The translations under genes and the position numbers were made by a program. From positions 26,197 to 90,196 of the forward strand of contig CAIUUO010000183.1 in NCBI GenBank assembly GCA_903902325.1: DNA of 64,000 nt, in the 5' to 3' direction. This stretch comes from an uncultured Bacteroidia bacterium (GTDB lineage: Bacteria > Bacteroidota > Bacteroidia > Bacteroidales > Prolixibacteraceae). How positions within the stretch are numbered: the first letter of the stretch is position 1; each line of letters opens with the position of its first letter. Positions 1 through 64,000 of the stretch are shown piece after piece. A model generated the notes under the pieces. That model saw only the letters and a program-made list of their open reading frames with translations, did not search any database and was not told the origin of the DNA.

Positions 1-594
1 GCCTTTTTCGTCCAGTGCGGGTTGAATTGGTATTTTGGAGAAATGTTCGGGTTCATAATTGGCAAGTTGCTCGCCATTAGTAGAAATAACCTGTTTGAAA
101 TAGCCGAAACGGTACAATAGTCCAATGGCAGTCATGTCAACCTTGGAATCGCTTGCCTCTTTCAGGTAATCGCCGGCAAGAACACCCAAACCACCTGAAT
201 AAATTTTCAAACTGGAGTGCAGTCCGAATTCCATGCTGAAATAGGCAATTTTGGGACCGCGCAGTTTTTTCCGTTCATTCAGATATCTGTTGAATTGATT
301 TTCAACGGATTTCATTCTGAGAACGAAAGATTCATTGGCTTTTAATTCCTGGAAACGATCGTGACTGGTTTGTTCAAGAAGAATGATTGGATTGTGTTCG
401 CAATTTTCCCAAATGAATGGATCGATTTCATTGAAGAGCGCTCTGGCATCTACATTCCATACCCACCAGAGATTACGCGAAATTGTGCGCAAAGTGGTCA
501 GTTCTGCTGGCAAGGCTGATTCAACAATAATTTTCTTCCAGGTTGGGTTGCTATTTTCGGGTTGTCTCAGATTTTTAAAATATGTTTCTTCCAT
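1..594 (-). CDS. glgP: Alpha-glucan (glycogen) phosphorylase, N-terminal part; C-terminus runs off the window
   Basis: Manual reverse-strand translation from 594: [12 protein letters not shown]...[24 protein letters not shown]...[37 protein letters not shown], typical of DUF3417/GlgP-type phosphorylases; open to window edge. Confidence 0.85.
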
Positions 595-744
595 TCTATC
601 AGTTATATTAACACAAAAGGACACTTCGATGTGTCGGTTAAATTGGGTCGCAATAATACCAATTTTGCCGTTCATTTACATATAAATACGGCCTCTTTTA
701 TGGAAAGTTACCGTATTTATAACAATTACTTCATATTACATTGG

Positions 745-2124
745 TTATTTCGAAGCCGTTTTCTTTGTTGTTTTTGGCTTTTTAACAGTTTTTGTAGCCA
801 GTTTTTCCTTTGTTTTTCCTTGAACCGGTGGAGTTTTTCTGAGTTTTTTAAGTTCCAGTTCTGCTTCCACCAATTTTATGGATTTCTCTTCAATGACCTT
901 TTTAAGTTTGGTCATTTCCTGCTCATTTTCATCGATTGGAACAAGATCGTTCAGGCGAAGGGTAAAGTCACTCAGCACGTTCATATAGTTGATAAATGCC
1001 TCATAAGGATTACCATATGGATTGAAAAACTTGTGTACTTCACCATCCGAGAAGAACTTTGTGCACATATAATAGAGATGGTCGTTGGATTGCAGATAGA
1101 TCCAATCTTTCAAAATTTGTTTATCCGTGCATTTTTTGACTCTGTCTCTTAATTCATACAGATGATGGAATGCATCTTTCTGTAGTTCATTTCCAAGCCA
1201 GGCAGAAAGGTCGCGTTCTTCATCCGCCCAGGATATTGGGTGCATTACATGAACGGCAGATACGGGTTGCAGGGCTTTGACAGCCTCACTTGGAGTGGAG
1301 AAGGTGAGTTCTTTGGTTTTCAGGATCATTTCAGGCAGGGTGTCCAGAAAATCAAAGATTCCTGTATTTTTCTTCTGAATCTCACCGAAGGTTTCGTAAT
1401 TCAGAAAAATATTAACGATTTCCTCCTGTTTGGGTAATTCCAGAAGCCACCGCGTCATTTTTGCTGCGGTAAGCGGATATTCGCTCCAGGATGAATTGGA
1501 GAAACGGAAGGAGAGGTCGTCGCTGAGCCGGTAGTTTCGCATCAATACTTTCTGTCTTGGATTTAGCGCATTGCAGTACAGGTAATTGGGACTTTTCCAG
1601 CCAAGAATGTGCTTAGCACCTTCTGTAAGGACAGTTTCAAAGCCCATCCTGTAAATCAGGTCGCCCAGTTCGTCAGAATAAATCAATTCTGAATTGCGGA
1701 AAACTTTTGGTTTTTGCTGAAAAAGCTCCTCAATCAGATCATCATGTGCTTTCACCTGCCTGGTAAATAGTTCCTCATCCACCAGTGAAACCAGTGAATT
1801 TGCGTAGGTACCCGAGAGGAATTCAACTGCTCCCGTGGCCGCAAGCTCCCTGAAAGAATCTATCACTTCGGGGGCATAGAGCCTGAACTGATCCATTGCT
1901 ACTCCGGAAATGGAAAATGAGACTTTAAATTTCCCCTTTAATTTTTTTATTTGCTTCAGAAGGATATGGTTGGCAGGAAGATAACAATTATCTGCAATCT
2001 TGCGCATGATCGTTTCATTGGCATAGTCATCGTAATAATAGGAATCATTGCCGATATCAAAAAACCGGTACTTACGGTAGCGGAATGGTTGGTGAATCTG
2101 AAAATTTAGGCAAATTGTCTTCAT
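745..2124 (-). CDS. Glycoside hydrolase family 57 (alpha-amylase-like)
   Basis: ORF 459 aa; MKTICLNFQIHQPFRYRKYRFFDIG and EFLSGTYANSLVSL, FRNSELIYSDEL are GH57-type motifs; neighbours are glycogen genes. Confidence 0.85.
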   Translation of the reverse strand: MKTICLNFQIHQPFRYRKYRFFDIGNDSYYYDDYANETIMRKIADNCYLPANHILLKQIKKLKGKFKVSFSISGVAMDQFRLYAPEVIDSFRELAATGAVEFLSGTYANSLVSLVDEELFTRQVKAHDDLIEELFQQKPKVFRNSELIYSDELGDLIYRMGFETVLTEGAKHILGWKSPNYLYCNALNPRQKVLMRNYRLSDDLSFRFSNSSWSEYPLTAAKMTRWLLELPKQEEIVNIFLNYETFGEIQKKNTGIFDFLDTLPEMILKTKELTFSTPSEAVKALQPVSAVHVMHPISWADEERDLSAWLGNELQKDAFHHLYELRDRVKKCTDKQILKDWIYLQSNDHLYYMCTKFFSDGEVHKFFNPYGNPYEAFINYMNVLSDFTLRLNDLVPIDENEQEMTKLKKVIEEKSIKLVEAELELKKLRKTPPVQGKTKEKLATKTVKKPKTTKKTASK

Positions 2125-2148
2125 GGTTTGAACTATTATCGATGTGAA

Positions 2149-3438
2149 TTATCTCATTGCTTTTTTATACACCTCTCGTACGTGGGCTGCCGAATGTTTC
2201 CATTGCAGGTTATCGACCTCTACCCTGCCGAATTTTCTGAACATGGCAGAAAGTGCCGGATATTTTATGATGCCGTAAATGGCATCTGCCATGGCATTGA
2301 TGTCCCAAAAATCTACTTTAATTGCATGCGTCAGGATCTCTGCTACTCCAGACTGTTTAGAAATGATTACGGGAACATCCGTCATCATGGCTTCCAGCGG
2401 AGAAATTCCAAATGGTTCAGAAACAGAAGGCATGACATAGACATCGCTCATGCGGAACATATCAAAGACATCATCCCCTTTCAGAAAACCGGTATAATGG
2501 AACCTGTCAGAGATCCCCAGGCGGGCAGTTCGCCGGATCATTTTTTCCATCATATCGCCACTTCCAGCCATCACAAAACGGACGTTTTCGGTACGTTTCA
2601 AAACCTGATAGGCGGCTTCGATGAAATATTCAGGTCCTTTTTGCATTGTAATACGCCCAAGGAAAGTAACAATCTTGTCGTTGATACCCCTTTTAAACAG
2701 CTCGGTATCCTTGTTTTCAACGGGTTCAACCGCATTGTAGACCGTGGTAATTTTTTTTGGGTTGATACCATATTTTTCGATGACAATCTTTTTGGTCAGG
2801 TTGCTGACAGTGATAATCTGATCAGCAATTTCCATTCCTTCCCGTTCGATCGCGTATACTTTTGGATTAACACTTCCACCGCTGCGGTCGAAGTCTGTGG
2901 CGTGAACATGGATTACAAGGGGTTTGCCGCTTACACGTTTGGCAGCAATGCCTGCAGGATAAGCCAACCAGTCGTGTGCATGAATTACGTCAAAAACGTA
3001 TTCACGGCCGATGTACTCGGCTACAATTGCATAATTTGCAATCTCTTCGAGAAGATTAGCCCCATATTTCCCGGAAAAAGGTATTTTGCCTTGTGCATCT
3101 GTCTGCACAAACCTGGTGGAAGCAGAGAGCCGTTGCTGGGTTAATTGCCAGAACTCTTCAGGATCGGCATAGGGAATCAGGTTGGACTGAACCTCTGTAA
3201 TATCGATCTGATGATCTGAATTGTAAACATTCACGTGCTTCCGGGTAATGGGAATCTCGTTGGCCCCGATTATTTTTTTCACGGCCGTGTCATCTTCATC
3301 GCCGTATGCCTTGGGTACAACAAAAAGCACTTCAATGTCATCAAACTGAGCCAACCCCCTGGTCAGGCCGAAACTTGCCGTCCCAAGACCACCGCTTATA
3401 TGAGGGGGAAATTCCCATCCAAACATCAATACCTTCAT
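2149..3438 (-). CDS. Glycosyltransferase family 4 / glycogen synthase-like
   Basis: MKVLMFGWEFPPHISGGLGTASFGLTRGLA start and PSVSEPFGISPLEAM C-terminal GT4 motif. Confidence 0.85.
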   Translation of the reverse strand: MKVLMFGWEFPPHISGGLGTASFGLTRGLAQFDDIEVLFVVPKAYGDEDDTAVKKIIGANEIPITRKHVNVYNSDHQIDITEVQSNLIPYADPEEFWQLTQQRLSASTRFVQTDAQGKIPFSGKYGANLLEEIANYAIVAEYIGREYVFDVIHAHDWLAYPAGIAAKRVSGKPLVIHVHATDFDRSGGSVNPKVYAIEREGMEIADQIITVSNLTKKIVIEKYGINPKKITTVYNAVEPVENKDTELFKRGINDKIVTFLGRITMQKGPEYFIEAAYQVLKRTENVRFVMAGSGDMMEKMIRRTARLGISDRFHYTGFLKGDDVFDMFRMSDVYVMPSVSEPFGISPLEAMMTDVPVIISKQSGVAEILTHAIKVDFWDINAMADAIYGIIKYPALSAMFRKFGRVEVDNLQWKHSAAHVREVYKKAMR

Positions 3439-3447
3439 ATCTTTGGT

Positions 3448-5409
3448 TTAGTTAGCTTTGATTTTACCTTCTTCTTCGAATTTTTCAACCAGTTTACTGG
3501 CCATAATGACTCCCGCTACATTCCATGCCTGTGAGATGGAACCCTTTGCAGTATGAGGTGGATTACCTTCGTAAGATTCAGAGAGGGTTCCTATGCAATT
3601 TTCAGACATCTCGTTTTTAAATCCTTCCAGACAATTTTTAGCAAAAGAAAGACCACCTGCTTTGTGAACTTCGAGGTAAGTCTTCACGAAAGGATAGATC
3701 AAGTATGGATAAACAGTTCCCTGGTGCGCGGCCTCGGAAAAATCATTCGCACACTCACCCGACATTCCTTTGTAGGCAGGATCGTTAGGAGTAAGTGTGC
3801 GAATTCCGACTGGTGTCAGAAGTTCGTTGCGCACAGTGCTAACGATCATTTTTTTCTGAGTTCGGGACAATGGAGATAAATCAAGGGATGCGGCCAGGAG
3901 CATATTTGGACGTATCGACCAGTCGGTGAAGATTCCATCAATATAATCAGCCAACTGATTTCGTTCCTCACTCCAGAAGAGGGAGAGAAATGATTCTGCG
4001 ATCAGGGCAGGCAAATGTTTCCATTCTTTCACAAAAGTTTTATCGCCAGAAGCTTCTGCCAACCTTAATGCAAAAGAAACTGCATTGTACCACAAGGCAT
4101 TGATTTCGACAGTCAGTCCTCCCCTTTGGGTGACAGGCTCCCCGTTAAAGTAATCGTCCATCCAGGTGAGGGCAACGCCATCTTTTTTGGCGTAGATCAA
4201 TCCGTTTTCCTGCATGTGGATATTGAAATCAGTACCTTCACGGTAGTTGACTAAAATTTCTTTCAGGTATTTGCCGTAAGTATTCCAGATTTCTTTGGCT
4301 GGCTTGAATTTTTCCAGCTCCTGCATTGCATTGAATACCAGCAAAGGGGCATCTGAAGTGTCAAAGAAACTTTCCTGACCGGCATATTTTGGTAATAATC
4401 CGTTCTTTAACCGGTTCAGATTGGTTTGCAAAACAGCTTCGAAACTTTTTACATCATCTCTGCTTAGGAAGATCCCTGCTAATGAAAGCAAAGTCTGTCG
4501 TGTGATGGATTCGTACCAGGGATAACCTGCGATGAGATCCACTCCATCGGGTCGTTCCCAAAGGAACTGCAAGCCTGAATTATAAAGACAATTGATAAAT
4601 GAGTCTCTGGGTATGCGCAGTTTTTTCTCGCTTTCGTATAGTTTCAGGAAGCCTGATGGTTTTTGTTCGGTCGTCGAAGCGGAAAAAATGATTGATTCTC
4701 CCTTTTGGATAGAAACCTCGAAATAGCCTGGTACGAAAAGATCTTCCTGAAATTCGTAGCCCCTCTCCTGCTCCTTGATGTACTCAATATTTTTGAACCA
4801 GTCGGGTACCGGAACGAAATCGCATTCTTTTGACAGCTGCATGAAAAAATCGGGATAGCTGTCATACAGTTTCATACGGATTCCATTGGCAACCGGCGTG
4901 TATTTTGAGTTGGCATAGAGGTTGGCCTTGCAGAGAGAATGGACGCTCCTGAAAGCCATAAAAGGTTTGAACCTAAGTTTGGTCGGACTATTTGCCTCTT
5001 CAAGGGTGTATTTTATCAATATCTGATTTTCATGTTCGACGAGTAACCGTGTTCGGGTCAGAATAACTCCGCCAACACGATAAGTATGTTTTTGAATGGT
5101 ATCAAATTCAAAATTTCGAATGTACTTATGACCCTTGGGTTCGTAAAAATCACCCGGAAATTTATGAATTCCAAGATTAAACTGAGCATCGTGCTGAATG
5201 ACTGTTTCATCCAAAGTGGATAGCAGCACATGTTTACCGCCATCCAACTCGTCTAATCGAACTACGAGTAAACCGTGGTATTTACGCGTATTGCATCCGG
5301 CCAGGGTGGTGGATGAATAGGCGCCTCCCCGATTGGTCCGCAAGGTTTCGCGTTCCAGTGAATAGGATAAATTGACCAGTTTATCTTTATCAAAATGCAG
5401 ATATCCCAT
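3448..5409 (-). CDS. Glycogen debranching enzyme (amylo-alpha-1,6-glucosidase family)
   Basis: ORF 653 aa; SLERETLRTNRGGAYSSTTLAGCNTRKYHGLLV; GDE C-terminal domain features; operonic with GT4 and GH57. Confidence 0.88.
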   Translation of the reverse strand: MGYLHFDKDKLVNLSYSLERETLRTNRGGAYSSTTLAGCNTRKYHGLLVVRLDELDGGKHVLLSTLDETVIQHDAQFNLGIHKFPGDFYEPKGHKYIRNFEFDTIQKHTYRVGGVILTRTRLLVEHENQILIKYTLEEANSPTKLRFKPFMAFRSVHSLCKANLYANSKYTPVANGIRMKLYDSYPDFFMQLSKECDFVPVPDWFKNIEYIKEQERGYEFQEDLFVPGYFEVSIQKGESIIFSASTTEQKPSGFLKLYESEKKLRIPRDSFINCLYNSGLQFLWERPDGVDLIAGYPWYESITRQTLLSLAGIFLSRDDVKSFEAVLQTNLNRLKNGLLPKYAGQESFFDTSDAPLLVFNAMQELEKFKPAKEIWNTYGKYLKEILVNYREGTDFNIHMQENGLIYAKKDGVALTWMDDYFNGEPVTQRGGLTVEINALWYNAVSFALRLAEASGDKTFVKEWKHLPALIAESFLSLFWSEERNQLADYIDGIFTDWSIRPNMLLAASLDLSPLSRTQKKMIVSTVRNELLTPVGIRTLTPNDPAYKGMSGECANDFSEAAHQGTVYPYLIYPFVKTYLEVHKAGGLSFAKNCLEGFKNEMSENCIGTLSESYEGNPPHTAKGSISQAWNVAGVIMASKLVEKFEEEGKIKAN

Positions 5410-5504
5410 AATTTACGAACTATTAAAAAATTGAATGGCCGTAAGGTAAGATAAATACTTGGCCAGATAGGTTAAAAATAAGCAAAGCTTTCGTTAAAAA
5501 AAAT

Positions 5505-6518
5505 TTACATCCCCTTTTTTTGAATGATATCAATTATTAATTTTTCGAAATTGACGTAAGGATAGTCGGTGGCGAGTTGAATAATTTCATTATTGAGTCT
5601 GGAAAGTAAATCATGATAAGCGGAATTATCAGCAGTAAATGGTTTGTGAGACAACGTTTTAACTATCTTTTCCACCTTTGAAACAATTTCCTTGTTTTCG
5701 TTATTCAGGAAAACGTCGTTGAATTTTTCCTGAACATAAGCTGTTGCGGTCTCACTCAGATGTAACATGTCGCTTGCATAGAACCTGTAATCGCGCAACT
5801 CGTCCATTACCAATTCATAAGAAGGGAAATAGGTGATTTTTACTGATCCATACCATGACATCAAATTATCGACAAGCAAAAAGAGCCCTGATTTGCTAAC
5901 CTGATTTTCGAAGTTGCCATCTTTTAAATGACGAATCGGACTTATGGTTAATACGATGCTCAATTCCGGTAGAATAGTGAAAAGCCGATCCAGCAAACCA
6001 ATCCATTGGCTTGTCATCTCTTCTACTGACAATCTTTTGCGGAAAAACCTTTTCGCAGGAAGTTTGTGACAATTTCCGACGATTGTGCCCAGTTCTTTTT
6101 CCCTGTAAACCCATGATGTTCCGAAGGTAAGGAACAGATGAGAGGCCGTTTTTATTTGAGCGGCAGCCAGCGAGACAGAATTGTTCATCAGGTCCAGTGC
6201 AATCTCTTTGTCGGGATGTGAATACCGACTATGGAATGAGAAATTATTCCACAAACCGTTGGCATAGAAAAGGTCTGATTCCTGAAAACATTTTTCACTT
6301 ATCAGGAATTCGACGTTTGTTGCGATGGAAGCCGGGTTGTACAATATACCGCATGGGTTGGTCAAAACGGGAAAGCAAAGATTCTGTAAATTATTCCCAA
6401 TGTTTTCAGTAAAGCAGGACCCGATCATCACGATGTTTCGCCGGTAGGAGAGTTGCCTCGGAATTTTCGGCATTGCGACTTCTGTTCGAAAAGCTATCAT
6501 AGTTGCTTGTTTATCCAT
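5505..6518 (-). CDS. GSCFA domain-containing protein
   Basis: IGSCFTENIGNNLQNLCFPVLTNPCGILYNPASIA; likely start at internal Met (MIAFRTEV). Confidence 0.85.
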   Translation of the reverse strand: MDKQATMIAFRTEVAMPKIPRQLSYRRNIVMIGSCFTENIGNNLQNLCFPVLTNPCGILYNPASIATNVEFLISEKCFQESDLFYANGLWNNFSFHSRYSHPDKEIALDLMNNSVSLAAAQIKTASHLFLTFGTSWVYREKELGTIVGNCHKLPAKRFFRKRLSVEEMTSQWIGLLDRLFTILPELSIVLTISPIRHLKDGNFENQVSKSGLFLLVDNLMSWYGSVKITYFPSYELVMDELRDYRFYASDMLHLSETATAYVQEKFNDVFLNNENKEIVSKVEKIVKTLSHKPFTADNSAYHDLLSRLNNEIIQLATDYPYVNFEKLIIDIIQKKGM

Positions 6519-7327
6519 TCGATGGTAAATTTGGTCACCTTGTCATTTTGATCCCAGGCATGCAACTGGTGAGGCCCTTCTTCCCACTCCCGGAAGGTAA
6601 CCCTGCCGGGAAGACTGTTCGCCAGCTTTTCTGCTGCTGCAGGAACAGAAACCTTGTCGTGGGTGCCATGCATGAACAGCATCGGGATTGTGTCGGGTAA
6701 ACTTTCGGAATTGATTTTTTTACTTGCCAGCTGCACCTCTCTGAAGCAGCGCGCAGAAATTCTTTTGTGCATCAGGGGGTCCCGCTCTTTTGGGGGAGTA
6801 TTTGGTGAAGGTGGGGCAAAGTCCCTGGATTTCAGTCCGGTATTGATCGTAACCTGCGGCAGGATTGAATCTGCGAGCCAGATGGCCAGACTTTTAAGTT
6901 GGCCTGGTGGCTGTGCCAGTTCCAGCCAGGATGATGCCAGGATGGCCATCTCCGGCAGGTTTTCCTTTAGTTCCAACCAGGACATGACGATGGTTGCTCC
7001 CATGCTGTGTCCATAGAGTACAATGGGAATATCCGGGAAATTTTCCCTGGCTTTCTGCATCATAAGGGTTACATCGGCCAGATACTCTGAATATCTGTGG
7101 ATCGTTCCCTGTTTTCCTCCTGAATGACCATGACCTCTGAGATCGAATGAGATGATTGCGAAGCCCTCCCTGACAAATGAACCAAACCACTCTTCGTACC
7201 TCCTGCAATGCGTCCCGTGTCCATGTACAAATGCCAGTACTGCCTTAGGTGGAACCAATGGATACTCCAGAACTGCGTATAAGTTGAGGCCATCGAAAGA
7301 GGTCCAGTTTTGTTCTTTCATATTCAA
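6497..7327 (-). CDS. Alpha/beta hydrolase (lysophospholipase/monoacylglycerol lipase-like)
   Basis: FVHGHGTHCRRYEEW, DLRGHGHSGG, YGHSMGATI nucleophile elbow, GTHDKVS. Confidence 0.85.
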   Translation of the reverse strand: MNMKEQNWTSFDGLNLYAVLEYPLVPPKAVLAFVHGHGTHCRRYEEWFGSFVREGFAIISFDLRGHGHSGGKQGTIHRYSEYLADVTLMMQKARENFPDIPIVLYGHSMGATIVMSWLELKENLPEMAILASSWLELAQPPGQLKSLAIWLADSILPQVTINTGLKSRDFAPPSPNTPPKERDPLMHKRISARCFREVQLASKKINSESLPDTIPMLFMHGTHDKVSVPAAAEKLANSLPGRVTFREWEEGPHQLHAWDQNDKVTKFTIEWINKQL

Positions 7328-7352
7328 TCTGAAAAATTTAGATTAACACTCC

Positions 7353-7435
7353 GGTCCCTGATTCTTCGGTCCCTGAGCCTGTCGAAGGGGTCGAAGGGTG
7401 GATTTTGGATTTTGGATTTTCGATTTTGGATTGAT
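7353..7435. repeat. 47-bp dispersed repeat followed by GATTTTG heptamer array
   Basis: ggtccctgattcttcggtccctgagcctgtcgaaggggtcgaagggt (7353-7399), near-identical inverted copy at 13942-13988; gattttg x4 with 7-bp period from 7401. Confidence 0.9.
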
Positions 7436-7478
7436 GGACTCCGAAAATTCCATCATTACTTGAACAGCAAAGATAGTA

Positions 7479-8417
7479 TCATTTTGAGCCTGAGAGAAAT
7501 CCCAGTGTATTTTTCATGCGGTCAAACCCGGCACGTTCTACGGCGGTACCTTTGAAAAGCCTTTTGTAGGTGGGCTTTTCAAGAATTTGCCACTCCGGGA
7601 CAGTCATTTCCAGCAGTTCCTGTATTGGTTGAAATTCGGGGACCTGATGTTGCTCCGATCTGCTGTTCCATGGGCATACTTCCTGGCAGATGTCGCAACC
7701 AATAAGGCGGTTTGAGAGGCTTCCGGCCAATTGTTCAGGAATTTCATCCTTTGTCTCTATGGTGAGGTATGAAATGCATTTGGTAGCATCCAGCAACGAC
7801 GGGGAGATAATTGCTCCTGTGGGACAACTGTCCATACATCTGCTGCATGATCCGCAAAGATTGTTCCCAAATGGTTCATCGTAATCCAGTTCCAGATCGA
7901 GAACTAGTTCACCAATAAACAGGAAACTGCCAAGTTTGGGGCTGATCAACAGGGTATTTTTCCCGATCCATCCGAGTCCGGCCCTGCTGGCCAGCGCTTT
8001 TTCCAGCAAAGGCGCCGAGTCGGCAAAAACCCTGCCTTCGCATGGTGCAAGATCTGTTTGAATGTAGGAAAGGAGCCTAAAGAGTCGTTCCTTTACTGCT
8101 TGATGATAGTCTTTCCCCAAAGCATATTTAGAAATAACCGGTGCTTGAGGGTCTTCCTGCTTTTTGGAAGTGTAGTAATTGAGCAATACAGAAACTACTG
8201 ATTTTGCACCCTCAACCAATTCTGCCGGATTCACTCTTTTTTCAAAATGATTGGCCATGTAAGCCATCGTACCGTGGTACCCTGATTCTAACCATTGCAT
8301 CAATCGGTTGTCATCCTCCTTCAGCCTTTTGGCCGGAGAGATCCCGCAGGCAGAAAACCCCAGTTCAGAGGCTTTGGCTTTGATGAGTTGGCTGAAAGTG
8401 ACAGGCAAAAAAGACAT
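7479..8417 (-). CDS. queG: Epoxyqueuosine reductase
   Basis: Two 4Fe-4S motifs (CGSCSRCMDSCPTGAI; CDICQEVCPWN) and ALGKDYHQAVKERL typical of QueG. Confidence 0.93.
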   Translation of the reverse strand: MSFLPVTFSQLIKAKASELGFSACGISPAKRLKEDDNRLMQWLESGYHGTMAYMANHFEKRVNPAELVEGAKSVVSVLLNYYTSKKQEDPQAPVISKYALGKDYHQAVKERLFRLLSYIQTDLAPCEGRVFADSAPLLEKALASRAGLGWIGKNTLLISPKLGSFLFIGELVLDLELDYDEPFGNNLCGSCSRCMDSCPTGAIISPSLLDATKCISYLTIETKDEIPEQLAGSLSNRLIGCDICQEVCPWNSRSEQHQVPEFQPIQELLEMTVPEWQILEKPTYKRLFKGTAVERAGFDRMKNTLGFLSGSK

Positions 8418-8427
8418 TAATATTTTT

Positions 8428-8454
8428 GTTTGAAAAGTTTGAAATGTTTGAAAT
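8428..8454. repeat. 9-bp tandem repeat gtttgaaat x3
   Basis: gtttgaaaa gtttgaaat gtttgaaat read directly. Confidence 0.8.
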
Positions 8455-8558
8455 GTTGGTCGTCTTAAACATTCATCAAAAAACGATTGCGAATAGAAGA
8501 ATAAATAAATTCCAGGGTCTGTTCGCAGATGTTGAATTATGTTCTTTCCTGATACTGT

Positions 8559-8954
8559 CTATTTTGGATTTGGTTCTATCATATCCCATAAATTGCCATA
8601 GGTATCCTTGAATACGAAAACGGATCCGTAGGGTTCAGTTCTCGGAGGATCTATGATTCTTACCTTATTGTCGAGCAAGGTCTGGTAGTCTCTCTGCAGG
8701 TTGTCGGAATAGAGGAACAGGAACACCCTGCCTCCTGTTTGATTGCCGATCCTGCTTTTTTGTTCCTCATCCGAGGCCTTTGCGAGCAATATGGAGCAAC
8801 CTCCAGAACTTCCAGGAGAGACGAGTACCCAGCGTTTGGTGTCAGATATCACAGTATCTTCAAGAAGTTTGAAGTTCAGGGTATGCAGGTAATACTCGAT
8901 TGCCTTATCGTAATCATCTACCAAAAGTGCTACATGGGCCAGGGATTTTATCAT
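8559..8954 (-). CDS. VOC (glyoxalase/bleomycin resistance) family protein
   Basis: MIKSLAHVALLVDDYDKAIEYYLHTLNFKLLED. Confidence 0.88.
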   Translation of the reverse strand: MIKSLAHVALLVDDYDKAIEYYLHTLNFKLLEDTVISDTKRWVLVSPGSSGGCSILLAKASDEEQKSRIGNQTGGRVFLFLYSDNLQRDYQTLLDNKVRIIDPPRTEPYGSVFVFKDTYGNLWDMIEPNPK

Positions 8955-9577
8955 GACTTTCTGAATAAGATGGTTAAAATGCGCGGTACCGACTGTTTGT
9001 TGTCATTGTCAAAATACTCTTTGATGTCCATGATTTCAAATCCATATTTTTTAGCTGATTCTGTAAAATCAGATACATGATGGTTGAAACAGTTGACGAT
9101 CTGCAGTCCTTCGGCCGTTTCAAATCTGGCTTTTGTACCGGTATATTGTTTAAACGGATGAAGTTCTCCCAGGTAAACTATTCCTCCCTGATTTAAGGAA
9201 GTGGATGCCTTTTCAAAAACCGGATCCAGATTCTCAATGTGTTCAAGCACCAGACTGAAAACAAGGAGGTCATATTTTTGGGTAATGAATGTCCATGGTT
9301 GATTCATATCGGCTTGCAGGAATTGTACTTTTCCTGATTGAATTTTCTTCTTTGCCCTTGACAGCATTTCTTCAGACAGATCGACAGCCAGTATTTCCTT
9401 CGATTTTGACAGCAGCCATCTTGTATTTTTTCCAGTACCGCAGCCGATTTCAAGACAAGAATCAAATGCCAGATCAGCCAAATTATCTTTTAAGGCCAAT
9501 GCTTCAAGATCCCTTGTCTTGTTGTCGTTGGTGTCGTACTGGTCGGCCCAGCTGTCGTATGCTTGTCTGACTTCCAT
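8951..9577 (-). CDS. Class I SAM-dependent methyltransferase
   Basis: CLEIGCGTGKNTRWL motif I, LAVDLSEEMLSRAKKK; overlaps VOC gene by 4 bp. Confidence 0.88.
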   Translation of the reverse strand: MEVRQAYDSWADQYDTNDNKTRDLEALALKDNLADLAFDSCLEIGCGTGKNTRWLLSKSKEILAVDLSEEMLSRAKKKIQSGKVQFLQADMNQPWTFITQKYDLLVFSLVLEHIENLDPVFEKASTSLNQGGIVYLGELHPFKQYTGTKARFETAEGLQIVNCFNHHVSDFTESAKKYGFEIMDIKEYFDNDNKQSVPRILTILFRKS

Positions 9578-9587
9578 CTTTTGACTG

Positions 9588-11645
9588 CTATTTTTGTTGG
9601 GACCCTACTTCCCATTTCTCTTTTCCGGTTTTGAATCGGGGGATATAAACCGGAGTTTTTGGATTGAATCCAATGTCCACTGGTGATATGGTGCCATCCT
9701 TTCCGATCCGGATCAAAATTGACTGATAAGGTTGAAATATCAGGGAATAAGGAATTTCTTTTCCTTTATAATGAATTTTGATGTTGATCGTGTCTGTTTT
9801 AGTGTTGAGGGATTGCCCGTATGCAAGTGGAAACTTAAGCCACTGCGCATGCGGGTTGGCAAAGAATACTGTCAATCCTTCGCTGGTCTCCCTGCACCAG
9901 AAATCCGTTTTGTCACTTCCTTTTACAAGCGGAGAAATCAAGGGCATTGCCTGCCACGAGGTTTTCACATTTTTCATTGCTTTCAACTTATTCAAAAGTA
10001 ACCCATATTCATTGCCGGAAGGATAAAAACCGGGTTCGCAGGGTACTCGTTTCAAACAGACTGGCAGGCCCTTCCCAGCCAATTCCACTACTCTTCGTAG
10101 TGAGGATATATCCATGAATTTGACATTCATGTAAAAAGCCGAAAATGAAAGATCACCTGCTTGAAGGATGCCATCGTGAAGATCGGCCTTTTGAAGAAAT
10201 TCCCCGTTGATCCAGAGCGGACGCCAGGACCTGAGTTCAGCAGGAAGATAAGTGTAACGATGTTCATATTCACCCCAGGCCCAAATAAACTGTTTTTCGA
10301 TGGGAAGTTCTCCGGCTACCCAGGTATCTTCTGTTGGCAGGTAAACAGCCACTTTCGAAACTGCCTTCCCCTGTTTCAGGTATCCTGATACCTTTTCCAT
10401 GTATTTATTGAAAGACGGGATCTCTGGTGCAAGTGATCCGCTCTTCCCCACATGAACGGATGCATAGAATTTAAATGTATCCTGCCCAGCCGGATTAAGC
10501 GGTTTTCCATGCCAGATGATATGATTTACCCCGTTGGCGAAGACCGCATCGGCCACGAGTTTCAGGTCGGCAGTCTGTTCTTCGGAATGATGGTCGCGGG
10601 GCCATCCATACAGACAGGTAAAAGTTTCAGAGGTTACCACTTTTTTGCCGGATAGCCCAGCCGCTGAAGCTACTATGTTGGCAAAGGCAGGTTCATAGAG
10701 CAGTGCCTCGCTTTCGGGAATATCCACAGAAGCATAGGAGGAAATGATGTCGCAGGGGGCGCCGGCGCACTGAACCCGTGAATATGCCCCCAGGTCATGG
10801 CTTTTTTGCGTGAACGGCTTGTAGAATCCGTTGATCACATATTCAGACAAAAGCTTCATGTAATCGTAGCGTACAGCAGGGTAGGGCATTCTGTTTGAAT
10901 AGAGGCTGTCGCGGTAATCCATCACGGAATATCCATATCGCTCCCTGAATTTCTCCGGAAAGCCTTTTGTGTAAAGTTGCCTTGTCTCCACTTCCCAGGA
11001 GTCACAGAAGAGTCCGGAAAGAGAACCCTTCAGGGCAGGTTTCAATGCATCTCCTGTTCTTTGGGCATAATGCCAAAAAGCATTCCTGCTAAGGTGATCA
11101 ATGACATAACCCTTTTTCGGATAATCCCAGGAGGCAGTAATTTCCTGTCTCCAGGAAGGATCAGTCATGTTCATGGTCGCTTCATCAAAAGGGACTTCCT
11201 GATCGCCGAAAGGCCAAAGGGAACCGAAGGTGAAATCGCAGCCCAATCCCAGACTATCGGCGCAGTGCTTCGCGTAAGATACCATATTTGACCAGTCTTT
11301 GCTCAGCCACTTCTGGCGCGGAGTATAGTTGAGGGTGTCTTTTTTCATCCTGTTCAGGGGATAGACCCAGGCAATTTCGACACCGCCGAAACCGTTTTTC
11401 TTCAGCCAGACCAGATTATCTGAAAGATCCGCTTTTTTAATTTCGGAGGCGAACCACCACCAGCGAGTCCATGGGCGGGAATCGGTGTAGAATTTTGATT
11501 TGGAGAGATCAGGTTGTTTTAGAGTTGACCCCGTCTGAGCAATTGAAATGAGTTGAAAACTCCAGAATAGTATGAAGAGGAGCAGAATGGTCTTTGTTGA
11601 TTTGTTTAAATTATTCATAGACAGGAATATAAATACAAATACCAT
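9588..11645 (-). CDS. Glycosyl hydrolase, GH106 (alpha-L-rhamnosidase)-like secreted protein
   Basis: SRPWTRWWWFASEIKKADLSDNLVWLKKNGFGGVEIAWVYPL; FTFGSLWPFGD; SSYASVDIPESEALLYEP; N-terminal signal-like segment. Confidence 0.7.
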   Translation of the reverse strand: MVFVFIFLSMNNLNKSTKTILLLFILFWSFQLISIAQTGSTLKQPDLSKSKFYTDSRPWTRWWWFASEIKKADLSDNLVWLKKNGFGGVEIAWVYPLNRMKKDTLNYTPRQKWLSKDWSNMVSYAKHCADSLGLGCDFTFGSLWPFGDQEVPFDEATMNMTDPSWRQEITASWDYPKKGYVIDHLSRNAFWHYAQRTGDALKPALKGSLSGLFCDSWEVETRQLYTKGFPEKFRERYGYSVMDYRDSLYSNRMPYPAVRYDYMKLLSEYVINGFYKPFTQKSHDLGAYSRVQCAGAPCDIISSYASVDIPESEALLYEPAFANIVASAAGLSGKKVVTSETFTCLYGWPRDHHSEEQTADLKLVADAVFANGVNHIIWHGKPLNPAGQDTFKFYASVHVGKSGSLAPEIPSFNKYMEKVSGYLKQGKAVSKVAVYLPTEDTWVAGELPIEKQFIWAWGEYEHRYTYLPAELRSWRPLWINGEFLQKADLHDGILQAGDLSFSAFYMNVKFMDISSLRRVVELAGKGLPVCLKRVPCEPGFYPSGNEYGLLLNKLKAMKNVKTSWQAMPLISPLVKGSDKTDFWCRETSEGLTVFFANPHAQWLKFPLAYGQSLNTKTDTINIKIHYKGKEIPYSLIFQPYQSILIRIGKDGTISPVDIGFNPKTPVYIPRFKTGKEKWEVGSQQK

Positions 11646-11662
11646 TTATGATGATATAACCG

Positions 11663-11683
11663 GAAATAAGAAATAAGAAATAA
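11663..11683. repeat. GAAATAA heptamer x3
   Basis: gaaataagaaataagaaataa, exact 7-bp period. Confidence 0.8.
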
Positions 11684-11753
11684 GTTGAAATAGATAGAAA
11701 TAAATGGAAATATTTCAATCAATTTCAATCAATTTCCCCTTCAAACCGTCTTC

Positions 11754-12056
11754 CTACATAAATCCCAGTTCGAGCCTTGCCTCTTCAGACATCATCGACT
11801 TTTCCCAGGCAGGGTCGAAGGTGATTTCAACCTTGCAATCCTCAACACCTTCAACTTTTCTGGTCATGTATTCCACATCGGCGACAATCATGTCAGCAGC
11901 AGGGCATCCGGGTGCGGTGAGTGTCATCAGCACAGTGGCCGAATTATCTACCACATCCACGTTGTATACCAGTCCAAGGTCGTAAATATTGACGGGTATT
12001 TCAGGGTCGAAAACCTCCTTGAGGTTAGCAATGATCAGATCTATTCTTGGGTCCAT
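11754..12056 (-). CDS. DUF59/MIP18-type Fe-S assembly protein (SufT-like)
   Basis: MDPRIDLIIANLKEVFDPEIPVNIYDLGLVYNV...LTAPGCPAADMIV; last gene of suf operon; track start 12092 likely too long. Confidence 0.88.
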   Translation of the reverse strand: MDPRIDLIIANLKEVFDPEIPVNIYDLGLVYNVDVVDNSATVLMTLTAPGCPAADMIVADVEYMTRKVEGVEDCKVEITFDPAWEKSMMSEEARLELGFM

Positions 12057-12057
12057 G

Positions 12058-12489
12058 TTATTTTTTTTGAGATAAGATTTGTTTGTAGGCAATGGCGTAC
12101 AGTTTAATTTGCTTGACCATGGCCATCAATCCGTTTGAACGGGTAGGTGAGAGATGTTGTTTCAATCCGATTTCGTCGATGAAGTATGGTTCTGCGTCTA
12201 TTATCTCCTGCGGAGTTCTTCCCGAGAAAACCTTCATCAGCAGGGCAACCAGTCCTTTCACGATCAGGGCATCGCTTTCGGCATCAAAATAAAGCAGGTC
12301 ACCTTCCATTCTTTGTTGCAGCCAAACCCTTGATTGACATCCCCGAATCAGGTTCTGGTCGACTTTAAATGCCGGATCAATGGGTTGGAGTTCGTTACCC
12401 AGTTCGATCAGGTAGGTATATTTATCCATCCAGTCTTCATAAACTGCAAAATCGGAGATAATCTCCTTCTGTACTTCTTCGATGGTCAT
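12058..12489 (-). CDS. sufE: Cysteine desulfuration protein SufE
   Basis: LGNELQPIDPAFKVDQNLIRGCQSRVWLQ; start taken at MTIEEVQ (12489); track start 12522 is an alternative TTG at the edge of a heptamer array. Confidence 0.9.
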   Translation of the reverse strand: MTIEEVQKEIISDFAVYEDWMDKYTYLIELGNELQPIDPAFKVDQNLIRGCQSRVWLQQRMEGDLLYFDAESDALIVKGLVALLMKVFSGRTPQEIIDAEPYFIDEIGLKQHLSPTRSNGLMAMVKQIKLYAIAYKQILSQKK

Positions 12490-12520
12490 GTCAAATGTTT
12501 TTGCTAAAGTAGGTATTATC

Positions 12521-12556
12521 AAATTGACAATTGACAGTTGACAATTGACAATTATG
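12521..12556. repeat. ATTGACA heptamer array
   Basis: aaattgacaattgacagttgacaattgacaattatg; identical 36-mer at 16251-16286. Confidence 0.92.
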
Positions 12557-12613
12557 CAATGGATTGATTGAGTAAGTACTACGGAATGTCGGGGCCGGCA
12601 TAAATTGTGCTTT

Positions 12614-13831
12614 CTAGAACATTGAACGGATACGTGTCAAAGCCTCAATGAAACGATCAACTTCCTCCATCGTGTTGTAAAAGCTGAAGGAGGCTCGGGT
12701 CATGGCGGAAACATTGTAATGGTCCATCACGGGATCTGCGCACAATCTGCCTGTTCTCACTGCAATACCCAACTGGTCGAGCAAGGTTCCCAGGTCGAAG
12801 GGATGGATCTGATCCAATTCAAAACAAATTACGGCACTTTTTGAATCTGACTCCCCAAAAATCCGGACATTCCCCAGGGCTTTCAGTTTCCCGGTAGCAT
12901 ATTTGAGAAGTTGGTGTTCGTATTCTGCAATGGTTGGCAGACCTATATTTTGCAGGTATTGAATGGCAGTTCCCATGGCAATGGCTCCAACGTAATGGGG
13001 TGTTCCTGCTTCAAATTTAAGCGGAATTTCTGCGTAGGTAGTTTTTTCGAAGGTCACCCTGTCGATCATTTCGCCACCTCCTAAAAAAGGAGGCATGGAC
13101 TCCAGCCATTTTCTTTTGCCATACAATACTCCAATCCCGGTAGGGCCATAAATCTTGTGTCCTGAAAATGCAAAGAAATCGCAGTCGAGGTCCTGAACGT
13201 CTATTGAGATATGGGGAACACTCTGGGCGCCGTCGATTAGAACAGGCACATTGTGCAGATGAGCAATTCGGATTAATTCCTTGACAGGATTTACGGTTCC
13301 AAGCGTATTGGAAACGTGCGTCAGGGCAATGATCCTCGTATGCACTGAAATCAAAGATTCAAGCAATTCGGTCTTTAATTCTCCGTTATCTGCGAATGGC
13401 AATATTTTAAGAATAGCATGATGACGTTCGCATGCCATCTGCCAGGGTACTATATTGGCATGATGCTCCATCTCTGTGACGATAATTTCGTCACCTTCTG
13501 ACACAAATTTTTCGCAAAAAGAACGTGCCACCAGATTAATGGATTCGGTAGTTCCATGTGTGAAAATGATCTCTTCCCTTTCACCCGCATGGAGAAAATC
13601 TTTTACGATATCGCGGGCAACTTCATAGGCTTCAGTGGTTTTAATGGCATGTGTGTGCGTTCCGCGGTGGATATTGGCATTGGTCTTCACCGAAAATTCA
13701 CTGATTTTCTCTAAAACCGGAAGCGGGCGCTGTGCTGTGGCCGCATTGTCAAAATAGACCCAGGGACGGTTGTTGACAGTCTGGTCGAGTATGGGGAAAT
13801 CTTTTCTTATATCCTGATAATTAAAGCTCAT
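12614..13831 (-). CDS. sufS: Cysteine desulfurase SufS
   Basis: MSFNYQDIRKDFPILDQTVNNRPWVYFDNAATAQRP; FSGHKIYGPTGIGVLYG PLP-Lys motif; upstream part of ORF track entry (to 14056) is translated repeat DNA. Confidence 0.93.
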   Translation of the reverse strand: MSFNYQDIRKDFPILDQTVNNRPWVYFDNAATAQRPLPVLEKISEFSVKTNANIHRGTHTHAIKTTEAYEVARDIVKDFLHAGEREEIIFTHGTTESINLVARSFCEKFVSEGDEIIVTEMEHHANIVPWQMACERHHAILKILPFADNGELKTELLESLISVHTRIIALTHVSNTLGTVNPVKELIRIAHLHNVPVLIDGAQSVPHISIDVQDLDCDFFAFSGHKIYGPTGIGVLYGKRKWLESMPPFLGGGEMIDRVTFEKTTYAEIPLKFEAGTPHYVGAIAMGTAIQYLQNIGLPTIAEYEHQLLKYATGKLKALGNVRIFGESDSKSAVICFELDQIHPFDLGTLLDQLGIAVRTGRLCADPVMDHYNVSAMTRASFSFYNTMEEVDRFIEALTRIRSMF

Positions 13832-13840
13832 TATGAAGAA

Positions 13841-13868
13841 ATTTTCGATTTTCGATTTTCGATTTTGG
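13841..13868. repeat. ATTTTCG heptamer array x4
   Basis: attttcg attttcg attttcg attttgg. Confidence 0.85.
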
Positions 13869-13941
13869 AATGCGCGTTTATCCAATATTCTGATTTGATG
13901 CTCAGAACCTTTTTGACCTTTAGGACAATTTGGGACCTTTG

Positions 13942-13988
13942 ACCCTTCGACCTCTTCGACAGGCTCAGGGACCGAAGAATCAGGGACC
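13942..13988. repeat. 47-bp dispersed repeat, inverted copy of 7353-7399
   Basis: acccttcgacctcttcgacaggctcagggaccgaagaatcagggacc; one mismatch to the reverse complement of the first copy. Confidence 0.9.
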
Positions 13989-14089
13989 GGCAAATCATAT
14001 AATATTTGTATGCCCTTCGACATGCTCAGGGAGCTGGATTTGGGAGTTGAACTCACCCCTTCTCCCAGTCGCCCCGTCTCCCCATTCTT

Positions 14090-15460
14090 CTATCGTATAC
14101 ACTCCAGCTTGCAGTCGTGGCATCTTGATACTTCTCCCCTCAGTCTTTTGTTGACCAGCCTGTCGATGCTCTGTCGAAGCTGCTCAACCCTGATATTGGT
14201 AAGAACTTCATGGGCGAAGGCGAACATCAGCATCAAACGAGCCTCTTTCTCATTGATTCCGCGGGTTTGCAGGTAAAACAAAGCCTCTTCGTTGATCTGT
14301 CCGACAGTTGCGCCATGCGAACATTTCACATCATCGTTGTCGATTACAAGCTGAGGTTTGGTATTCATCCTGGCGGCCTTGGTGAGCAAAACGCTGTTGT
14401 TTCGCTGGAATGCTTCGGTCTTTTTGGCGCCTGGCATTACATGGATCCGGCCTGTAAAAGCTCCCGTCGAATTGTCATCCAGCACGTTTTTGAAGATCTG
14501 ATTGCTCTGGCATCCGGGCTGGGCATGTTCGATCGATGTGAAAGTATCACAATGCTGATCCTTGTCTGTCAGCGCCAGACCGAATAAGGCTGCATTCGCA
14601 TGCTCACCCTGCAGGTCTGTGTGGAGATGGTTGCGGGTAAGGCCGCCATGCAGGGAGATGGTATTGGTGATCAGTTGTGAATTTTTTTCCTGGCGAACAA
14701 AAATCCCGTTCAGGTAGGCCGTACCGTTGTGCTGGTTTTGAATCCCGTAAATATCAACTACGGAATCTTCGGCCATATGCACTTCAGTCAGGTAATTGGC
14801 AATGAAGCTGTACACTGCCAAAGTATGATCGCAAAACATGAGCTTGACCTGTGAATTTTTGCCAACGATCACCAGGTTTCTCAGGGTGACGTATAGGTCT
14901 TCCTCGCTGCGCAGCAGGTTAATAATCTGAATCGGTTTTTCTATGACCACATGATCAGGGATATAGATAAAAATCCCATCCTGTGCGAAGGCACTGTTGA
15001 GTGCAACCAAAGGATCCTTCGCAGGATCTGCCATTTTTCCGTAGTATTTTTCAACCAGTTCGGTATCTTCCTTCCAGGCCCTTTCCATGCTTTTGATGAT
15101 GGTACCCTTTGGAAACTGATCCGTTTTGTTCATTCCATAATACCATCCGTTCACCTGAAAAAGGACATGGGTGTCGAATTCAGGAACGTCGCAGGTGAAC
15201 ACTTCCTGCATATCGAAATCGAAAGATGTCGGACGGAAAGCGCGGTTAAAGTTTTCCTGGGCAAACAGTTTGGTGAGGTCCGTGTATTTGTAGTTTTCGA
15301 CCCTTCTGTCGGGAATCCCCATGCGCAGGAATTCTGCCATCGCCTGCTTACGCTGATTCTTCAGAAAATCGGGTGAGCCTTCATTCAAAAGGTGCCCGTT
15401 TTCAAGAAACAGGTCAGACAGTCTCTGATCGGCAGTTTCTATAGTATTTTTCTCTGTCAT
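14090..15460 (-). CDS. sufD: Fe-S cluster assembly protein SufD
   Basis: ORF 456 aa; FTGRIHVMPGAKKTEAFQRNNSVLLTKAARMNTKPQLVIDNDDVKCSHGATVGQ; operon position. Confidence 0.93.
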   Translation of the reverse strand: MTEKNTIETADQRLSDLFLENGHLLNEGSPDFLKNQRKQAMAEFLRMGIPDRRVENYKYTDLTKLFAQENFNRAFRPTSFDFDMQEVFTCDVPEFDTHVLFQVNGWYYGMNKTDQFPKGTIIKSMERAWKEDTELVEKYYGKMADPAKDPLVALNSAFAQDGIFIYIPDHVVIEKPIQIINLLRSEEDLYVTLRNLVIVGKNSQVKLMFCDHTLAVYSFIANYLTEVHMAEDSVVDIYGIQNQHNGTAYLNGIFVRQEKNSQLITNTISLHGGLTRNHLHTDLQGEHANAALFGLALTDKDQHCDTFTSIEHAQPGCQSNQIFKNVLDDNSTGAFTGRIHVMPGAKKTEAFQRNNSVLLTKAARMNTKPQLVIDNDDVKCSHGATVGQINEEALFYLQTRGINEKEARLMLMFAFAHEVLTNIRVEQLRQSIDRLVNKRLRGEVSRCHDCKLECIR

Positions 15461-15463
15461 GGT

Positions 15464-16216
15464 TTACTCTCCCAACTCTTTTTTGATCCAGTCGTATCCC
15501 TTCTCTTCCAGTTCGAGGACAAGTTCCTTCCCTGCTGATTTGACGATCTGCCCCTTGTATAGCACATGCACAAAATCAGGAACAATGTAATCCAGCAGAC
15601 GCTGGTAGTGCGTTACCACGATGGTTGCGTTTTCAGGTTTCTTCAGCATGTTGACTCCGTTGGCAACAATTCTTAGCGCATCTATATCGAGACCACTGTC
15701 GGTTTCATCAAGAATGGCAAGTTTCGGCTCAAGCATGGCCATCTGGAAAATCTCGTTCTTCTTCTTTTCTCCTCCTGAGAAACCTTCGTTGACGGAACGG
15801 TTGGTCAGTTGTGAGTCAATCTGGACCATCTCTTTTTTCTCACGCATCACCTTCAGGAAATCACCTGCTGAGAGTTCTTTCAGATTGTGGTATTTGCGTG
15901 ATTCGTTCACAGCAGTTTTCAAAAAGTTGATCATGCTGACACCCGGGATCTCCACAGGATACTGGAAACTCAGGAAGAGTCCCTCCTTGGCACGAACATC
16001 GGCAGGCATGGCGAGAAGGTCTTTTCCGAAGAAAGTTACCTCTCCCTTTGTCACTTCATAACTGGTGTGGCCTGCCAGTACATTGGCAAGCGTACTTTTT
16101 CCGGATCCATTGGGTCCCATGATGGCATGTACTTCTCCGGCATTGATGGTCAGGTTGATACCGCGCAGAATTTCCTTTCCCTCTACGCTGGCATGTAAAT
16201 CTTTTATAATAAGCAT
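15464..16216 (-). CDS. sufC: Fe-S cluster assembly ATPase SufC
   Basis: ABC ATPase with GPNGSGKSTLANVLAG, NEGFSGGEKKKNEIFQ, DETDSGLDIDAL. Confidence 0.95.
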   Translation of the reverse strand: MLIIKDLHASVEGKEILRGINLTINAGEVHAIMGPNGSGKSTLANVLAGHTSYEVTKGEVTFFGKDLLAMPADVRAKEGLFLSFQYPVEIPGVSMINFLKTAVNESRKYHNLKELSAGDFLKVMREKKEMVQIDSQLTNRSVNEGFSGGEKKKNEIFQMAMLEPKLAILDETDSGLDIDALRIVANGVNMLKKPENATIVVTHYQRLLDYIVPDFVHVLYKGQIVKSAGKELVLELEEKGYDWIKKELGE

Positions 16217-16250
16217 ATTCTCGATATATTTATAACTAATAAGTTTTATT

Positions 16251-16436
16251 AAATTGACAATTGACAGTTGACAATTGACAATTATGTTGAGAGCATAATT
16301 TATTTTCTAAATGAGAAATAATTTTGATGTTAAATGTTTCGTTAACTTAAAAATAGATAGCATTTGGGTTGATATTACAAGCCCAAATACTGGATAGTTC
16401 CTAATTCATTGTCAATTGTCAATTGTCCATTTTCAA
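16251..16436. repeat. Inverted pair of ATTGACA / TGTCAAT heptamer arrays flanking ~125 bp, between sufC and sufB
   Basis: attgaca x4 at 16253-16280; attgtca attgtca attgtcc at 16408-16428 in opposite orientation. Confidence 0.88.
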
Positions 16437-16437
16437 T

Positions 16438-17883
16438 TTATCCTACGCTTCCCTCCAGGCTGATCTGCAGCAGCTTTTGAGCCTCCACCGCAAATTCCAT
16501 GGGCAGTTTGTTGATCACCTCGCGGGCGTAGCCGTTCACGATCATGCCGATGGCATCCTGCGTGGAGATTCCGCGCTGGTTGCAGTAAAATATCTGGTCT
16601 TCGCCGATTTTTGAGGTCGTCGCTTCGTGTTCCACCACAGAATTGGGGTTTCCTACCTCAATGTACGGGAAGGTATGTGCACCGCAATGATCGCCCAGCA
16701 AAAGGGAGTCACATTGCGAATAATTCCTTGCATTTTCGGCTTTTGCAGCCACCCTGACCAATCCCCGGTAGGAGTTGGAACTGTGGCCGGCTGAGATTCC
16801 CTTGGAGACGATGGTGCTTTTGGTATTTTTCCCAAGATGGATCATTTTGGTGCCTGTATCTGCCTGCTGGTAATTGTTGGTAAGAGCCACGGAATTGAAC
16901 TCAGCCACAGAATTATCACCAAAGAGTATGCAACTGGGGTATTTCCAGGTGATGGCTGAACCTGTTTCCACCTGGTTCCAGAATATTTTAGAGGATATAC
17001 CCTTGCAAAGGCCTCGTTTGGTTACGAAATTGTAAATGCCTCCTATTCCGTCCTTGTTACCCGGATACCAGTTTTGCACGGTAGAATATTTCACCTCTGC
17101 CCTGTCGAGCGCAATGATTTCCACCACGGCAGCATGCAGTTGGTTTTCGTCGCGCATCGGTGCGGTACAACCTTCGAGGTATGAAACATAGCTGTCATCG
17201 TCGGCAATAATAAGCGTCCTTTCAAATTGCCCCGTATTTTTGGCATTGATCCTGAAATAGGTCGAGAGTTCCATGGGACACCTCACTCCTTTCGGGATGT
17301 ATACAAATGAACCATCAGAAAAGACGGCGCAGTTGAGGGCAGCAAAAAAATTGTCGTTGGGAGGAACAACCATTCCAAGGTATTTCTGTACCAGGTCGGG
17401 ATGGTGTTTCACCGCTTCGCTGAAGGAGCAGAAAATGATTCCGAGTTCAGCCAGGTTTTCCTTGAAAGTAGTCTTTACAGACACACTATCCATGACCGCG
17501 TCGACTGCCACACCGGCCAGCATCTTTTGTTCCTCCAGCGGAATTCCGAGTTTGGCAAAAGTGCTCAGCAGTTCGGGATCCACCTCATCGAGGCTTTCAT
17601 ATTTGGGTTTCTGACGAGGAGCAGCATAATAAATAATATCCTGGTAATCAATTTCCGGGACTTTCAATTGTGCCCATTCAGGCATTTTCATCGTCAGCCA
17701 TTTGCGGTAGGCCTTTAGCCTGAATTCGAGCATGAATTCAGGCTCTTCCTTTTTTGCGGAGATGATTCTCACCACCTCTTCGCTCAAGCCTTTGGGGATC
17801 GTATCCGTTTCGATATCCGTTACGAAACCAAAACGATAATCCCGGCCGGCAACTTCATTGAGTAATTTATTTTGATCATCCAT
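16438..17883 (-). CDS. sufB: Fe-S cluster assembly protein SufB
   Basis: ORF 481 aa; [41 protein letters not shown]. Confidence 0.95.
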
Positions 17884-17891
17884 TTGAATAA

Positions 17892-17929
17892 GTGCCTAGA
17901 GTGAACTAAAGTGAACTAAAGTGCCTAAA
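17892..17929. repeat. GTGCCTAAA / GTGAACTAAA array upstream of thiL
   Basis: gtgcctaga gtgaactaaa gtgaactaaa gtgcctaaa. Confidence 0.88.
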
Positions 17930-18118
17930 GTATTTAGGGACTCCAGACTTTTGTCCTGTTAAATTTAAAAATACCGTGAACCGGAGAACTTTTTTATAAA
18001 ATTGTCTGAAGGTTCATCTCTTTGTACGAATTTTTAATAAGACTTGATACAAATTGGTGCAAAGATATAAAATGCACTACTTTTGAGGTGTGATTTAACA
18101 ATTAAATCTTAAAGAAAC

Positions 18119-19168
18119 ATGGCGGAGGAAAGGGCAAAGCGCGTTGAACTTGCTGAAATAGGTGAATTTGGTCTGATAAAAAGGATCACGGCAGCTGTCA
18201 AAATAAAAAATGAAAGTACCCTGAAAGGTGTTGGCGACGACTGTGCCGTTCTCAGTTATCCGAATAATAAAGTGGTTGTAACCACAGACTTGCTGATGGA
18301 AGGAGTGCACTTCAATCTGGTTTACGTACCCCTGAAGCACCTCGGTTACAAAGCTGTTTCTGTCAACATCAGCGATATCTGTGCCATGAATGCCATTCCC
18401 AGGCAAATTACTGTTTCCATCGCGATCTCTTCAAAATTTACAGTAGATGCAATCGATGAACTTTATGCGGGAATCCATCTGGCATGCGAACGATATGGCG
18501 TCGATCTGGTTGGGGGTGATACCACCTCCTCCCTCACCGGACTGACCATTTCAATTACGGCCATCGGCGAGGCGGAAGAAAATGAACTTGTTTACCGCGA
18601 TGGAGCGAAACCGACCGACCTTTTGTGTGTTACCGGCGACCTTGGTGGCGCTTACCTGGGACTTCAACTGCTCGAAAGGGAAAACGAACTGTTCCGGTTG
18701 AACCCGACTGTTCAGCCCCAGCTTTCTGGGTACGATTATATTCTTGCAAGGCAGCTAAAACCCGAAGCCCGTGTGGATATGCGGGAGATTTTCAGTACCC
18801 TGGATATCAAACCTACTTCCATGATTGATATCTCCGACGGATTATCATCCGAAATTTTGCACCTCTGTGAGGAGTCAGGCGTTGGATGCCGACTGTTTGA
18901 AGAACGCCTGAGTTTTGATCCGCAGGTTCGGAAAATGGCTGAAGAGATCCTCATTAATCCGCTGGTAGCTGCCCTGAATGGCGGCGAAGACTATGAACTC
19001 CTGTTTACCTTGCCCATAGCTGACCATGAAAAGGTCCGCAATCATCCTGATATCACGGTTATAGGTCATATGACCAAAAAGGAAGATGGCTGCAACCTGG
19101 TTACCATCGGTGGATTGCAGGAAATTCCGCTTACGGCGCAGGGGTGGAATCCTTTGAAAAGTGCCTAA
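18119..19168 (+). CDS. thiL: Thiamine-monophosphate kinase
   Basis: GEFGLIKRI; GVGDDCAVL; VTTDLLMEGVHF; VGGDTTSS; stop codon lies inside the GTGCCTAAA array. Confidence 0.92.
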   Translation: MAEERAKRVELAEIGEFGLIKRITAAVKIKNESTLKGVGDDCAVLSYPNNKVVVTTDLLMEGVHFNLVYVPLKHLGYKAVSVNISDICAMNAIPRQITVSIAISSKFTVDAIDELYAGIHLACERYGVDLVGGDTTSSLTGLTISITAIGEAEENELVYRDGAKPTDLLCVTGDLGGAYLGLQLLERENELFRLNPTVQPQLSGYDYILARQLKPEARVDMREIFSTLDIKPTSMIDISDGLSSEILHLCEESGVGCRLFEERLSFDPQVRKMAEEILINPLVAALNGGEDYELLFTLPIADHEKVRNHPDITVIGHMTKKEDGCNLVTIGGLQEIPLTAQGWNPLKSA

Positions 19169-19206
19169 AGTGCCTAAAGTGAACTAAAGTGCCTAAAGTG
19201 CCTAAA
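19161..19206. repeat. GTGCCTAAA array downstream of (and overlapping the stop of) thiL
   Basis: gtgcctaaa gtgcctaaa gtgaactaaa gtgcctaaa gtgcctaaa. Confidence 0.9.
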
Positions 19207-19242
19207 GTTATGTGGCACAAAATTCGCGCATTGAATTTGTAG

Positions 19243-19262
19243 AGACGTTGCATGCAACGTCT
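19243..19262. repeat. Perfect 20-bp palindrome agacgttgcatgcaacgtct
   Basis: Self-reverse-complementary; related in form to 63898-63925. Confidence 0.88.
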
Positions 19263-19413
19263 TTCTTTTTAATAGTCCTATTATTAATAAGAAAGAAATA
19301 GTTGGGACCGAATCGAAAATCGAAAATCCAAAATTTTCCAATTAATCTGTAACGTTTTGTACTAAGGTGCGTCTTATCTGAAGTTAGCAAGTTAAAGTCC
19401 AAAAGAACCTATC

Positions 19414-20127
19414 ATGATCAGCATCGAAAATCTTCATAAATCATATGTAACAGGGAACAACAGCCTTCATGTTTTGAAAGGCCTGAACCTGGAAATCAAG
19501 GAGGGTGAATTTGTCTCCATCATGGGTTCATCCGGATCGGGAAAATCAACCTTGTTGAATATTCTGGGTGTTCTGGATGATTACGACAAAGGTAACTATT
19601 ACCTGAGCGGCAAGCGGATCTGGGGATTGAACGAGACGCAGGCTGCCATTACGCGCAATGCAATGATCGGGTTTATCTTCCAGTCGTTCAACCTGATTTC
19701 ATTCAAAAATGCAATGGAAAATGTGGCGCTGCCCCTTTATTACCAGAAAATCAACCGCAAAAAAAGGAACCTGATAGCCATGGAGTACCTCGACAGACTT
19801 GGACTCAAAGACTGGGCGCATCATCTTCCGAGTGAAATGTCGGGTGGACAAAAACAGCGTGTTGCCATTGCCAGGGCGCTGATCTCCAATCCGAAAATTA
19901 TTTTGGCGGATGAACCTACCGGAGCGCTAGACTCACAGACATCCCTGGAGGTAATGGATATTCTGAAGGAAGTCAATGACCAGGGTATTACTGTCATCAT
20001 CGTTACCCACGAGCATGACATTGCTGCCCTGACGAAAAAAATTATTCGTCTGAAAGATGGCGTCATTGGTGAAGTCATTACCAATGGTGATCTTCAGATG
20101 TACCGCGACAGAGTTAAACATGAATAA
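19414..20127 (+). CDS. ABC transporter ATP-binding protein (MacB/LolD type)
   Basis: GSSGSGKSTLLNILGVLD, LPSEMSGGQKQRVAIARAL, ILADEPTGALDS. Confidence 0.93.
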   Translation: MISIENLHKSYVTGNNSLHVLKGLNLEIKEGEFVSIMGSSGSGKSTLLNILGVLDDYDKGNYYLSGKRIWGLNETQAAITRNAMIGFIFQSFNLISFKNAMENVALPLYYQKINRKKRNLIAMEYLDRLGLKDWAHHLPSEMSGGQKQRVAIARALISNPKIILADEPTGALDSQTSLEVMDILKEVNDQGITVIIVTHEHDIAALTKKIIRLKDGVIGEVITNGDLQMYRDRVKHE

Positions 20128-20136
20128 ATCCAAGAT

Positions 20137-21402
20137 ATGTTCGATGTAGATATTTGGCAGGAGATTTTCAGTACCATCAAGAAAAACAAGCTCAGGACTT
20201 TCCTGACAGGATTTTCTGTGGCATGGGGTATTTTCATGCTGATGGTGCTGCTTGGATCCGGGAACGGACTTTCCAACGGAGTGAAGGAACAATTTGCAGA
20301 GAATGCTGTGAATGTCATGTGGATGTGGACAGGTGAGACCTCCATTCCTTACAATGGATTAAAAGAGGGAAGACCAGTAAAGTTCAACAATCAGGATTAT
20401 GACTTTCTGACAACCAAATCCAAGGAGGTGGAGAAGGTTTCTTCCCGCTATTACCTTCCGAACGACATCTTATACGCTTACGGAAAAGAGTATGGCTCTT
20501 TTGAGACCAGTACCTGTTATCCTACACTTCAGGAAATGGAGATGATCAACATCAATTCCGGGAGGTTTATCAACGAACTTGACATGCAGGATTTCCGAAA
20601 AGTGGTGGTTATCGGCGATGAAATCCGTAAGGCGTTATTCAAGGAAGAGGAGCCAATAGGGAAATATGTCAGGATAGGTGGAGTTCCTTTTTATGTGATC
20701 GGTGTTTCAAAAGACAAAAAAAATTCAGATAAAAACAGGCAGGCTTATATGCCATTCTCGACTGCACAAAGAATTTTTAGCGGGGGAGACAGGGTGCATA
20801 CATTTACCGTGACTTCCAAAATTGTGCAAACTTCGGAAGAGGCTGAAGCAATCTCAGATAAAATAAGGGATGACATGGCCAAGAGGCATGCTTTTGATCC
20901 AAAAGATACAAGAGCGATGGGGTCATTCAATATGCTGACACAATACATTCGCACCATGAAAATCTTTCAGGCTATTAACCTATTCGTCTGGATTATTGGA
21001 ATCGGAACCCTCATTGCCGGGATTGTCGGTGTGAGCAACATCATGCTGATCCTGGTCAAGGAACGAACCCGTGAGATTGGCATCCGAAAGGCAATAGGCG
21101 CTACTCCGATGTCGGTGATCGGTTTGGTTTTGCTTGAATCCGTTTTGATTACAACTGTAGCAGGTTACATCGGACTGGTGATGGGAGTAGGATTAATGGA
21201 GTTGATAAATATGGGATTGGAAAGAGCTGCCGCAGCAGGTGGTCCGAGTAACAACACCTTCTTTTTGAATCCGACTGTGGATTTTAAGACTGCAGTTTCA
21301 GCTACGCTAATTCTGATCCTATCAGGTGCCCTGGCGGGTTACCTGCCTGCCAGAAAAGCTGCCAATGTAACACCAATTGAGGCTTTACGCGATGAAAATT
21401 AA
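20137..21402 (+). CDS. ABC transporter permease (MacB/FtsX family)
   Basis: ORF 421 aa; GVSNIMLILVKERTREIGIRKAIGATP; LPARKAANVTPIEALRDE. Confidence 0.92.
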   Translation: MFDVDIWQEIFSTIKKNKLRTFLTGFSVAWGIFMLMVLLGSGNGLSNGVKEQFAENAVNVMWMWTGETSIPYNGLKEGRPVKFNNQDYDFLTTKSKEVEKVSSRYYLPNDILYAYGKEYGSFETSTCYPTLQEMEMININSGRFINELDMQDFRKVVVIGDEIRKALFKEEEPIGKYVRIGGVPFYVIGVSKDKKNSDKNRQAYMPFSTAQRIFSGGDRVHTFTVTSKIVQTSEEAEAISDKIRDDMAKRHAFDPKDTRAMGSFNMLTQYIRTMKIFQAINLFVWIIGIGTLIAGIVGVSNIMLILVKERTREIGIRKAIGATPMSVIGLVLLESVLITTVAGYIGLVMGVGLMELINMGLERAAAAGGPSNNTFFLNPTVDFKTAVSATLILILSGALAGYLPARKAANVTPIEALRDEN

Positions 21403-21415
21403 TGCTATCATTTTA

Positions 21416-21436
21416 CTAACAGCTAATAGCTAACTG
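21416..21436. repeat. CTAACAG heptamer array
   Basis: ctaacag ctaatag ctaactg; same family as 38171-38343. Confidence 0.82.
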
Positions 21437-21446
21437 CTTAATACAA

Positions 21447-22715
21447 ATGTTTGATCTCGACAGATGGAATGAAATATGGCACGCATTGGCCAAGAACAAG
21501 GTAAGAAGTCTTCTCACCGCCTTCGGTGTTTTCTGGGGTATCTTCATGCTGATTGTCATGGCCGGTGCCAGCAACGGATTGAAAAACGGAATCGTTGAAG
21601 GGGTAGCCAAGTTTGCCACCAATTCCTGTTTCCTCTGGACCAACCAAACAAGTGAACCATACAAGGGTTTCAAGCGTGGTCGTCAGTGGAACATGGAATC
21701 GGAAGATCTTACCTATATACTTAACAATGTACCGGAGGTGGAATACATATCCCCTAAGAATTTCGGATCCAGGATGAATGGCGGGCCAAATACCATCCAT
21801 GGACTTAAAACAGGCGCTTACAATGTGAAAGGTGATTATCCTGAATACATAAAGATTGATCCATACACCGTTATTCAGGGAAGATGGATCAATGAAATGG
21901 ATATACGAGACAAGCGAAAAGTATGTGTGATAGGCGAGAAAGTTTTCGAGCAAATGTTTGAAAAAAAGGAAAACCCGCTGGGTGAATACCTCAAGGTATC
22001 TGGCGTCTATTACCAGGTGATTGGGGTCATTAAACCGGAAACACAAATCAACATCAACGGTCGAGCAGAAGAATCAATCTTCCTGCCTTTCACTACCATG
22101 CAGCAGACTTACAACATGGGTAACATGGTTCATTTTCTTGCCTTAACAGCAAAGAAAGGAGTACCTGTCAGTGTAGTTGAGGAGAAAGTGAAAAACATCA
22201 TCAAAATGCGTCACTCCATTGCTCCGACGGATACCCAGGCATTGAACAGTGTAAACATTGAAGAGCAGTTTAAGCAGATAAGCGGTCTTTTCATTGCCAT
22301 TGGAGTTTTGACCTGGATTGTTGGTATTGGCACCCTCATGGCCGGCGTAATCGGCGTGAGCAACATCATGCTGGTAATTGTTAAGGAGCGGACCAAGGAG
22401 ATTGGAGTGCAACGGGCGTTGGGCGCCTCTCCCCGGACAATCATCACCCAGATTATGCTTGAGAGTGTTGCCCTTACAACTGTTGCCGGGTATATGGGAT
22501 TGTCGCTTGGCGTGGCGTTGCTGGAGCTCGTTAACATGGTGATTGAAAGTCAGCCTGTCACAACCGACAGGGCATTTTTCAAACACCCGGAAGTCAGCAT
22601 TACAATAGCAGTCGCTTCTCTGACCATACTTGTTCTGGCAGGACTCTTCGCCGGTTCGATTCCGGCCAAAAGGGCTCTGATGATCAAGCCGATCGAAGCA
22701 TTGAGAGAGGAATAG
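21447..22715 (+). CDS. ABC transporter permease (MacB/FtsX family), paralogue of preceding gene
   Basis: GVSNIMLVIVKERTKEIGVQRALGASPRTI; IPAKRALMIKPIEALREE. Confidence 0.92.
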   Translation: MFDLDRWNEIWHALAKNKVRSLLTAFGVFWGIFMLIVMAGASNGLKNGIVEGVAKFATNSCFLWTNQTSEPYKGFKRGRQWNMESEDLTYILNNVPEVEYISPKNFGSRMNGGPNTIHGLKTGAYNVKGDYPEYIKIDPYTVIQGRWINEMDIRDKRKVCVIGEKVFEQMFEKKENPLGEYLKVSGVYYQVIGVIKPETQININGRAEESIFLPFTTMQQTYNMGNMVHFLALTAKKGVPVSVVEEKVKNIIKMRHSIAPTDTQALNSVNIEEQFKQISGLFIAIGVLTWIVGIGTLMAGVIGVSNIMLVIVKERTKEIGVQRALGASPRTIITQIMLESVALTTVAGYMGLSLGVALLELVNMVIESQPVTTDRAFFKHPEVSITIAVASLTILVLAGLFAGSIPAKRALMIKPIEALREE

Positions 22716-22726
22716 AAAGAAACTTT

Positions 22727-22780
22727 GAAACAAACAGAAATAAATTGAAACGAATAGAAATAAATTGATACAAATAGTAA
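22727..22780. repeat. ~20-bp direct repeat gaaacRaaYagaaataaatt
   Basis: gaaacaaacagaaataaatt / gaaacgaatagaaataaatt / gatacaaatag... Confidence 0.75.
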
Positions 22781-22922
22781 AACGAATTGATGATCTAGCG
22801 TAGAATTCCTAACAACCTATTTCCAACAATTTCGATAAATTACAATCGTTTTTCCTTTATTTCCTGAATACATATCAAATTTTAAAATAAACATTGAATA
22901 AAAAATAAAATCAAAGGTTGCC

Positions 22923-24035
22923 ATGAAAAAATTTTTCAAGATTTTCGGACTCAGTTTAATAGCGATCCTTTTTATTGGGACACTGGTGTTTTTGTATAAA
23001 AAATCACAGAAGAAACCTGATCAGTTCGAAATAAAGAGTGCATCAGTCAATAACATCATCAAGAAAACGGTCGCGACCGGAACGGTACAGCCAAGAAAAG
23101 AGATTGAAATCAAACCTCAGGTTTCCGGTATCATCGAAAAGGTATATCTGGAGGCAGGGCAGATGGTTCATAAAGATGCTGTAATGGCGCAAATAAATAT
23201 CATTCCTGATATGGTTACGCTCAATAATGCCGAATCCAGGGTTAAGCGGGCGCAACTCAACTACGAGGATGCGAAGATTGATTACGAACGTCAATCAACC
23301 CTTGTCGAAAAAAAGGTAATCTCCAAGGAAGAGTATCAAAAAGCCAAACTTTCCTACAATTCGTCCAGGGAAGAGGTCGAAGCAGCTGAAAACAACCTCG
23401 AGTTGATTCGCAAAGGCGTGACAAAAAATTCTGCGAAAACCACCAATACCCTGATTCGTTCGACAATTGCCGGAATGGTGCTTGATGTTCCTGTCAAGGA
23501 AGGTTTTTCGGTTATTCAGGCCAATACTTTTAATGCAGGTACCACTATTGCCATCGTTGCCGACATGAACGACATGATTTTTCTCGGGAAAGTCGATGAA
23601 ACTGAAGTAGGAAAAATCAGGGAAGGAATGAACATTGAACTTACTATTGGTGCGATCGACAATCAAAAGTTCAACGCAGTTTTAAAATATATAGCCCCTA
23701 AGGGGAAAACCGAAAACGGAGCCATCCAATTTGAAATCAAGGCCGACGTGCTGCTTAAAAAGGATCAGTTTATCCGTTCAGGTTACAGTGCGAATGCAAA
23801 TATCGTACTTGATCGCCGCGACAGTGTCCTGACTATTCCGGAAGGTTTGCTTAAATTTGCCCATGACACCGCCTTTGTTGAGGTCCAGAAAGCTCCCGAT
23901 CAATTTGAAAAGAGATTTGTGAAAACTGGATTATCAGATGGTATCAATATTGAAATAGTTTCAGGAATCAAAAAAGAGGATAAAATCAAGGGAAACCTGA
24001 TTGATCCGAACAAAAAACCGGAAGAAAAGAAATAA
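22923..24035 (+). CDS. Efflux periplasmic adaptor (MacA/HlyD family)
   Basis: ATGTVQPRKEIEIKPQVSGIIEKVYLEAGQMVHKD; coiled-coil segment; operon context. Confidence 0.9.
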   Translation: MKKFFKIFGLSLIAILFIGTLVFLYKKSQKKPDQFEIKSASVNNIIKKTVATGTVQPRKEIEIKPQVSGIIEKVYLEAGQMVHKDAVMAQINIIPDMVTLNNAESRVKRAQLNYEDAKIDYERQSTLVEKKVISKEEYQKAKLSYNSSREEVEAAENNLELIRKGVTKNSAKTTNTLIRSTIAGMVLDVPVKEGFSVIQANTFNAGTTIAIVADMNDMIFLGKVDETEVGKIREGMNIELTIGAIDNQKFNAVLKYIAPKGKTENGAIQFEIKADVLLKKDQFIRSGYSANANIVLDRRDSVLTIPEGLLKFAHDTAFVEVQKAPDQFEKRFVKTGLSDGINIEIVSGIKKEDKIKGNLIDPNKKPEEKK

Positions 24036-24087
24036 AGTACTCTGATTGACAACGAAAAGAGGTAATTTAGTACAAAAATTTAAACCC

Positions 24088-25425
24088 ATGATACGAACCA
24101 TTTTTACCCTGGCTTACCTGCTGCTGCTTTCGCTTTTTGCCACATTGCATGCTCAGGAGCTATGGACGCTGGACAAATGCATCAATTATGCCCTTGATAA
24201 CAACATCTCGATCAAACAGAGCCAGTTAAATACGCAATATCAGCAAAACAACCTTAAGGGGAAGAAGAATCTGAGATTGCCTAACCTGAATGCGCAGGTT
24301 TCGCAAAACCAAAATTATGGACGGTCTCTTACTTATTTGAATACCTACACCAATGTCAATTCAGCTGAGTCTGATTTTGGAATGAGTACGCAGACAACTG
24401 TTTTTCAGGGAATGCAGATCAACAATTCCATTAAGAAAACCGAACTGGATCTGAAGGCAAGCTTTGAAGATCTCGCCAAGGCAAAAGATGATCTTTCACT
24501 GAATATCGCTTCCACTTTTCTGGAAATACTTTTTTCGAAGGAATTGGTGAAAGTATCTGAAGACCAACTGGCAATAACCCAACAACAACTGAAGCAATCC
24601 CAGGAAAAAGTTAATGCAGGAAGTCTTGCCAGTGGCGCCTTACTTGAGATCGAAGCGCTGTCAGCCAATGAGGAATTGACCCTTACTGACGCAAAAAGCC
24701 AGCTTCAGCTTGCGAAATTGAAACTGGCCCAGATGCTTGAGCTGAATTTTACAGACAAGTTTGACGTACAGGTTCCTGTTTTGCCAGAAGTTAACAGTGC
24801 CGCAGCCGTTGCCTCTTCGCAGGATATTTACATGACGGCACTCAAGCAAAGACCTGAAATCAAAGGCGCTGAGTATCGCTACCAGAGTACCGAATTTCAA
24901 CTTAAAATGGCGCAAGGTGTTTATTATCCTACCGTCTCATTTTATGCCAACTTTTATAATCTCTACAACAACAAATACAAGGATCTGAATGGCAATAGCA
25001 TTGGTTTCAGCGATCAGCTTAGCAATAACCAGCGAAAGGGCCTCGGATTGCAGATGAATATTCCGATTTTCAACAGGTTCCAGAGTAAGGTAAATGTTGA
25101 CAACGCTAAAATACAAATGTTGAATACTCAACTTGACCTGGAAGGAACCAAAAAGGTTTTAAGACAGGAGATCGAAACTGCACAGACAACTGCACTGACC
25201 TCTTTCAACAGGTATAACTCCACGGAGAAGGCAGTAATATCTATGTCCGAGGCATTTCGTTATTCTGAAGAGAAATTCAATGTCGGTCTTGTCAATGCAG
25301 TGGAGTACAATACGGCCAAAACCAATTTGGTGAAAGCTTCCTCCGATCTGCTGCGAGCCAAATACGAATTTATTTTCAGGACCAAGATTCTTGATTTTTA
25401 CCGCGGAATACCAATCACGCTTTAA
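24088..25425 (+). CDS. TolC family outer membrane efflux protein
   Basis: MIRTIFTLAYLLLLSLFATLHAQELWTLDKCINYALDNNISIKQSQL; start chosen at signal-peptide Met. Confidence 0.9.
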   Translation: MIRTIFTLAYLLLLSLFATLHAQELWTLDKCINYALDNNISIKQSQLNTQYQQNNLKGKKNLRLPNLNAQVSQNQNYGRSLTYLNTYTNVNSAESDFGMSTQTTVFQGMQINNSIKKTELDLKASFEDLAKAKDDLSLNIASTFLEILFSKELVKVSEDQLAITQQQLKQSQEKVNAGSLASGALLEIEALSANEELTLTDAKSQLQLAKLKLAQMLELNFTDKFDVQVPVLPEVNSAAAVASSQDIYMTALKQRPEIKGAEYRYQSTEFQLKMAQGVYYPTVSFYANFYNLYNNKYKDLNGNSIGFSDQLSNNQRKGLGLQMNIPIFNRFQSKVNVDNAKIQMLNTQLDLEGTKKVLRQEIETAQTTALTSFNRYNSTEKAVISMSEAFRYSEEKFNVGLVNAVEYNTAKTNLVKASSDLLRAKYEFIFRTKILDFYRGIPITL

Positions 25426-25439
25426 ATCCGGCAGTTGGA

Positions 25440-26039
25440 TTAAAGATCCAGCATCAGCTGATTGTTTGTCAGTCTGAAGGTTTTCCTGTGGTGTTCGCAG
25501 ACGCCGAACCGGGATATTGCCTGACGGTGCTTTTCCGTTGGGTATCCCTTGTTTCTGTCCCAGGCGTATTGCGGGAAGTCGGTATGAATCTTCAGCATAA
25601 AATCATCGCGGCAGGTCTTTGCAAGTACCGAAGCTGCTGCAATTGACATAAAGCGCCCATCTCCTTTTACAAAGCAGGTATGCGGAATTTTCCCAAAAGC
25701 CTTGAAACGGTTTCCGTCTACCAAAATATGCTGAGGTTGTATGGCCAATTGGGCCAATGCCTTGTGCATGGCCAGGATGGAGGCATTCAGGATATTGATT
25801 GTGTCAATTTCATGCTGGTCGCAAATACCAACTGACCAGGCAAGCGCTTCATTGAGTATGACATCCCTAAGTCTATATCTCTGCAATTCAGTAAGTTGTT
25901 TAGAGTCATTCAAAATATCGGACCTGAAGTTCTCCGGCAGGATGACGGCGGCAGCAAATACCGGTCCGGCCAGGCAGCCTCTGCCTGCCTCGTCGCAACC
26001 TGCCTCGATCAATCCTTTCGTGTAACAGTTCAAGAGCAT
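25440..26039 (-). CDS. rnhB: Ribonuclease HII
   Basis: [40 protein letters not shown]. Confidence 0.93.
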
Positions 26040-26285
26040 AAAAAGAGGGTTTTCTAATTTGCACAAACACATCTTTCATCATTTCAGCCTTCCGTCCGAT
26101 CCTAAAATTCTGGCATTTGCAGGCACCCGAGCGCGGACGACTGACCCTTCGGTATTCTACGTCCCCCGGTCAAAACAGCGGGTTACCATCTCAGTACCGA
26201 TACGCGGTTTAATACCGGAGTCCAGTAATTTTCACATTTCCACATTTTCCAATTTTCACATTAATTACACTCGTCCCAGTCGATT

Positions 26286-29200
26286 CTACGGCAATAAAGT
26301 AAACCTGAAACTGACTCCCAAATTTGAGTTGGTTGTCCGGTAGGCATTTGAAATATAGGGACTATTTACGATCCGGTCGTAGAAAAGCCTGACCAGAAAT
26401 ACTTCACTCAGGTTATAATCTGCCGAGAACTTGAACGACAAAGCATCCTGCCCGGCTGTAAGCTGCATGTTCGATTCAACCAGTTTTCGCAAGACTGTTT
26501 TATTCTTGCCGTAGGTAATATCGGCCCGCAGGTTAAGGTCGTTGTTCATCATTTTGGAAGAGGTTTTTGTTTTAATGAACAGTTTCATGTTTTCGAAACG
26601 GTAACCTACTCCCAGACTAGCCTCGTTGTTGTACATTTCGGTTGTCTGGTTGTTGGTGAGGCTCATGGTAATGTTCCTCATTTTCCTGTATTCGATGCGG
26701 GTTGTAAGGTTGTTGATCCAGGTTACGTCGATGTCAAATAAAGGATTGAAGGTTTCATTGATATTGATGGCAGCAACATCATTGAAAGGCAGGAAATTGT
26801 TCTGCGCATCCCGTACGTAGCTGTATCCGTCATTGGCTGTCTTGAAATTCATGTTGGAAAGGTAGGTACCAACATTATAGGTTGAGGTATAATCATGTGA
26901 AATATTCAACGATTTCATAATCTTCTTCAGGCCGTCGATCTTGCTAACTGCGCCGGAATAGGTGATTCGCCAGTTTGGCATCATGAATTTGGCAGAAGGG
27001 AAAGCAGTTAGTTCAACCTTATTGACGTCTCGTCCGGTGTAGGCAGAAAAGAAGGCCGGAATCAGCACTTCCTGAGAGGTTGGCCCATATCCTGACGGGA
27101 AACCGGTACTAGGATCAATCATACCCGGTTGATAATTGTTTTCGGGGTTTGCAATCCTTTCTGCATCGAGTCTTTGGGCAATCACTTGTCTGTTGTTCTG
27201 CATGTCATTCCATCCTTTCGAATCCTGCACAAAGGCCTTTCCCAGTTTCTCGAAAGAAGTGCCAAGCGTGATAACAGACATGCTGAAGTTTCCCCCAAAT
27301 GAGTTATTGTAGGAATCCCATCCTTTGCTTGAATTGTAAATTAAAAATTCCGATGCATTTCTTGCAAAAATGCGGTTCGCCCTCAGTTCAATTTTCAGGT
27401 CAGGCAGAGGAACCAGTTTAGCACGCAGGTTTAGCCTCGTATTGTGGCTCATCATGAAGGGCTTATTCACAATAGTATCCCTGGTGACCCAGTTATTACG
27501 GGCGGCATCAATCCCAAAATTTTCATTCTGCCATCCCATCACAAATGGAATTCCAGGAGCCAGGGAACTACCGTTGTTACCCGCATAGTTATTGAGGCCA
27601 AAGAACGAACTTCCGGGCATATAGCCCGCAAGGGAAGTTCCTCCCATCTCTCCGTAGGAAATATTCATGTCATACAACATCATCAAGAACCTGGCTGTAA
27701 GCTCGCCAATATGCAAGGCCACAGGAGAATCTTTTTCTTTTTTCGGAGTTATTTCGACCGATGCGGCATCACAATCTGCCTGGGCGGTAAAAATGATCCT
27801 GTTATCGTTTACAACCTTTACCTGACCCGGAATAGGTTTTCCGGTTAGATCCGAAACTTTAACAATTACCTCCGGAGTGGCTAATTTATGGAAGAATGAA
27901 TAGGGGGAATTCTTCTTCATTTTCACATTTTGCTCCTGATATTTTTTGGGGGCTGCAGGAGGAGCCTTTTCTCCCCTGTATCTTTGTCGGCTTGCCTCCT
28001 GGCTTTGAATCCTGCCTCTGCTGAACTCTCCGTATTTCTGGTTCACGTTTCGCAGGAACGGCACTTTGTTGTACAATTGCAGAAAATTCAGTTGACCGTT
28101 GAACTGGAAAGTACTCATGTTACTGATGGTATTTCCTAATACGTAATTGGGGTTTGTAATCGGCGCAAGGTTCCAGTCGTAACCAGCCTGGTAGGTAAGT
28201 GAGGCCGAAGTCCAGTCAAATAGGGGTATTTTATTGATCGGTATGCTATAGGTGATATTCCAGGTGTGGTGGTAATGGGTGTTTTTACCTCCTTCAAGGA
28301 TAGTTCTCCATATCGTGTCGCGTCTTGCCTCGTAGGTGGTTTTAGTCGAATTCAAAGTACTCGCAGGATCACCAATCCGGGAAGTATTGACCGCAGAAAA
28401 GTCAATTTTTAAAGCTCTTGTGAGATCAAACCGGAAATCATAATAACGGTTCCATATGAAATTTTTCTCCGATGAAATGGGAAGGATGAAATTAGGATTT
28501 GTAATATTTCTGTACTGCAATTCGCTTTGCATGTTGTTCAAATCCGAACGGAAGGAGATTTGAGCAGGCGTGAGGCTGAAATTGAAATCTCTGAACAGGG
28601 TTAAATATTTTGATTTCAGAAAAGGGATGCTTTTAAGCGGATCTATGGATTTTGGTTTACCTAAGAAATTGTAATTCAGCAAAGTTCTTGAATTTTGAGT
28701 TCTTTCGATCAGGGTGTTGATATCGCCGTGCTGGTACTGGTTGTAAGAATAGGACATGGAGAGGTTCGACAGGTCGTAGAACCTGGTTTCCCTGTTTCTG
28801 TTTTGTTTGTCGATCTGAACATTTGTAAAATTGATGCTCTGTCGCGAACTGTAATCCAGCGATATTTTCTTGATCGAGTCGCGTTCTGACTTTGTTGCAG
28901 CACTGTTAAGAGCGTCACTTAACTTGACATCCTTGTCGACAGGAGAGTATTCAGGTGTAGCTACGGTTTTTGAAAAACTCATGTACATTGGAATCCTGAC
29001 TCCCGATTTTGGTTTAAAAAATTTGCCCAGTTCGAGATTGGTCGAAATATCATATTCCCGGGTATCTTGTATCGCACGTGTCGACATTTTTGAGTCAATA
29101 TCGCCGAATCCGGAGGTCATCATTTTACCCGCGAAAGAGTAGCTACCCAGATCGGCCAGATTGCCCGAGACGCGCCCAATGGCCGCCCATCCGCCATTTT

Positions 29201-32200
29201 CTTCAAAATTGGTCAGCCTCAGCTCATTCACCCAAACAATGGCGGAGCGGTTCCCAGTTGTGTGCCCCTTTCGGTTGCTGATTCCTATCATCATCACGGA
29301 GACTTCAGAAAGATCCGGATTGCCCTTTATCTTAATTACATTCTGACCGTTGTTCACTCCCTGATGGATCTGGGAGTATATATCTCCCATGGTGACTGTG
29401 CCTGAATTGATCTCTTTGTTTCGAGTCAGTTTCAGTTGTGGAAGAAGGTCCAACGGTATGTACACGTGGTTTTCGGAAGGCCAGACAATATACCTGTCGC
29501 TTTCCAGGTTATTGTCGTAGAAACCCGGCGGTGTCAGTTTAAGCGGGATCTCGTACTCATAATAATTGTACTGAAAATCGGAACCAATCCGGAGGAAGAG
29601 GGATAGTTCATTGTCTCTGATCGGGGAACCATCTATTCTCTCGGCATGTACTTCCAATTTCAGATTCTTGTAACGCCGGAGATCAACAGAAGTAGTTTTA
29701 TAGGCTGCTCTGGCCTCTCCTGGTTCCAGATCATTAACGCTCAGCAACATAGACTGTTCGTTCAATTGCCGGATCTGGGCGTTGTTGGGATCGATCACAC
29801 GGTCAACGCCGGGAGGCAGCACATAGTTGACCGGTTTCCGGGTATTATTCTCTTCGATGTTAACAGCCGCAATGTCAAACTGGGAGTTTCCGGTGGGAAG
29901 TGATGTATCCGTATTTAGACTTTTTTCGTACTTTCTCCAGTTGGTCCGCACGAGGTCAAGGGTAGCAAAACGCAATACAACAGGCTTTTTCCAACCATTT
30001 ACCAACATCCTCATAAAGCGGATCGACCTGAAATCACTGATTGATCCGTATGTTTTATCGGGTTCTGAGATGGGAACCTTGAACTGATACCAGGTAATGA
30101 CGGATTTTTTACCGCTTTTCAGGGTGACCTCTGATTTCATTACATCCGTGATATAGTTTTTCCCTAGAATCATATTCGCCCTGTCGATCTTGAGGTCGTA
30201 CTGGAAATAGGATTCATTCTCGTTCAGCGTGTTGTCGTCGTTGATATCTTCAACATCCGGGATGGAGGTGGCAGCCGTTGGATAACTTTCTGTCGATTGC
30301 TCATTGGTCGGGGAGTTGCCTTCGGTATTGCTGAAAAACTTGTAGCGTTCAAGGAGGTCTTTCTTCTGCTGGTCATAATCCGAACCCCTGAAGTAATGAA
30401 AATCATCACTTGAAGGGTCTTTTGAGGCCTGTGCGAAGGCATTCGCATCAACGAGAGGACTCAGGGAAGCAAGGAACTTCTGGTAAAACGTTTGTTCATC
30501 TTTTGAACTTAGTCCATCTAATCCGACATCCTGATAGATTCTCGTTTGGGGAGAATTGTCAAAAGCCTTGACGAGTGATTGCTGCACCGGAACCCGTCCC
30601 CAGGTTGTCACATCCATGCCGCTGTAATCTCCGTTTGTCGGTAAACCCTGTTCGAAGGATTTTCTTCCATCCCGCAGGACATCCTCAGATACCGATCCAA
30701 GGTGAAATACAAGGCTGCCGCCCGGATTTTCATCTCCTACCTTATCTTCAGCGAACGGATCCATCATCCAGAACTGGATGTATTCCACATTCGTCGCCTC
30801 AAAGTCGCTGTTGTCGAGTTTACGCATGATCCCGCCCCATCTGCTCTCAGGATGGGCCAGGGTACCGTCTTTGGCAACGCCGGAAGAGTAGGATGTAGGA
30901 TTGGTGTCATAATTGTACGGACCCCTTTCCTGCGGATAAAAGGCAAGATCCAGGGTGGGGATGTTGGTTGGCTGTCCGACAGGATTCTCCTTGTTGGGAA
31001 ATATCTCTGCCTGAAAGACTTCGCGCACACGATGATCGTCGAGCATATCCTCTTGCAGCAGATAAGAAGGAGCCGTGTTCCTTTGCATGAAAGGGTCAAT
31101 CACATACCATGAAAGGCGGGCACGGTTGTAGCCATATGCCAGGTCGTTGATCAGGTTTCCTTCCGGGAAAAGTTCATTACCCTGGGGAGTACTGGCCAGA
31201 GACCATCCAATAAATGATTTCAGATTGACGGGCGTTGTGGTACCCTCAAAATCGTCCAGATAAACGGCTCCTTCCTTTGATATGGCTTTGGCGTGGCCCG
31301 GGAATAGCCTGGCCCATTCCATGTCGATGGCAATTTTGGATATCTCTTTTGTATGGAAAAACGGAAGTGAATTGACTGCCTTGGTTATAAACGGAGCAGT
31401 AGCGCTGTAAGAGCCGTTGAAGCCAAGCATGGTATTGGATATAGGATCTTCGCCATAATTTACTTTCTGTGTGAGCGGTTTCTCAAGCAGGTACATCACT
31501 GTGGATCCAATGTTGAAATTCTTACTGATTTCGTAATTCAAATGAGTGCCCAGCATGGTTTTCCTTTGCATGCTGAAAAGATCCTGGCTTTCAGTTGTGA
31601 TGGATATCGGTGTGCCGGAATCCAGTAAACCCTGATTGATTACCTTTACGCGTCCCTGGGTGTAGTCCACAATGTAATCTACATCTTCTGTCAGTTGTCT
31701 GCCTCCTGCCATCACTTTCACGGATCCTCTTGCAATGTTGAGCGCGTCGAGTGAAATTTCAGAACTGGAAAGGCCTTTATAGCTTCCCGTCATGCTATAC
31801 TTGTTCTTCTCGGCATCCTGTTCGGCGACTGTTTTTGTGTTATTGTACAGCGAAGAATAGACATACCTGGTGATTGCAGCAGCATCGCCGTTGAATTTTT
31901 TTTCGAGATTCGAACCGAACGGCTGAACTACCGGGAAGATAATCCGTCCCTTCTGCGCATCTACTGTAATCTTGTCGATGAAGTCAAAAATTCCGTCCGG
32001 ATAGGGATCAAGTTGTTTATTGAGATTATCCAGATTCATCACATTCAGGAGGTTTTTCTCCTTGAGCGGGCCATCAGGAAGATAATTCAGATTAGTTCCG
32101 GAGGCATCATTCCTGTATAGGACATCCATCTTGAATTGGTCGCTCGAAAGACGCTGTGAATTGATGTTGTAGATATTTTTCATCATCAAATCCCAGTTCT

Positions 32201-33791
32201 TGAATTTTGGATTCAGATTTGTGCCCTTCAACATCTTTAGAACCAGTGTTTTTGGGGCTTCTATCCCATCCGTTGAAAATTCGCCAACCTGGCAAGTCTG
32301 CCCGTTGGAAGTGTATTGATAGGCAATTGCAAGTATTTCGTCCGAATTGAGTGCAGCACTCAGCGAGATGTATCCCAGCTGACGGTTGATGGTATATTCA
32401 GTTGAATCGAGACGTCGGGCATTTTCAATCTTCTCAAAATCACGGCCTGCGATGAAGTCCCGTTGCGACAAGGGTTTCAGTATCTCGTTCAACCTGGCAA
32501 AATCGCGGATTCCCGAATAGGTATTTGTCATCTCCTTGTAGAGGCCGTTGATGTTGTTGTTGGGAAGCTGGTTGTAAGGATAGGCTTGACCCGGCGTATC
32601 GCCAAATTCAGGAATGGCGTGATTCTGCATGTCTTTGCTGTTCTCACCAAGGTCAAGCAGGGCAAGCACGTTGCGGGACTGGTCAAAGCGTGCGGATTTG
32701 TTGGTTACCCAAACCTCCACCTTGTTGATGGTAATGGATGATTTAATGACGGGGAGTTCAGAAAGGGCCTGGTCGTAATTGTTGTAAAAATGATGACCGA
32801 AGAAAAAATTCCTGTTGGCATCATAATTGGTAGCATTAATTGCAAACTTGGTTTGTTCGGCACCTCCCGAGGTATTGATCACTTTGGTTTCGCCTTTTTG
32901 CTGTGAAAAAAGCGTGGTAACTGATAATTTTCCGAACTGAAGGTCTGCTTTCACACCAAAAAGGTTTACCCCGCCGCGAATCAGGGTTCCTGTAAGAGGC
33001 ATTGAAACATTTCCAGCCTCCACATTTCTTACAATTTCATCTTCACCACCTGAATAATTGAGCCTGATTTTATTTTCGAAGTCAAAGGTGGCATCTGTGT
33101 TGTAGTTGAACCTCAACTTCATTCTGTCGCCTATTTCTCCATCCAGACTCACATTGATCTTATTGGTAAAGTCGAAGGTGGTATTTTTCTGCATTCTGGT
33201 CGGAATAGCCGGATTTTCAATCTTGTTACTTTTCGCTCCAAGAGTCATCTCAACGTATCCCTGCGGACGAATGTTCACGACACTGCTTCCAAAAACCTTG
33301 CTGAACGCATCTCCCCCTATCTGAAACTGAGGTACAATCTGGGAGTGTTTATCTGAAGATTGTTGTGAGATTTTTTTCCTCCAATATCTGTCTACATATT
33401 CCTTCATATCTTCCTGGAGGTACTCATGCAAACTGAGTGCCCCAGGTAAACGGTATTCTATGCTTCCTGCCTTTTCAGTAATGAGATATTGTCCGGTAAG
33501 TGCATCGTATACCACTTCGGTCTTGATGTTGGAAGGTTTTTTCAGGTACAGTGAAGTGGTGTCACTGTTGTGAAGTTGGGAAAAAGGATTTGGCTTTTTT
33601 TTGGAATGAAGGCTGTTCACGGCTGTATCTCCCGGATCAGAATCCGCGGCCAGAAAATTTTTGGGATCAAAGTGCCTGGGCATAGCATTTACTGATCCAA
33701 TGGATGGGTTGCTATGCCAAACTAATGCAAGACATGCGAAAAGCAATGTCGCAAAAATGGTATTGAAAAGTACTTTTTTCAATTTCGTCAA
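26286..33791 (-). CDS. sprA: Cell-surface/T9SS outer-membrane translocon protein SprA (Sov)
   Basis: 2501-aa ORF; repeated beta-rich segments, VVYDALTGQYLITEK, VYLDDFEGTTTPVNLKSFIGWSLASTP, typical SprA. Confidence 0.92.
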   Translation of the reverse strand: MTKLKKVLFNTIFATLLFACLALVWHSNPSIGSVNAMPRHFDPKNFLAADSDPGDTAVNSLHSKKKPNPFSQLHNSDTTSLYLKKPSNIKTEVVYDALTGQYLITEKAGSIEYRLPGALSLHEYLQEDMKEYVDRYWRKKISQQSSDKHSQIVPQFQIGGDAFSKVFGSSVVNIRPQGYVEMTLGAKSNKIENPAIPTRMQKNTTFDFTNKINVSLDGEIGDRMKLRFNYNTDATFDFENKIRLNYSGGEDEIVRNVEAGNVSMPLTGTLIRGGVNLFGVKADLQFGKLSVTTLFSQQKGETKVINTSGGAEQTKFAINATNYDANRNFFFGHHFYNNYDQALSELPVIKSSITINKVEVWVTNKSARFDQSRNVLALLDLGENSKDMQNHAIPEFGDTPGQAYPYNQLPNNNINGLYKEMTNTYSGIRDFARLNEILKPLSQRDFIAGRDFEKIENARRLDSTEYTINRQLGYISLSAALNSDEILAIAYQYTSNGQTCQVGEFSTDGIEAPKTLVLKMLKGTNLNPKFKNWDLMMKNIYNINSQRLSSDQFKMDVLYRNDASGTNLNYLPDGPLKEKNLLNVMNLDNLNKQLDPYPDGIFDFIDKITVDAQKGRIIFPVVQPFGSNLEKKFNGDAAAITRYVYSSLYNNTKTVAEQDAEKNKYSMTGSYKGLSSSEISLDALNIARGSVKVMAGGRQLTEDVDYIVDYTQGRVKVINQGLLDSGTPISITTESQDLFSMQRKTMLGTHLNYEISKNFNIGSTVMYLLEKPLTQKVNYGEDPISNTMLGFNGSYSATAPFITKAVNSLPFFHTKEISKIAIDMEWARLFPGHAKAISKEGAVYLDDFEGTTTPVNLKSFIGWSLASTPQGNELFPEGNLINDLAYGYNRARLSWYVIDPFMQRNTAPSYLLQEDMLDDHRVREVFQAEIFPNKENPVGQPTNIPTLDLAFYPQERGPYNYDTNPTSYSSGVAKDGTLAHPESRWGGIMRKLDNSDFEATNVEYIQFWMMDPFAEDKVGDENPGGSLVFHLGSVSEDVLRDGRKSFEQGLPTNGDYSGMDVTTWGRVPVQQSLVKAFDNSPQTRIYQDVGLDGLSSKDEQTFYQKFLASLSPLVDANAFAQASKDPSSDDFHYFRGSDYDQQKKDLLERYKFFSNTEGNSPTNEQSTESYPTAATSIPDVEDINDDNTLNENESYFQYDLKIDRANMILGKNYITDVMKSEVTLKSGKKSVITWYQFKVPISEPDKTYGSISDFRSIRFMRMLVNGWKKPVVLRFATLDLVRTNWRKYEKSLNTDTSLPTGNSQFDIAAVNIEENNTRKPVNYVLPPGVDRVIDPNNAQIRQLNEQSMLLSVNDLEPGEARAAYKTTSVDLRRYKNLKLEVHAERIDGSPIRDNELSLFLRIGSDFQYNYYEYEIPLKLTPPGFYDNNLESDRYIVWPSENHVYIPLDLLPQLKLTRNKEINSGTVTMGDIYSQIHQGVNNGQNVIKIKGNPDLSEVSVMMIGISNRKGHTTGNRSAIVWVNELRLTNFEENGGWAAIGRVSGNLADLGSYSFAGKMMTSGFGDIDSKMSTRAIQDTREYDISTNLELGKFFKPKSGVRIPMYMSFSKTVATPEYSPVDKDVKLSDALNSAATKSERDSIKKISLDYSSRQSINFTNVQIDKQNRNRETRFYDLSNLSMSYSYNQYQHGDINTLIERTQNSRTLLNYNFLGKPKSIDPLKSIPFLKSKYLTLFRDFNFSLTPAQISFRSDLNNMQSELQYRNITNPNFILPISSEKNFIWNRYYDFRFDLTRALKIDFSAVNTSRIGDPASTLNSTKTTYEARRDTIWRTILEGGKNTHYHHTWNITYSIPINKIPLFDWTSASLTYQAGYDWNLAPITNPNYVLGNTISNMSTFQFNGQLNFLQLYNKVPFLRNVNQKYGEFSRGRIQSQEASRQRYRGEKAPPAAPKKYQEQNVKMKKNSPYSFFHKLATPEVIVKVSDLTGKPIPGQVKVVNDNRIIFTAQADCDAASVEITPKKEKDSPVALHIGELTARFLMMLYDMNISYGEMGGTSLAGYMPGSSFFGLNNYAGNNGSSLAPGIPFVMGWQNENFGIDAARNNWVTRDTIVNKPFMMSHNTRLNLRAKLVPLPDLKIELRANRIFARNASEFLIYNSSKGWDSYNNSFGGNFSMSVITLGTSFEKLGKAFVQDSKGWNDMQNNRQVIAQRLDAERIANPENNYQPGMIDPSTGFPSGYGPTSQEVLIPAFFSAYTGRDVNKVELTAFPSAKFMMPNWRITYSGAVSKIDGLKKIMKSLNISHDYTSTYNVGTYLSNMNFKTANDGYSYVRDAQNNFLPFNDVAAININETFNPLFDIDVTWINNLTTRIEYRKMRNITMSLTNNQTTEMYNNEASLGVGYRFENMKLFIKTKTSSKMMNNDLNLRADITYGKNKTVLRKLVESNMQLTAGQDALSFKFSADYNLSEVFLVRLFYDRIVNSPYISNAYRTTNSNLGVSFRFTLLP

Positions 33792-34369
33792 AAACTCTTT
33801 AACGCTAACTTGATCAGGTTTTCAACTGTTATTGCCGGTTGTTCGATGAGGACCTGATCCACTAGTTTTTCAACAGCTTTCTTGTTAAACCCGAGCATTT
33901 CCAAAGCGGCGACCGCTTCAGAGCGTACCGGACTTCCGTCTGGACGGAACAACTGATCTCCTGCGCTTGATTTACCGATTTTATCCTTCAGATCAATGAT
34001 TACCCTTTGGGCCGTCTTGATCCCGATCCCTTTTATGTTCTTCAGTAATCCAACGTTTTCGTTCAGAATGGCATGCTGCAGTTCCTCCGGCTTGTGGGAG
34101 GAGAGCATCATGATGGCCGTATTGGCGCCAATGCCGTTCACAGAGATCAACAGCCTGAAAAGTTCACGCTCTGCCTGATCAAAAAAACCATAAAGAATAT
34201 GTGCATCTTCCCGGATAACCTGATGCAGGAATAATTTCCCTTTTTCACTGCCGTGAAGCAGGGAATAGGTTGTGAGTGAAATATGAACAAAATAACCGAT
34301 TTCACCTGCTTCAATGACGACGCCGGCAGGCGACAGGCTGATCACGGATCCTTTGATGTATTCAAACAT
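33788..34369 (-). CDS. ruvA: Holliday junction branch migration protein RuvA
   Basis: MFEYIKGSVISLSPAGVVIEAGEIGYFVHIS; LLKNIKGIGIKTAQRVIIDLKDK. Confidence 0.94.
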   Translation of the reverse strand: MFEYIKGSVISLSPAGVVIEAGEIGYFVHISLTTYSLLHGSEKGKLFLHQVIREDAHILYGFFDQAERELFRLLISVNGIGANTAIMMLSSHKPEELQHAILNENVGLLKNIKGIGIKTAQRVIIDLKDKIGKSSAGDQLFRPDGSPVRSEAVAALEMLGFNKKAVEKLVDQVLIEQPAITVENLIKLALKSF

Positions 34370-34390
34370 AAACAGCGTTCTTAATTGTGG

Positions 34391-35452
34391 TTATTCTCCT
34401 CCTGTCCGGTCTATCTCGTGGTGCTTCAATGGATTTTTTGACATCTCCTTGTAAAGTTTTCGTGATTCAAAAACATCGATGGCCAGATAGATGGCATTTC
34501 TGAATGAATCCTCCGAGGCAACGCCAGTTCCGGCAATGTCATAAGCCGTACCATGACCGGGACTGGTTCTGACCACAGGTAAACCGGCCGTAAAGTTCAC
34601 ACCGGATTCAAAAGCGATTACTTTGAAGGGAATCAGACCCTGATCGTGATACATGGCAAGAACTGCGTCAAATTTCCTGAAATCGCCTGATCCGAAAAAT
34701 CCGTCAGCAGGGAAGGGGCCCAGCGCGATAATGCCTTCCTCATTGGCTTGTTTGATGGCGGGTTTGACGATATCCTGATCTTCCATTCCGATCACTCCAT
34801 TATCACCGGCATGAGGGTTTAGCCCCAAAACGGCAATCCTTGGCTTATGGAGCGAAAAGTCTTCCATCAGCGTCTTGTGCAGAATTCGAATGTTGGATAG
34901 AATCTTCTCCTTCGTGAGGCTTGGAGAGACTTGCTGTAGCGGAATATGGCCAGTAACTACCCCAATTTTCAGCTGGTCGCTCACCATAAGCATCATGTAG
35001 TTTTTGGATGCAAACTCACTGGCAAAATACTCTGTATGACCCGGAAATTTGAAATTCTCAGACTGTATATTTTCCTTGTTGATGGGAGCAGTCACAACCA
35101 CATCGATTTCGCCGGCTTTCAGGTCTCGCACAGCGGCCTGAAGTGAAAGTAAGGCGGCTTCACCTGCTTCGGGAGTGGATTTGCCCAATTCAACCCTGAT
35201 CTCCTCATCCACACAATTGATGATGTTGACCCTCTTTGAATTTGCCTCCCTCGCGTGGGCAATCTGGTTAAAGCTGAATAACTCAACATCCAGGGCCTTC
35301 CGGTGATAGGCGGCAACCTTGGGAGAGCCATAAACGATAGGGGTGCATGTTTCCAGCAATCTGCTATCGGACAAAGTTTTAATTATAACTTCATATCCTA
35401 TGCCATTGATATCGCCATGCGTGATTCCTACTCTCAATTTATGTTGTTCCAT
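34391..35452 (-). CDS. pdxA: 4-hydroxythreonine-4-phosphate dehydrogenase
   Basis: GITHGDINGIGYEV; GLNPHAGDNGVIG; MYHDQGLIPFKV; TSPGHGTAYDIAG. Confidence 0.94.
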   Translation of the reverse strand: MEQHKLRVGITHGDINGIGYEVIIKTLSDSRLLETCTPIVYGSPKVAAYHRKALDVELFSFNQIAHAREANSKRVNIINCVDEEIRVELGKSTPEAGEAALLSLQAAVRDLKAGEIDVVVTAPINKENIQSENFKFPGHTEYFASEFASKNYMMLMVSDQLKIGVVTGHIPLQQVSPSLTKEKILSNIRILHKTLMEDFSLHKPRIAVLGLNPHAGDNGVIGMEDQDIVKPAIKQANEEGIIALGPFPADGFFGSGDFRKFDAVLAMYHDQGLIPFKVIAFESGVNFTAGLPVVRTSPGHGTAYDIAGTGVASEDSFRNAIYLAIDVFESRKLYKEMSKNPLKHHEIDRTGGE

Positions 35453-35539
35453 ACGTACATTTTATTGGTTTGAACGTCTGTTTACGTTCTCTTTATTTGT
35501 CAAATTTAAACTTTTATTCAAACAATCAGGGAAGTAAGC

Positions 35540-36997
35540 TTATGAATTCGGCCCCGTTCCCATTCCATCAGCCAAAAGCCTTAAAAAATCAGTCAAAAGC
35601 CTTACTCCTGTTGCAGTTCCGCCAACTGTCCGGTAATGATCCGCCGCATGAAGAAAGGCCGGACCGGCGATGTCCAGATGAATCCAGGGATAATCTGTAA
35701 ACCGTTGCAGGAACTTCCCTGCTGAAATGGCCCCGGCCTCGCCTCCTCCTATGTTCTTCATGTCGGCGATGCTCGATTTAATCATTTCATCGTACTCTTC
35801 CCAGAGTGGCAACTCCACAATTCTTTCGTTTACCCTTTCGCCTGCTTTTTTCAGCAGATCAAATAAGTCTCCCCACTGGTTGGACATGGCTGCTATGCCA
35901 TGTATTCCGAGAGTCATGGCAGCTGAACCGGTTAATGTTGCCAGGTCAATCACCAGCATCGGATTGTACTTTTTGGCATAACACAAAGCATCGGCCAGAA
36001 TAAGCCTGCCTTCCGCATCCGTGTTCAGCACTTCGACTGTTGCCCCATTTGATATCGTGATGACATCTCCGGGAGTGATGGCATTGCCTCCGGGCCTGTT
36101 ATCGGTTGCAGGAACCAGCGTCACCAGGTGTAGCGGCAGCTTATAGCTCGCAGCGACAAAAATGGCAGCAGCAACGGCAGCACCTCCGGCCATGTCACAC
36201 TTCATGTAATCCATCGACTTGGCCGTGGGTTTCAGGCTAAGACCTCCCGTATCGAAAACGACCCCTTTCCCAACCAACACAATCGGCTGACGGTTAAGCG
36301 GTTTCTCGGGTTTCCACTCCATGATGGTGAAAGTGGGAGGATCCACGCTGCCCTTGTTGACGGCCAGCAATCCACCCATCCCAAGCGCTTCAATCTGGTC
36401 TTTGCCCAATACCTCACTGTGAATACCAACTTCGAGGCTCATTTGTTCAAGGATGGAGCTAAATTTTTCTGCATTGAGGCTGATAACGGGTTCATTCACC
36501 AGGTCGCGGGCTCTGAAAACTGCGTTGGTAAGGATGGAAAGCTGCTCTAAATCCTTGTCGGAGACGGATTTTCCGTTTATGATAATTTCACTGAGTGAAG
36601 TCCTCATTTTATCAGCTTTTGAATTGTATTTCAAAAACTGGTAGTTTCCCAAAATAGCCCCTTCGGCAAAAGCAAGAATAATTTCAGGGTTTTCGGGGAA
36701 GGCAGTTATTTCTATGGATTCAAATTTATTCTCCCTTGCCCATAGTGCCGCCTCATTGCCTTTTCTTCTCCATGCTTCCAGGGCATGGTTCGGTACTTCG
36801 AATGAAGGGATGGTCGCAATAAGCAACTTGCTTGTAAATCTGTTGATCTCAACCAGCCTTTGTTCGTTTTTCAGTTTATCGAGAAGGTAAATATGTTCTT
36901 CCTGACCAAGAGACAATTCAGGTAGGTCTGCTATTTCTTTCAAGAGAAAGATTTGGTTCCGCTGCGGGATTTCCGATGTGCTTTTAGTTAATATCAT
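35540..36997 (-). CDS. Leucyl aminopeptidase family (M17)
   Basis: VGKGVVFDTGGLSLKP; MDYMKCDMAGGAAV; NTDAEGRLILADAL. Confidence 0.93.
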   Translation of the reverse strand: MILTKSTSEIPQRNQIFLLKEIADLPELSLGQEEHIYLLDKLKNEQRLVEINRFTSKLLIATIPSFEVPNHALEAWRRKGNEAALWARENKFESIEITAFPENPEIILAFAEGAILGNYQFLKYNSKADKMRTSLSEIIINGKSVSDKDLEQLSILTNAVFRARDLVNEPVISLNAEKFSSILEQMSLEVGIHSEVLGKDQIEALGMGGLLAVNKGSVDPPTFTIMEWKPEKPLNRQPIVLVGKGVVFDTGGLSLKPTAKSMDYMKCDMAGGAAVAAAIFVAASYKLPLHLVTLVPATDNRPGGNAITPGDVITISNGATVEVLNTDAEGRLILADALCYAKKYNPMLVIDLATLTGSAAMTLGIHGIAAMSNQWGDLFDLLKKAGERVNERIVELPLWEEYDEMIKSSIADMKNIGGGEAGAISAGKFLQRFTDYPWIHLDIAGPAFLHAADHYRTVGGTATGVRLLTDFLRLLADGMGTGPNS

Positions 36998-37085
36998 GGT
37001 TTTGAATCTGATGTTAATGAGCCATTCAAATGGCTTTGGCTCAAAATTACTACCTTTAGCCCAATATTAGCAGTGAAAATTTGAA

Positions 37086-38180
37086 ATGAGAGATAAAAGT
37101 GAAAATTTGCTGTTTGAAAGGGCCCTTCGCCTCGAACATTTATCCCCCTCTGAAGGGTTGGAGCTTTTTAACGATGCCTCTACTCCTGATTTGATCTGGG
37201 TAGCCGATGCACTGAGGCAGATACATAAACCAGGGAAAGTCGTCACCTGGATGATCGACAGGAATGTAAATATCACCAACATATGTATATCGGGATGCAC
37301 CTTCTGTAATTTCCACAGGAAAATCAACCAGGAAGGGACTTATACCACTACCATGGATGAATACCACCAGAAAATCGACCAGATGATCCAGCTGGGCGGA
37401 TCTCAGCTTTTGCTGCAGGGTGGAATGCATCCCCGATATGGTTTGAAATTCTATACGGATCTTTTCAGCAAACTTAAACAGAAGTACCCCGGGGTGAAAC
37501 TCCATGCACTTGGACCACCGGAAGTAGTTCATATTGCCCGAAAAGAGCGGTTACCCTACCGGGAAGTACTTATTAAATTGATGGAGTCCGGCCTCGACAG
37601 CCTTCCGGGCGCCGGGGCAGAAATTCTTTGCGACCGTGTCAGGAAACAGATATCCCCCGGAAAAGCATCTGCCCAGGAATGGCTGGATGTCATGAAGGAA
37701 GCACATCAACTGAACATGCTCACATCGGCTACCATGATGTTCGGCCACATCGAGACACCCATGGAAAGGATGGAACACCTGGTCAGGCTGAGGGAATTGC
37801 AGGAAAAGAAGCCGGCCGGAAGTCCGGGATTCAAGGCATTCATCCCGTGGCCGTTCATGTCGGAAGGGACCCTTCTGGGGAAAAGCGCTGAATTCAAATC
37901 CATACTTCCCATCGATTACATCCGAATGATTGCCTTAAGCAGGATCATGCTCCCAAACATTGAAAATATTCAGGCATCCTGGCTGACTGTCGGCAGGGAA
38001 ACCGGACAGGTTGCCTTGCATGCCGGCGCCAACGACCTGGGTTCAATCATGATCGAAGAAAACGTCGTTTCTGCTGCCGGCGCCTCTTTTTCGATGGATG
38101 CACAGCAGATGCAAAAATGCATTACGGATGCCGGATTCACTCCGCAGCTCAGGAATCAGGCGTACGAATTTAGCTATTAG
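37086..38180 (+). CDS. mqnC: Radical SAM cyclic dehypoxanthinyl futalosine synthase
   Basis: NITNICISGCTFCNF CxxxCxxC; LLQGGMHP; GLDSLPGAGAEIL; stop codon inside a heptamer array. Confidence 0.9.
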   Translation: MRDKSENLLFERALRLEHLSPSEGLELFNDASTPDLIWVADALRQIHKPGKVVTWMIDRNVNITNICISGCTFCNFHRKINQEGTYTTTMDEYHQKIDQMIQLGGSQLLLQGGMHPRYGLKFYTDLFSKLKQKYPGVKLHALGPPEVVHIARKERLPYREVLIKLMESGLDSLPGAGAEILCDRVRKQISPGKASAQEWLDVMKEAHQLNMLTSATMMFGHIETPMERMEHLVRLRELQEKKPAGSPGFKAFIPWPFMSEGTLLGKSAEFKSILPIDYIRMIALSRIMLPNIENIQASWLTVGRETGQVALHAGANDLGSIMIEENVVSAAGASFSMDAQQMQKCITDAGFTPQLRNQAYEFSY

Positions 38181-38228
38181 CTGTTAGCTTTTAGCGATTA
38201 GCTGTTAGCTTTTAGCGATTAGCTTATA
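38171..38228. repeat. GCNNTTA heptamer array (8 units)
   Basis: gctatta gctgtta gctttta gcgatta gctgtta gctttta gcgatta gcttata. Confidence 0.92.
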
Positions 38229-38314
38229 GTCGTGCGCAAATATAGATTTGAACGTTCTTTAATTTAGTCATTAGCCATTGTCCTTTTGCCTTATCGAAAT
38301 AATGCCGTGCTTTT

Positions 38315-38342
38315 GCTAACAGCTAACAGCTAATAGCTAACA
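38315..38342. repeat. GCTAACA heptamer array (4 units), inverted relative to 38171-38228
   Basis: gctaaca gctaaca gctaata gctaaca. Confidence 0.92.
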
Positions 38343-38411
38343 GACTTTTTAAATAAACATATTTTGTACATTTGCACCGAATTTATAACCGCGTAAAAAG
38401 AAGTCACCGAA

Positions 38412-40301
38412 ATGAGAAAATGGCGTATTGAAGATTCTGCTGAACTCTATAACATCAATGGATGGGGCATCAATTATTTCTCCATCAACGAGAAAGGTCA
38501 TGTGATCGTTAAACCACGTAAGGACAGTGTGGAGGTCGACCTGATGGACTTGGTTGAAGAGTTGCAGCTGAGGGATGTTTCTACACCTGTTTTGCTTCGT
38601 TTTCCTGATATCCTGGACAGCAGGATCGAGAAAATGGCCAGTTGCTTTAAAATTGCGGCCGAAGAATATGGTTACAAGGCGCAGAATTATATTATATATC
38701 CGATTAAGGTCAACCAGATGAGACCGGTCGTGGAGGAAATTGTCACGCATGGGAAAAAATTCAACATCGGACTGGAGGCAGGTTCCAAACCTGAACTTCA
38801 CGCGGTGATCGCCATCAATACCGACAACGATTCACTGATCATCTGCAATGGTTACAAGGACGAAGATTACATCGAATTGGCTCTTCTTGCGCAGAAAATG
38901 GGACGTCAGATCTATCTCGTCATCGAAAAGTTGAGCGAGATGAAACTAATTGTCAAAATTGCGAAGCAGTTCAAAATAAAGCCGAACCTGGGAATTCGCA
39001 TCAAACTTTCAAGTACCGGAAGCGGGAAGTGGGAAGATTCGGGCGGCGATGGCAGCAAGTTCGGACTGACTTCCAGCGAACTGCTCGAGGCGCTTGATTA
39101 TCTCGATAAAAACAAGATGAAGGATTGTCTTCGTCTGGTTCATTTTCATATCGGAAGCCAGGTCAACAAGATCCGCCGCATCAAACTGGCCATGCGCGAA
39201 GCTTCCCAGTTTTATGTCCAGATGCACAAGAATGGCTTCCACATTGATTTTGTAGATATTGGCGGTGGATTGGGCGTCGATTACGACGGAACCCGGTCTT
39301 CCAGCGAAAGCAGTGTCAATTACAGCATCCAGGAGTATGTCAACGACGTGGTTTCCACCCTCGTGGATGTGAGCGAAAAAAACGGGCTCCCGCATCCCAA
39401 TATCATTACAGAATCGGGTCGCTCCTTAACGGCGCACCACTCCGTTCTCGTTTTTGAAGTGCTGGAATCCACTTCACTTCCAACATGGGAAGAGGAGGAA
39501 GTAGTGAGCCCTGATGACCATGAATTGCTGCGGGAATTGTATTCACTCTGGGATACATTGAATCAGCCAAGAATGCTGGAAACATGGCACGACGCGCAGC
39601 AAATCCGCGAAGAAGCTTTGGATCGTTTCAGTCTCGGACTTTTGGATATCTCCACCAGGGCAAAAATCGAAAGATTATTCTGGTCCATCGCTAAAGAAAC
39701 CATTCAGATGATTGCCGGACTTAAACATGTACCGGAAGAGTTTTTATCATTGCCTAAATTATTGTCAGATAAATATTTCTGTAATTTTTCACTCTTCCAG
39801 TCATTGCCCGATTCATGGGCGATCGACCAGATCTTTCCGATCATCCCGCTGGATCGCCTGGATGAGAAACCCGACAGGAATGCAACTATTCAGGATATCA
39901 CCTGCGACTCGGACGGGAAAATTGAAAATTTCATCTCTGCACGCAGCCAGTCCTATAACCTGCCTGTACACTCACTCAAACCGAAGGAACCCTATTACAT
40001 TGGGGTCTTCCTGGTAGGCGCTTACCAGGAGATCCTGGGCGACCTGCATAACCTCTTCGGGGATACCAATGCTGTCCACGTTTCTGTAGATGAAAAGGGG
40101 TATAGCATCGATCAGGTCATTGATGGCGAAACTGTTGCCGAGGTTTTGGAATATGTGCAGTACAATCCCAAAAAATTGGTGCGGACTGTGGAAACGTGGG
40201 TAACCTCCTCCGTAAAATCGGGCATCATCTCGGCCGAGGAAGGGAAAGAATTTTTATCCAATTATCGATCAGGCTTATACGGATATACATACCTGGAGTA
40301 G
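38412..40301 (+). CDS. speA: Biosynthetic arginine decarboxylase
   Basis: YPIKVNQMRPVVEEI; GLEAGSKPEL; HFHIGSQVNKI; GGGLGVDYDG. Confidence 0.94.
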   Translation: MRKWRIEDSAELYNINGWGINYFSINEKGHVIVKPRKDSVEVDLMDLVEELQLRDVSTPVLLRFPDILDSRIEKMASCFKIAAEEYGYKAQNYIIYPIKVNQMRPVVEEIVTHGKKFNIGLEAGSKPELHAVIAINTDNDSLIICNGYKDEDYIELALLAQKMGRQIYLVIEKLSEMKLIVKIAKQFKIKPNLGIRIKLSSTGSGKWEDSGGDGSKFGLTSSELLEALDYLDKNKMKDCLRLVHFHIGSQVNKIRRIKLAMREASQFYVQMHKNGFHIDFVDIGGGLGVDYDGTRSSSESSVNYSIQEYVNDVVSTLVDVSEKNGLPHPNIITESGRSLTAHHSVLVFEVLESTSLPTWEEEEVVSPDDHELLRELYSLWDTLNQPRMLETWHDAQQIREEALDRFSLGLLDISTRAKIERLFWSIAKETIQMIAGLKHVPEEFLSLPKLLSDKYFCNFSLFQSLPDSWAIDQIFPIIPLDRLDEKPDRNATIQDITCDSDGKIENFISARSQSYNLPVHSLKPKEPYYIGVFLVGAYQEILGDLHNLFGDTNAVHVSVDEKGYSIDQVIDGETVAEVLEYVQYNPKKLVRTVETWVTSSVKSGIISAEEGKEFLSNYRSGLYGYTYLE

Positions 40302-40313
40302 TTCTTCTAAATC

Positions 40314-42713
40314 ATGGTAAAAACAGATTTTTCAAGGCCGGTAAGACTTTTTCAGAAGTTGGCCGGCCTTTGTTTTTTTGTGTTGATGTTGGGTTTTCCT
40401 TTGCAAGCCCAGCTTTACCTTCAAACGGTGAAAGGGACCCTCCGTGATCAGGAGACTCGTCAGCCTGTTGTTGGCGCGACCCTTCAGCTTGTGAATCAAT
40501 CGGGAAGTTATACTGCATTTTCGGATACCGACGGAAATTTCAAAATCAGGATACCTTCGGGCCGGTGGGACATCCTGATTTCGATGATCGGCTACGGACC
40601 AAAGAGCGTTCAAAACCTTCAGGTTGGAACAGGGAAGGAGGTGGTACTTGAGATTCCCCTGGAAGCAAAAGTTTACGAAACCGCTGAAGTTCAGGTTTCA
40701 GCAGCGAGGCAGACCTGGCTTAAGCCGGCGAGCGGAGCGAGTGTCAGAACCCTGCAGAGTCAGGATGCCTCCAGGTTTGCAGGGGGTTATTATGACCCGC
40801 TGAGGATGGTGGCCAATTTTGCCGGAATTACCAGCGGAAACAGCGATGATAGCAATGAGATTGTCGTCAGAGGGAATTCGCCCCTGGGCATGCTATGGCG
40901 TCTGGAGGGACTTGAAATTCCAAATCCCAACCACTTGTCAGACGGTGTCGGGAGTAACGGTGGGGCTTATTCAATGATTTCTACAAATGTTTTGGCTGAT
41001 TTTGATTTTTATACTGGTGCGTTCCCTGCAGAATTTGGGAATGCAACTTCGGGAGTGATGGATTTAAGGCTCAGGAAAGGAAATTCAGACAAGCATGAAT
41101 TCGGATTGCAGCTGAGTGTGGTAGGCGCAGAGGCCGCTGCCGAGGGTCCGCTTGGAAAATCCACAGGAAACTCCTATCTCTTTGACATGAGATATGCTAA
41201 TTTCAATATCCTCCAAAAATATGGTATCATCAATATTCAGGATTTGAGCATCATTCCTGCTTCAATGGACTGGACCTTCAAAATGAACTTCCACGGGGCC
41301 AAAATGGGAGAACTTGAGTTTTTTACAGTTGGAGGGAAAAGCAAAACCGGGAATGAAGCCTCGCAAAATAAATCGGATATTCTCAAGGGGTTTGACAATG
41401 ATGAATTTCTGATGGAAGAATCACTCGCGGTTTTTGGCCTAAAACACCTTAAAAACTTCAAAGACGGCAAAACCTACCTGCGGACGATTATAGGATTCAC
41501 CAACTCCGATCAAAACTACCAGCAGGGAGTTGTCGATACAAATATGGTTCATTTGATCAACAAGCAGGATTGGTTTATCTCTCCGGTTCTGCGGGTGACA
41601 GAAATGGTCAACAGAAAAATCGACACCAAAAATTCCATCAGGGCAGGCTTTGAATATCACCGCACTTTTGCTAACATGTTCAGTATACGGCGGCAAACGA
41701 CCCAGTTGTTTGACACGCTGGTCGACCAAAGGGCGCAAAGTTTTTACACCCAATCTTATTTTCAGTGGAAATTCAAGCCAAGCGATGTTTTTGAGCTGGT
41801 TCCTGCCATCCATTCCACCTATACCAGTGTCAACAAGGAAATGACATTCGAACCACGGCTGGGGATGGTTCTGAACCTACCGGGAAACCAGTCGATCAAT
41901 TTTGGCACAGGAATCTATTCGAGAATGGAAGCTCTGCCCCTTTACTATTTCAGGGTGAAAGTTGGGAAAACCCGAGTACCGCTCAACAGTGACCTGAAGA
42001 CGACCAAGGCTTATCACCTGGTAGCCGGATACCGGAAATCTTTTTCCGGTGATCTGAAGGTATCGCTGGAGGCATATTACCAGCACCTGTATGATGTTCC
42101 GGTTGCCGTGAGTCCTTCCAATACCTTTTCGATGGTGAATATTTCGCAGGGGATGCCGGATGTCGACCTCAACAACGTCGGGCTCTCAGACAACAAGGGT
42201 ATTGAACTCACCATTGACAAATCATTTTCACACAGCTATTATATTTTGGCGACGGTATCGCTTTTCGATTCCAAATACATGGCCTCCAATCAGATTTGGT
42301 ATAACACCTACTACAACTCCAATTTTGTTTTCAATTTTGTATGCGGGAAGGAGTTCAAGGTGGGGAAATACAACCAGAACACGCTTGGATTTAATCTCCG
42401 AAACATGGCCAGGGGAGGCTATCGCTATACTCCTCCGGACTATGCACAAAGTATCAAGAAGAAGTACATTGTGTATGATGTGCCGAATACCTATGGAGAG
42501 CATCTTCCGTTTTTTGACAGGATGGATTTTGGGATCATGTACCGCATCAACAAGAAGAGTTCGGCATTCAGCTTTTCGATGGATATCCAGAATGTGCTGA
42601 ACAGGAACAATGTTTACCAGCGTACATTCAGTTATTCAAGCGGGGCAGTGGTTGCCCGGGACAGGAAGTTGATCGGGTTGGTGCCGATTGCGGGGATAAG
42701 GTTTGATTTCTGA
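40314..42713 (+). CDS. TonB-dependent receptor with carboxypeptidase-regulatory-like N-terminal domain
   Basis: VKGTLRDQETRQPVVGATLQL; plug region NEIVVRGNSPLGMLWRLEGLEIPNPNH. Confidence 0.9.
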   Translation: MVKTDFSRPVRLFQKLAGLCFFVLMLGFPLQAQLYLQTVKGTLRDQETRQPVVGATLQLVNQSGSYTAFSDTDGNFKIRIPSGRWDILISMIGYGPKSVQNLQVGTGKEVVLEIPLEAKVYETAEVQVSAARQTWLKPASGASVRTLQSQDASRFAGGYYDPLRMVANFAGITSGNSDDSNEIVVRGNSPLGMLWRLEGLEIPNPNHLSDGVGSNGGAYSMISTNVLADFDFYTGAFPAEFGNATSGVMDLRLRKGNSDKHEFGLQLSVVGAEAAAEGPLGKSTGNSYLFDMRYANFNILQKYGIINIQDLSIIPASMDWTFKMNFHGAKMGELEFFTVGGKSKTGNEASQNKSDILKGFDNDEFLMEESLAVFGLKHLKNFKDGKTYLRTIIGFTNSDQNYQQGVVDTNMVHLINKQDWFISPVLRVTEMVNRKIDTKNSIRAGFEYHRTFANMFSIRRQTTQLFDTLVDQRAQSFYTQSYFQWKFKPSDVFELVPAIHSTYTSVNKEMTFEPRLGMVLNLPGNQSINFGTGIYSRMEALPLYYFRVKVGKTRVPLNSDLKTTKAYHLVAGYRKSFSGDLKVSLEAYYQHLYDVPVAVSPSNTFSMVNISQGMPDVDLNNVGLSDNKGIELTIDKSFSHSYYILATVSLFDSKYMASNQIWYNTYYNSNFVFNFVCGKEFKVGKYNQNTLGFNLRNMARGGYRYTPPDYAQSIKKKYIVYDVPNTYGEHLPFFDRMDFGIMYRINKKSSAFSFSMDIQNVLNRNNVYQRTFSYSSGAVVARDRKLIGLVPIAGIRFDF

Positions 42714-42723
42714 GATTAAATGC

Positions 42724-42966
42724 TCATCCCACATTCGTGAAAGCAGCAAGCAATTCTTGTGCCTGAGTATAATCCGAACCGAAAATTTTGACGTTTACGG
42801 GTGCAATCCCTCCAGGGCTGACGATCCACGGTTCAATTACCGACATCAGCTTATTTTCAATAAATACCATTATACCATTGGCTTCAAGCAAACCCTTGAC
42901 CATGGTGGCTTGGTACAAATCTCCTGAGAATACTTCAACAATTTCGTTTTTGTTGTTCATCGGCAT
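42724..42966 (-). CDS. DUF2007-type putative signal-transducing protein
   Basis: EIVEVFSGDLYQATMVKGLLEANGIMVFIENKLM. Confidence 0.8.
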   Translation of the reverse strand: MPMNNKNEIVEVFSGDLYQATMVKGLLEANGIMVFIENKLMSVIEPWIVSPGGIAPVNVKIFGSDYTQAQELLAAFTNVG

Positions 42967-43062
42967 TTTTACTGATTAACAAAAATAGTTTAAATTCAAT
43001 TTGAATTTACTCTCCCTTTTCTTTATAGTTTTACTATGACCGTTTCATTCAATGGGAGGAAC

Positions 43063-43548
43063 TCATTGATTTCCAATCAGGGCAAAAAATATTGCAATCA
43101 TATTTCTTAGTCCATGAATAAGGACAACTGCGATATATGCATCACTCCAATTGTTTTTTCGCTTATAAAGAATAAAAGCGGTAGATAGAACTATTCCAAA
43201 AAAAATTCCGAAGAAAATGTATGTAATGTTATAGTTGTGTAACAATCCAAAAAGGATTGAAGATATTGCTATTTGAAAGGTAATCTTTTTTGTAATGAAT
43301 CGGTCAACAAGAAAGATTACACCTGCCTGAAATATAATTGTCTCAATAACAGGAGCAATAATTACTGCTTCAATGATTTTAAAAAATTGAATTTCCCCTG
43401 ATGAAGACCTTGGAGGAAGAAATAAGGCAATAGGAATATAAAATACAAATATTAGATAGGATAATAATAGTGAAACACCTACGAATGGAGCAAATCTAAG
43501 GTTCCTCCACCAAATTAATAAGCGTGCAAATTTCTTTGAGATTTTCAT
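43063..43548 (-). CDS. CPBP (CAAX/Abi)-family membrane protein with degenerate motif 1
   Basis: Multiple TM segments; motif 1 ETIIFQ (instead of EExxxR), motif 2 FGLLH, motif 3 HGLRN; start taken at MKISKK, since the track start 43575 falls in a hairpin arm. Confidence 0.65.
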   Translation of the reverse strand: MKISKKFARLLIWWRNLRFAPFVGVSLLLSYLIFVFYIPIALFLPPRSSSGEIQFFKIIEAVIIAPVIETIIFQAGVIFLVDRFITKKITFQIAISSILFGLLHNYNITYIFFGIFFGIVLSTAFILYKRKNNWSDAYIAVVLIHGLRNMIAIFFALIGNQ

Positions 43549-43563
43549 GAATGAAATAGTGAG

Positions 43564-43603
43564 AATGCTAGCCAAATTTGATTTTTTTTATCTGGCTAGC
43601 ATT
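43564..43603 (-). promoter_or_regulatory. Inverted repeat, 11-bp perfect arms, between GG-peptide gene and CPBP gene
   Basis: aatgctagcca (43564-43574) / tggctagcatt (43593-43603), 18-nt A/T-rich loop. Confidence 0.75.
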
Positions 43604-43608
43604 TATCT

Positions 43609-43785
43609 TTAATAACCATGTCCAGTCCAGTTCGCTGGCATTTGTGATCTGTAATAGCTCGTATAGGTTGCGATGTGTCCAATCAGCCCGTCTCCAGTCA
43701 TGACTTCATATACTACTTCAGCTATTTTCAAAAAAATATTTCCGCCTTCAACTTTTTCTAAGTCACTTTTTTCCAACTCTTTCAT
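43609..43785 (-). CDS. 58-aa double-glycine-leader peptide (bacteriocin/pheromone-like precursor), absent from ORF track
   Basis: Translation: MKELEKSDLEKVEGG|NIFLKIAEVVYEVMTGDGLIGHIATYTSYYRSQMPANWTGHGY; fits the L-x3-[DE]-[LI]-x2-[IV]-x-GG spacing. Confidence 0.72.
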   Translation of the reverse strand: MKELEKSDLEKVEGGNIFLKIAEVVYEVMTGDGLIGHIATYTSYYRSQMPANWTGHGY

Positions 43786-43892
43786 AACTCAAATTTATTA
43801 AATTTTAATTTAAAAATCTCCCCACTTTCTTTCCCGTGCAGCAGGTTTTGGCACGCGTAACGTTACAAAACCAAAGGAAAGGAAAGCCACTC

Positions 43893-44237
43893 TCAAATTT
43901 TGACAGTGCGGAAATTTGTTTTGTTAAAATCCAATAAAAATGCAAGATTATAAAAACCACCGTTTACAATTTGAATCTCTTTATTTGACAACTCCTTCAG
44001 GAAAAACCCGCAAATGAATTTTACCTCGCTCGAGTAAATGTAACTTTGGTAACAGAAACTGAACTCAATGGGGGCTCCCATCTCCCGGAGGGTATCAATC
44101 AACCGGTAAAGTGATGCCTCAGAAATTGCAAGTCTTCTGGCAAGGTCATGTGGGGATCCCGTTGCCTTTAAACGGATCAATTGGTCGACCCTCTCAATTA
44201 ATTGGATATGCTGAAGTAGTTTGTTCATAGATTTCAA
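43893..44237 (-). CDS. HTH-domain protein with C-terminal double-glycine motif
   Basis: DLARRLAISEASLYRLIDTLREMGAPIEFS (HTH); ELSNKEIQIVNGG|FYNLAFLLDFNKTNFRTVKI at C-terminus. Confidence 0.7.
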   Translation of the reverse strand: MKSMNKLLQHIQLIERVDQLIRLKATGSPHDLARRLAISEASLYRLIDTLREMGAPIEFSFCYQSYIYSSEVKFICGFFLKELSNKEIQIVNGGFYNLAFLLDFNKTNFRTVKI

Positions 44238-44339
44238 ATACCCATACCCATAAAGTTACCGCAAAAAATTGGCAAAAGAGAATTATTTGCGTTCAAATTT
44301 GGGAAAAGAAGGATAAACGTTGATTGCATTGGACGAATA

Positions 44340-44840
44340 TGTCGACGCTCTTCGGCAAAACCCCGGAGTCGATCCATTTTCCACATTCTTCATCATCCTG
44401 CCTCAATCAAAATCGGCGATTCAGAAAATGCCGCACCCGCACGCTACTATCGGCAAATCCCCGGGGTCGAATTCATTAGCACATTAGCACATCAGCACAT
44501 TAGCACATTCATGTACCCATTCACATTTTCACATTTCCACATTCTTCATCATCCTGCCTCAATCAAAATCGGCGATTCAGAAATCGCCGCACCCGCACGC
44601 TACTATGGGCAAATCCCCGGGGTCGAATTCATTAGCACATTAGCACATCAGCACATTAGCACATTCATCTACCCATTCACATTTCCACATTTCCACATTC
44701 TTCATCATCCTGCCTCAATCAAAATCGGCGATTCAGAAATCGCCGCACCCGCACGCTACTATCGGCAAATCCCCGGGGTCGAATTCATTAGCACATTAGC
44801 ACATCAGCACATTAGCACATTCATGTACCCATTCACATTT
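44340..44840. repeat. Tandem array of a ~156-bp element: partial unit + 3 units
   Basis: Anchor ccacattctt/ccacattctc at 44381, 44537, 44693, 44841 (spacing 156, 156, 148); each unit contains atcggcgattcagaaatcgccg-type hairpin, gcacattagcacatcagcac 8-mers and cacatttccacatttccac 8-mers. Confidence 0.93.
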
Positions 44841-44883
44841 CCACATTCTCCCCGCCAGAGTTTCAGCCTCTCCGTCATCCACA

Positions 44884-44981
44884 CCCCACACCCCATGCCC
44901 CATGCTCCATGCCCCATGCTCCATGCTCCATGCTCCATGCTCCATGCTCCATGCCCTCTGCCGTCTGCCCTCTGCCCTCTG
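44884..44981. repeat. 14-unit heptamer array (CCMCATG/CTCCATG then CCCTCTG)
   Basis: 98 bp, exact 7-bp period: ccccaca ccccatg ccccatg ctccatg ccccatg ctccatg x5 ccctctg ccgtctg ccctctg ccctctg. Confidence 0.92.
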
Positions 44982-44982
44982 C

Positions 44983-45011
44983 AAAAAAAAAGGAAGGCCA
45001 TTCAGCCTTCC
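44983..45011 (-). terminator. Rho-independent terminator of the nrdJ-like gene
   Basis: Minus strand GGAAGGC TGAATG GCCTTCC followed by TTTTTTTTT, 33 nt past the stop. Confidence 0.85.
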
Positions 45012-45043
45012 CCCAGAGATAATTATCATAATTATGAAAACAC

Positions 45044-47590
45044 TCAACCACATTTGGAAGAACCACAATCTGTGCAGATAAGGCATCCTTCCTGATAAAT
45101 CACATTGTCTGAACCGCAACCCTCGCATTTGGCATCTTCGGCGGTAGTACCATTTGGAATGAATTTCTTCAGCGCGCGGGCAACCCCGTTTTTCCAGGTG
45201 TTGATCGATTCCGTATCGAATTGCAGACTGGTGATCAGTTCCACAATTTTCTGAATTGGCATGCTGTGCCTGAGAACGCTGGAGATGAACTTGGCGTAGT
45301 TCCAGAAAGTAGGATTGAATTTGAATGACAATCCCTCGATGGTCGTCTTGTAGCCACGGTTGTTGCGGTACTGGAAATCGTAGCGGGATACGCCGTTTTC
45401 ATCCCTGTTCTTGATGATCCAGCCGTCTGTTACGGAGCGGGGAAGGAGAATACCATCCTCATCATCTGCAAGTCCGGTAAAGATTTCGTACGGCTTTCCA
45501 TCTATCAAACCGATGAAGGCGATCCATTTTTCCTTGTTGTTTTGGAAGCGAACGATATCGGCTTCCAGTATTTCCGGACGTTTGGTCGGGAATACACCCT
45601 CTTTTTTCTTGTCTTTGGTGGAAATCAGAACGCCAGATCTGGAGCCTTCGCGGTAGACGGTTACACCCTTGCAGCCACTTTCCCAGGCCGAAAAGAAGAG
45701 TTTTCCTACCAGTTCCTCCGTGGCCTCTTCGGGCAGGTTGATGGTGACGGAAATGGAGTGATCCACCCATTTCTGGATCTGTCCCTGCATTTTTACCTTG
45801 GCCATCCAGTCGATGTCGTTGGAGGTTGCCTTGGCATACGGAGATTTGCTGACCAGTTCGTCAATCTCATCACTTGAGTATTTCTTGTTGGATTTATACC
45901 CGTTGATTTCCATCCAAAGTTTGAATTTATGGTGGAAGATCAGGTATTCTTCCCAGGAGTCGCCCATCTCATCCACGAAATCGATCCTGGCCTCCTTGTC
46001 GTTCGGATTTACCTTTCTTCTGCGCTTGTAAACAGGCATGAAGACCGGCTCAATACCCGAGGTGGTCTGTGTCATCAGACTGGTTGTCCCGGTAGGTGCG
46101 ATGGTTAGCAGAGCGATATTCCGGCGGCCGTTTTTGGCCATATCCTCATACAAATCGGGATCTGCCAGTGCAAGCCTTTTGATGTAAGGATTGTTGGCCT
46201 CTTTTTTGGTATCGTAAATGGGGAAAGCGCCGCGCTCCTTGGCCAGCATGACTGAGCCGCGGTATGCTTCAATGGCAACTATTTTGTGTACTTCTACCGA
46301 GAAGTCGATGGCATTCTCAGATCCGTACTGCAAACCAAGGGCGGCCAGCATGTCTCCTTCCGCCGTGATCCCGATGCCTGTTCTTCTTCCGTTGATTGCT
46401 TTTTCCTTGATTTTAGCCCACAAATTTAGTTCGACCTGCTTGATCTCTTCGATCTCAGGATCTGCAACGATTTTATCGTAGATGGCATCGATTTTCTCCA
46501 GCTCAAGGTCGATGATATCGTCCATGATGCGCTGTGAAAGCCTGACATGCTGCCTGAAAAGGGCGAAATTGAATTTGGAATGCTCCGTGAAGGGTTGATC
46601 CACATAGGAGTAGAGGTTGATGGCGATCAAGCGGCAACTGTCGTAGGGGCAAAGCGGAATTTCACCGCATGGATTGGTGGAAACCGTGCCGTATCCAAGG
46701 TCCGCATAACAATCAGGGACTGATTCGCGGATCACGGTATCCCAGAATAGAATTCCCGGTTCAGCTGATTTCCAGGCATTGAAGACAATTTTCTGCCAGA
46801 GTTTGGCAGCGTCCGTCTCTTTGGAGTAAACAGGTTCGTTGCTGTTGATGGGGTATTTCTGGTGATAATTGATGCCGTTTCGAACTGCCTTCATGAATTC
46901 ATCATCAATCTTGACAGAGACGTTTGCACCCGTTACTTTACCTTCGTCCATTTTGGCATCAATGAACTGCTCTGAATCAGGGTGTTTGATGGATACAGAA
47001 AGCATCAATGCTCCCCTTCTGCCATCCTGGGCGACTTCCCTCGTAGAATTGGAAAAACGCTCCATGAATGGAACGATACCCGTTGAGGTGAGGGCCGAGT
47101 TTTTAACAGGCGATCCTTTTGGCCTGATGTGTGAGAGGTCATGACCTACTCCACCGCGTCTTTTCATCAATTGGACCTGCTCCTGGTCTACCATCATGAT
47201 ACCACCATACGAATCGGCACCATTTCCAACCACAAAACAGTTCGAAAGAGATCCTGTCTGAAAGTCATTTCCGATACCTGTCATGGGGCCACCTTGTGGT
47301 ACGATGTATTTGAACTGTTCAAATAATTCAAACAGCTCTTTTTCTGTCATCGGATTGGGATATTTTTTTTCCACCCGGGCAATCTCAGACGCCAACCTGT
47401 GGTGCAGATCGTCTGGGGTTAGCTCGAAAAGATTGCCGTAGGAATCTTTCAAGGCATATTTATTGACCCAAACCCTGGCAGCCAACTCATCTCCTTGAAA
47501 ATACTTTAAGGAAGCTTCATAAGCCTCCTCGTTGGAATATGTTTTGAGGTGAGTGTTTTTTTTCATAGTTGAAACGTCATGTGATTCCAT
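45044..47590 (-). CDS. nrdJ: Adenosylcobalamin-dependent (class II) ribonucleoside-diphosphate reductase
   Basis: SLSNCFVVGNGADSYGGIM; RRGGVGHDLSHIRPKG; STNPCGEIPLCPYDSCRL; C-terminal CEGCGSDNVIYQEGCLICTDCGSSKCG. Confidence 0.92.
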   Translation of the reverse strand: MESHDVSTMKKNTHLKTYSNEEAYEASLKYFQGDELAARVWVNKYALKDSYGNLFELTPDDLHHRLASEIARVEKKYPNPMTEKELFELFEQFKYIVPQGGPMTGIGNDFQTGSLSNCFVVGNGADSYGGIMMVDQEQVQLMKRRGGVGHDLSHIRPKGSPVKNSALTSTGIVPFMERFSNSTREVAQDGRRGALMLSVSIKHPDSEQFIDAKMDEGKVTGANVSVKIDDEFMKAVRNGINYHQKYPINSNEPVYSKETDAAKLWQKIVFNAWKSAEPGILFWDTVIRESVPDCYADLGYGTVSTNPCGEIPLCPYDSCRLIAINLYSYVDQPFTEHSKFNFALFRQHVRLSQRIMDDIIDLELEKIDAIYDKIVADPEIEEIKQVELNLWAKIKEKAINGRRTGIGITAEGDMLAALGLQYGSENAIDFSVEVHKIVAIEAYRGSVMLAKERGAFPIYDTKKEANNPYIKRLALADPDLYEDMAKNGRRNIALLTIAPTGTTSLMTQTTSGIEPVFMPVYKRRRKVNPNDKEARIDFVDEMGDSWEEYLIFHHKFKLWMEINGYKSNKKYSSDEIDELVSKSPYAKATSNDIDWMAKVKMQGQIQKWVDHSISVTINLPEEATEELVGKLFFSAWESGCKGVTVYREGSRSGVLISTKDKKKEGVFPTKRPEILEADIVRFQNNKEKWIAFIGLIDGKPYEIFTGLADDEDGILLPRSVTDGWIIKNRDENGVSRYDFQYRNNRGYKTTIEGLSFKFNPTFWNYAKFISSVLRHSMPIQKIVELITSLQFDTESINTWKNGVARALKKFIPNGTTAEDAKCEGCGSDNVIYQEGCLICTDCGSSKCG

Positions 47591-47865
47591 AATTTTAGTT
47601 TTCGTCAGATAAGTAAAAAAATCAAGGTCTTACGAGTTAGATTATAACTATGAGGGGGTCGATCTTTCTGTGGGTAAATATAGTCACAAAGACATTTTTT
47701 CGGACAGTCGAATCTTGTCAAAAAAAATAAAGTTATCAACTTGCAAGTGTTAATATACAGATAAACAATGAGATAAAAATAAATTCGTCTCAAAAAGTTG
47801 ACAAAAAAATAAATTTGTGTGATTATTGCCGAATAAAAATTTCTTCTTCTTGGTGCAGGAAAACC

Positions 47866-49104
47866 CTATTTTTTGAAAAAATAACGGACGATTTGTTCGG
47901 TGGCTCCGCGGTTATTCTCAACGTATTGGGAAGCAAAATTACTTTCAGCGGCCAACCTTTTCGGGTCTGTCAGGTAACTTTCAAACAAGTCGCACAATTC
48001 TTCGTAGCCAATGATGGAATGAGCCGCTCCCAGTTGGATCATCTCGATTGCTTCATGAAATTTCTGGTAATACGGTCCAAAAACAACAGGCATTCCATAT
48101 ACTGCCGGTTCAAGAATGCTATGAATACCTGTTGTGAACCCTCCGCCGATGTATGCAATTTTTGAATAGCGATAAACAGAAACAAGGTAACCATAACCAT
48201 CGGCGATCAATACATCGGCCTCTTCAAGTTCCATGGTTGTTGAATCTGATGAGTAAAAAACAAATCTTCTTTGCAGTTGAGCAGTAATCCGTCCAATTGA
48301 GTCGGGATTCACTTCATGCGGCGCGATGACAAATTTGACGGGATGTTTGCATTCGTTGACATAACGGAGAAAGAGTAGTTCGTCCTCTGGCCATGTACTT
48401 CCTGCAACAATCACTTTTTTGCCGGCACAAAATTTTTCAAGTTTTGGAAGGTTTGCCGATGCCTTTGCAATCTCTGCAACACGATCGAGGCGCGTATCCC
48501 CGCTGAGTGAGACATTGTCGAATCCAAATTTTCCCAGCAGATCGTAGGAACTCTGGTTTTGAACAAAAATGTGGGTGTAGGCCTTCAGGGCTTTCCTATA
48601 CCATTTACCCCATGGTCGGAAAAAAATCTGTGATGGACGGAAAAGAGCAGAAAAAATATAGGTGGGGATCTCTCTTTTTTTCAACTCCATTAAAAAATTG
48701 TACCAGAATTCGTACTTGACAAAAAAGACTTTGTCGGGCTTGACGATGTCCAGAAACCTGCAAGCATTCCGTGGCGTGTCCAGCGGAAGATAGAAAACAT
48801 AATCTGCAAGCGGATAGTCCTTTTTCAGTTCGTAGCCTGAAGGAGAATAAAAGGTGAGCAGGATTTTGTAGCCCGGGAAATCTTTCCTGACTCCTTCGAT
48901 AACCGGCCTTGCCTGCTCAAATTCACCCAGGGAAGAGACATGGAACCAAAGTAAAGGCTCGCCGGGAATAACTACCTTCTGAATCTTTTCAAAAATATTT
49001 TTCCTGCCGGACAACCATTTCCTTGCCTTGGGGTTCCTGAAAGAAACCAACCAAATCAAAAAATGGTAAAAACGAATGCCTGTATTGTAAAGTAATTGCA
49101 TCAT
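47866..49104 (-). CDS. waaA: 3-deoxy-D-manno-octulosonic acid transferase
   Basis: WFHVSSLGEFEQARPVIE; KPDKVFFVKYEFWYNFL; VAGSTWPEDE; GGGFTTGIHSILEPAVYGMPVVFGP. Confidence 0.92.
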   Translation of the reverse strand: MMQLLYNTGIRFYHFLIWLVSFRNPKARKWLSGRKNIFEKIQKVVIPGEPLLWFHVSSLGEFEQARPVIEGVRKDFPGYKILLTFYSPSGYELKKDYPLADYVFYLPLDTPRNACRFLDIVKPDKVFFVKYEFWYNFLMELKKREIPTYIFSALFRPSQIFFRPWGKWYRKALKAYTHIFVQNQSSYDLLGKFGFDNVSLSGDTRLDRVAEIAKASANLPKLEKFCAGKKVIVAGSTWPEDELLFLRYVNECKHPVKFVIAPHEVNPDSIGRITAQLQRRFVFYSSDSTTMELEEADVLIADGYGYLVSVYRYSKIAYIGGGFTTGIHSILEPAVYGMPVVFGPYYQKFHEAIEMIQLGAAHSIIGYEELCDLFESYLTDPKRLAAESNFASQYVENNRGATEQIVRYFFKK

Positions 49105-49293
49105 TTTAATTTCCGGATAAAAACAGGAGTGATACCCAAAATGTATTTAGAGACGTTTTTAAATTTTTTATCTCCTTTTCAAATAGAATTCTTTAATACC
49201 TTATGTTTTTGTGGAAAAAAAATAAAAGCCACAAAGTATCGAAGGCACTAAGGTATCACAAAGAAAACACCAAACAAGATTGAATATTCAAAT

Positions 49294-49815
49294 TTATTCA
49301 GCTTCCTGGTTCAGCGTCTTTTGTTCCCTGAGATAACCTATATCTTCCAAAAGATCAGTCCCATTGGCGGCAGCTACGGCAAGGCGGTCACATTTTTCAT
49401 TGCCCAGAATGTCGGCATGACCTTTTACCCATACAAAATTCACCCTGTGAAGTTGATAAATTTCGTAAAAGCGCATCCAGAGGTCACTGTTTTTCTTTCC
49501 CTTGAATCTGGTCTTGATCCATTTCAAAAGCCATCCTTTTTCCACTGCATCTACCACATACCTGGAATCCGTATAGATTGTCACCTCCGCATTTTTGAGC
49601 TTCAGTGCTTCAAGTCCTGCAATGACTGCCATCAATTCCATACGGTTGTTGGTGGTCAGCCGGAAACCGGCGGATAACTCTTTCTTATATTGTCCGTGCA
49701 ACAACAGCGTTCCGAAACCTCCGGGTCCGGGATTGCCAAGTGAGGAACCGTCCGTGTACATGATGATTTTGGGAGACGGTTCTTTACCCGTATTTTGTTT
49801 GCTGCTGTTCATCAT
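49294..49815 (-). CDS. rnhA: Ribonuclease HI
   Basis: IIMYTDGSSLGNPGPGGFG; NNRMELMAVIAGLEAL; TDSRYVVDAVEKGW; KGHADILGNEKCDRLA; track start 49863 runs into a repeat, so a downstream Met is preferred. Confidence 0.92.
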   Translation of the reverse strand: MMNSSKQNTGKEPSPKIIMYTDGSSLGNPGPGGFGTLLLHGQYKKELSAGFRLTTNNRMELMAVIAGLEALKLKNAEVTIYTDSRYVVDAVEKGWLLKWIKTRFKGKKNSDLWMRFYEIYQLHRVNFVWVKGHADILGNEKCDRLAVAAANGTDLLEDIGYLREQKTLNQEAE

Positions 49816-49821
49816 GGTAAG

Positions 49822-49928
49822 AATTTCACGCAAAGAATGCGAAGGATACCGCAGAGGTTGCAAAGCGTAGCCTTATGGTTTTTTTCTTTGCGATCTTCGC
49901 GCTGACTTTGCGTTCTTTGCGTGAAATT
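49822..49928. repeat. Inverted repeat (16-bp arms aatttcacgcaaagaa / ttctttgcgtgaaatt)
   Basis: Arms at 49822-49837 and 49913-49928, further CGCAAAG/CTTTGCG words between. Confidence 0.85.
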
Positions 49929-49960
49929 TTGCATTTTCAAAAATGTGGATATAAAAGAAC

Positions 49961-52174
49961 CTATTGGACAATCGTCATTTCATTGACGATGTTTTTTGCA
50001 CCGGCATATTTGTCGATGATCCACAAGACAAAACGAATATCCACGTTGATACATTTCTGCAGGTCGTTTTCATAGGCGATGTTGCCGCTCATTGCTTCCC
50101 AATTGCCATCGAAAGCGATCCCGATGAGTTCACCGTTGGCATTCATAACAGGGCTTCCTGAGTTTCCACCCGTGATATCGTTGTTGGTGGTGAAGCAGGT
50201 ATGAAGCGATCCGTCCTTGTCGGCATATCTTCCATAATCGGCCGCATGGAACATATCAACCAATTTTTGAGGAAAATCAAAATCCGCATCCCCTGCTTTG
50301 CCTTTTTCGGCGTAGCCTTTCAGGGTGGTGAAATAATTGTAGTGCACACCATCCCTTGGGTTATAATCTCCCACAATACCGTATGTCAGCCTCATGGTTG
50401 AGTTTGCATCGGGATAACTGATTTTGTCCTTGTTCATTTCGTTCAGTCCGGCTACGAAAAGTTTCCTGCCGCTTTCAAGATCGGCTGTCGATTTGCGCAC
50501 ATCTTCGCCGATGACCTTCATGGTTTCCATCATGGACAACATGACCGTGTAAACCGGATCCTTGTCCAAAACCTTTTTTGTTGGATTCTTCAGGAAGGCT
50601 TCCATCTTCTGCTGGTCGGGGAAAATGCTCTTTTTGTAAAGTTTTTCGCAATAGGCAGCAAAATTGCCCTTGAATTTTTTATTGGCTTCCGCGAAGACAC
50701 TTGGCTGATATTTTGCAACTACATTGTCGGCATACATTTTGAACAGTACAGCGGCAATTTTCTGGTCGGTAGCGGCATCAAAGTCCTTATAGAAACCATC
50801 TACGGAAGTTTTGAATCTCTCCGTGGCAGTTTTAATTTTTTCTTTGTCACTTCCCCTCAGGGCATCATAAAGCGAACTGATTCCCATGGAGAAACGGAAG
50901 ACTTCGGGGCCTCCTAAAAGCGCTTCCCTGGCGTAATTCGATGCAAATTTTTCATCAACAGTCTGGTAGGATTTCGCAATTTTGTTGAGGCAATCACCAT
51001 ATTTTGCTTTTCTGGCGGCATCTGCATTTGCCCATTTCGTAAAATCCTTCTCGATGGCCAGTTTCTGATCCATCACCTTCAATGCCGTAAGACCCATGTT
51101 CTCACCGATAGAATATTTGTAGTAGTTGGAGCTACCTGCAAATTTCGATGCATACTGGATCCGGTTTTTTTCACCTTTGGCCATGTAATCCTTGATGATG
51201 TCGAGTTTGGCCTCCCTGGCCTTGATGCGGACGACATTTACCACTTCCATGGTGCTTTTCAGTCCGAAAGAGGTCAGGTAGCGGTTTGTGGTTCCCGGAT
51301 AGCCCATGACCATGGCATAATCGTTCATCTGAACACCTTTCAGCGAAACAGGAAGGTGATGTTTGGGATGGTAGGGAACATTTTCCTTGGCGTAATCGGC
51401 TGGTTTCCCATCGGGCGAACAATAAATCCGGAACATGGAAAAGTCGCCGGTATGGCGCGGCCACATCCAATTGTCTTCCTCTCCTCCGAATTTTCCGATC
51501 GACTGCGGGGGTGCTCCTACAAGCCGGATGTCGCGGAATGTCTCAGTCACAAAAAGATAAAAAACATTGTTTTCAAAAAGAGGTCTGATTCTTGTTTCAT
51601 ATTTTGTATCACCCTTGGCTTCTTTTTCGATTTCCGACATGGCCTTCATCATCTTTTCCTGACGTGAAGAAGCCGACATGGTATCTGAAATGCCTTTCAT
51701 CACCTTGTCTGTAACATCCTCCATTCTGATCAGGAAGGTAACGCTCTTGCCGGGATTGGGCAATTCCTGGTCCTTGCTCAGGGCCCAGAATCCGTCCTTG
51801 AGGTAATCATGCTCAACAGAACTGTGTTTCTGGATCTCTCCAAAGCCGCAGTGGTGGTTGGTAAGCAAAAGACCATCGGCGGATACAATCTCGGCGGTGC
51901 ATGACCCGTGGTCCAGCGCAACGACGGCATCTTTCAGGCTTGAGCTGTTGATGCTGTAAATCTGTTCAGCGCTCAGTTTCAGTCCAAGAGAATGCATCTT
52001 GTCGATGTTGAGTTTCCCAATCAGGGAGGGTAACCACATCCCTTCATCCGCTTTTACCTGAATGGAGAGGAAAAGTACAAAGGCCATTAGGCCTGCTAAA
52101 CTTTTTTTCATTTTTAATTTACTTGTTTTTATGAGCCATATAAAATAAAGGTATATAAAATCCATCAAGGACAA
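49961..52174 (-). CDS. S46 family dipeptidyl-peptidase (DPP7/DPP11-like)
   Basis: DHGSCTAEIVSADGLLLTNHHCGFGEIQ; TGGNSGSPVMNANGELIGIAFDGNWEAMSGNI. Confidence 0.93.
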   Translation of the reverse strand: MSLMDFIYLYFIWLIKTSKLKMKKSLAGLMAFVLFLSIQVKADEGMWLPSLIGKLNIDKMHSLGLKLSAEQIYSINSSSLKDAVVALDHGSCTAEIVSADGLLLTNHHCGFGEIQKHSSVEHDYLKDGFWALSKDQELPNPGKSVTFLIRMEDVTDKVMKGISDTMSASSRQEKMMKAMSEIEKEAKGDTKYETRIRPLFENNVFYLFVTETFRDIRLVGAPPQSIGKFGGEEDNWMWPRHTGDFSMFRIYCSPDGKPADYAKENVPYHPKHHLPVSLKGVQMNDYAMVMGYPGTTNRYLTSFGLKSTMEVVNVVRIKAREAKLDIIKDYMAKGEKNRIQYASKFAGSSNYYKYSIGENMGLTALKVMDQKLAIEKDFTKWANADAARKAKYGDCLNKIAKSYQTVDEKFASNYAREALLGGPEVFRFSMGISSLYDALRGSDKEKIKTATERFKTSVDGFYKDFDAATDQKIAAVLFKMYADNVVAKYQPSVFAEANKKFKGNFAAYCEKLYKKSIFPDQQKMEAFLKNPTKKVLDKDPVYTVMLSMMETMKVIGEDVRKSTADLESGRKLFVAGLNEMNKDKISYPDANSTMRLTYGIVGDYNPRDGVHYNYFTTLKGYAEKGKAGDADFDFPQKLVDMFHAADYGRYADKDGSLHTCFTTNNDITGGNSGSPVMNANGELIGIAFDGNWEAMSGNIAYENDLQKCINVDIRFVLWIIDKYAGAKNIVNEMTIVQ

Positions 52175-52267
52175 ATTACCTTTGAAAAATTGGAGCAGTA
52201 AAATTAATTTTATTTAAACACAAAAACCGGACGATCAGCGCGTAAAAGAAGGTAAGGAATTCATTTA

Positions 52268-53452
52268 TTAAATTACTCCCAGTGACTTCCCGACACGGAT
52301 AAAAGCTGAAACCGCCTTTTCCAAATGAACCTGCTGATGCGCTGCTGATAATTGTACCCTGATGCGGGCCTGTCCCTGCGGCACGACGGGATAATAGAAC
52401 CCAATGACATAAATCCCCTCTTCCAGTAGTCTGGCCGCAAAATCCTGCGAAAGTTTGGCATCGTAAAGCATCACCGCACAGATGGCAGATTTTCCGGGTT
52501 TGATATCAAACCCGGCTTCGATCATTTTTGACCTGAAATAATCCGTGTTTTTATGAAGCTTATCCTGCATTTCTGAAGTTACAGCCATCATCTCAAACAT
52601 TTGTATTCCTGCATTCACGATAGCCGGCGGAAGAGAATTGGAAAACAGATAAGGCCTTGACCTCTGCCTGAGCAGTTCGATCACTTCTTTCCTGCCTGTG
52701 GTGAATCCGCCCAGCGCTCCGCCAAAAGCTTTTCCTAGAGTTCCGGTTATGATGTCGACCTCTCCGCGTATGTCGAACAATTCGGTTACTCCTCGGCCGG
52801 TTTTCCCAACTACCCCTGCTGAATGACATTCGTCGACCATGATCAGCGCATCGTATTTTTTTGCCAGCAGATTGATCTGATCCAGGGGAGCCACATTGCC
52901 GTCCATTGAAAACACCCCGTCCGTGACGATAATCCTGAAACGGCAATCTTTTGCCTCAATCAGACGTGCCTCCAGATCCTTCATATCGGCATTGTTGTAC
53001 CTGAACCTTTTCGCCTTGCACAGCCGAACTCCGTCAATAATGGATGCATGGTTCAATGAATCGGAGATGATGGCATCCTCTTCGGAAAACAATGGTTCAA
53101 AGATTCCGCCGTTGGCATCAAAACAGGCAGCATAAAGGATGGTATCCTCCGTTCCGAAGAACGAGGCAATTTTTTGCTCGAGGGTTTTATGCAAATCCGT
53201 CGTACCGCAGATAAACCTTACGGAAGACATTCCGTAACCGTGAGACTTCAATGCTTCCGTTGCTGCCTGAATTAGGGCAGGATGATTCGAGAGCCCCAGG
53301 TAGTTGTTGGCACAAAAGTTCAGGACTTCCTGCCCTGAAGCCAGACGAATAACGGCATCCTGAGGTGATACAATCAGCCGTTCATTTTTATAAAGTCCGG
53401 CTTCACGGATGGACTGAAGCTCGGATTGAAGGTGTTCTTTGATCTTTCCGTA
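52268..53452 (-). CDS. kbl: Glycine C-acetyltransferase (2-amino-3-ketobutyrate CoA ligase)
   Basis: MYGKIKEHLQSELQSIREAGLYKNERLI; NFCANNYLGLSNHP; TGTLGKAFGGALGGFTTG; start at internal Met. Confidence 0.93.
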   Translation of the reverse strand, partial: YGKIKEHLQSELQSIREAGLYKNERLIVSPQDAVIRLASGQEVLNFCANNYLGLSNHPALIQAATEALKSHGYGMSSVRFICGTTDLHKTLEQKIASFFGTEDTILYAACFDANGGIFEPLFSEEDAIISDSLNHASIIDGVRLCKAKRFRYNNADMKDLEARLIEAKDCRFRIIVTDGVFSMDGNVAPLDQINLLAKKYDALIMVDECHSAGVVGKTGRGVTELFDIRGEVDIITGTLGKAFGGALGGFTTGRKEVIELLRQRSRPYLFSNSLPPAIVNAGIQMFEMMAVTSEMQDKLHKNTDYFRSKMIEAGFDIKPGKSAICAVMLYDAKLSQDFAARLLEEGIYVIGFYYPVVPQGQARIRVQLSAAHQQVHLEKAVSAFIRVGKSLGVI

Positions 53453-53609
53453 CATAACTGAATGTTTTTTAATGAATTCGGGAATTTGATCCTGAAACAG
53501 AGTGATCATCATACAAAATTATGCTATTTTTATGATCGCTTTTCAAACTTTCCTCATGTTTTGAAACAAAGTGGAATAAATGAAAAATTAAAAGGAAAAT
53601 TTTAAACTG

Positions 53610-54932
53610 ATGAAGAAGAAAAAAAGTAGTTTCCCGTTGATAATCGGACTGGTTGTTGTCGTGATTATTTTGCTCCTTATTGGGAAAAAATTGGGTTGGT
53701 TCGGAAAAGAACTTACCCTGAAAGTGTCAACAGAAAAAGTGGACATCCGTGATATCACCGAAATTATTACCGCCAATGGGAAACTTAAGCCCCAGATAGA
53801 GGTGAAAATTAGTCCCGAAGTGCCGGGAGAGATCATAGAACTTCCCGTGAAGGAGGGGAACAGGGTGAAAAAAGGCGATTTGCTGGTAGTAATCAAACCA
53901 GATATTTATCAATCCAGCCTAAGCAGGATTGAGGCCTCCCTCAGCACACAAAAGGCCAGGCTGGCTCAGGCAGAGGCCCAGTTGATACAGAAAGAGCTTA
54001 ATTATAATCGCTCGAAACAACTGCTTGAAAAGAAAACGATCCCCAAATCTGAATTTGAGACGATGGAGGCAGACTATAAAGTTGCTGTCTCAGAGGTTCA
54101 GGCAGCACGCTATTCGGTTAAAAGCGCTGAATCAAGTGTGAAGGAAGCTTCTGAAAATCTGACCAAGACAAAAATTTTCTCTCCGATCGACGGGACTGTT
54201 TCTAAGCTGAATGTAGAAAAAGGGGAAAAAGTAGTAGGAACCAATCAGTTTGCAGGAACGGAACTCATGACAGTTGCCGATTTGGCCACCATGGAAGTCA
54301 GGGTGGAAGTAAACGAGAATGATATCGTCAAAGTACAAAAGAATGATACGGCCAACATCGAAATTGATGCCTACCTGAAACGCAAATTCAAGGGAGTTGT
54401 GACCGAAATTGCAAGTTCAGCCAATGTGGTTGGCACAACAGTGGATCAAGTTACCAATTTCAATGTCAAAATTTTATTGCTTGCCTCTTCCTACAAGGAT
54501 CTGCTTGCCAAAGATTCCCTTAAATATCCGTTCCTGCCGGGGATGTCTGCAACAGTCGAGATTCTGACGGATACGCGCAAAGGCATCATCTCTGTTCCTA
54601 TCCAGGCAGTAACAACAAGGGGTGACGATGGAACCATCAAAAAAGCAAATGACCAACTGGAAAAAGAAGGAGCCAGTGATACCTCTGCCAAGGAAGTTAC
54701 ACCAAAAGAGCCTGAGCAACACGAGGTCGTTTTTTTAATCAGAAACAAGCAAGCCTGGAAAGCCAGGGTCAAGACCGGTATTCAGGACAATACAAGGATT
54801 GAAATAAAAGACGGACTGAAGGTGGGGGATGAAGTAATCGTCGCTCCCTATGGTCTGATCTCCAAAACGCTGAAAGATTCCACTGCCGTCGAGGTCGTGA
54901 AAATTGAAGAACTTTACCAGGTGAAAAAATAG
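53610..54932 (+). CDS. Efflux periplasmic adaptor (HlyD/RND MFP family), orphan
   Basis: N-terminal TM; ITANGKLKPQIEVKISPEVPGEIIELPVKEGNRVKKGDLLVVI; coiled coil. Confidence 0.9.
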   Translation: MKKKKSSFPLIIGLVVVVIILLLIGKKLGWFGKELTLKVSTEKVDIRDITEIITANGKLKPQIEVKISPEVPGEIIELPVKEGNRVKKGDLLVVIKPDIYQSSLSRIEASLSTQKARLAQAEAQLIQKELNYNRSKQLLEKKTIPKSEFETMEADYKVAVSEVQAARYSVKSAESSVKEASENLTKTKIFSPIDGTVSKLNVEKGEKVVGTNQFAGTELMTVADLATMEVRVEVNENDIVKVQKNDTANIEIDAYLKRKFKGVVTEIASSANVVGTTVDQVTNFNVKILLLASSYKDLLAKDSLKYPFLPGMSATVEILTDTRKGIISVPIQAVTTRGDDGTIKKANDQLEKEGASDTSAKEVTPKEPEQHEVVFLIRNKQAWKARVKTGIQDNTRIEIKDGLKVGDEVIVAPYGLISKTLKDSTAVEVVKIEELYQVKK

Positions 54933-54934
54933 GC

Positions 54935-55846
54935 CTATCTCGCTATATAAATAAATCCTTTGATGATCCGGGCGGTTCCACCCGGGTGGAACAAATAATA
55001 ATAGATTCCTGCTGGAACAAGGCAATGGGTATTTGTGCCCCGGTTTTGGATGCCGGCCCATTCGTTCTGATAATCATCACTCTGGAAAATGATTTCCCCG
55101 CTGCGGCTGTAAATTGTCAGCGACGACTGTGGGTAGACAGATAATCCTGTTATTACGAACTGGTCGTTTATTCCATCTCCATTGGGTGATATCATTTGGG
55201 GTAATCCAATTGACGGGTCTTTCAGGTCGACGGAAACCATGGCCGAATCGCACTGGTTATTCAGATCACAAATTTTATAGTAAAACCTCTCCCTCACGAT
55301 GCGGCGGACCTGCGGCTGATAGGTTACGACCCCCTTCGGAGATTTAGTAATCCGACCGTATTGTGGTTCTGATATTATTTTCAGGCTGGAAGTGTCCAAA
55401 TCGTTCCCGGCATCGTGATCGTTTTTCAATAGATCAATACGGATGCCTTGCAGCCAGTTGGTGGAAACATAGTCATCAACCGCAACAGGAATATGGGATT
55501 CCACTACTACGACAGGATAGACCTTGTTGTTGGTGCATCCTTTTAAATCCGAAACCTCGACTGCAACATAATAAAACCCGGGATACTTCCAGGAAAGCCT
55601 TGCCTCATTTTCTGTCTTTCCTGATAGCCAGGTTACCATTTCCGTTTCGGTACCTTTTTTCAGATCCTGGTTTTCCATCACTTTCCAGCTGTATGTGTTT
55701 CCCTGCATCGGTTTCACCCCAAACTTTACAGGTACCCCAACTGCAAATTTGCTGGCAGTCTGGGCAGTTCCCTGCAATACGATCAATAACAGCAATAAAA
55801 ATTCAGGGATGCGAAGCGGCGACCCGGTGATTTTCGGGAAAGTCAT
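54935..55846 (-). CDS. Secreted protein with gliding-motility-associated (CHU_C, T9SS type B) C-terminal sorting domain
   Basis: LPQMISPNGDGINDQFVITGLSVYPQSSLTIYSRSGEIIFQS...GTNTHCLVPAGIYYYLFH...KGFIYI. Confidence 0.88.
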   Translation of the reverse strand: MTFPKITGSPLRIPEFLLLLLIVLQGTAQTASKFAVGVPVKFGVKPMQGNTYSWKVMENQDLKKGTETEMVTWLSGKTENEARLSWKYPGFYYVAVEVSDLKGCTNNKVYPVVVVESHIPVAVDDYVSTNWLQGIRIDLLKNDHDAGNDLDTSSLKIISEPQYGRITKSPKGVVTYQPQVRRIVRERFYYKICDLNNQCDSAMVSVDLKDPSIGLPQMISPNGDGINDQFVITGLSVYPQSSLTIYSRSGEIIFQSDDYQNEWAGIQNRGTNTHCLVPAGIYYYLFHPGGTARIIKGFIYIAR

Positions 55847-55892
55847 TTAAGTTCTTTCAGATTTGATTGTTGAGGGTTTTGATTTAAGTCAA

Positions 55893-55996
55893 TTTTACCA
55901 CTATGGACACTAAGGATGCTCAAAGGACACCAAGTTACGAGGTTGTTAATATATACTTTGCGCCCTTTGTATTTGACTTCGTGTCCTTTGTGGTGA
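55893..55996. repeat. Intergenic imperfect inverted repeat of the ACCAC(A)AAGGACACTAAGG word family
   Basis: ttttaccactatggacactaaggatgctcaaaggacaccaag ... tttgacttcgtgtcctttgtggt. Confidence 0.7.
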
Positions 55997-56001
55997 TATC
56001 T

Positions 56002-57078
56002 TCAGGGCAGAAATCCCTGCACCGGAGTTCCGGTGCTACTTGTGATAACCGGGCGAGCAAGAATAATCTGGGTTGCTACATCATTGGCATAGCCATCCGG
56101 CTGCCCATCTGCATAGTGAACATCCTCATCCCCATCATCCGTAACTCCGTTGATGGCTAGTGTGACGGGAGTGTCTGCAACACCTTCATAATTGTTGTTT
56201 TTTATTTTAACCAGGATGTAGGTGCTAATTCCCCCATCTGTCTGGCCGTTGGCAGGTGCAGGGATTTTATTGGCTGGCTTCCATTCGTCGCCGGATTTAG
56301 TCATTGAATTGGTTCCTGAAAAGGTGGTGGTTTCCGACCATTCCACGGAACCAATGGTCTGGGCTCCGGCAAGTCCGGAAATTTTGACGGATGGTTTCCA
56401 TCCTCCCGAGAAGTTGGCGGCAACCACTTTAAAAATCAATTCATTGACACCGTAATCGTAAATCATTTTTGTACCGTCAAAACTGACGGAGGCAATATCC
56501 TTTGCACAAAGAGAATTTGTTACTGCCATATTCGAACCATCCAGTCCCAAATCTGATGTGACTTTCACGTTGGTCAGGTCGAGGGTGAATGCGCTGAAAG
56601 GATTGACTTTGTACGCCTTCAGGTTCATCGCTTCACAGGCAGTTCCGTTGGTTCCCTTGTAACTGATCACCAGGAAATAGGGTTTGGTCTTTGCTGCAGT
56701 CACAGATTTACTGCTCCATTTGATGGTGATCGACGAGGTACCCGTCGCCGGATTGTGATACCCGTCGCCCGCATCGATGTATTCCTTGTTGTTCGGGATG
56801 ATACCCAGCAGAACCGTGAGGGATCCTGCAATAAATCCCGGATTATCGGTTACGTACCAGTCAAAACTCTGCGGGTTGGTGTAGGGAGCTGGGATGTTCA
56901 CTGAATAGTTGTAAATTTTCCCGGCCATAGGATGCAAAGGTGTATCACCTGTACCGGCAGGCCGGGGAATAGTCTGACCGAAAACAGTCATGTCAAATCC
57001 AAAACTCAGGATGACAAAAAGAAGGGTGCGGAATATTCTTCCAAAGAATCTCCGCTGACGATAAAATGCACTCTTCAT
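56002..57078 (-). CDS. Secreted hypothetical protein of T9SS-associated cluster
   Basis: Signal-like N-terminus (TLLFVILSFGFDMTVFGQ); genes on both sides same strand; no recognised domain. Confidence 0.65.
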   Translation of the reverse strand: MKSAFYRQRRFFGRIFRTLLFVILSFGFDMTVFGQTIPRPAGTGDTPLHPMAGKIYNYSVNIPAPYTNPQSFDWYVTDNPGFIAGSLTVLLGIIPNNKEYIDAGDGYHNPATGTSSITIKWSSKSVTAAKTKPYFLVISYKGTNGTACEAMNLKAYKVNPFSAFTLDLTNVKVTSDLGLDGSNMAVTNSLCAKDIASVSFDGTKMIYDYGVNELIFKVVAANFSGGWKPSVKISGLAGAQTIGSVEWSETTTFSGTNSMTKSGDEWKPANKIPAPANGQTDGGISTYILVKIKNNNYEGVADTPVTLAINGVTDDGDEDVHYADGQPDGYANDVATQIILARPVITSSTGTPVQGFLP

Positions 57079-57185
57079 GGTAAATAATTTATTGGTTTAT
57101 ACTTCTGATCCGTTTTGTTATTCAAGCAATAAGTTCATGCTCCTATTCCTCTTTTCATTTTTCATTTTTAACTTTTCATTTTTAG

Positions 57186-58388
57186 TTAAAACTTGCTCAG
57201 GATTTGTGGACGAAGGGCTACAATCACCTCAATCTGCTGTCGAAGCAATTCCGGTGTCAGGTTTCCGGCTTTGTCTTCCAGCCAGAAAATAATCCTGTAG
57301 TTCTTGCTTTCACTGATTGCGCTCCCGAGATCAATACTAACTGGGTGGAGCGAAATCTGGCCGGTCATGTCCTCCAGAACGGTACCGGTCTCATCGGCGA
57401 CCGGATTGAAAGGCGCCGTTGCAGACCAGATGCCCCAATGGAGAATCAGATCGGAAGGAGGTGTAACATTGTCGTGGAAATTGGTTTCGGGAAGATCGAA
57501 GAGGCTACTGTTTTTTTGCAACCTGAAAAAATTGGTACGGGTTGGAAAGATGTCCCCGGAAGTTTCATCCCATACTGCCTGTTCAAAATGGTCTGGGCAC
57601 AAAGTAAGGTTGCGGTTGTTCAGACTAAGAAAACTTGGCGGCACAGTATCGGCGACCTGTTTCACATGAATAGTCCTAGTAATGGATGATGTTTCGGAAC
57701 ACTGATTTCCGTTCACGGTAGGGAAGGAGACCCTTACCTTGTATATGCCTGAATCTGCAAGGGATAGCCTGGTGAAATTGAGTTGTACACTCTGGCTTCC
57801 TGAAATTATCTGGTTATCAACAACATTCCGCCAGTCGTTGTTCCCGAATTTTTTGATCCACTGGTAAGACAAAGGGACATTTCCGGAGGTGAGGACGCTG
57901 AATTGGAGATTGGTTCCTTCGTTCACGGTGTAACTGGCCACACCCGACGGGGCTATCGCGGTAATCTCGTTGACTGTCAATAAAGCGGATTCCGAAATGA
58001 CCTGATCGGTCTGATCACTCACGGTAACCTGATACATCGTTCCGTCGGGTGCCTCCTGACCTACCCCGATGTTGTAAACGGGCAGTTTCACGGAATCTGC
58101 CACCCCGAAAGGTGAAAATGCTGCATCTGTGGGTCTTTTCCTTTTCCAGAGATAGTGTATTTTGCCGGCCGCTCCTTCCACCACAACAGAAAATGTAACC
58201 TTGTTCCCCTTGCAATCTGTCAGGTCAGCCGGCTGGACTTTGATTTTCAGTTCGCCACTCAAGTTTGACTGACTGCCATCCCGGCAGGAAACCGATGGCA
58301 GATCCCTTCCTGAAACAGATTTCTGAGTCAGTATCAGCAGGAGGATCATTAGGGTGATTTTGTACATGGCCGCATCCTCTTTGGACAA
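57186..58388 (-). CDS. Secreted Ig-like-domain hypothetical protein
   Basis: Signal-like N-terminus; two Ig-like repeats (KVTFSVVVEGAAGKIHYLWKRK; NLQFSVLTSGNVPLSYQWIKK...LADSGIYKVRV). Confidence 0.7.
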   Translation of the reverse strand: MSKEDAAMYKITLMILLLILTQKSVSGRDLPSVSCRDGSQSNLSGELKIKVQPADLTDCKGNKVTFSVVVEGAAGKIHYLWKRKRPTDAAFSPFGVADSVKLPVYNIGVGQEAPDGTMYQVTVSDQTDQVISESALLTVNEITAIAPSGVASYTVNEGTNLQFSVLTSGNVPLSYQWIKKFGNNDWRNVVDNQIISGSQSVQLNFTRLSLADSGIYKVRVSFPTVNGNQCSETSSITRTIHVKQVADTVPPSFLSLNNRNLTLCPDHFEQAVWDETSGDIFPTRTNFFRLQKNSSLFDLPETNFHDNVTPPSDLILHWGIWSATAPFNPVADETGTVLEDMTGQISLHPVSIDLGSAISESKNYRIIFWLEDKAGNLTPELLRQQIEVIVALRPQILSKF

Positions 58389-58660
58389 AGATTTATCTGC
58401 CGGCTGAAAAATGAATTTTCGGCAACCAGAGTTTTTAACGAGAGATTAACTGGAGATTATGGTGTTAGGCCCGGTGGCTTTCCTTCATCAAAATGATGAG
58501 ACAAGGCTATTGGAAGGTAATTCTGTCTTTTGTAATCAAGGGAATGCTACTTCCGGACCATCCTGAATGTTTACTACAAGTTACACCGTTTTGGGGAGAA
58601 AAAAGAAAAATTGCAGAAGAAAATTGCAGGATTGAACAATTGCCACTTCGAGTCCTTCGT

Positions 58661-58725
58661 GCAAACCTTTGTGTCCTTCGTGGTAAAGTATTTTAAATTT
58701 TACCACGAAGGACACAAAGGTTTGC
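58661..58725. repeat. Long hairpin, 27-bp perfect arms, 11-nt loop
   Basis: gcaaacctttgtgtccttcgtggtaaa (58661-58687) / tttaccacgaaggacacaaaggtttgc (58699-58725). Confidence 0.93.
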
Positions 58726-58758
58726 TCAAAGGAACACAAAGGCTAAAAACTCCGAATT

Positions 58759-59202
58759 TTACCTTCTTGCTTCGAAAAAGCTTTTGAGCAGCGCTTCGCT
58801 CTCATTGGCAAGAACACCTGCTGTTACCTGCGTTTTGGGATGGAGTGCCTTGGGCGCAAATTTCATGAATCCTCTTTTAATGTCGGAGGCTCCCCATACG
58901 ATCCGGTCGAGTTGTGCCCAGGCAAGCGCTCCGGCGCACATGACGCATGGCTCCAGCGTAACATAGAGCGTGCAGCCAGTAAGATATTTTCCGCCAAGCC
59001 GCCCGGTGGCAGAGGTGATGGCCAGCATTTCAGCGTGAGCTGTCACATCCGAAAGCGTTTCGGTCTGGTTGTAGGCACGGGCGATGATTTGGTCCTGGCA
59101 GACGATGACGGCCCCTACCGGGATTTCGCCCTCCCGGGAAGCCTGTTCGGCCTCTGCCAGTGCCCTTTTCATGAAATATTCGTCGTCGAAAGGATGAATC
59201 AT
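58759..59202 (-). CDS. tadA: tRNA(adenosine34) deaminase
   Basis: HAEMLAI and PCVMCAGAL zinc/catalytic motifs; [10 protein letters not shown]. Confidence 0.92.
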
Positions 59203-59248
59203 CTTTTTGTTTTGTAATTTAGCGACCTTAAAAATAAATCGCTCACAA

Positions 59249-61000
59249 ATGTACAGAAATCATACTTGCGGCGAAATACGCATGGAAAATTCCGGCAGTG
59301 AAGTACTCCTCGCCGGATGGGTTCAACGGGTCAGGAATCTGGGTGGCATGACCTTCATCGATCTGCGCGATCGCTACGGTTTGACTCAACTGGTAGTGGA
59401 TGATCAATCATCTGAGCAGGTTAAAAATGTTGCTTCCACCCTTGGCCGTGAGTTTGTGGTTCAGGCACGTGGGATCGTCAGGGAACGCTCCAGCAAGAAT
59501 CCCAAAATGGCTACCGGCGATGTTGAACTGCATATCTCAGAACTGAATGTGCTTAACGCCGCCGCCACTCCACCTTTTACAATCCAGGATGATACCGATG
59601 GCGGCGACGAGCTCCGCATGAAATACCGTTACCTGGATCTTCGTCGCGAAGCGGTACGAAAAAATCTTGAACTTCGGGCAAGAATGGCCCATGTGGTCAG
59701 AAGTTACCTGGCCGCAGAAAATTTCATTGAGACGGAAACCCCGGTACTGATCGGATCAACTCCCGAAGGCGCCAGGGACTTTGTGGTACCTTCCAGGATG
59801 AACCCTAACCAGTTTTATGCGTTGCCGCAATCCCCGCAGCTTTTCAAGCAACTGCTGATGGTGGCCGGATTTGACAGATACTACCAGATCGTCAAATGCT
59901 TCAGGGACGAGGACTTAAGGGCTGACCGTCAGCCCGAATTTACGCAGATCGACTGCGAGATGTCGTATGTACACCAGGAGGATGTGCTGAACATGTTCGA
60001 GGGTCTGACCAAGAATATTTTCAAGGAGATCAAGGGAATCGATATAGTTGATTTCCCAAGGATGCCTTTTTCGGAAGCCTTCGAAAAATACGGGAACGAC
60101 AAGCCGGACCTCCGCTTTGGCATGATGATCCACGAACTCACCGACCTGGTCAAAGGGAAAGAATTCAAAATTTTTGAAGATGCTGATTATATAGGTGGCA
60201 TCTGCGCCACTGGTTGCGGCGAATACACCCGCAAACAACTCGACGGATTGACCGATTTCATCAAAAAACCACAGATTGGAGGAACCGGACTGGTTTATGC
60301 AAAAGTTAACAGTGATGGTACAATCAAATCCTCTGTCGATAAATATTATTCAGCCGAAGATTTGCAGAAATGGGCCGAAAAGCTGGATGCACAACCCGGC
60401 GACCTGTTGCTGATTATGTGCGGAACCAGGGAAAAAACCCTGCCTGTTATTTCATCCTTGCGTCTCGAGATGGGCCGCCAATGCGGACTTCTTGACAAGG
60501 AAATATTCAAGCCACTCTGGGTGGTCGACTTCCCTTTGCTGGAATGGAACGAAGAGACGCAGCGCTTCTTTGCGATGCACCATCCATTTACTTCACCGAA
60601 GCCTGAAGATATTGCCTTGCTGGAAACCGATCCCGGAAAGGTGAGGGCGAATGCCTACGATCTTGTTATCAATGGTGTTGAAATTGGCGGTGGTTCTGTC
60701 CGTATTTTCGACAGCGCCCTTCAGGCGAAAATGTTCAGCATCCTCGGTTTTACCAAAGAGGCTGCCGAAGATCAGTTTGGCTTTTTGATGAACGCCTTCA
60801 AATTCGGCGCACCGCCGCATGCCGGCATTGCGTTCGGTTTCGACCGTCTGGTCTCCATGTTTGCGGGTCTCGATTCAATCCGTGATACCATTGCTTTCCC
60901 GAAAAACAACTCGGGCAGGGATGTGATGAACAATGCTCCATCACCGATTGCACAGGCACAACTGGATGAGTTGTATCTGAAACTGGTAAAACCAGAATAA
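59249..61000 (+). CDS. aspS: Aspartyl-tRNA synthetase
   Basis: [80 protein letters not shown]. Confidence 0.95.
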
Positions 61001-61015
61001 GCGAAATACCATTTT

Positions 61016-61058
61016 AACCACAAAGGTCACTAAGGAATTCTTAGTGACCTTTGTGGTT
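61016..61058. terminator. 19-bp-arm perfect hairpin between convergent aspS and ansA; repeat-family member and candidate bidirectional terminator
   Basis: aaccacaaaggtcactaag gaatt cttagtgacctttgtggtt. Confidence 0.7.
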
Positions 61059-61116
61059 TTACCTTCGGGTCCTTTGTGTTTAATTTTTTTTATAATGCCT
61101 ATTGGAGCCTGCGATC

Positions 61117-62151
61117 TCAGAGCTCAATCTCACCCTTCAAATTATTCCTGAGGTAATATTTGGTCTCCTCGGGGGTGAGATTTTGCCCCAGCAGAAACAT
61201 CAGTTTGGTTACCGCGGCCTCCACGGTGCTGTCAGCTCCGCTGATCACTCCGGCTTTCTGAAGTTCCATGCTTGTTTCGTAATGTCCCATCACCACTTTC
61301 CCGCCCGGGCACTGGGATACATTCATCAGGATGATGCCTTTTTTGGAGGCCTTTTTGATGGCATTGATCAGCCAGGCAGAAGTTGGCATATTCCCGGAGC
61401 CATATGATTCCAGAACAACACCTTTTATATTGGGTAATTGCAGGATCGATTCAAAATATTGACGGTTGAGGCCCGGAAAGATCTTGATGATCATCACCTG
61501 GTCGTCTATAGCTGTATTAATTTTCAGTACCCCCTTATTTTTGGGATAATTGATCTTGTCGAAGTTGAATACAATATTCACACCAGCCTTGGCTAATGCC
61601 GGATAGTTGTGCGAGGCAAAGGCGCTGAACTGAGCAGAATCCTTTTTGGTGGTACGGTTCCCACGAAAAAGCTGCGAATCAAAATAGACGCACACTTCCG
61701 GGACAATGGATCTGCCATCTTTTTTTGCGGCTGCAAGTTGAACAGCCGTGATCAGGTTTTCCTTTCCATCTGTTCGCAAGACCCCTATCGGAAGCTGGGA
61801 ACCCGTCATGATCACTGCCTTGTCGAGGTTTTCGAACATGTAGCTAAGGGCAGACGCGGTGTACGACATGGTATCTGTACCGTGCAGGATCACGAATCCA
61901 TCGTATTTTGTATAATTTTTCTGAATGGTACGAGCCAGTTGGGCCCAGATGGCAGGCGTCATATTGGAGCTATCGATGGGCGGGTTGAAGGTGATGGAAG
62001 AGATGTCGTATCCCAGTTTATTCAGTTCGGGAATCTCGTCCATCAGCATTCCAAACTTCATGGGGGCCAGCGTTTTAGTAACAGGGTCTTCCCGCATTCC
62101 AATGGTTCCGCCGGTATAGATAATCAGTATGGCTGCTTTTTCGCTCATCAA
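61117..62151 (-). CDS. ansA: Asparaginase, type I
   Basis: IYTGGTIGMREDP; VILHGTDTMSYTASALSYM; MTGSQLPIG; CPGGKV. Confidence 0.92.
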   Translation of the reverse strand: MMSEKAAILIIYTGGTIGMREDPVTKTLAPMKFGMLMDEIPELNKLGYDISSITFNPPIDSSNMTPAIWAQLARTIQKNYTKYDGFVILHGTDTMSYTASALSYMFENLDKAVIMTGSQLPIGVLRTDGKENLITAVQLAAAKKDGRSIVPEVCVYFDSQLFRGNRTTKKDSAQFSAFASHNYPALAKAGVNIVFNFDKINYPKNKGVLKINTAIDDQVMIIKIFPGLNRQYFESILQLPNIKGVVLESYGSGNMPTSAWLINAIKKASKKGIILMNVSQCPGGKVVMGHYETSMELQKAGVISGADSTVEAAVTKLMFLLGQNLTPEETKYYLRNNLKGEIEL

Positions 62152-62225
62152 CTTCAGGATTTATTCAGGTGAGGATGCTTTGTACAAATGTAGGAAAATA
62201 AGGACAGGAGATATATGATTTGAGA

Positions 62226-62300
62226 CATGAAAATGTGGCTTCCGGACGACACAGATCGGGTGCGGCGAATTCCGATTCGTCGATTTGATTAAGTTGATTC
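62226..62300. repeat. Truncated inverted copy of the 156-bp element core
   Basis: gggtgcggcgaattccgattcgtcgattt...; matches gggtgtggtgaattccgaatcgccgttttt at 63771-63800 and, inverted, the 44.4-kb units. Confidence 0.6.
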
Positions 62301-62524
62301 AGATAAGAAGGCCACCTCTCATTCAGTTCAATGTATTGGCTTTATGTCGGATCTCCCTGTCTTTTGATTCTTGTCACTTTTTGTCGTCACAAAAAGGTTC
62401 CAAAAAAGACTTGACACTCCGCCTGGCGGCTTCGCTCAGACAGCCTTTTGTCTCAATGGAAGGGTTTGGTTGACGCTTCGCGCTCTTTGATTAAAAATAT
62501 GTGATGAAATTGGCGTGTGTTTAA

Positions 62525-62662
62525 CCGCGAAGCGGTGGCATTTTTGTAGCCAGGGGTGGAGCATAGCGGAACTCCTGGGCAGGGAACGCCCGGAGATCCG
62601 CCGTCCGCGTGCCAATGCAGATGGCGCCTGGCATGCCGGGATCGGACGGAAGAATAGAATAT
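62525..62662. repeat. GC-rich structured intergenic element
   Basis: accgcgaagcggtggcatttttgtagccaggggtggagcatagcggaactcctgggcagggaacgcccggagatccgccgtccgcgtgcc...; multiple small inverted repeats, sharp GC contrast with flanks. Confidence 0.5.
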
Positions 62663-62805
62663 TGAAAGATGTATTTCCCGAATAAGGGATCCGGGAAGGT
62701 TGAATTAGAAAAATGGTTGATTTGTAAATCTATTTCAGGATTAGACACTCATCCAAGTCGTCCTCTTCGTCCCGGTCATCCGGGTCGTTTTTCTCCCCTC
62801 CTTTT

Positions 62806-63570
62806 CTAGAGTCCGAACAGCTCCTTCGCATTTTGCGAAGTTACTTCAGCGATTTTCTCGACTGATGTTTGGTGAAGTTCTGCAATTTTATTGGCCACAA
62901 TCACTACATAGGAACATTCGTTGCGTTTGCCCCTGTAGGGAACAGGAGCCAGCCAGGGGGAATCGGTTTCGATCAGCAAATGTCGTGGGTCGATTTGCTT
63001 TACAGTTTCGCCAAGATCCGAATTCTTAAAGGTAATGATACCATTGATCCCGATTTTAAAACCTAGCTCGATGATTTGTTCGGCTTGCTCCAGGTTTCCT
63101 GTGAAACTGTGGAAAACACCGCGTAATTCAGGGGTATATACTTTCCGGAGTTGTTCCATCGTTTCATCGAAAGAGTCCCTCACATGAATGACGATTGGAA
63201 AATTTCTGCTTTTGGCCCAGCCAATCTGTGTGGTAAAAGCCTCGATTTGCTCCTCCAAAAAAGATTTGTCCCAGAATAGATCAATGCCGATTTCCCCGAT
63301 GCCATAAAATTTTCTTTTGCCTAGCCAGTATTCCAGGATCAGCAACTCTTTGCGAAAATCTTCCTTTACGGAAGTCGGATGCAATCCAAGTAGCGGAAAA
63401 AATAGACCGGGTAGGGTATCCGTCAGATCCAGCAACGGTTTGACAGACGAACTGTCTATGTTTGGCAGCACAATACGCTCAACACCTGCTTCCAGAGCCC
63501 TGGTAATAACTTCATCCCTGTCCAGGCTGAAATCAGATGAATAGATATGCGAATGACTGTCAACAAACAT
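62806..63570 (-). CDS. TatD family metal-dependent hydrolase/DNase
   Basis: MFVDSHSHIYSSDF; GEIGIDLFWDKS; IHVRDSFDETM; IETDSPWLAPVPYRGKRNE. Confidence 0.94.
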   Translation of the reverse strand: MFVDSHSHIYSSDFSLDRDEVITRALEAGVERIVLPNIDSSSVKPLLDLTDTLPGLFFPLLGLHPTSVKEDFRKELLILEYWLGKRKFYGIGEIGIDLFWDKSFLEEQIEAFTTQIGWAKSRNFPIVIHVRDSFDETMEQLRKVYTPELRGVFHSFTGNLEQAEQIIELGFKIGINGIITFKNSDLGETVKQIDPRHLLIETDSPWLAPVPYRGKRNECSYVVIVANKIAELHQTSVEKIAEVTSQNAKELFGL

Positions 63571-63696
63571 ATGACCAAATTTTGAACAAAGGTAAGCAAG
63601 CTGACAATCAGTTAGGTTAAGGGAATGTTATATCTGTGGAGTTAAAAGTTACGAGATAGTGAAAAGGAGGGGAGGACTTATATGACTAGGACGATT

Positions 63697-63817
63697 GAAT
63701 GTGCTAATTTGCTGATGTGCTAATGTGCTAATGAATTCGACTGCGGGGTGTTGTTGCGTAATGGTGAACGGGTGTGGTGAATTCCGAATCGCCGTTTTTA
63801 ATTCAGACAGAATGAAG
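63697..63817. repeat. Dispersed copy (inverted) of the 156-bp element
   Basis: Reverse complement of 44.4-kb unit order: gtgctaatttgctgatgtgctaatgtgctaatgaattcgac...gggtgtggtgaattccgaatcgccgtttttaattcagacagaatgaag. Confidence 0.85.
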
Positions 63818-63897
63818 ATAAATCTGGTAAAACATCAACCTTCAAAAGGATTGAAATTAAGCCAAACGAATCCGTAGGGATGTTGCCAATTGCACCC

Positions 63898-63925
63898 GTA
63901 GAGACGCAAGGCCTTGCGTCTCTAC
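63898..63925. repeat. Perfect 28-bp palindrome gtagagacgcaaggccttgcgtctctac
   Basis: Exactly self-reverse-complementary. Confidence 0.95.
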
Positions 63926-64000
63926 ACCGCACCCATCCAATATTGCCGGTATATTTTTTGGAATTTGAATAGATCGTAATTGGGCGGCCACACAGGGTCC

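Follow-up and report, generated by a model that had tools for sequence, protein, structure and literature searches.

The window, meaning the whole stretch of DNA analysed here (64 kb; G000:C183:26197-90196), belongs to a 4.79 Mb draft genome (MAG data). Genes for an HTH regulator, a peptide and a CPBP membrane protein lie on one of its strands, accompanied by the following features:

43893 to 44228, minus strand: HTH_11-type regulator of 111 aa (Pfam HTH_11) with an internal GG leader, ELSNKEIQIVNGG (Gly 90-91), and a 20-aa tail
43888 to 43908, no strand assigned: near-palindrome CACTGTCAAAATTTGAGAGTG, 21 bp, across the HTH stop codon, a putative operator or hairpin (genome count; related loci)
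43825 to 43866, minus strand: conserved intergenic block GTAACGTTAC.CGTGCCAAAACC.TGC.GCACG...AAAGAAAG in the gap between HTH and peptide genes (sequence sharing)
43609 to 43785, minus strand: GG-leader precursor peptide of 58 aa (translation; paralogue and G094 homologue), with leader 43741-43785, core 43612-43740 and stop 43609-43611
43564 to 43603, minus strand: stem-loop with a 14-bp stem between peptide and CPBP gene (folding against dinucleotide shuffles)
43063 to 43548, minus strand: CPBP/Rce1-like membrane protease of 161 aa, immunity candidate (PF02517, E 3.9e-8, over cut-off)
42724 to 42966, minus strand: DUF2007-related gene, downstream (Pfam DUF2007, E 4e-10)

The 58-aa ORF had been proposed in an earlier sequence-only reading and was borne out letter for letter, its translation being MKELEKSDLEKVEGG followed by NIFLKIAEVVYEVMTGDGLIGHIATYTSYYRSQMPANWTGHGY; the leader residues described there (L at -12, D at -8, L at -7, V at -4 and GG at -2/-1) and a mature part of 43 aa with 0 Cys were recovered as well. 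With hydrophobic residues at -12, -7 and -4 (L, L, V) in front of GG, as C39/PCAT leaders have them, the leader resembles those of C39 substrates, for which the pattern F(-15)..I(-12)...L(-7)..I(-4) has been given in a review (PMC10885120), and cleavage is predicted. The chance level of such a match was set by 60 dinucleotide-shuffled versions of the 64-kb window, in which the strict GG-leader pattern occurred in 0.3 ORFs on average (largest 2) against one ORF in the window itself; by itself the leader pattern is weak evidence, not beyond chance, and at this expected rate it was dropped as the sole evidence for the peptide. An open frame with a fortuitous match to the short pattern would be in keeping with that rate, but it is contradicted by a syntenic homologue that agrees in leader and C-terminus as well as by a paralogue in the same genome, and a chance ORF is thus highly improbable. 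The ORF is regarded as genuine because homology, not the leader pattern, takes it beyond chance.

Both homologues have a conserved GG leader, and a frameshift in the peptide ORF of relatives, named in the sequence-only reading as an argument to the contrary, was not seen. The paralogue (C140:918-1073 or 918-1088; MKELDKSELQEVEGG followed by FIWLL...) is 50% identical to the window peptide (E 2e-4). The G094 peptide of 61 aa, which begins with MKELNEMELKEVKGG up to its GG site and ends in YYRDQAGIPASWSGHGY, agrees with that of the window at its N- and C-terminal ends (search E 0.0026; pairwise E 3e-10) and has the common tail PA(N/S)W(T/S)GHGY, reading PASWSGHGY in G094 and PANWTGHGY in the window. 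It is the one core homologue outside the host's own genome, and an order-wide search of 394 genomes with a two-sequence peptide profile yielded no further convincing one; the closest named relatives found were uncultured Bacteroidales/Bacteroidia MAGs.

In G094 the C-terminal end of a C39 ABC exporter is followed by a 108-aa HTH protein, the GG peptide and a CPBP protein, the latter three in the same order as in the window. Peptide, CPBP protein (39% identical) and intergenic block are common to both loci, the HTH proteins being only about 30% identical. Sister MAGs have HTH proteins with about 80% identity to that of the window, yet the peptide core that follows differs (in L065: MKELCEMELREVNGG followed by SSSYEKAMATLGLIAVGF...), and different cores sit behind the same element in the sister HTH loci. 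Because nearly identical HTH proteins occur with other cores and the G094 cassette with a distant HTH protein, these comparisons suggest that peptide-immunity cassettes may move between HTH types, as expected of competition loci.

That the leader suits a C39 exporter, as had been claimed, gained weight from two C39 ABC exporters, both over the Pfam cut-off and both elsewhere in the genome, where the sequence-only reading had proposed to look for them, and from homologous loci with the exporter directly upstream of the HTH gene. Loci of close HTH homologues comprise a HlyD-like protein, a C39 ABC exporter, the HTH gene, one or two GG peptides and membrane proteins. One of the two exporters of the host (on contig C248) shares its sequence type with these HTH-linked exporters (KIKQRDITDCGAACLAS) and is accompanied by a HlyD-like partner and a second HTH gene with a GG motif (HTH-GG), without a peptide alongside. 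The earlier reading missed the operon context, namely the GG motif of the HTH protein, the CPBP gene, the intercistronic hairpin and the absence of an exporter here, and this context is more informative than the peptide alone.

The HTH gene and a ribonucleotide reductase-like ORF are separated, at the site of the exporter in relatives, by a 156-bp unit in three tandem copies (97% alike) and an array of the 7-bp CCATGCT (44378-44954). An exporter remnant upstream of the window HTH gene was not detected by tblastn, the matches within the window being distant other ABC and HlyD-like genes. With neither exporter nor remnant at the locus, the cassette could therefore be decaying, that is, a non-functional, drifting remnant of a bacteriocin operon after exporter loss; the repeats in the expected place of the exporter and HTH homologues of relatives broken by stop codons would fit such a course. 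However, the HTH, peptide and CPBP ORFs are all intact, the HTH domain shows pN of 0.08-0.17 against pS of 0.56-0.82 in comparison with six relatives, and exporters are present elsewhere in the genome, so that decay appears decidedly unlikely. Since the exporter is missing at the locus and C39 exporters are encoded elsewhere, export of the peptide in trans would be the simplest reading.

It is probable, in our estimation, that the locus encodes a C39-processed, unmodified class II-like bacteriocin or microcin peptide, with the CPBP protein as immunity candidate and with export in trans. The cassette would consist of a regulatory element, the peptide and the CPBP membrane protein, situated downstream of the HTH regulator. 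A C39 ABC exporter with its gene at another site of the genome, the closest-type candidate being that on C248, would cleave the leader behind GG and secrete the 43-aa core, which could then act by killing, and the producer would be protected by the CPBP protein. This bacteriocin reading is favoured by the leader, the paralogue and the homologue, the synteny with G094, the two exporters, the differing cores and the hairpin in front of the CPBP gene (-18.8 kcal/mol, z -4.8 against dinucleotide shuffles). Against it count the lack of an exporter at the locus, the single outside core homologue and a core which is not clearly cationic (K1 R1 H2 against D1 E2). The CPBP protein scores 33.9 bits with PF02517 against a cut-off of 22.4, and its motif 1, ET..FQ rather than EE..FR, likewise counts against the bacteriocin reading.

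The label of a secreted antimicrobial or signalling peptide in the sequence-only reading was a reasonable guess, and its antimicrobial side would be favoured by the linkage to a CPBP gene and by cores that differ between sister loci. GG leaders mark pheromones too, and with a regulator gene directly upstream the peptide might be a secreted pheromone sensed by the population, with the CPBP protein as a processing or receptor component instead of an immunity protein. In streptococci, CPBP/CAAX proteases have been linked to the way bacteriocins are regulated and produced (PMC9298176); however, a histidine kinase or receptor gene is absent near the window locus, sister loci with a nearly identical HTH protein have other cores, unlike a conserved signal, and the peptide is present in few genomes, which makes a pheromone unlikely.

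Compared with known systems, the bacteriocin-like peptide shares with the bacteroidetocins (Coyne et al. 2019, PMC6671954) a 15-aa GG leader, a short core, a C39 ABC exporter and occurrence in Bacteroidetes. Those peptides, however, contain two or more Cys, and their loci lack an obvious immunity gene and usually include one for a thiol oxidoreductase (PMC6671954), whereas the window core has no Cys and a CPBP neighbour; with 0 Cys it was excluded from this group. Class IIb bacteriocins (lactobin A/cerein 7B type) are similar in their GG leader and unmodified hydrophobic cores, and relatives as well as the C140 locus of the same genome encode two tandem GG peptides. The window differs in its single peptide, a second adjacent precursor gene being absent and only one GG-leader ORF present within the 64 kb, in its Gram-negative host and in family models staying below their cut-offs in the Pfam/NCBIfam search (Bacteriocin_IIc, 13 bits against 27.1, E 0.11; bacteriocin_sig, 13.1 bits against 15.7, E 0.12); with a single peptide, class IIb was excluded as well. 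Like the CPBP/Abi-type proteases of bacteriocin loci, a PF02517 member lies directly downstream of the precursor gene, but it deviates from them in the motif 1 mentioned above, and its protective role is putative. Bacteroidota, with few characterised GG-leader toxins, would gain a bacteriocin-like cassette whose peptide core is free of Cys and whose own immunity candidate is a CPBP protein.

The GG leader of the HTH regulator is a more unusual part of the locus than the peptide. The protein (P0003, directly upstream of the peptide) matches PF08279 (HTH_11) with 26.3 bits against a cut-off of 25 (E 6.7e-6), as do 11 of 16 HTH proteins of relatives, and ends in FLKELSNKEIQIVNGG followed by FYNLAFLLDFNKTNFRTVKI; the NCBIfam cerein-type model remained below its cut-off with P0003 (E 0.002). 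The GG pair is among seven invariant columns of a 16-sequence alignment. Of 84 HTH homologues surveyed, mostly from the host's family and some from elsewhere in the phylum, 44 have an exporter immediately upstream, and GG occurs in 41 of them against 16 of the other 40 (Fisher P = 1.2e-7, which overstates independence because the sequences are kin), and two of the three exceptions with an exporter (L049, L083) have the GG segment in frame behind a single stop codon. In L049, L083 and L079 such an in-frame stop lies just before or after GG, the remaining tail being readable beyond it. GG-bearing HTH proteins are present in several other families of the phylum. Among sequences picked only for having GG, hydrophobic residues were found at -4 (95%), -12 (96%), -15 (84%) and -7 (68%), other positions being mostly polar except -13 and -3, so that -15, -12, -7 and -4 fit the C39 recognition pattern (PMC10885120). 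An AF2 model of the HTH protein was weak (pLDDT 48) and without a significant PDB match, hence a hint only.

The HTH protein has a C39 leader of its own and, by binding to the peptidase domain or being cleaved by it, probably couples cassette transcription to the exporter. More generally, HTH-GG proteins may, as we tentatively propose, be undescribed export-coupled regulators captured or cut by the exporter peptidase, or else the released tail may be a regulator-encoded pheromone; through recognition of the leader near the C-terminus, cassette transcription would track exporter availability. If HTH-GG proteins are truly C39 substrates, they would provide a direct molecular link from peptide export to peptide-gene transcription with no kinase needed. 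HTH proteins with a C39 leader were not found described in the literature searched, most subscription papers lying outside its scope. The long leaders of Nif11/nitrile-hydratase type (cited in PMC6363468) are alike in being a folded domain ending in a C39 GG site, and HTH-GG proteins differ from them in a DNA-binding-type domain (HTH_11), in occurring as one copy beside the exporter and in a very short tail. At L064:8700-15882 (G070) an HTH-GG gene is followed by two GG-type precursors, further ORFs with an apparent resemblance to peptide-modification genes, and a C39-type exporter; HTH-GG may therefore not be confined to unmodified peptides. A homologue of the DUF2007-related gene was found by tblastn in two related HTH-GG loci (L054, L056).

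The near-palindrome occurs once in the genome and is present in nine related loci (L053-L059, L065, L067), where it encodes the tail end of the HTH protein as TLKI-stop in some and in another frame (SKFESG) in others. Because of this coding in two different frames, tail conservation was partly rejected as proof of a peptide product, and the low synonymous change in the tail may be due to the overlap with the palindrome. The palindrome may be an operator of the HTH protein or an RNA hairpin, the data fitting either. The intergenic block is common to the window, L053, L065, L067 and G094 (L061); with five sequences, covariation was too weak to assign it an RNA structure, and an Rfam scan of the window gave nothing over threshold. 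In G017 a 210-nt repeat (L054:2825-3034 and 9257-9466) contains the HTH 3' end together with palindrome and intergenic block, its copies preceding separate GG peptides as if by cassette duplication.

At the C140 locus (L008:918-1573) two tandem GG-peptide genes and one for an 86-aa hydrophobic protein form an operon, reminiscent of a two-peptide bacteriocin and a putative small immunity protein. DUF805b RNA (RF02914), absent from the window, is located at L008:861-897, shortly upstream of the ATG of the paralogue, and likewise shortly upstream of a GG-leader peptide ATG in L011, L026, L027, L043, L046, L056, L062 and L104. It is present in 103 of 141 genomes of the host's family, mostly before other genes, and was rejected as a GG-peptide-specific element, as clear GG-leader ORFs follow only about 5 of the family's 30 best loci. 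The copies at GG peptides have a common extra upstream GTGCACAAAACT block.
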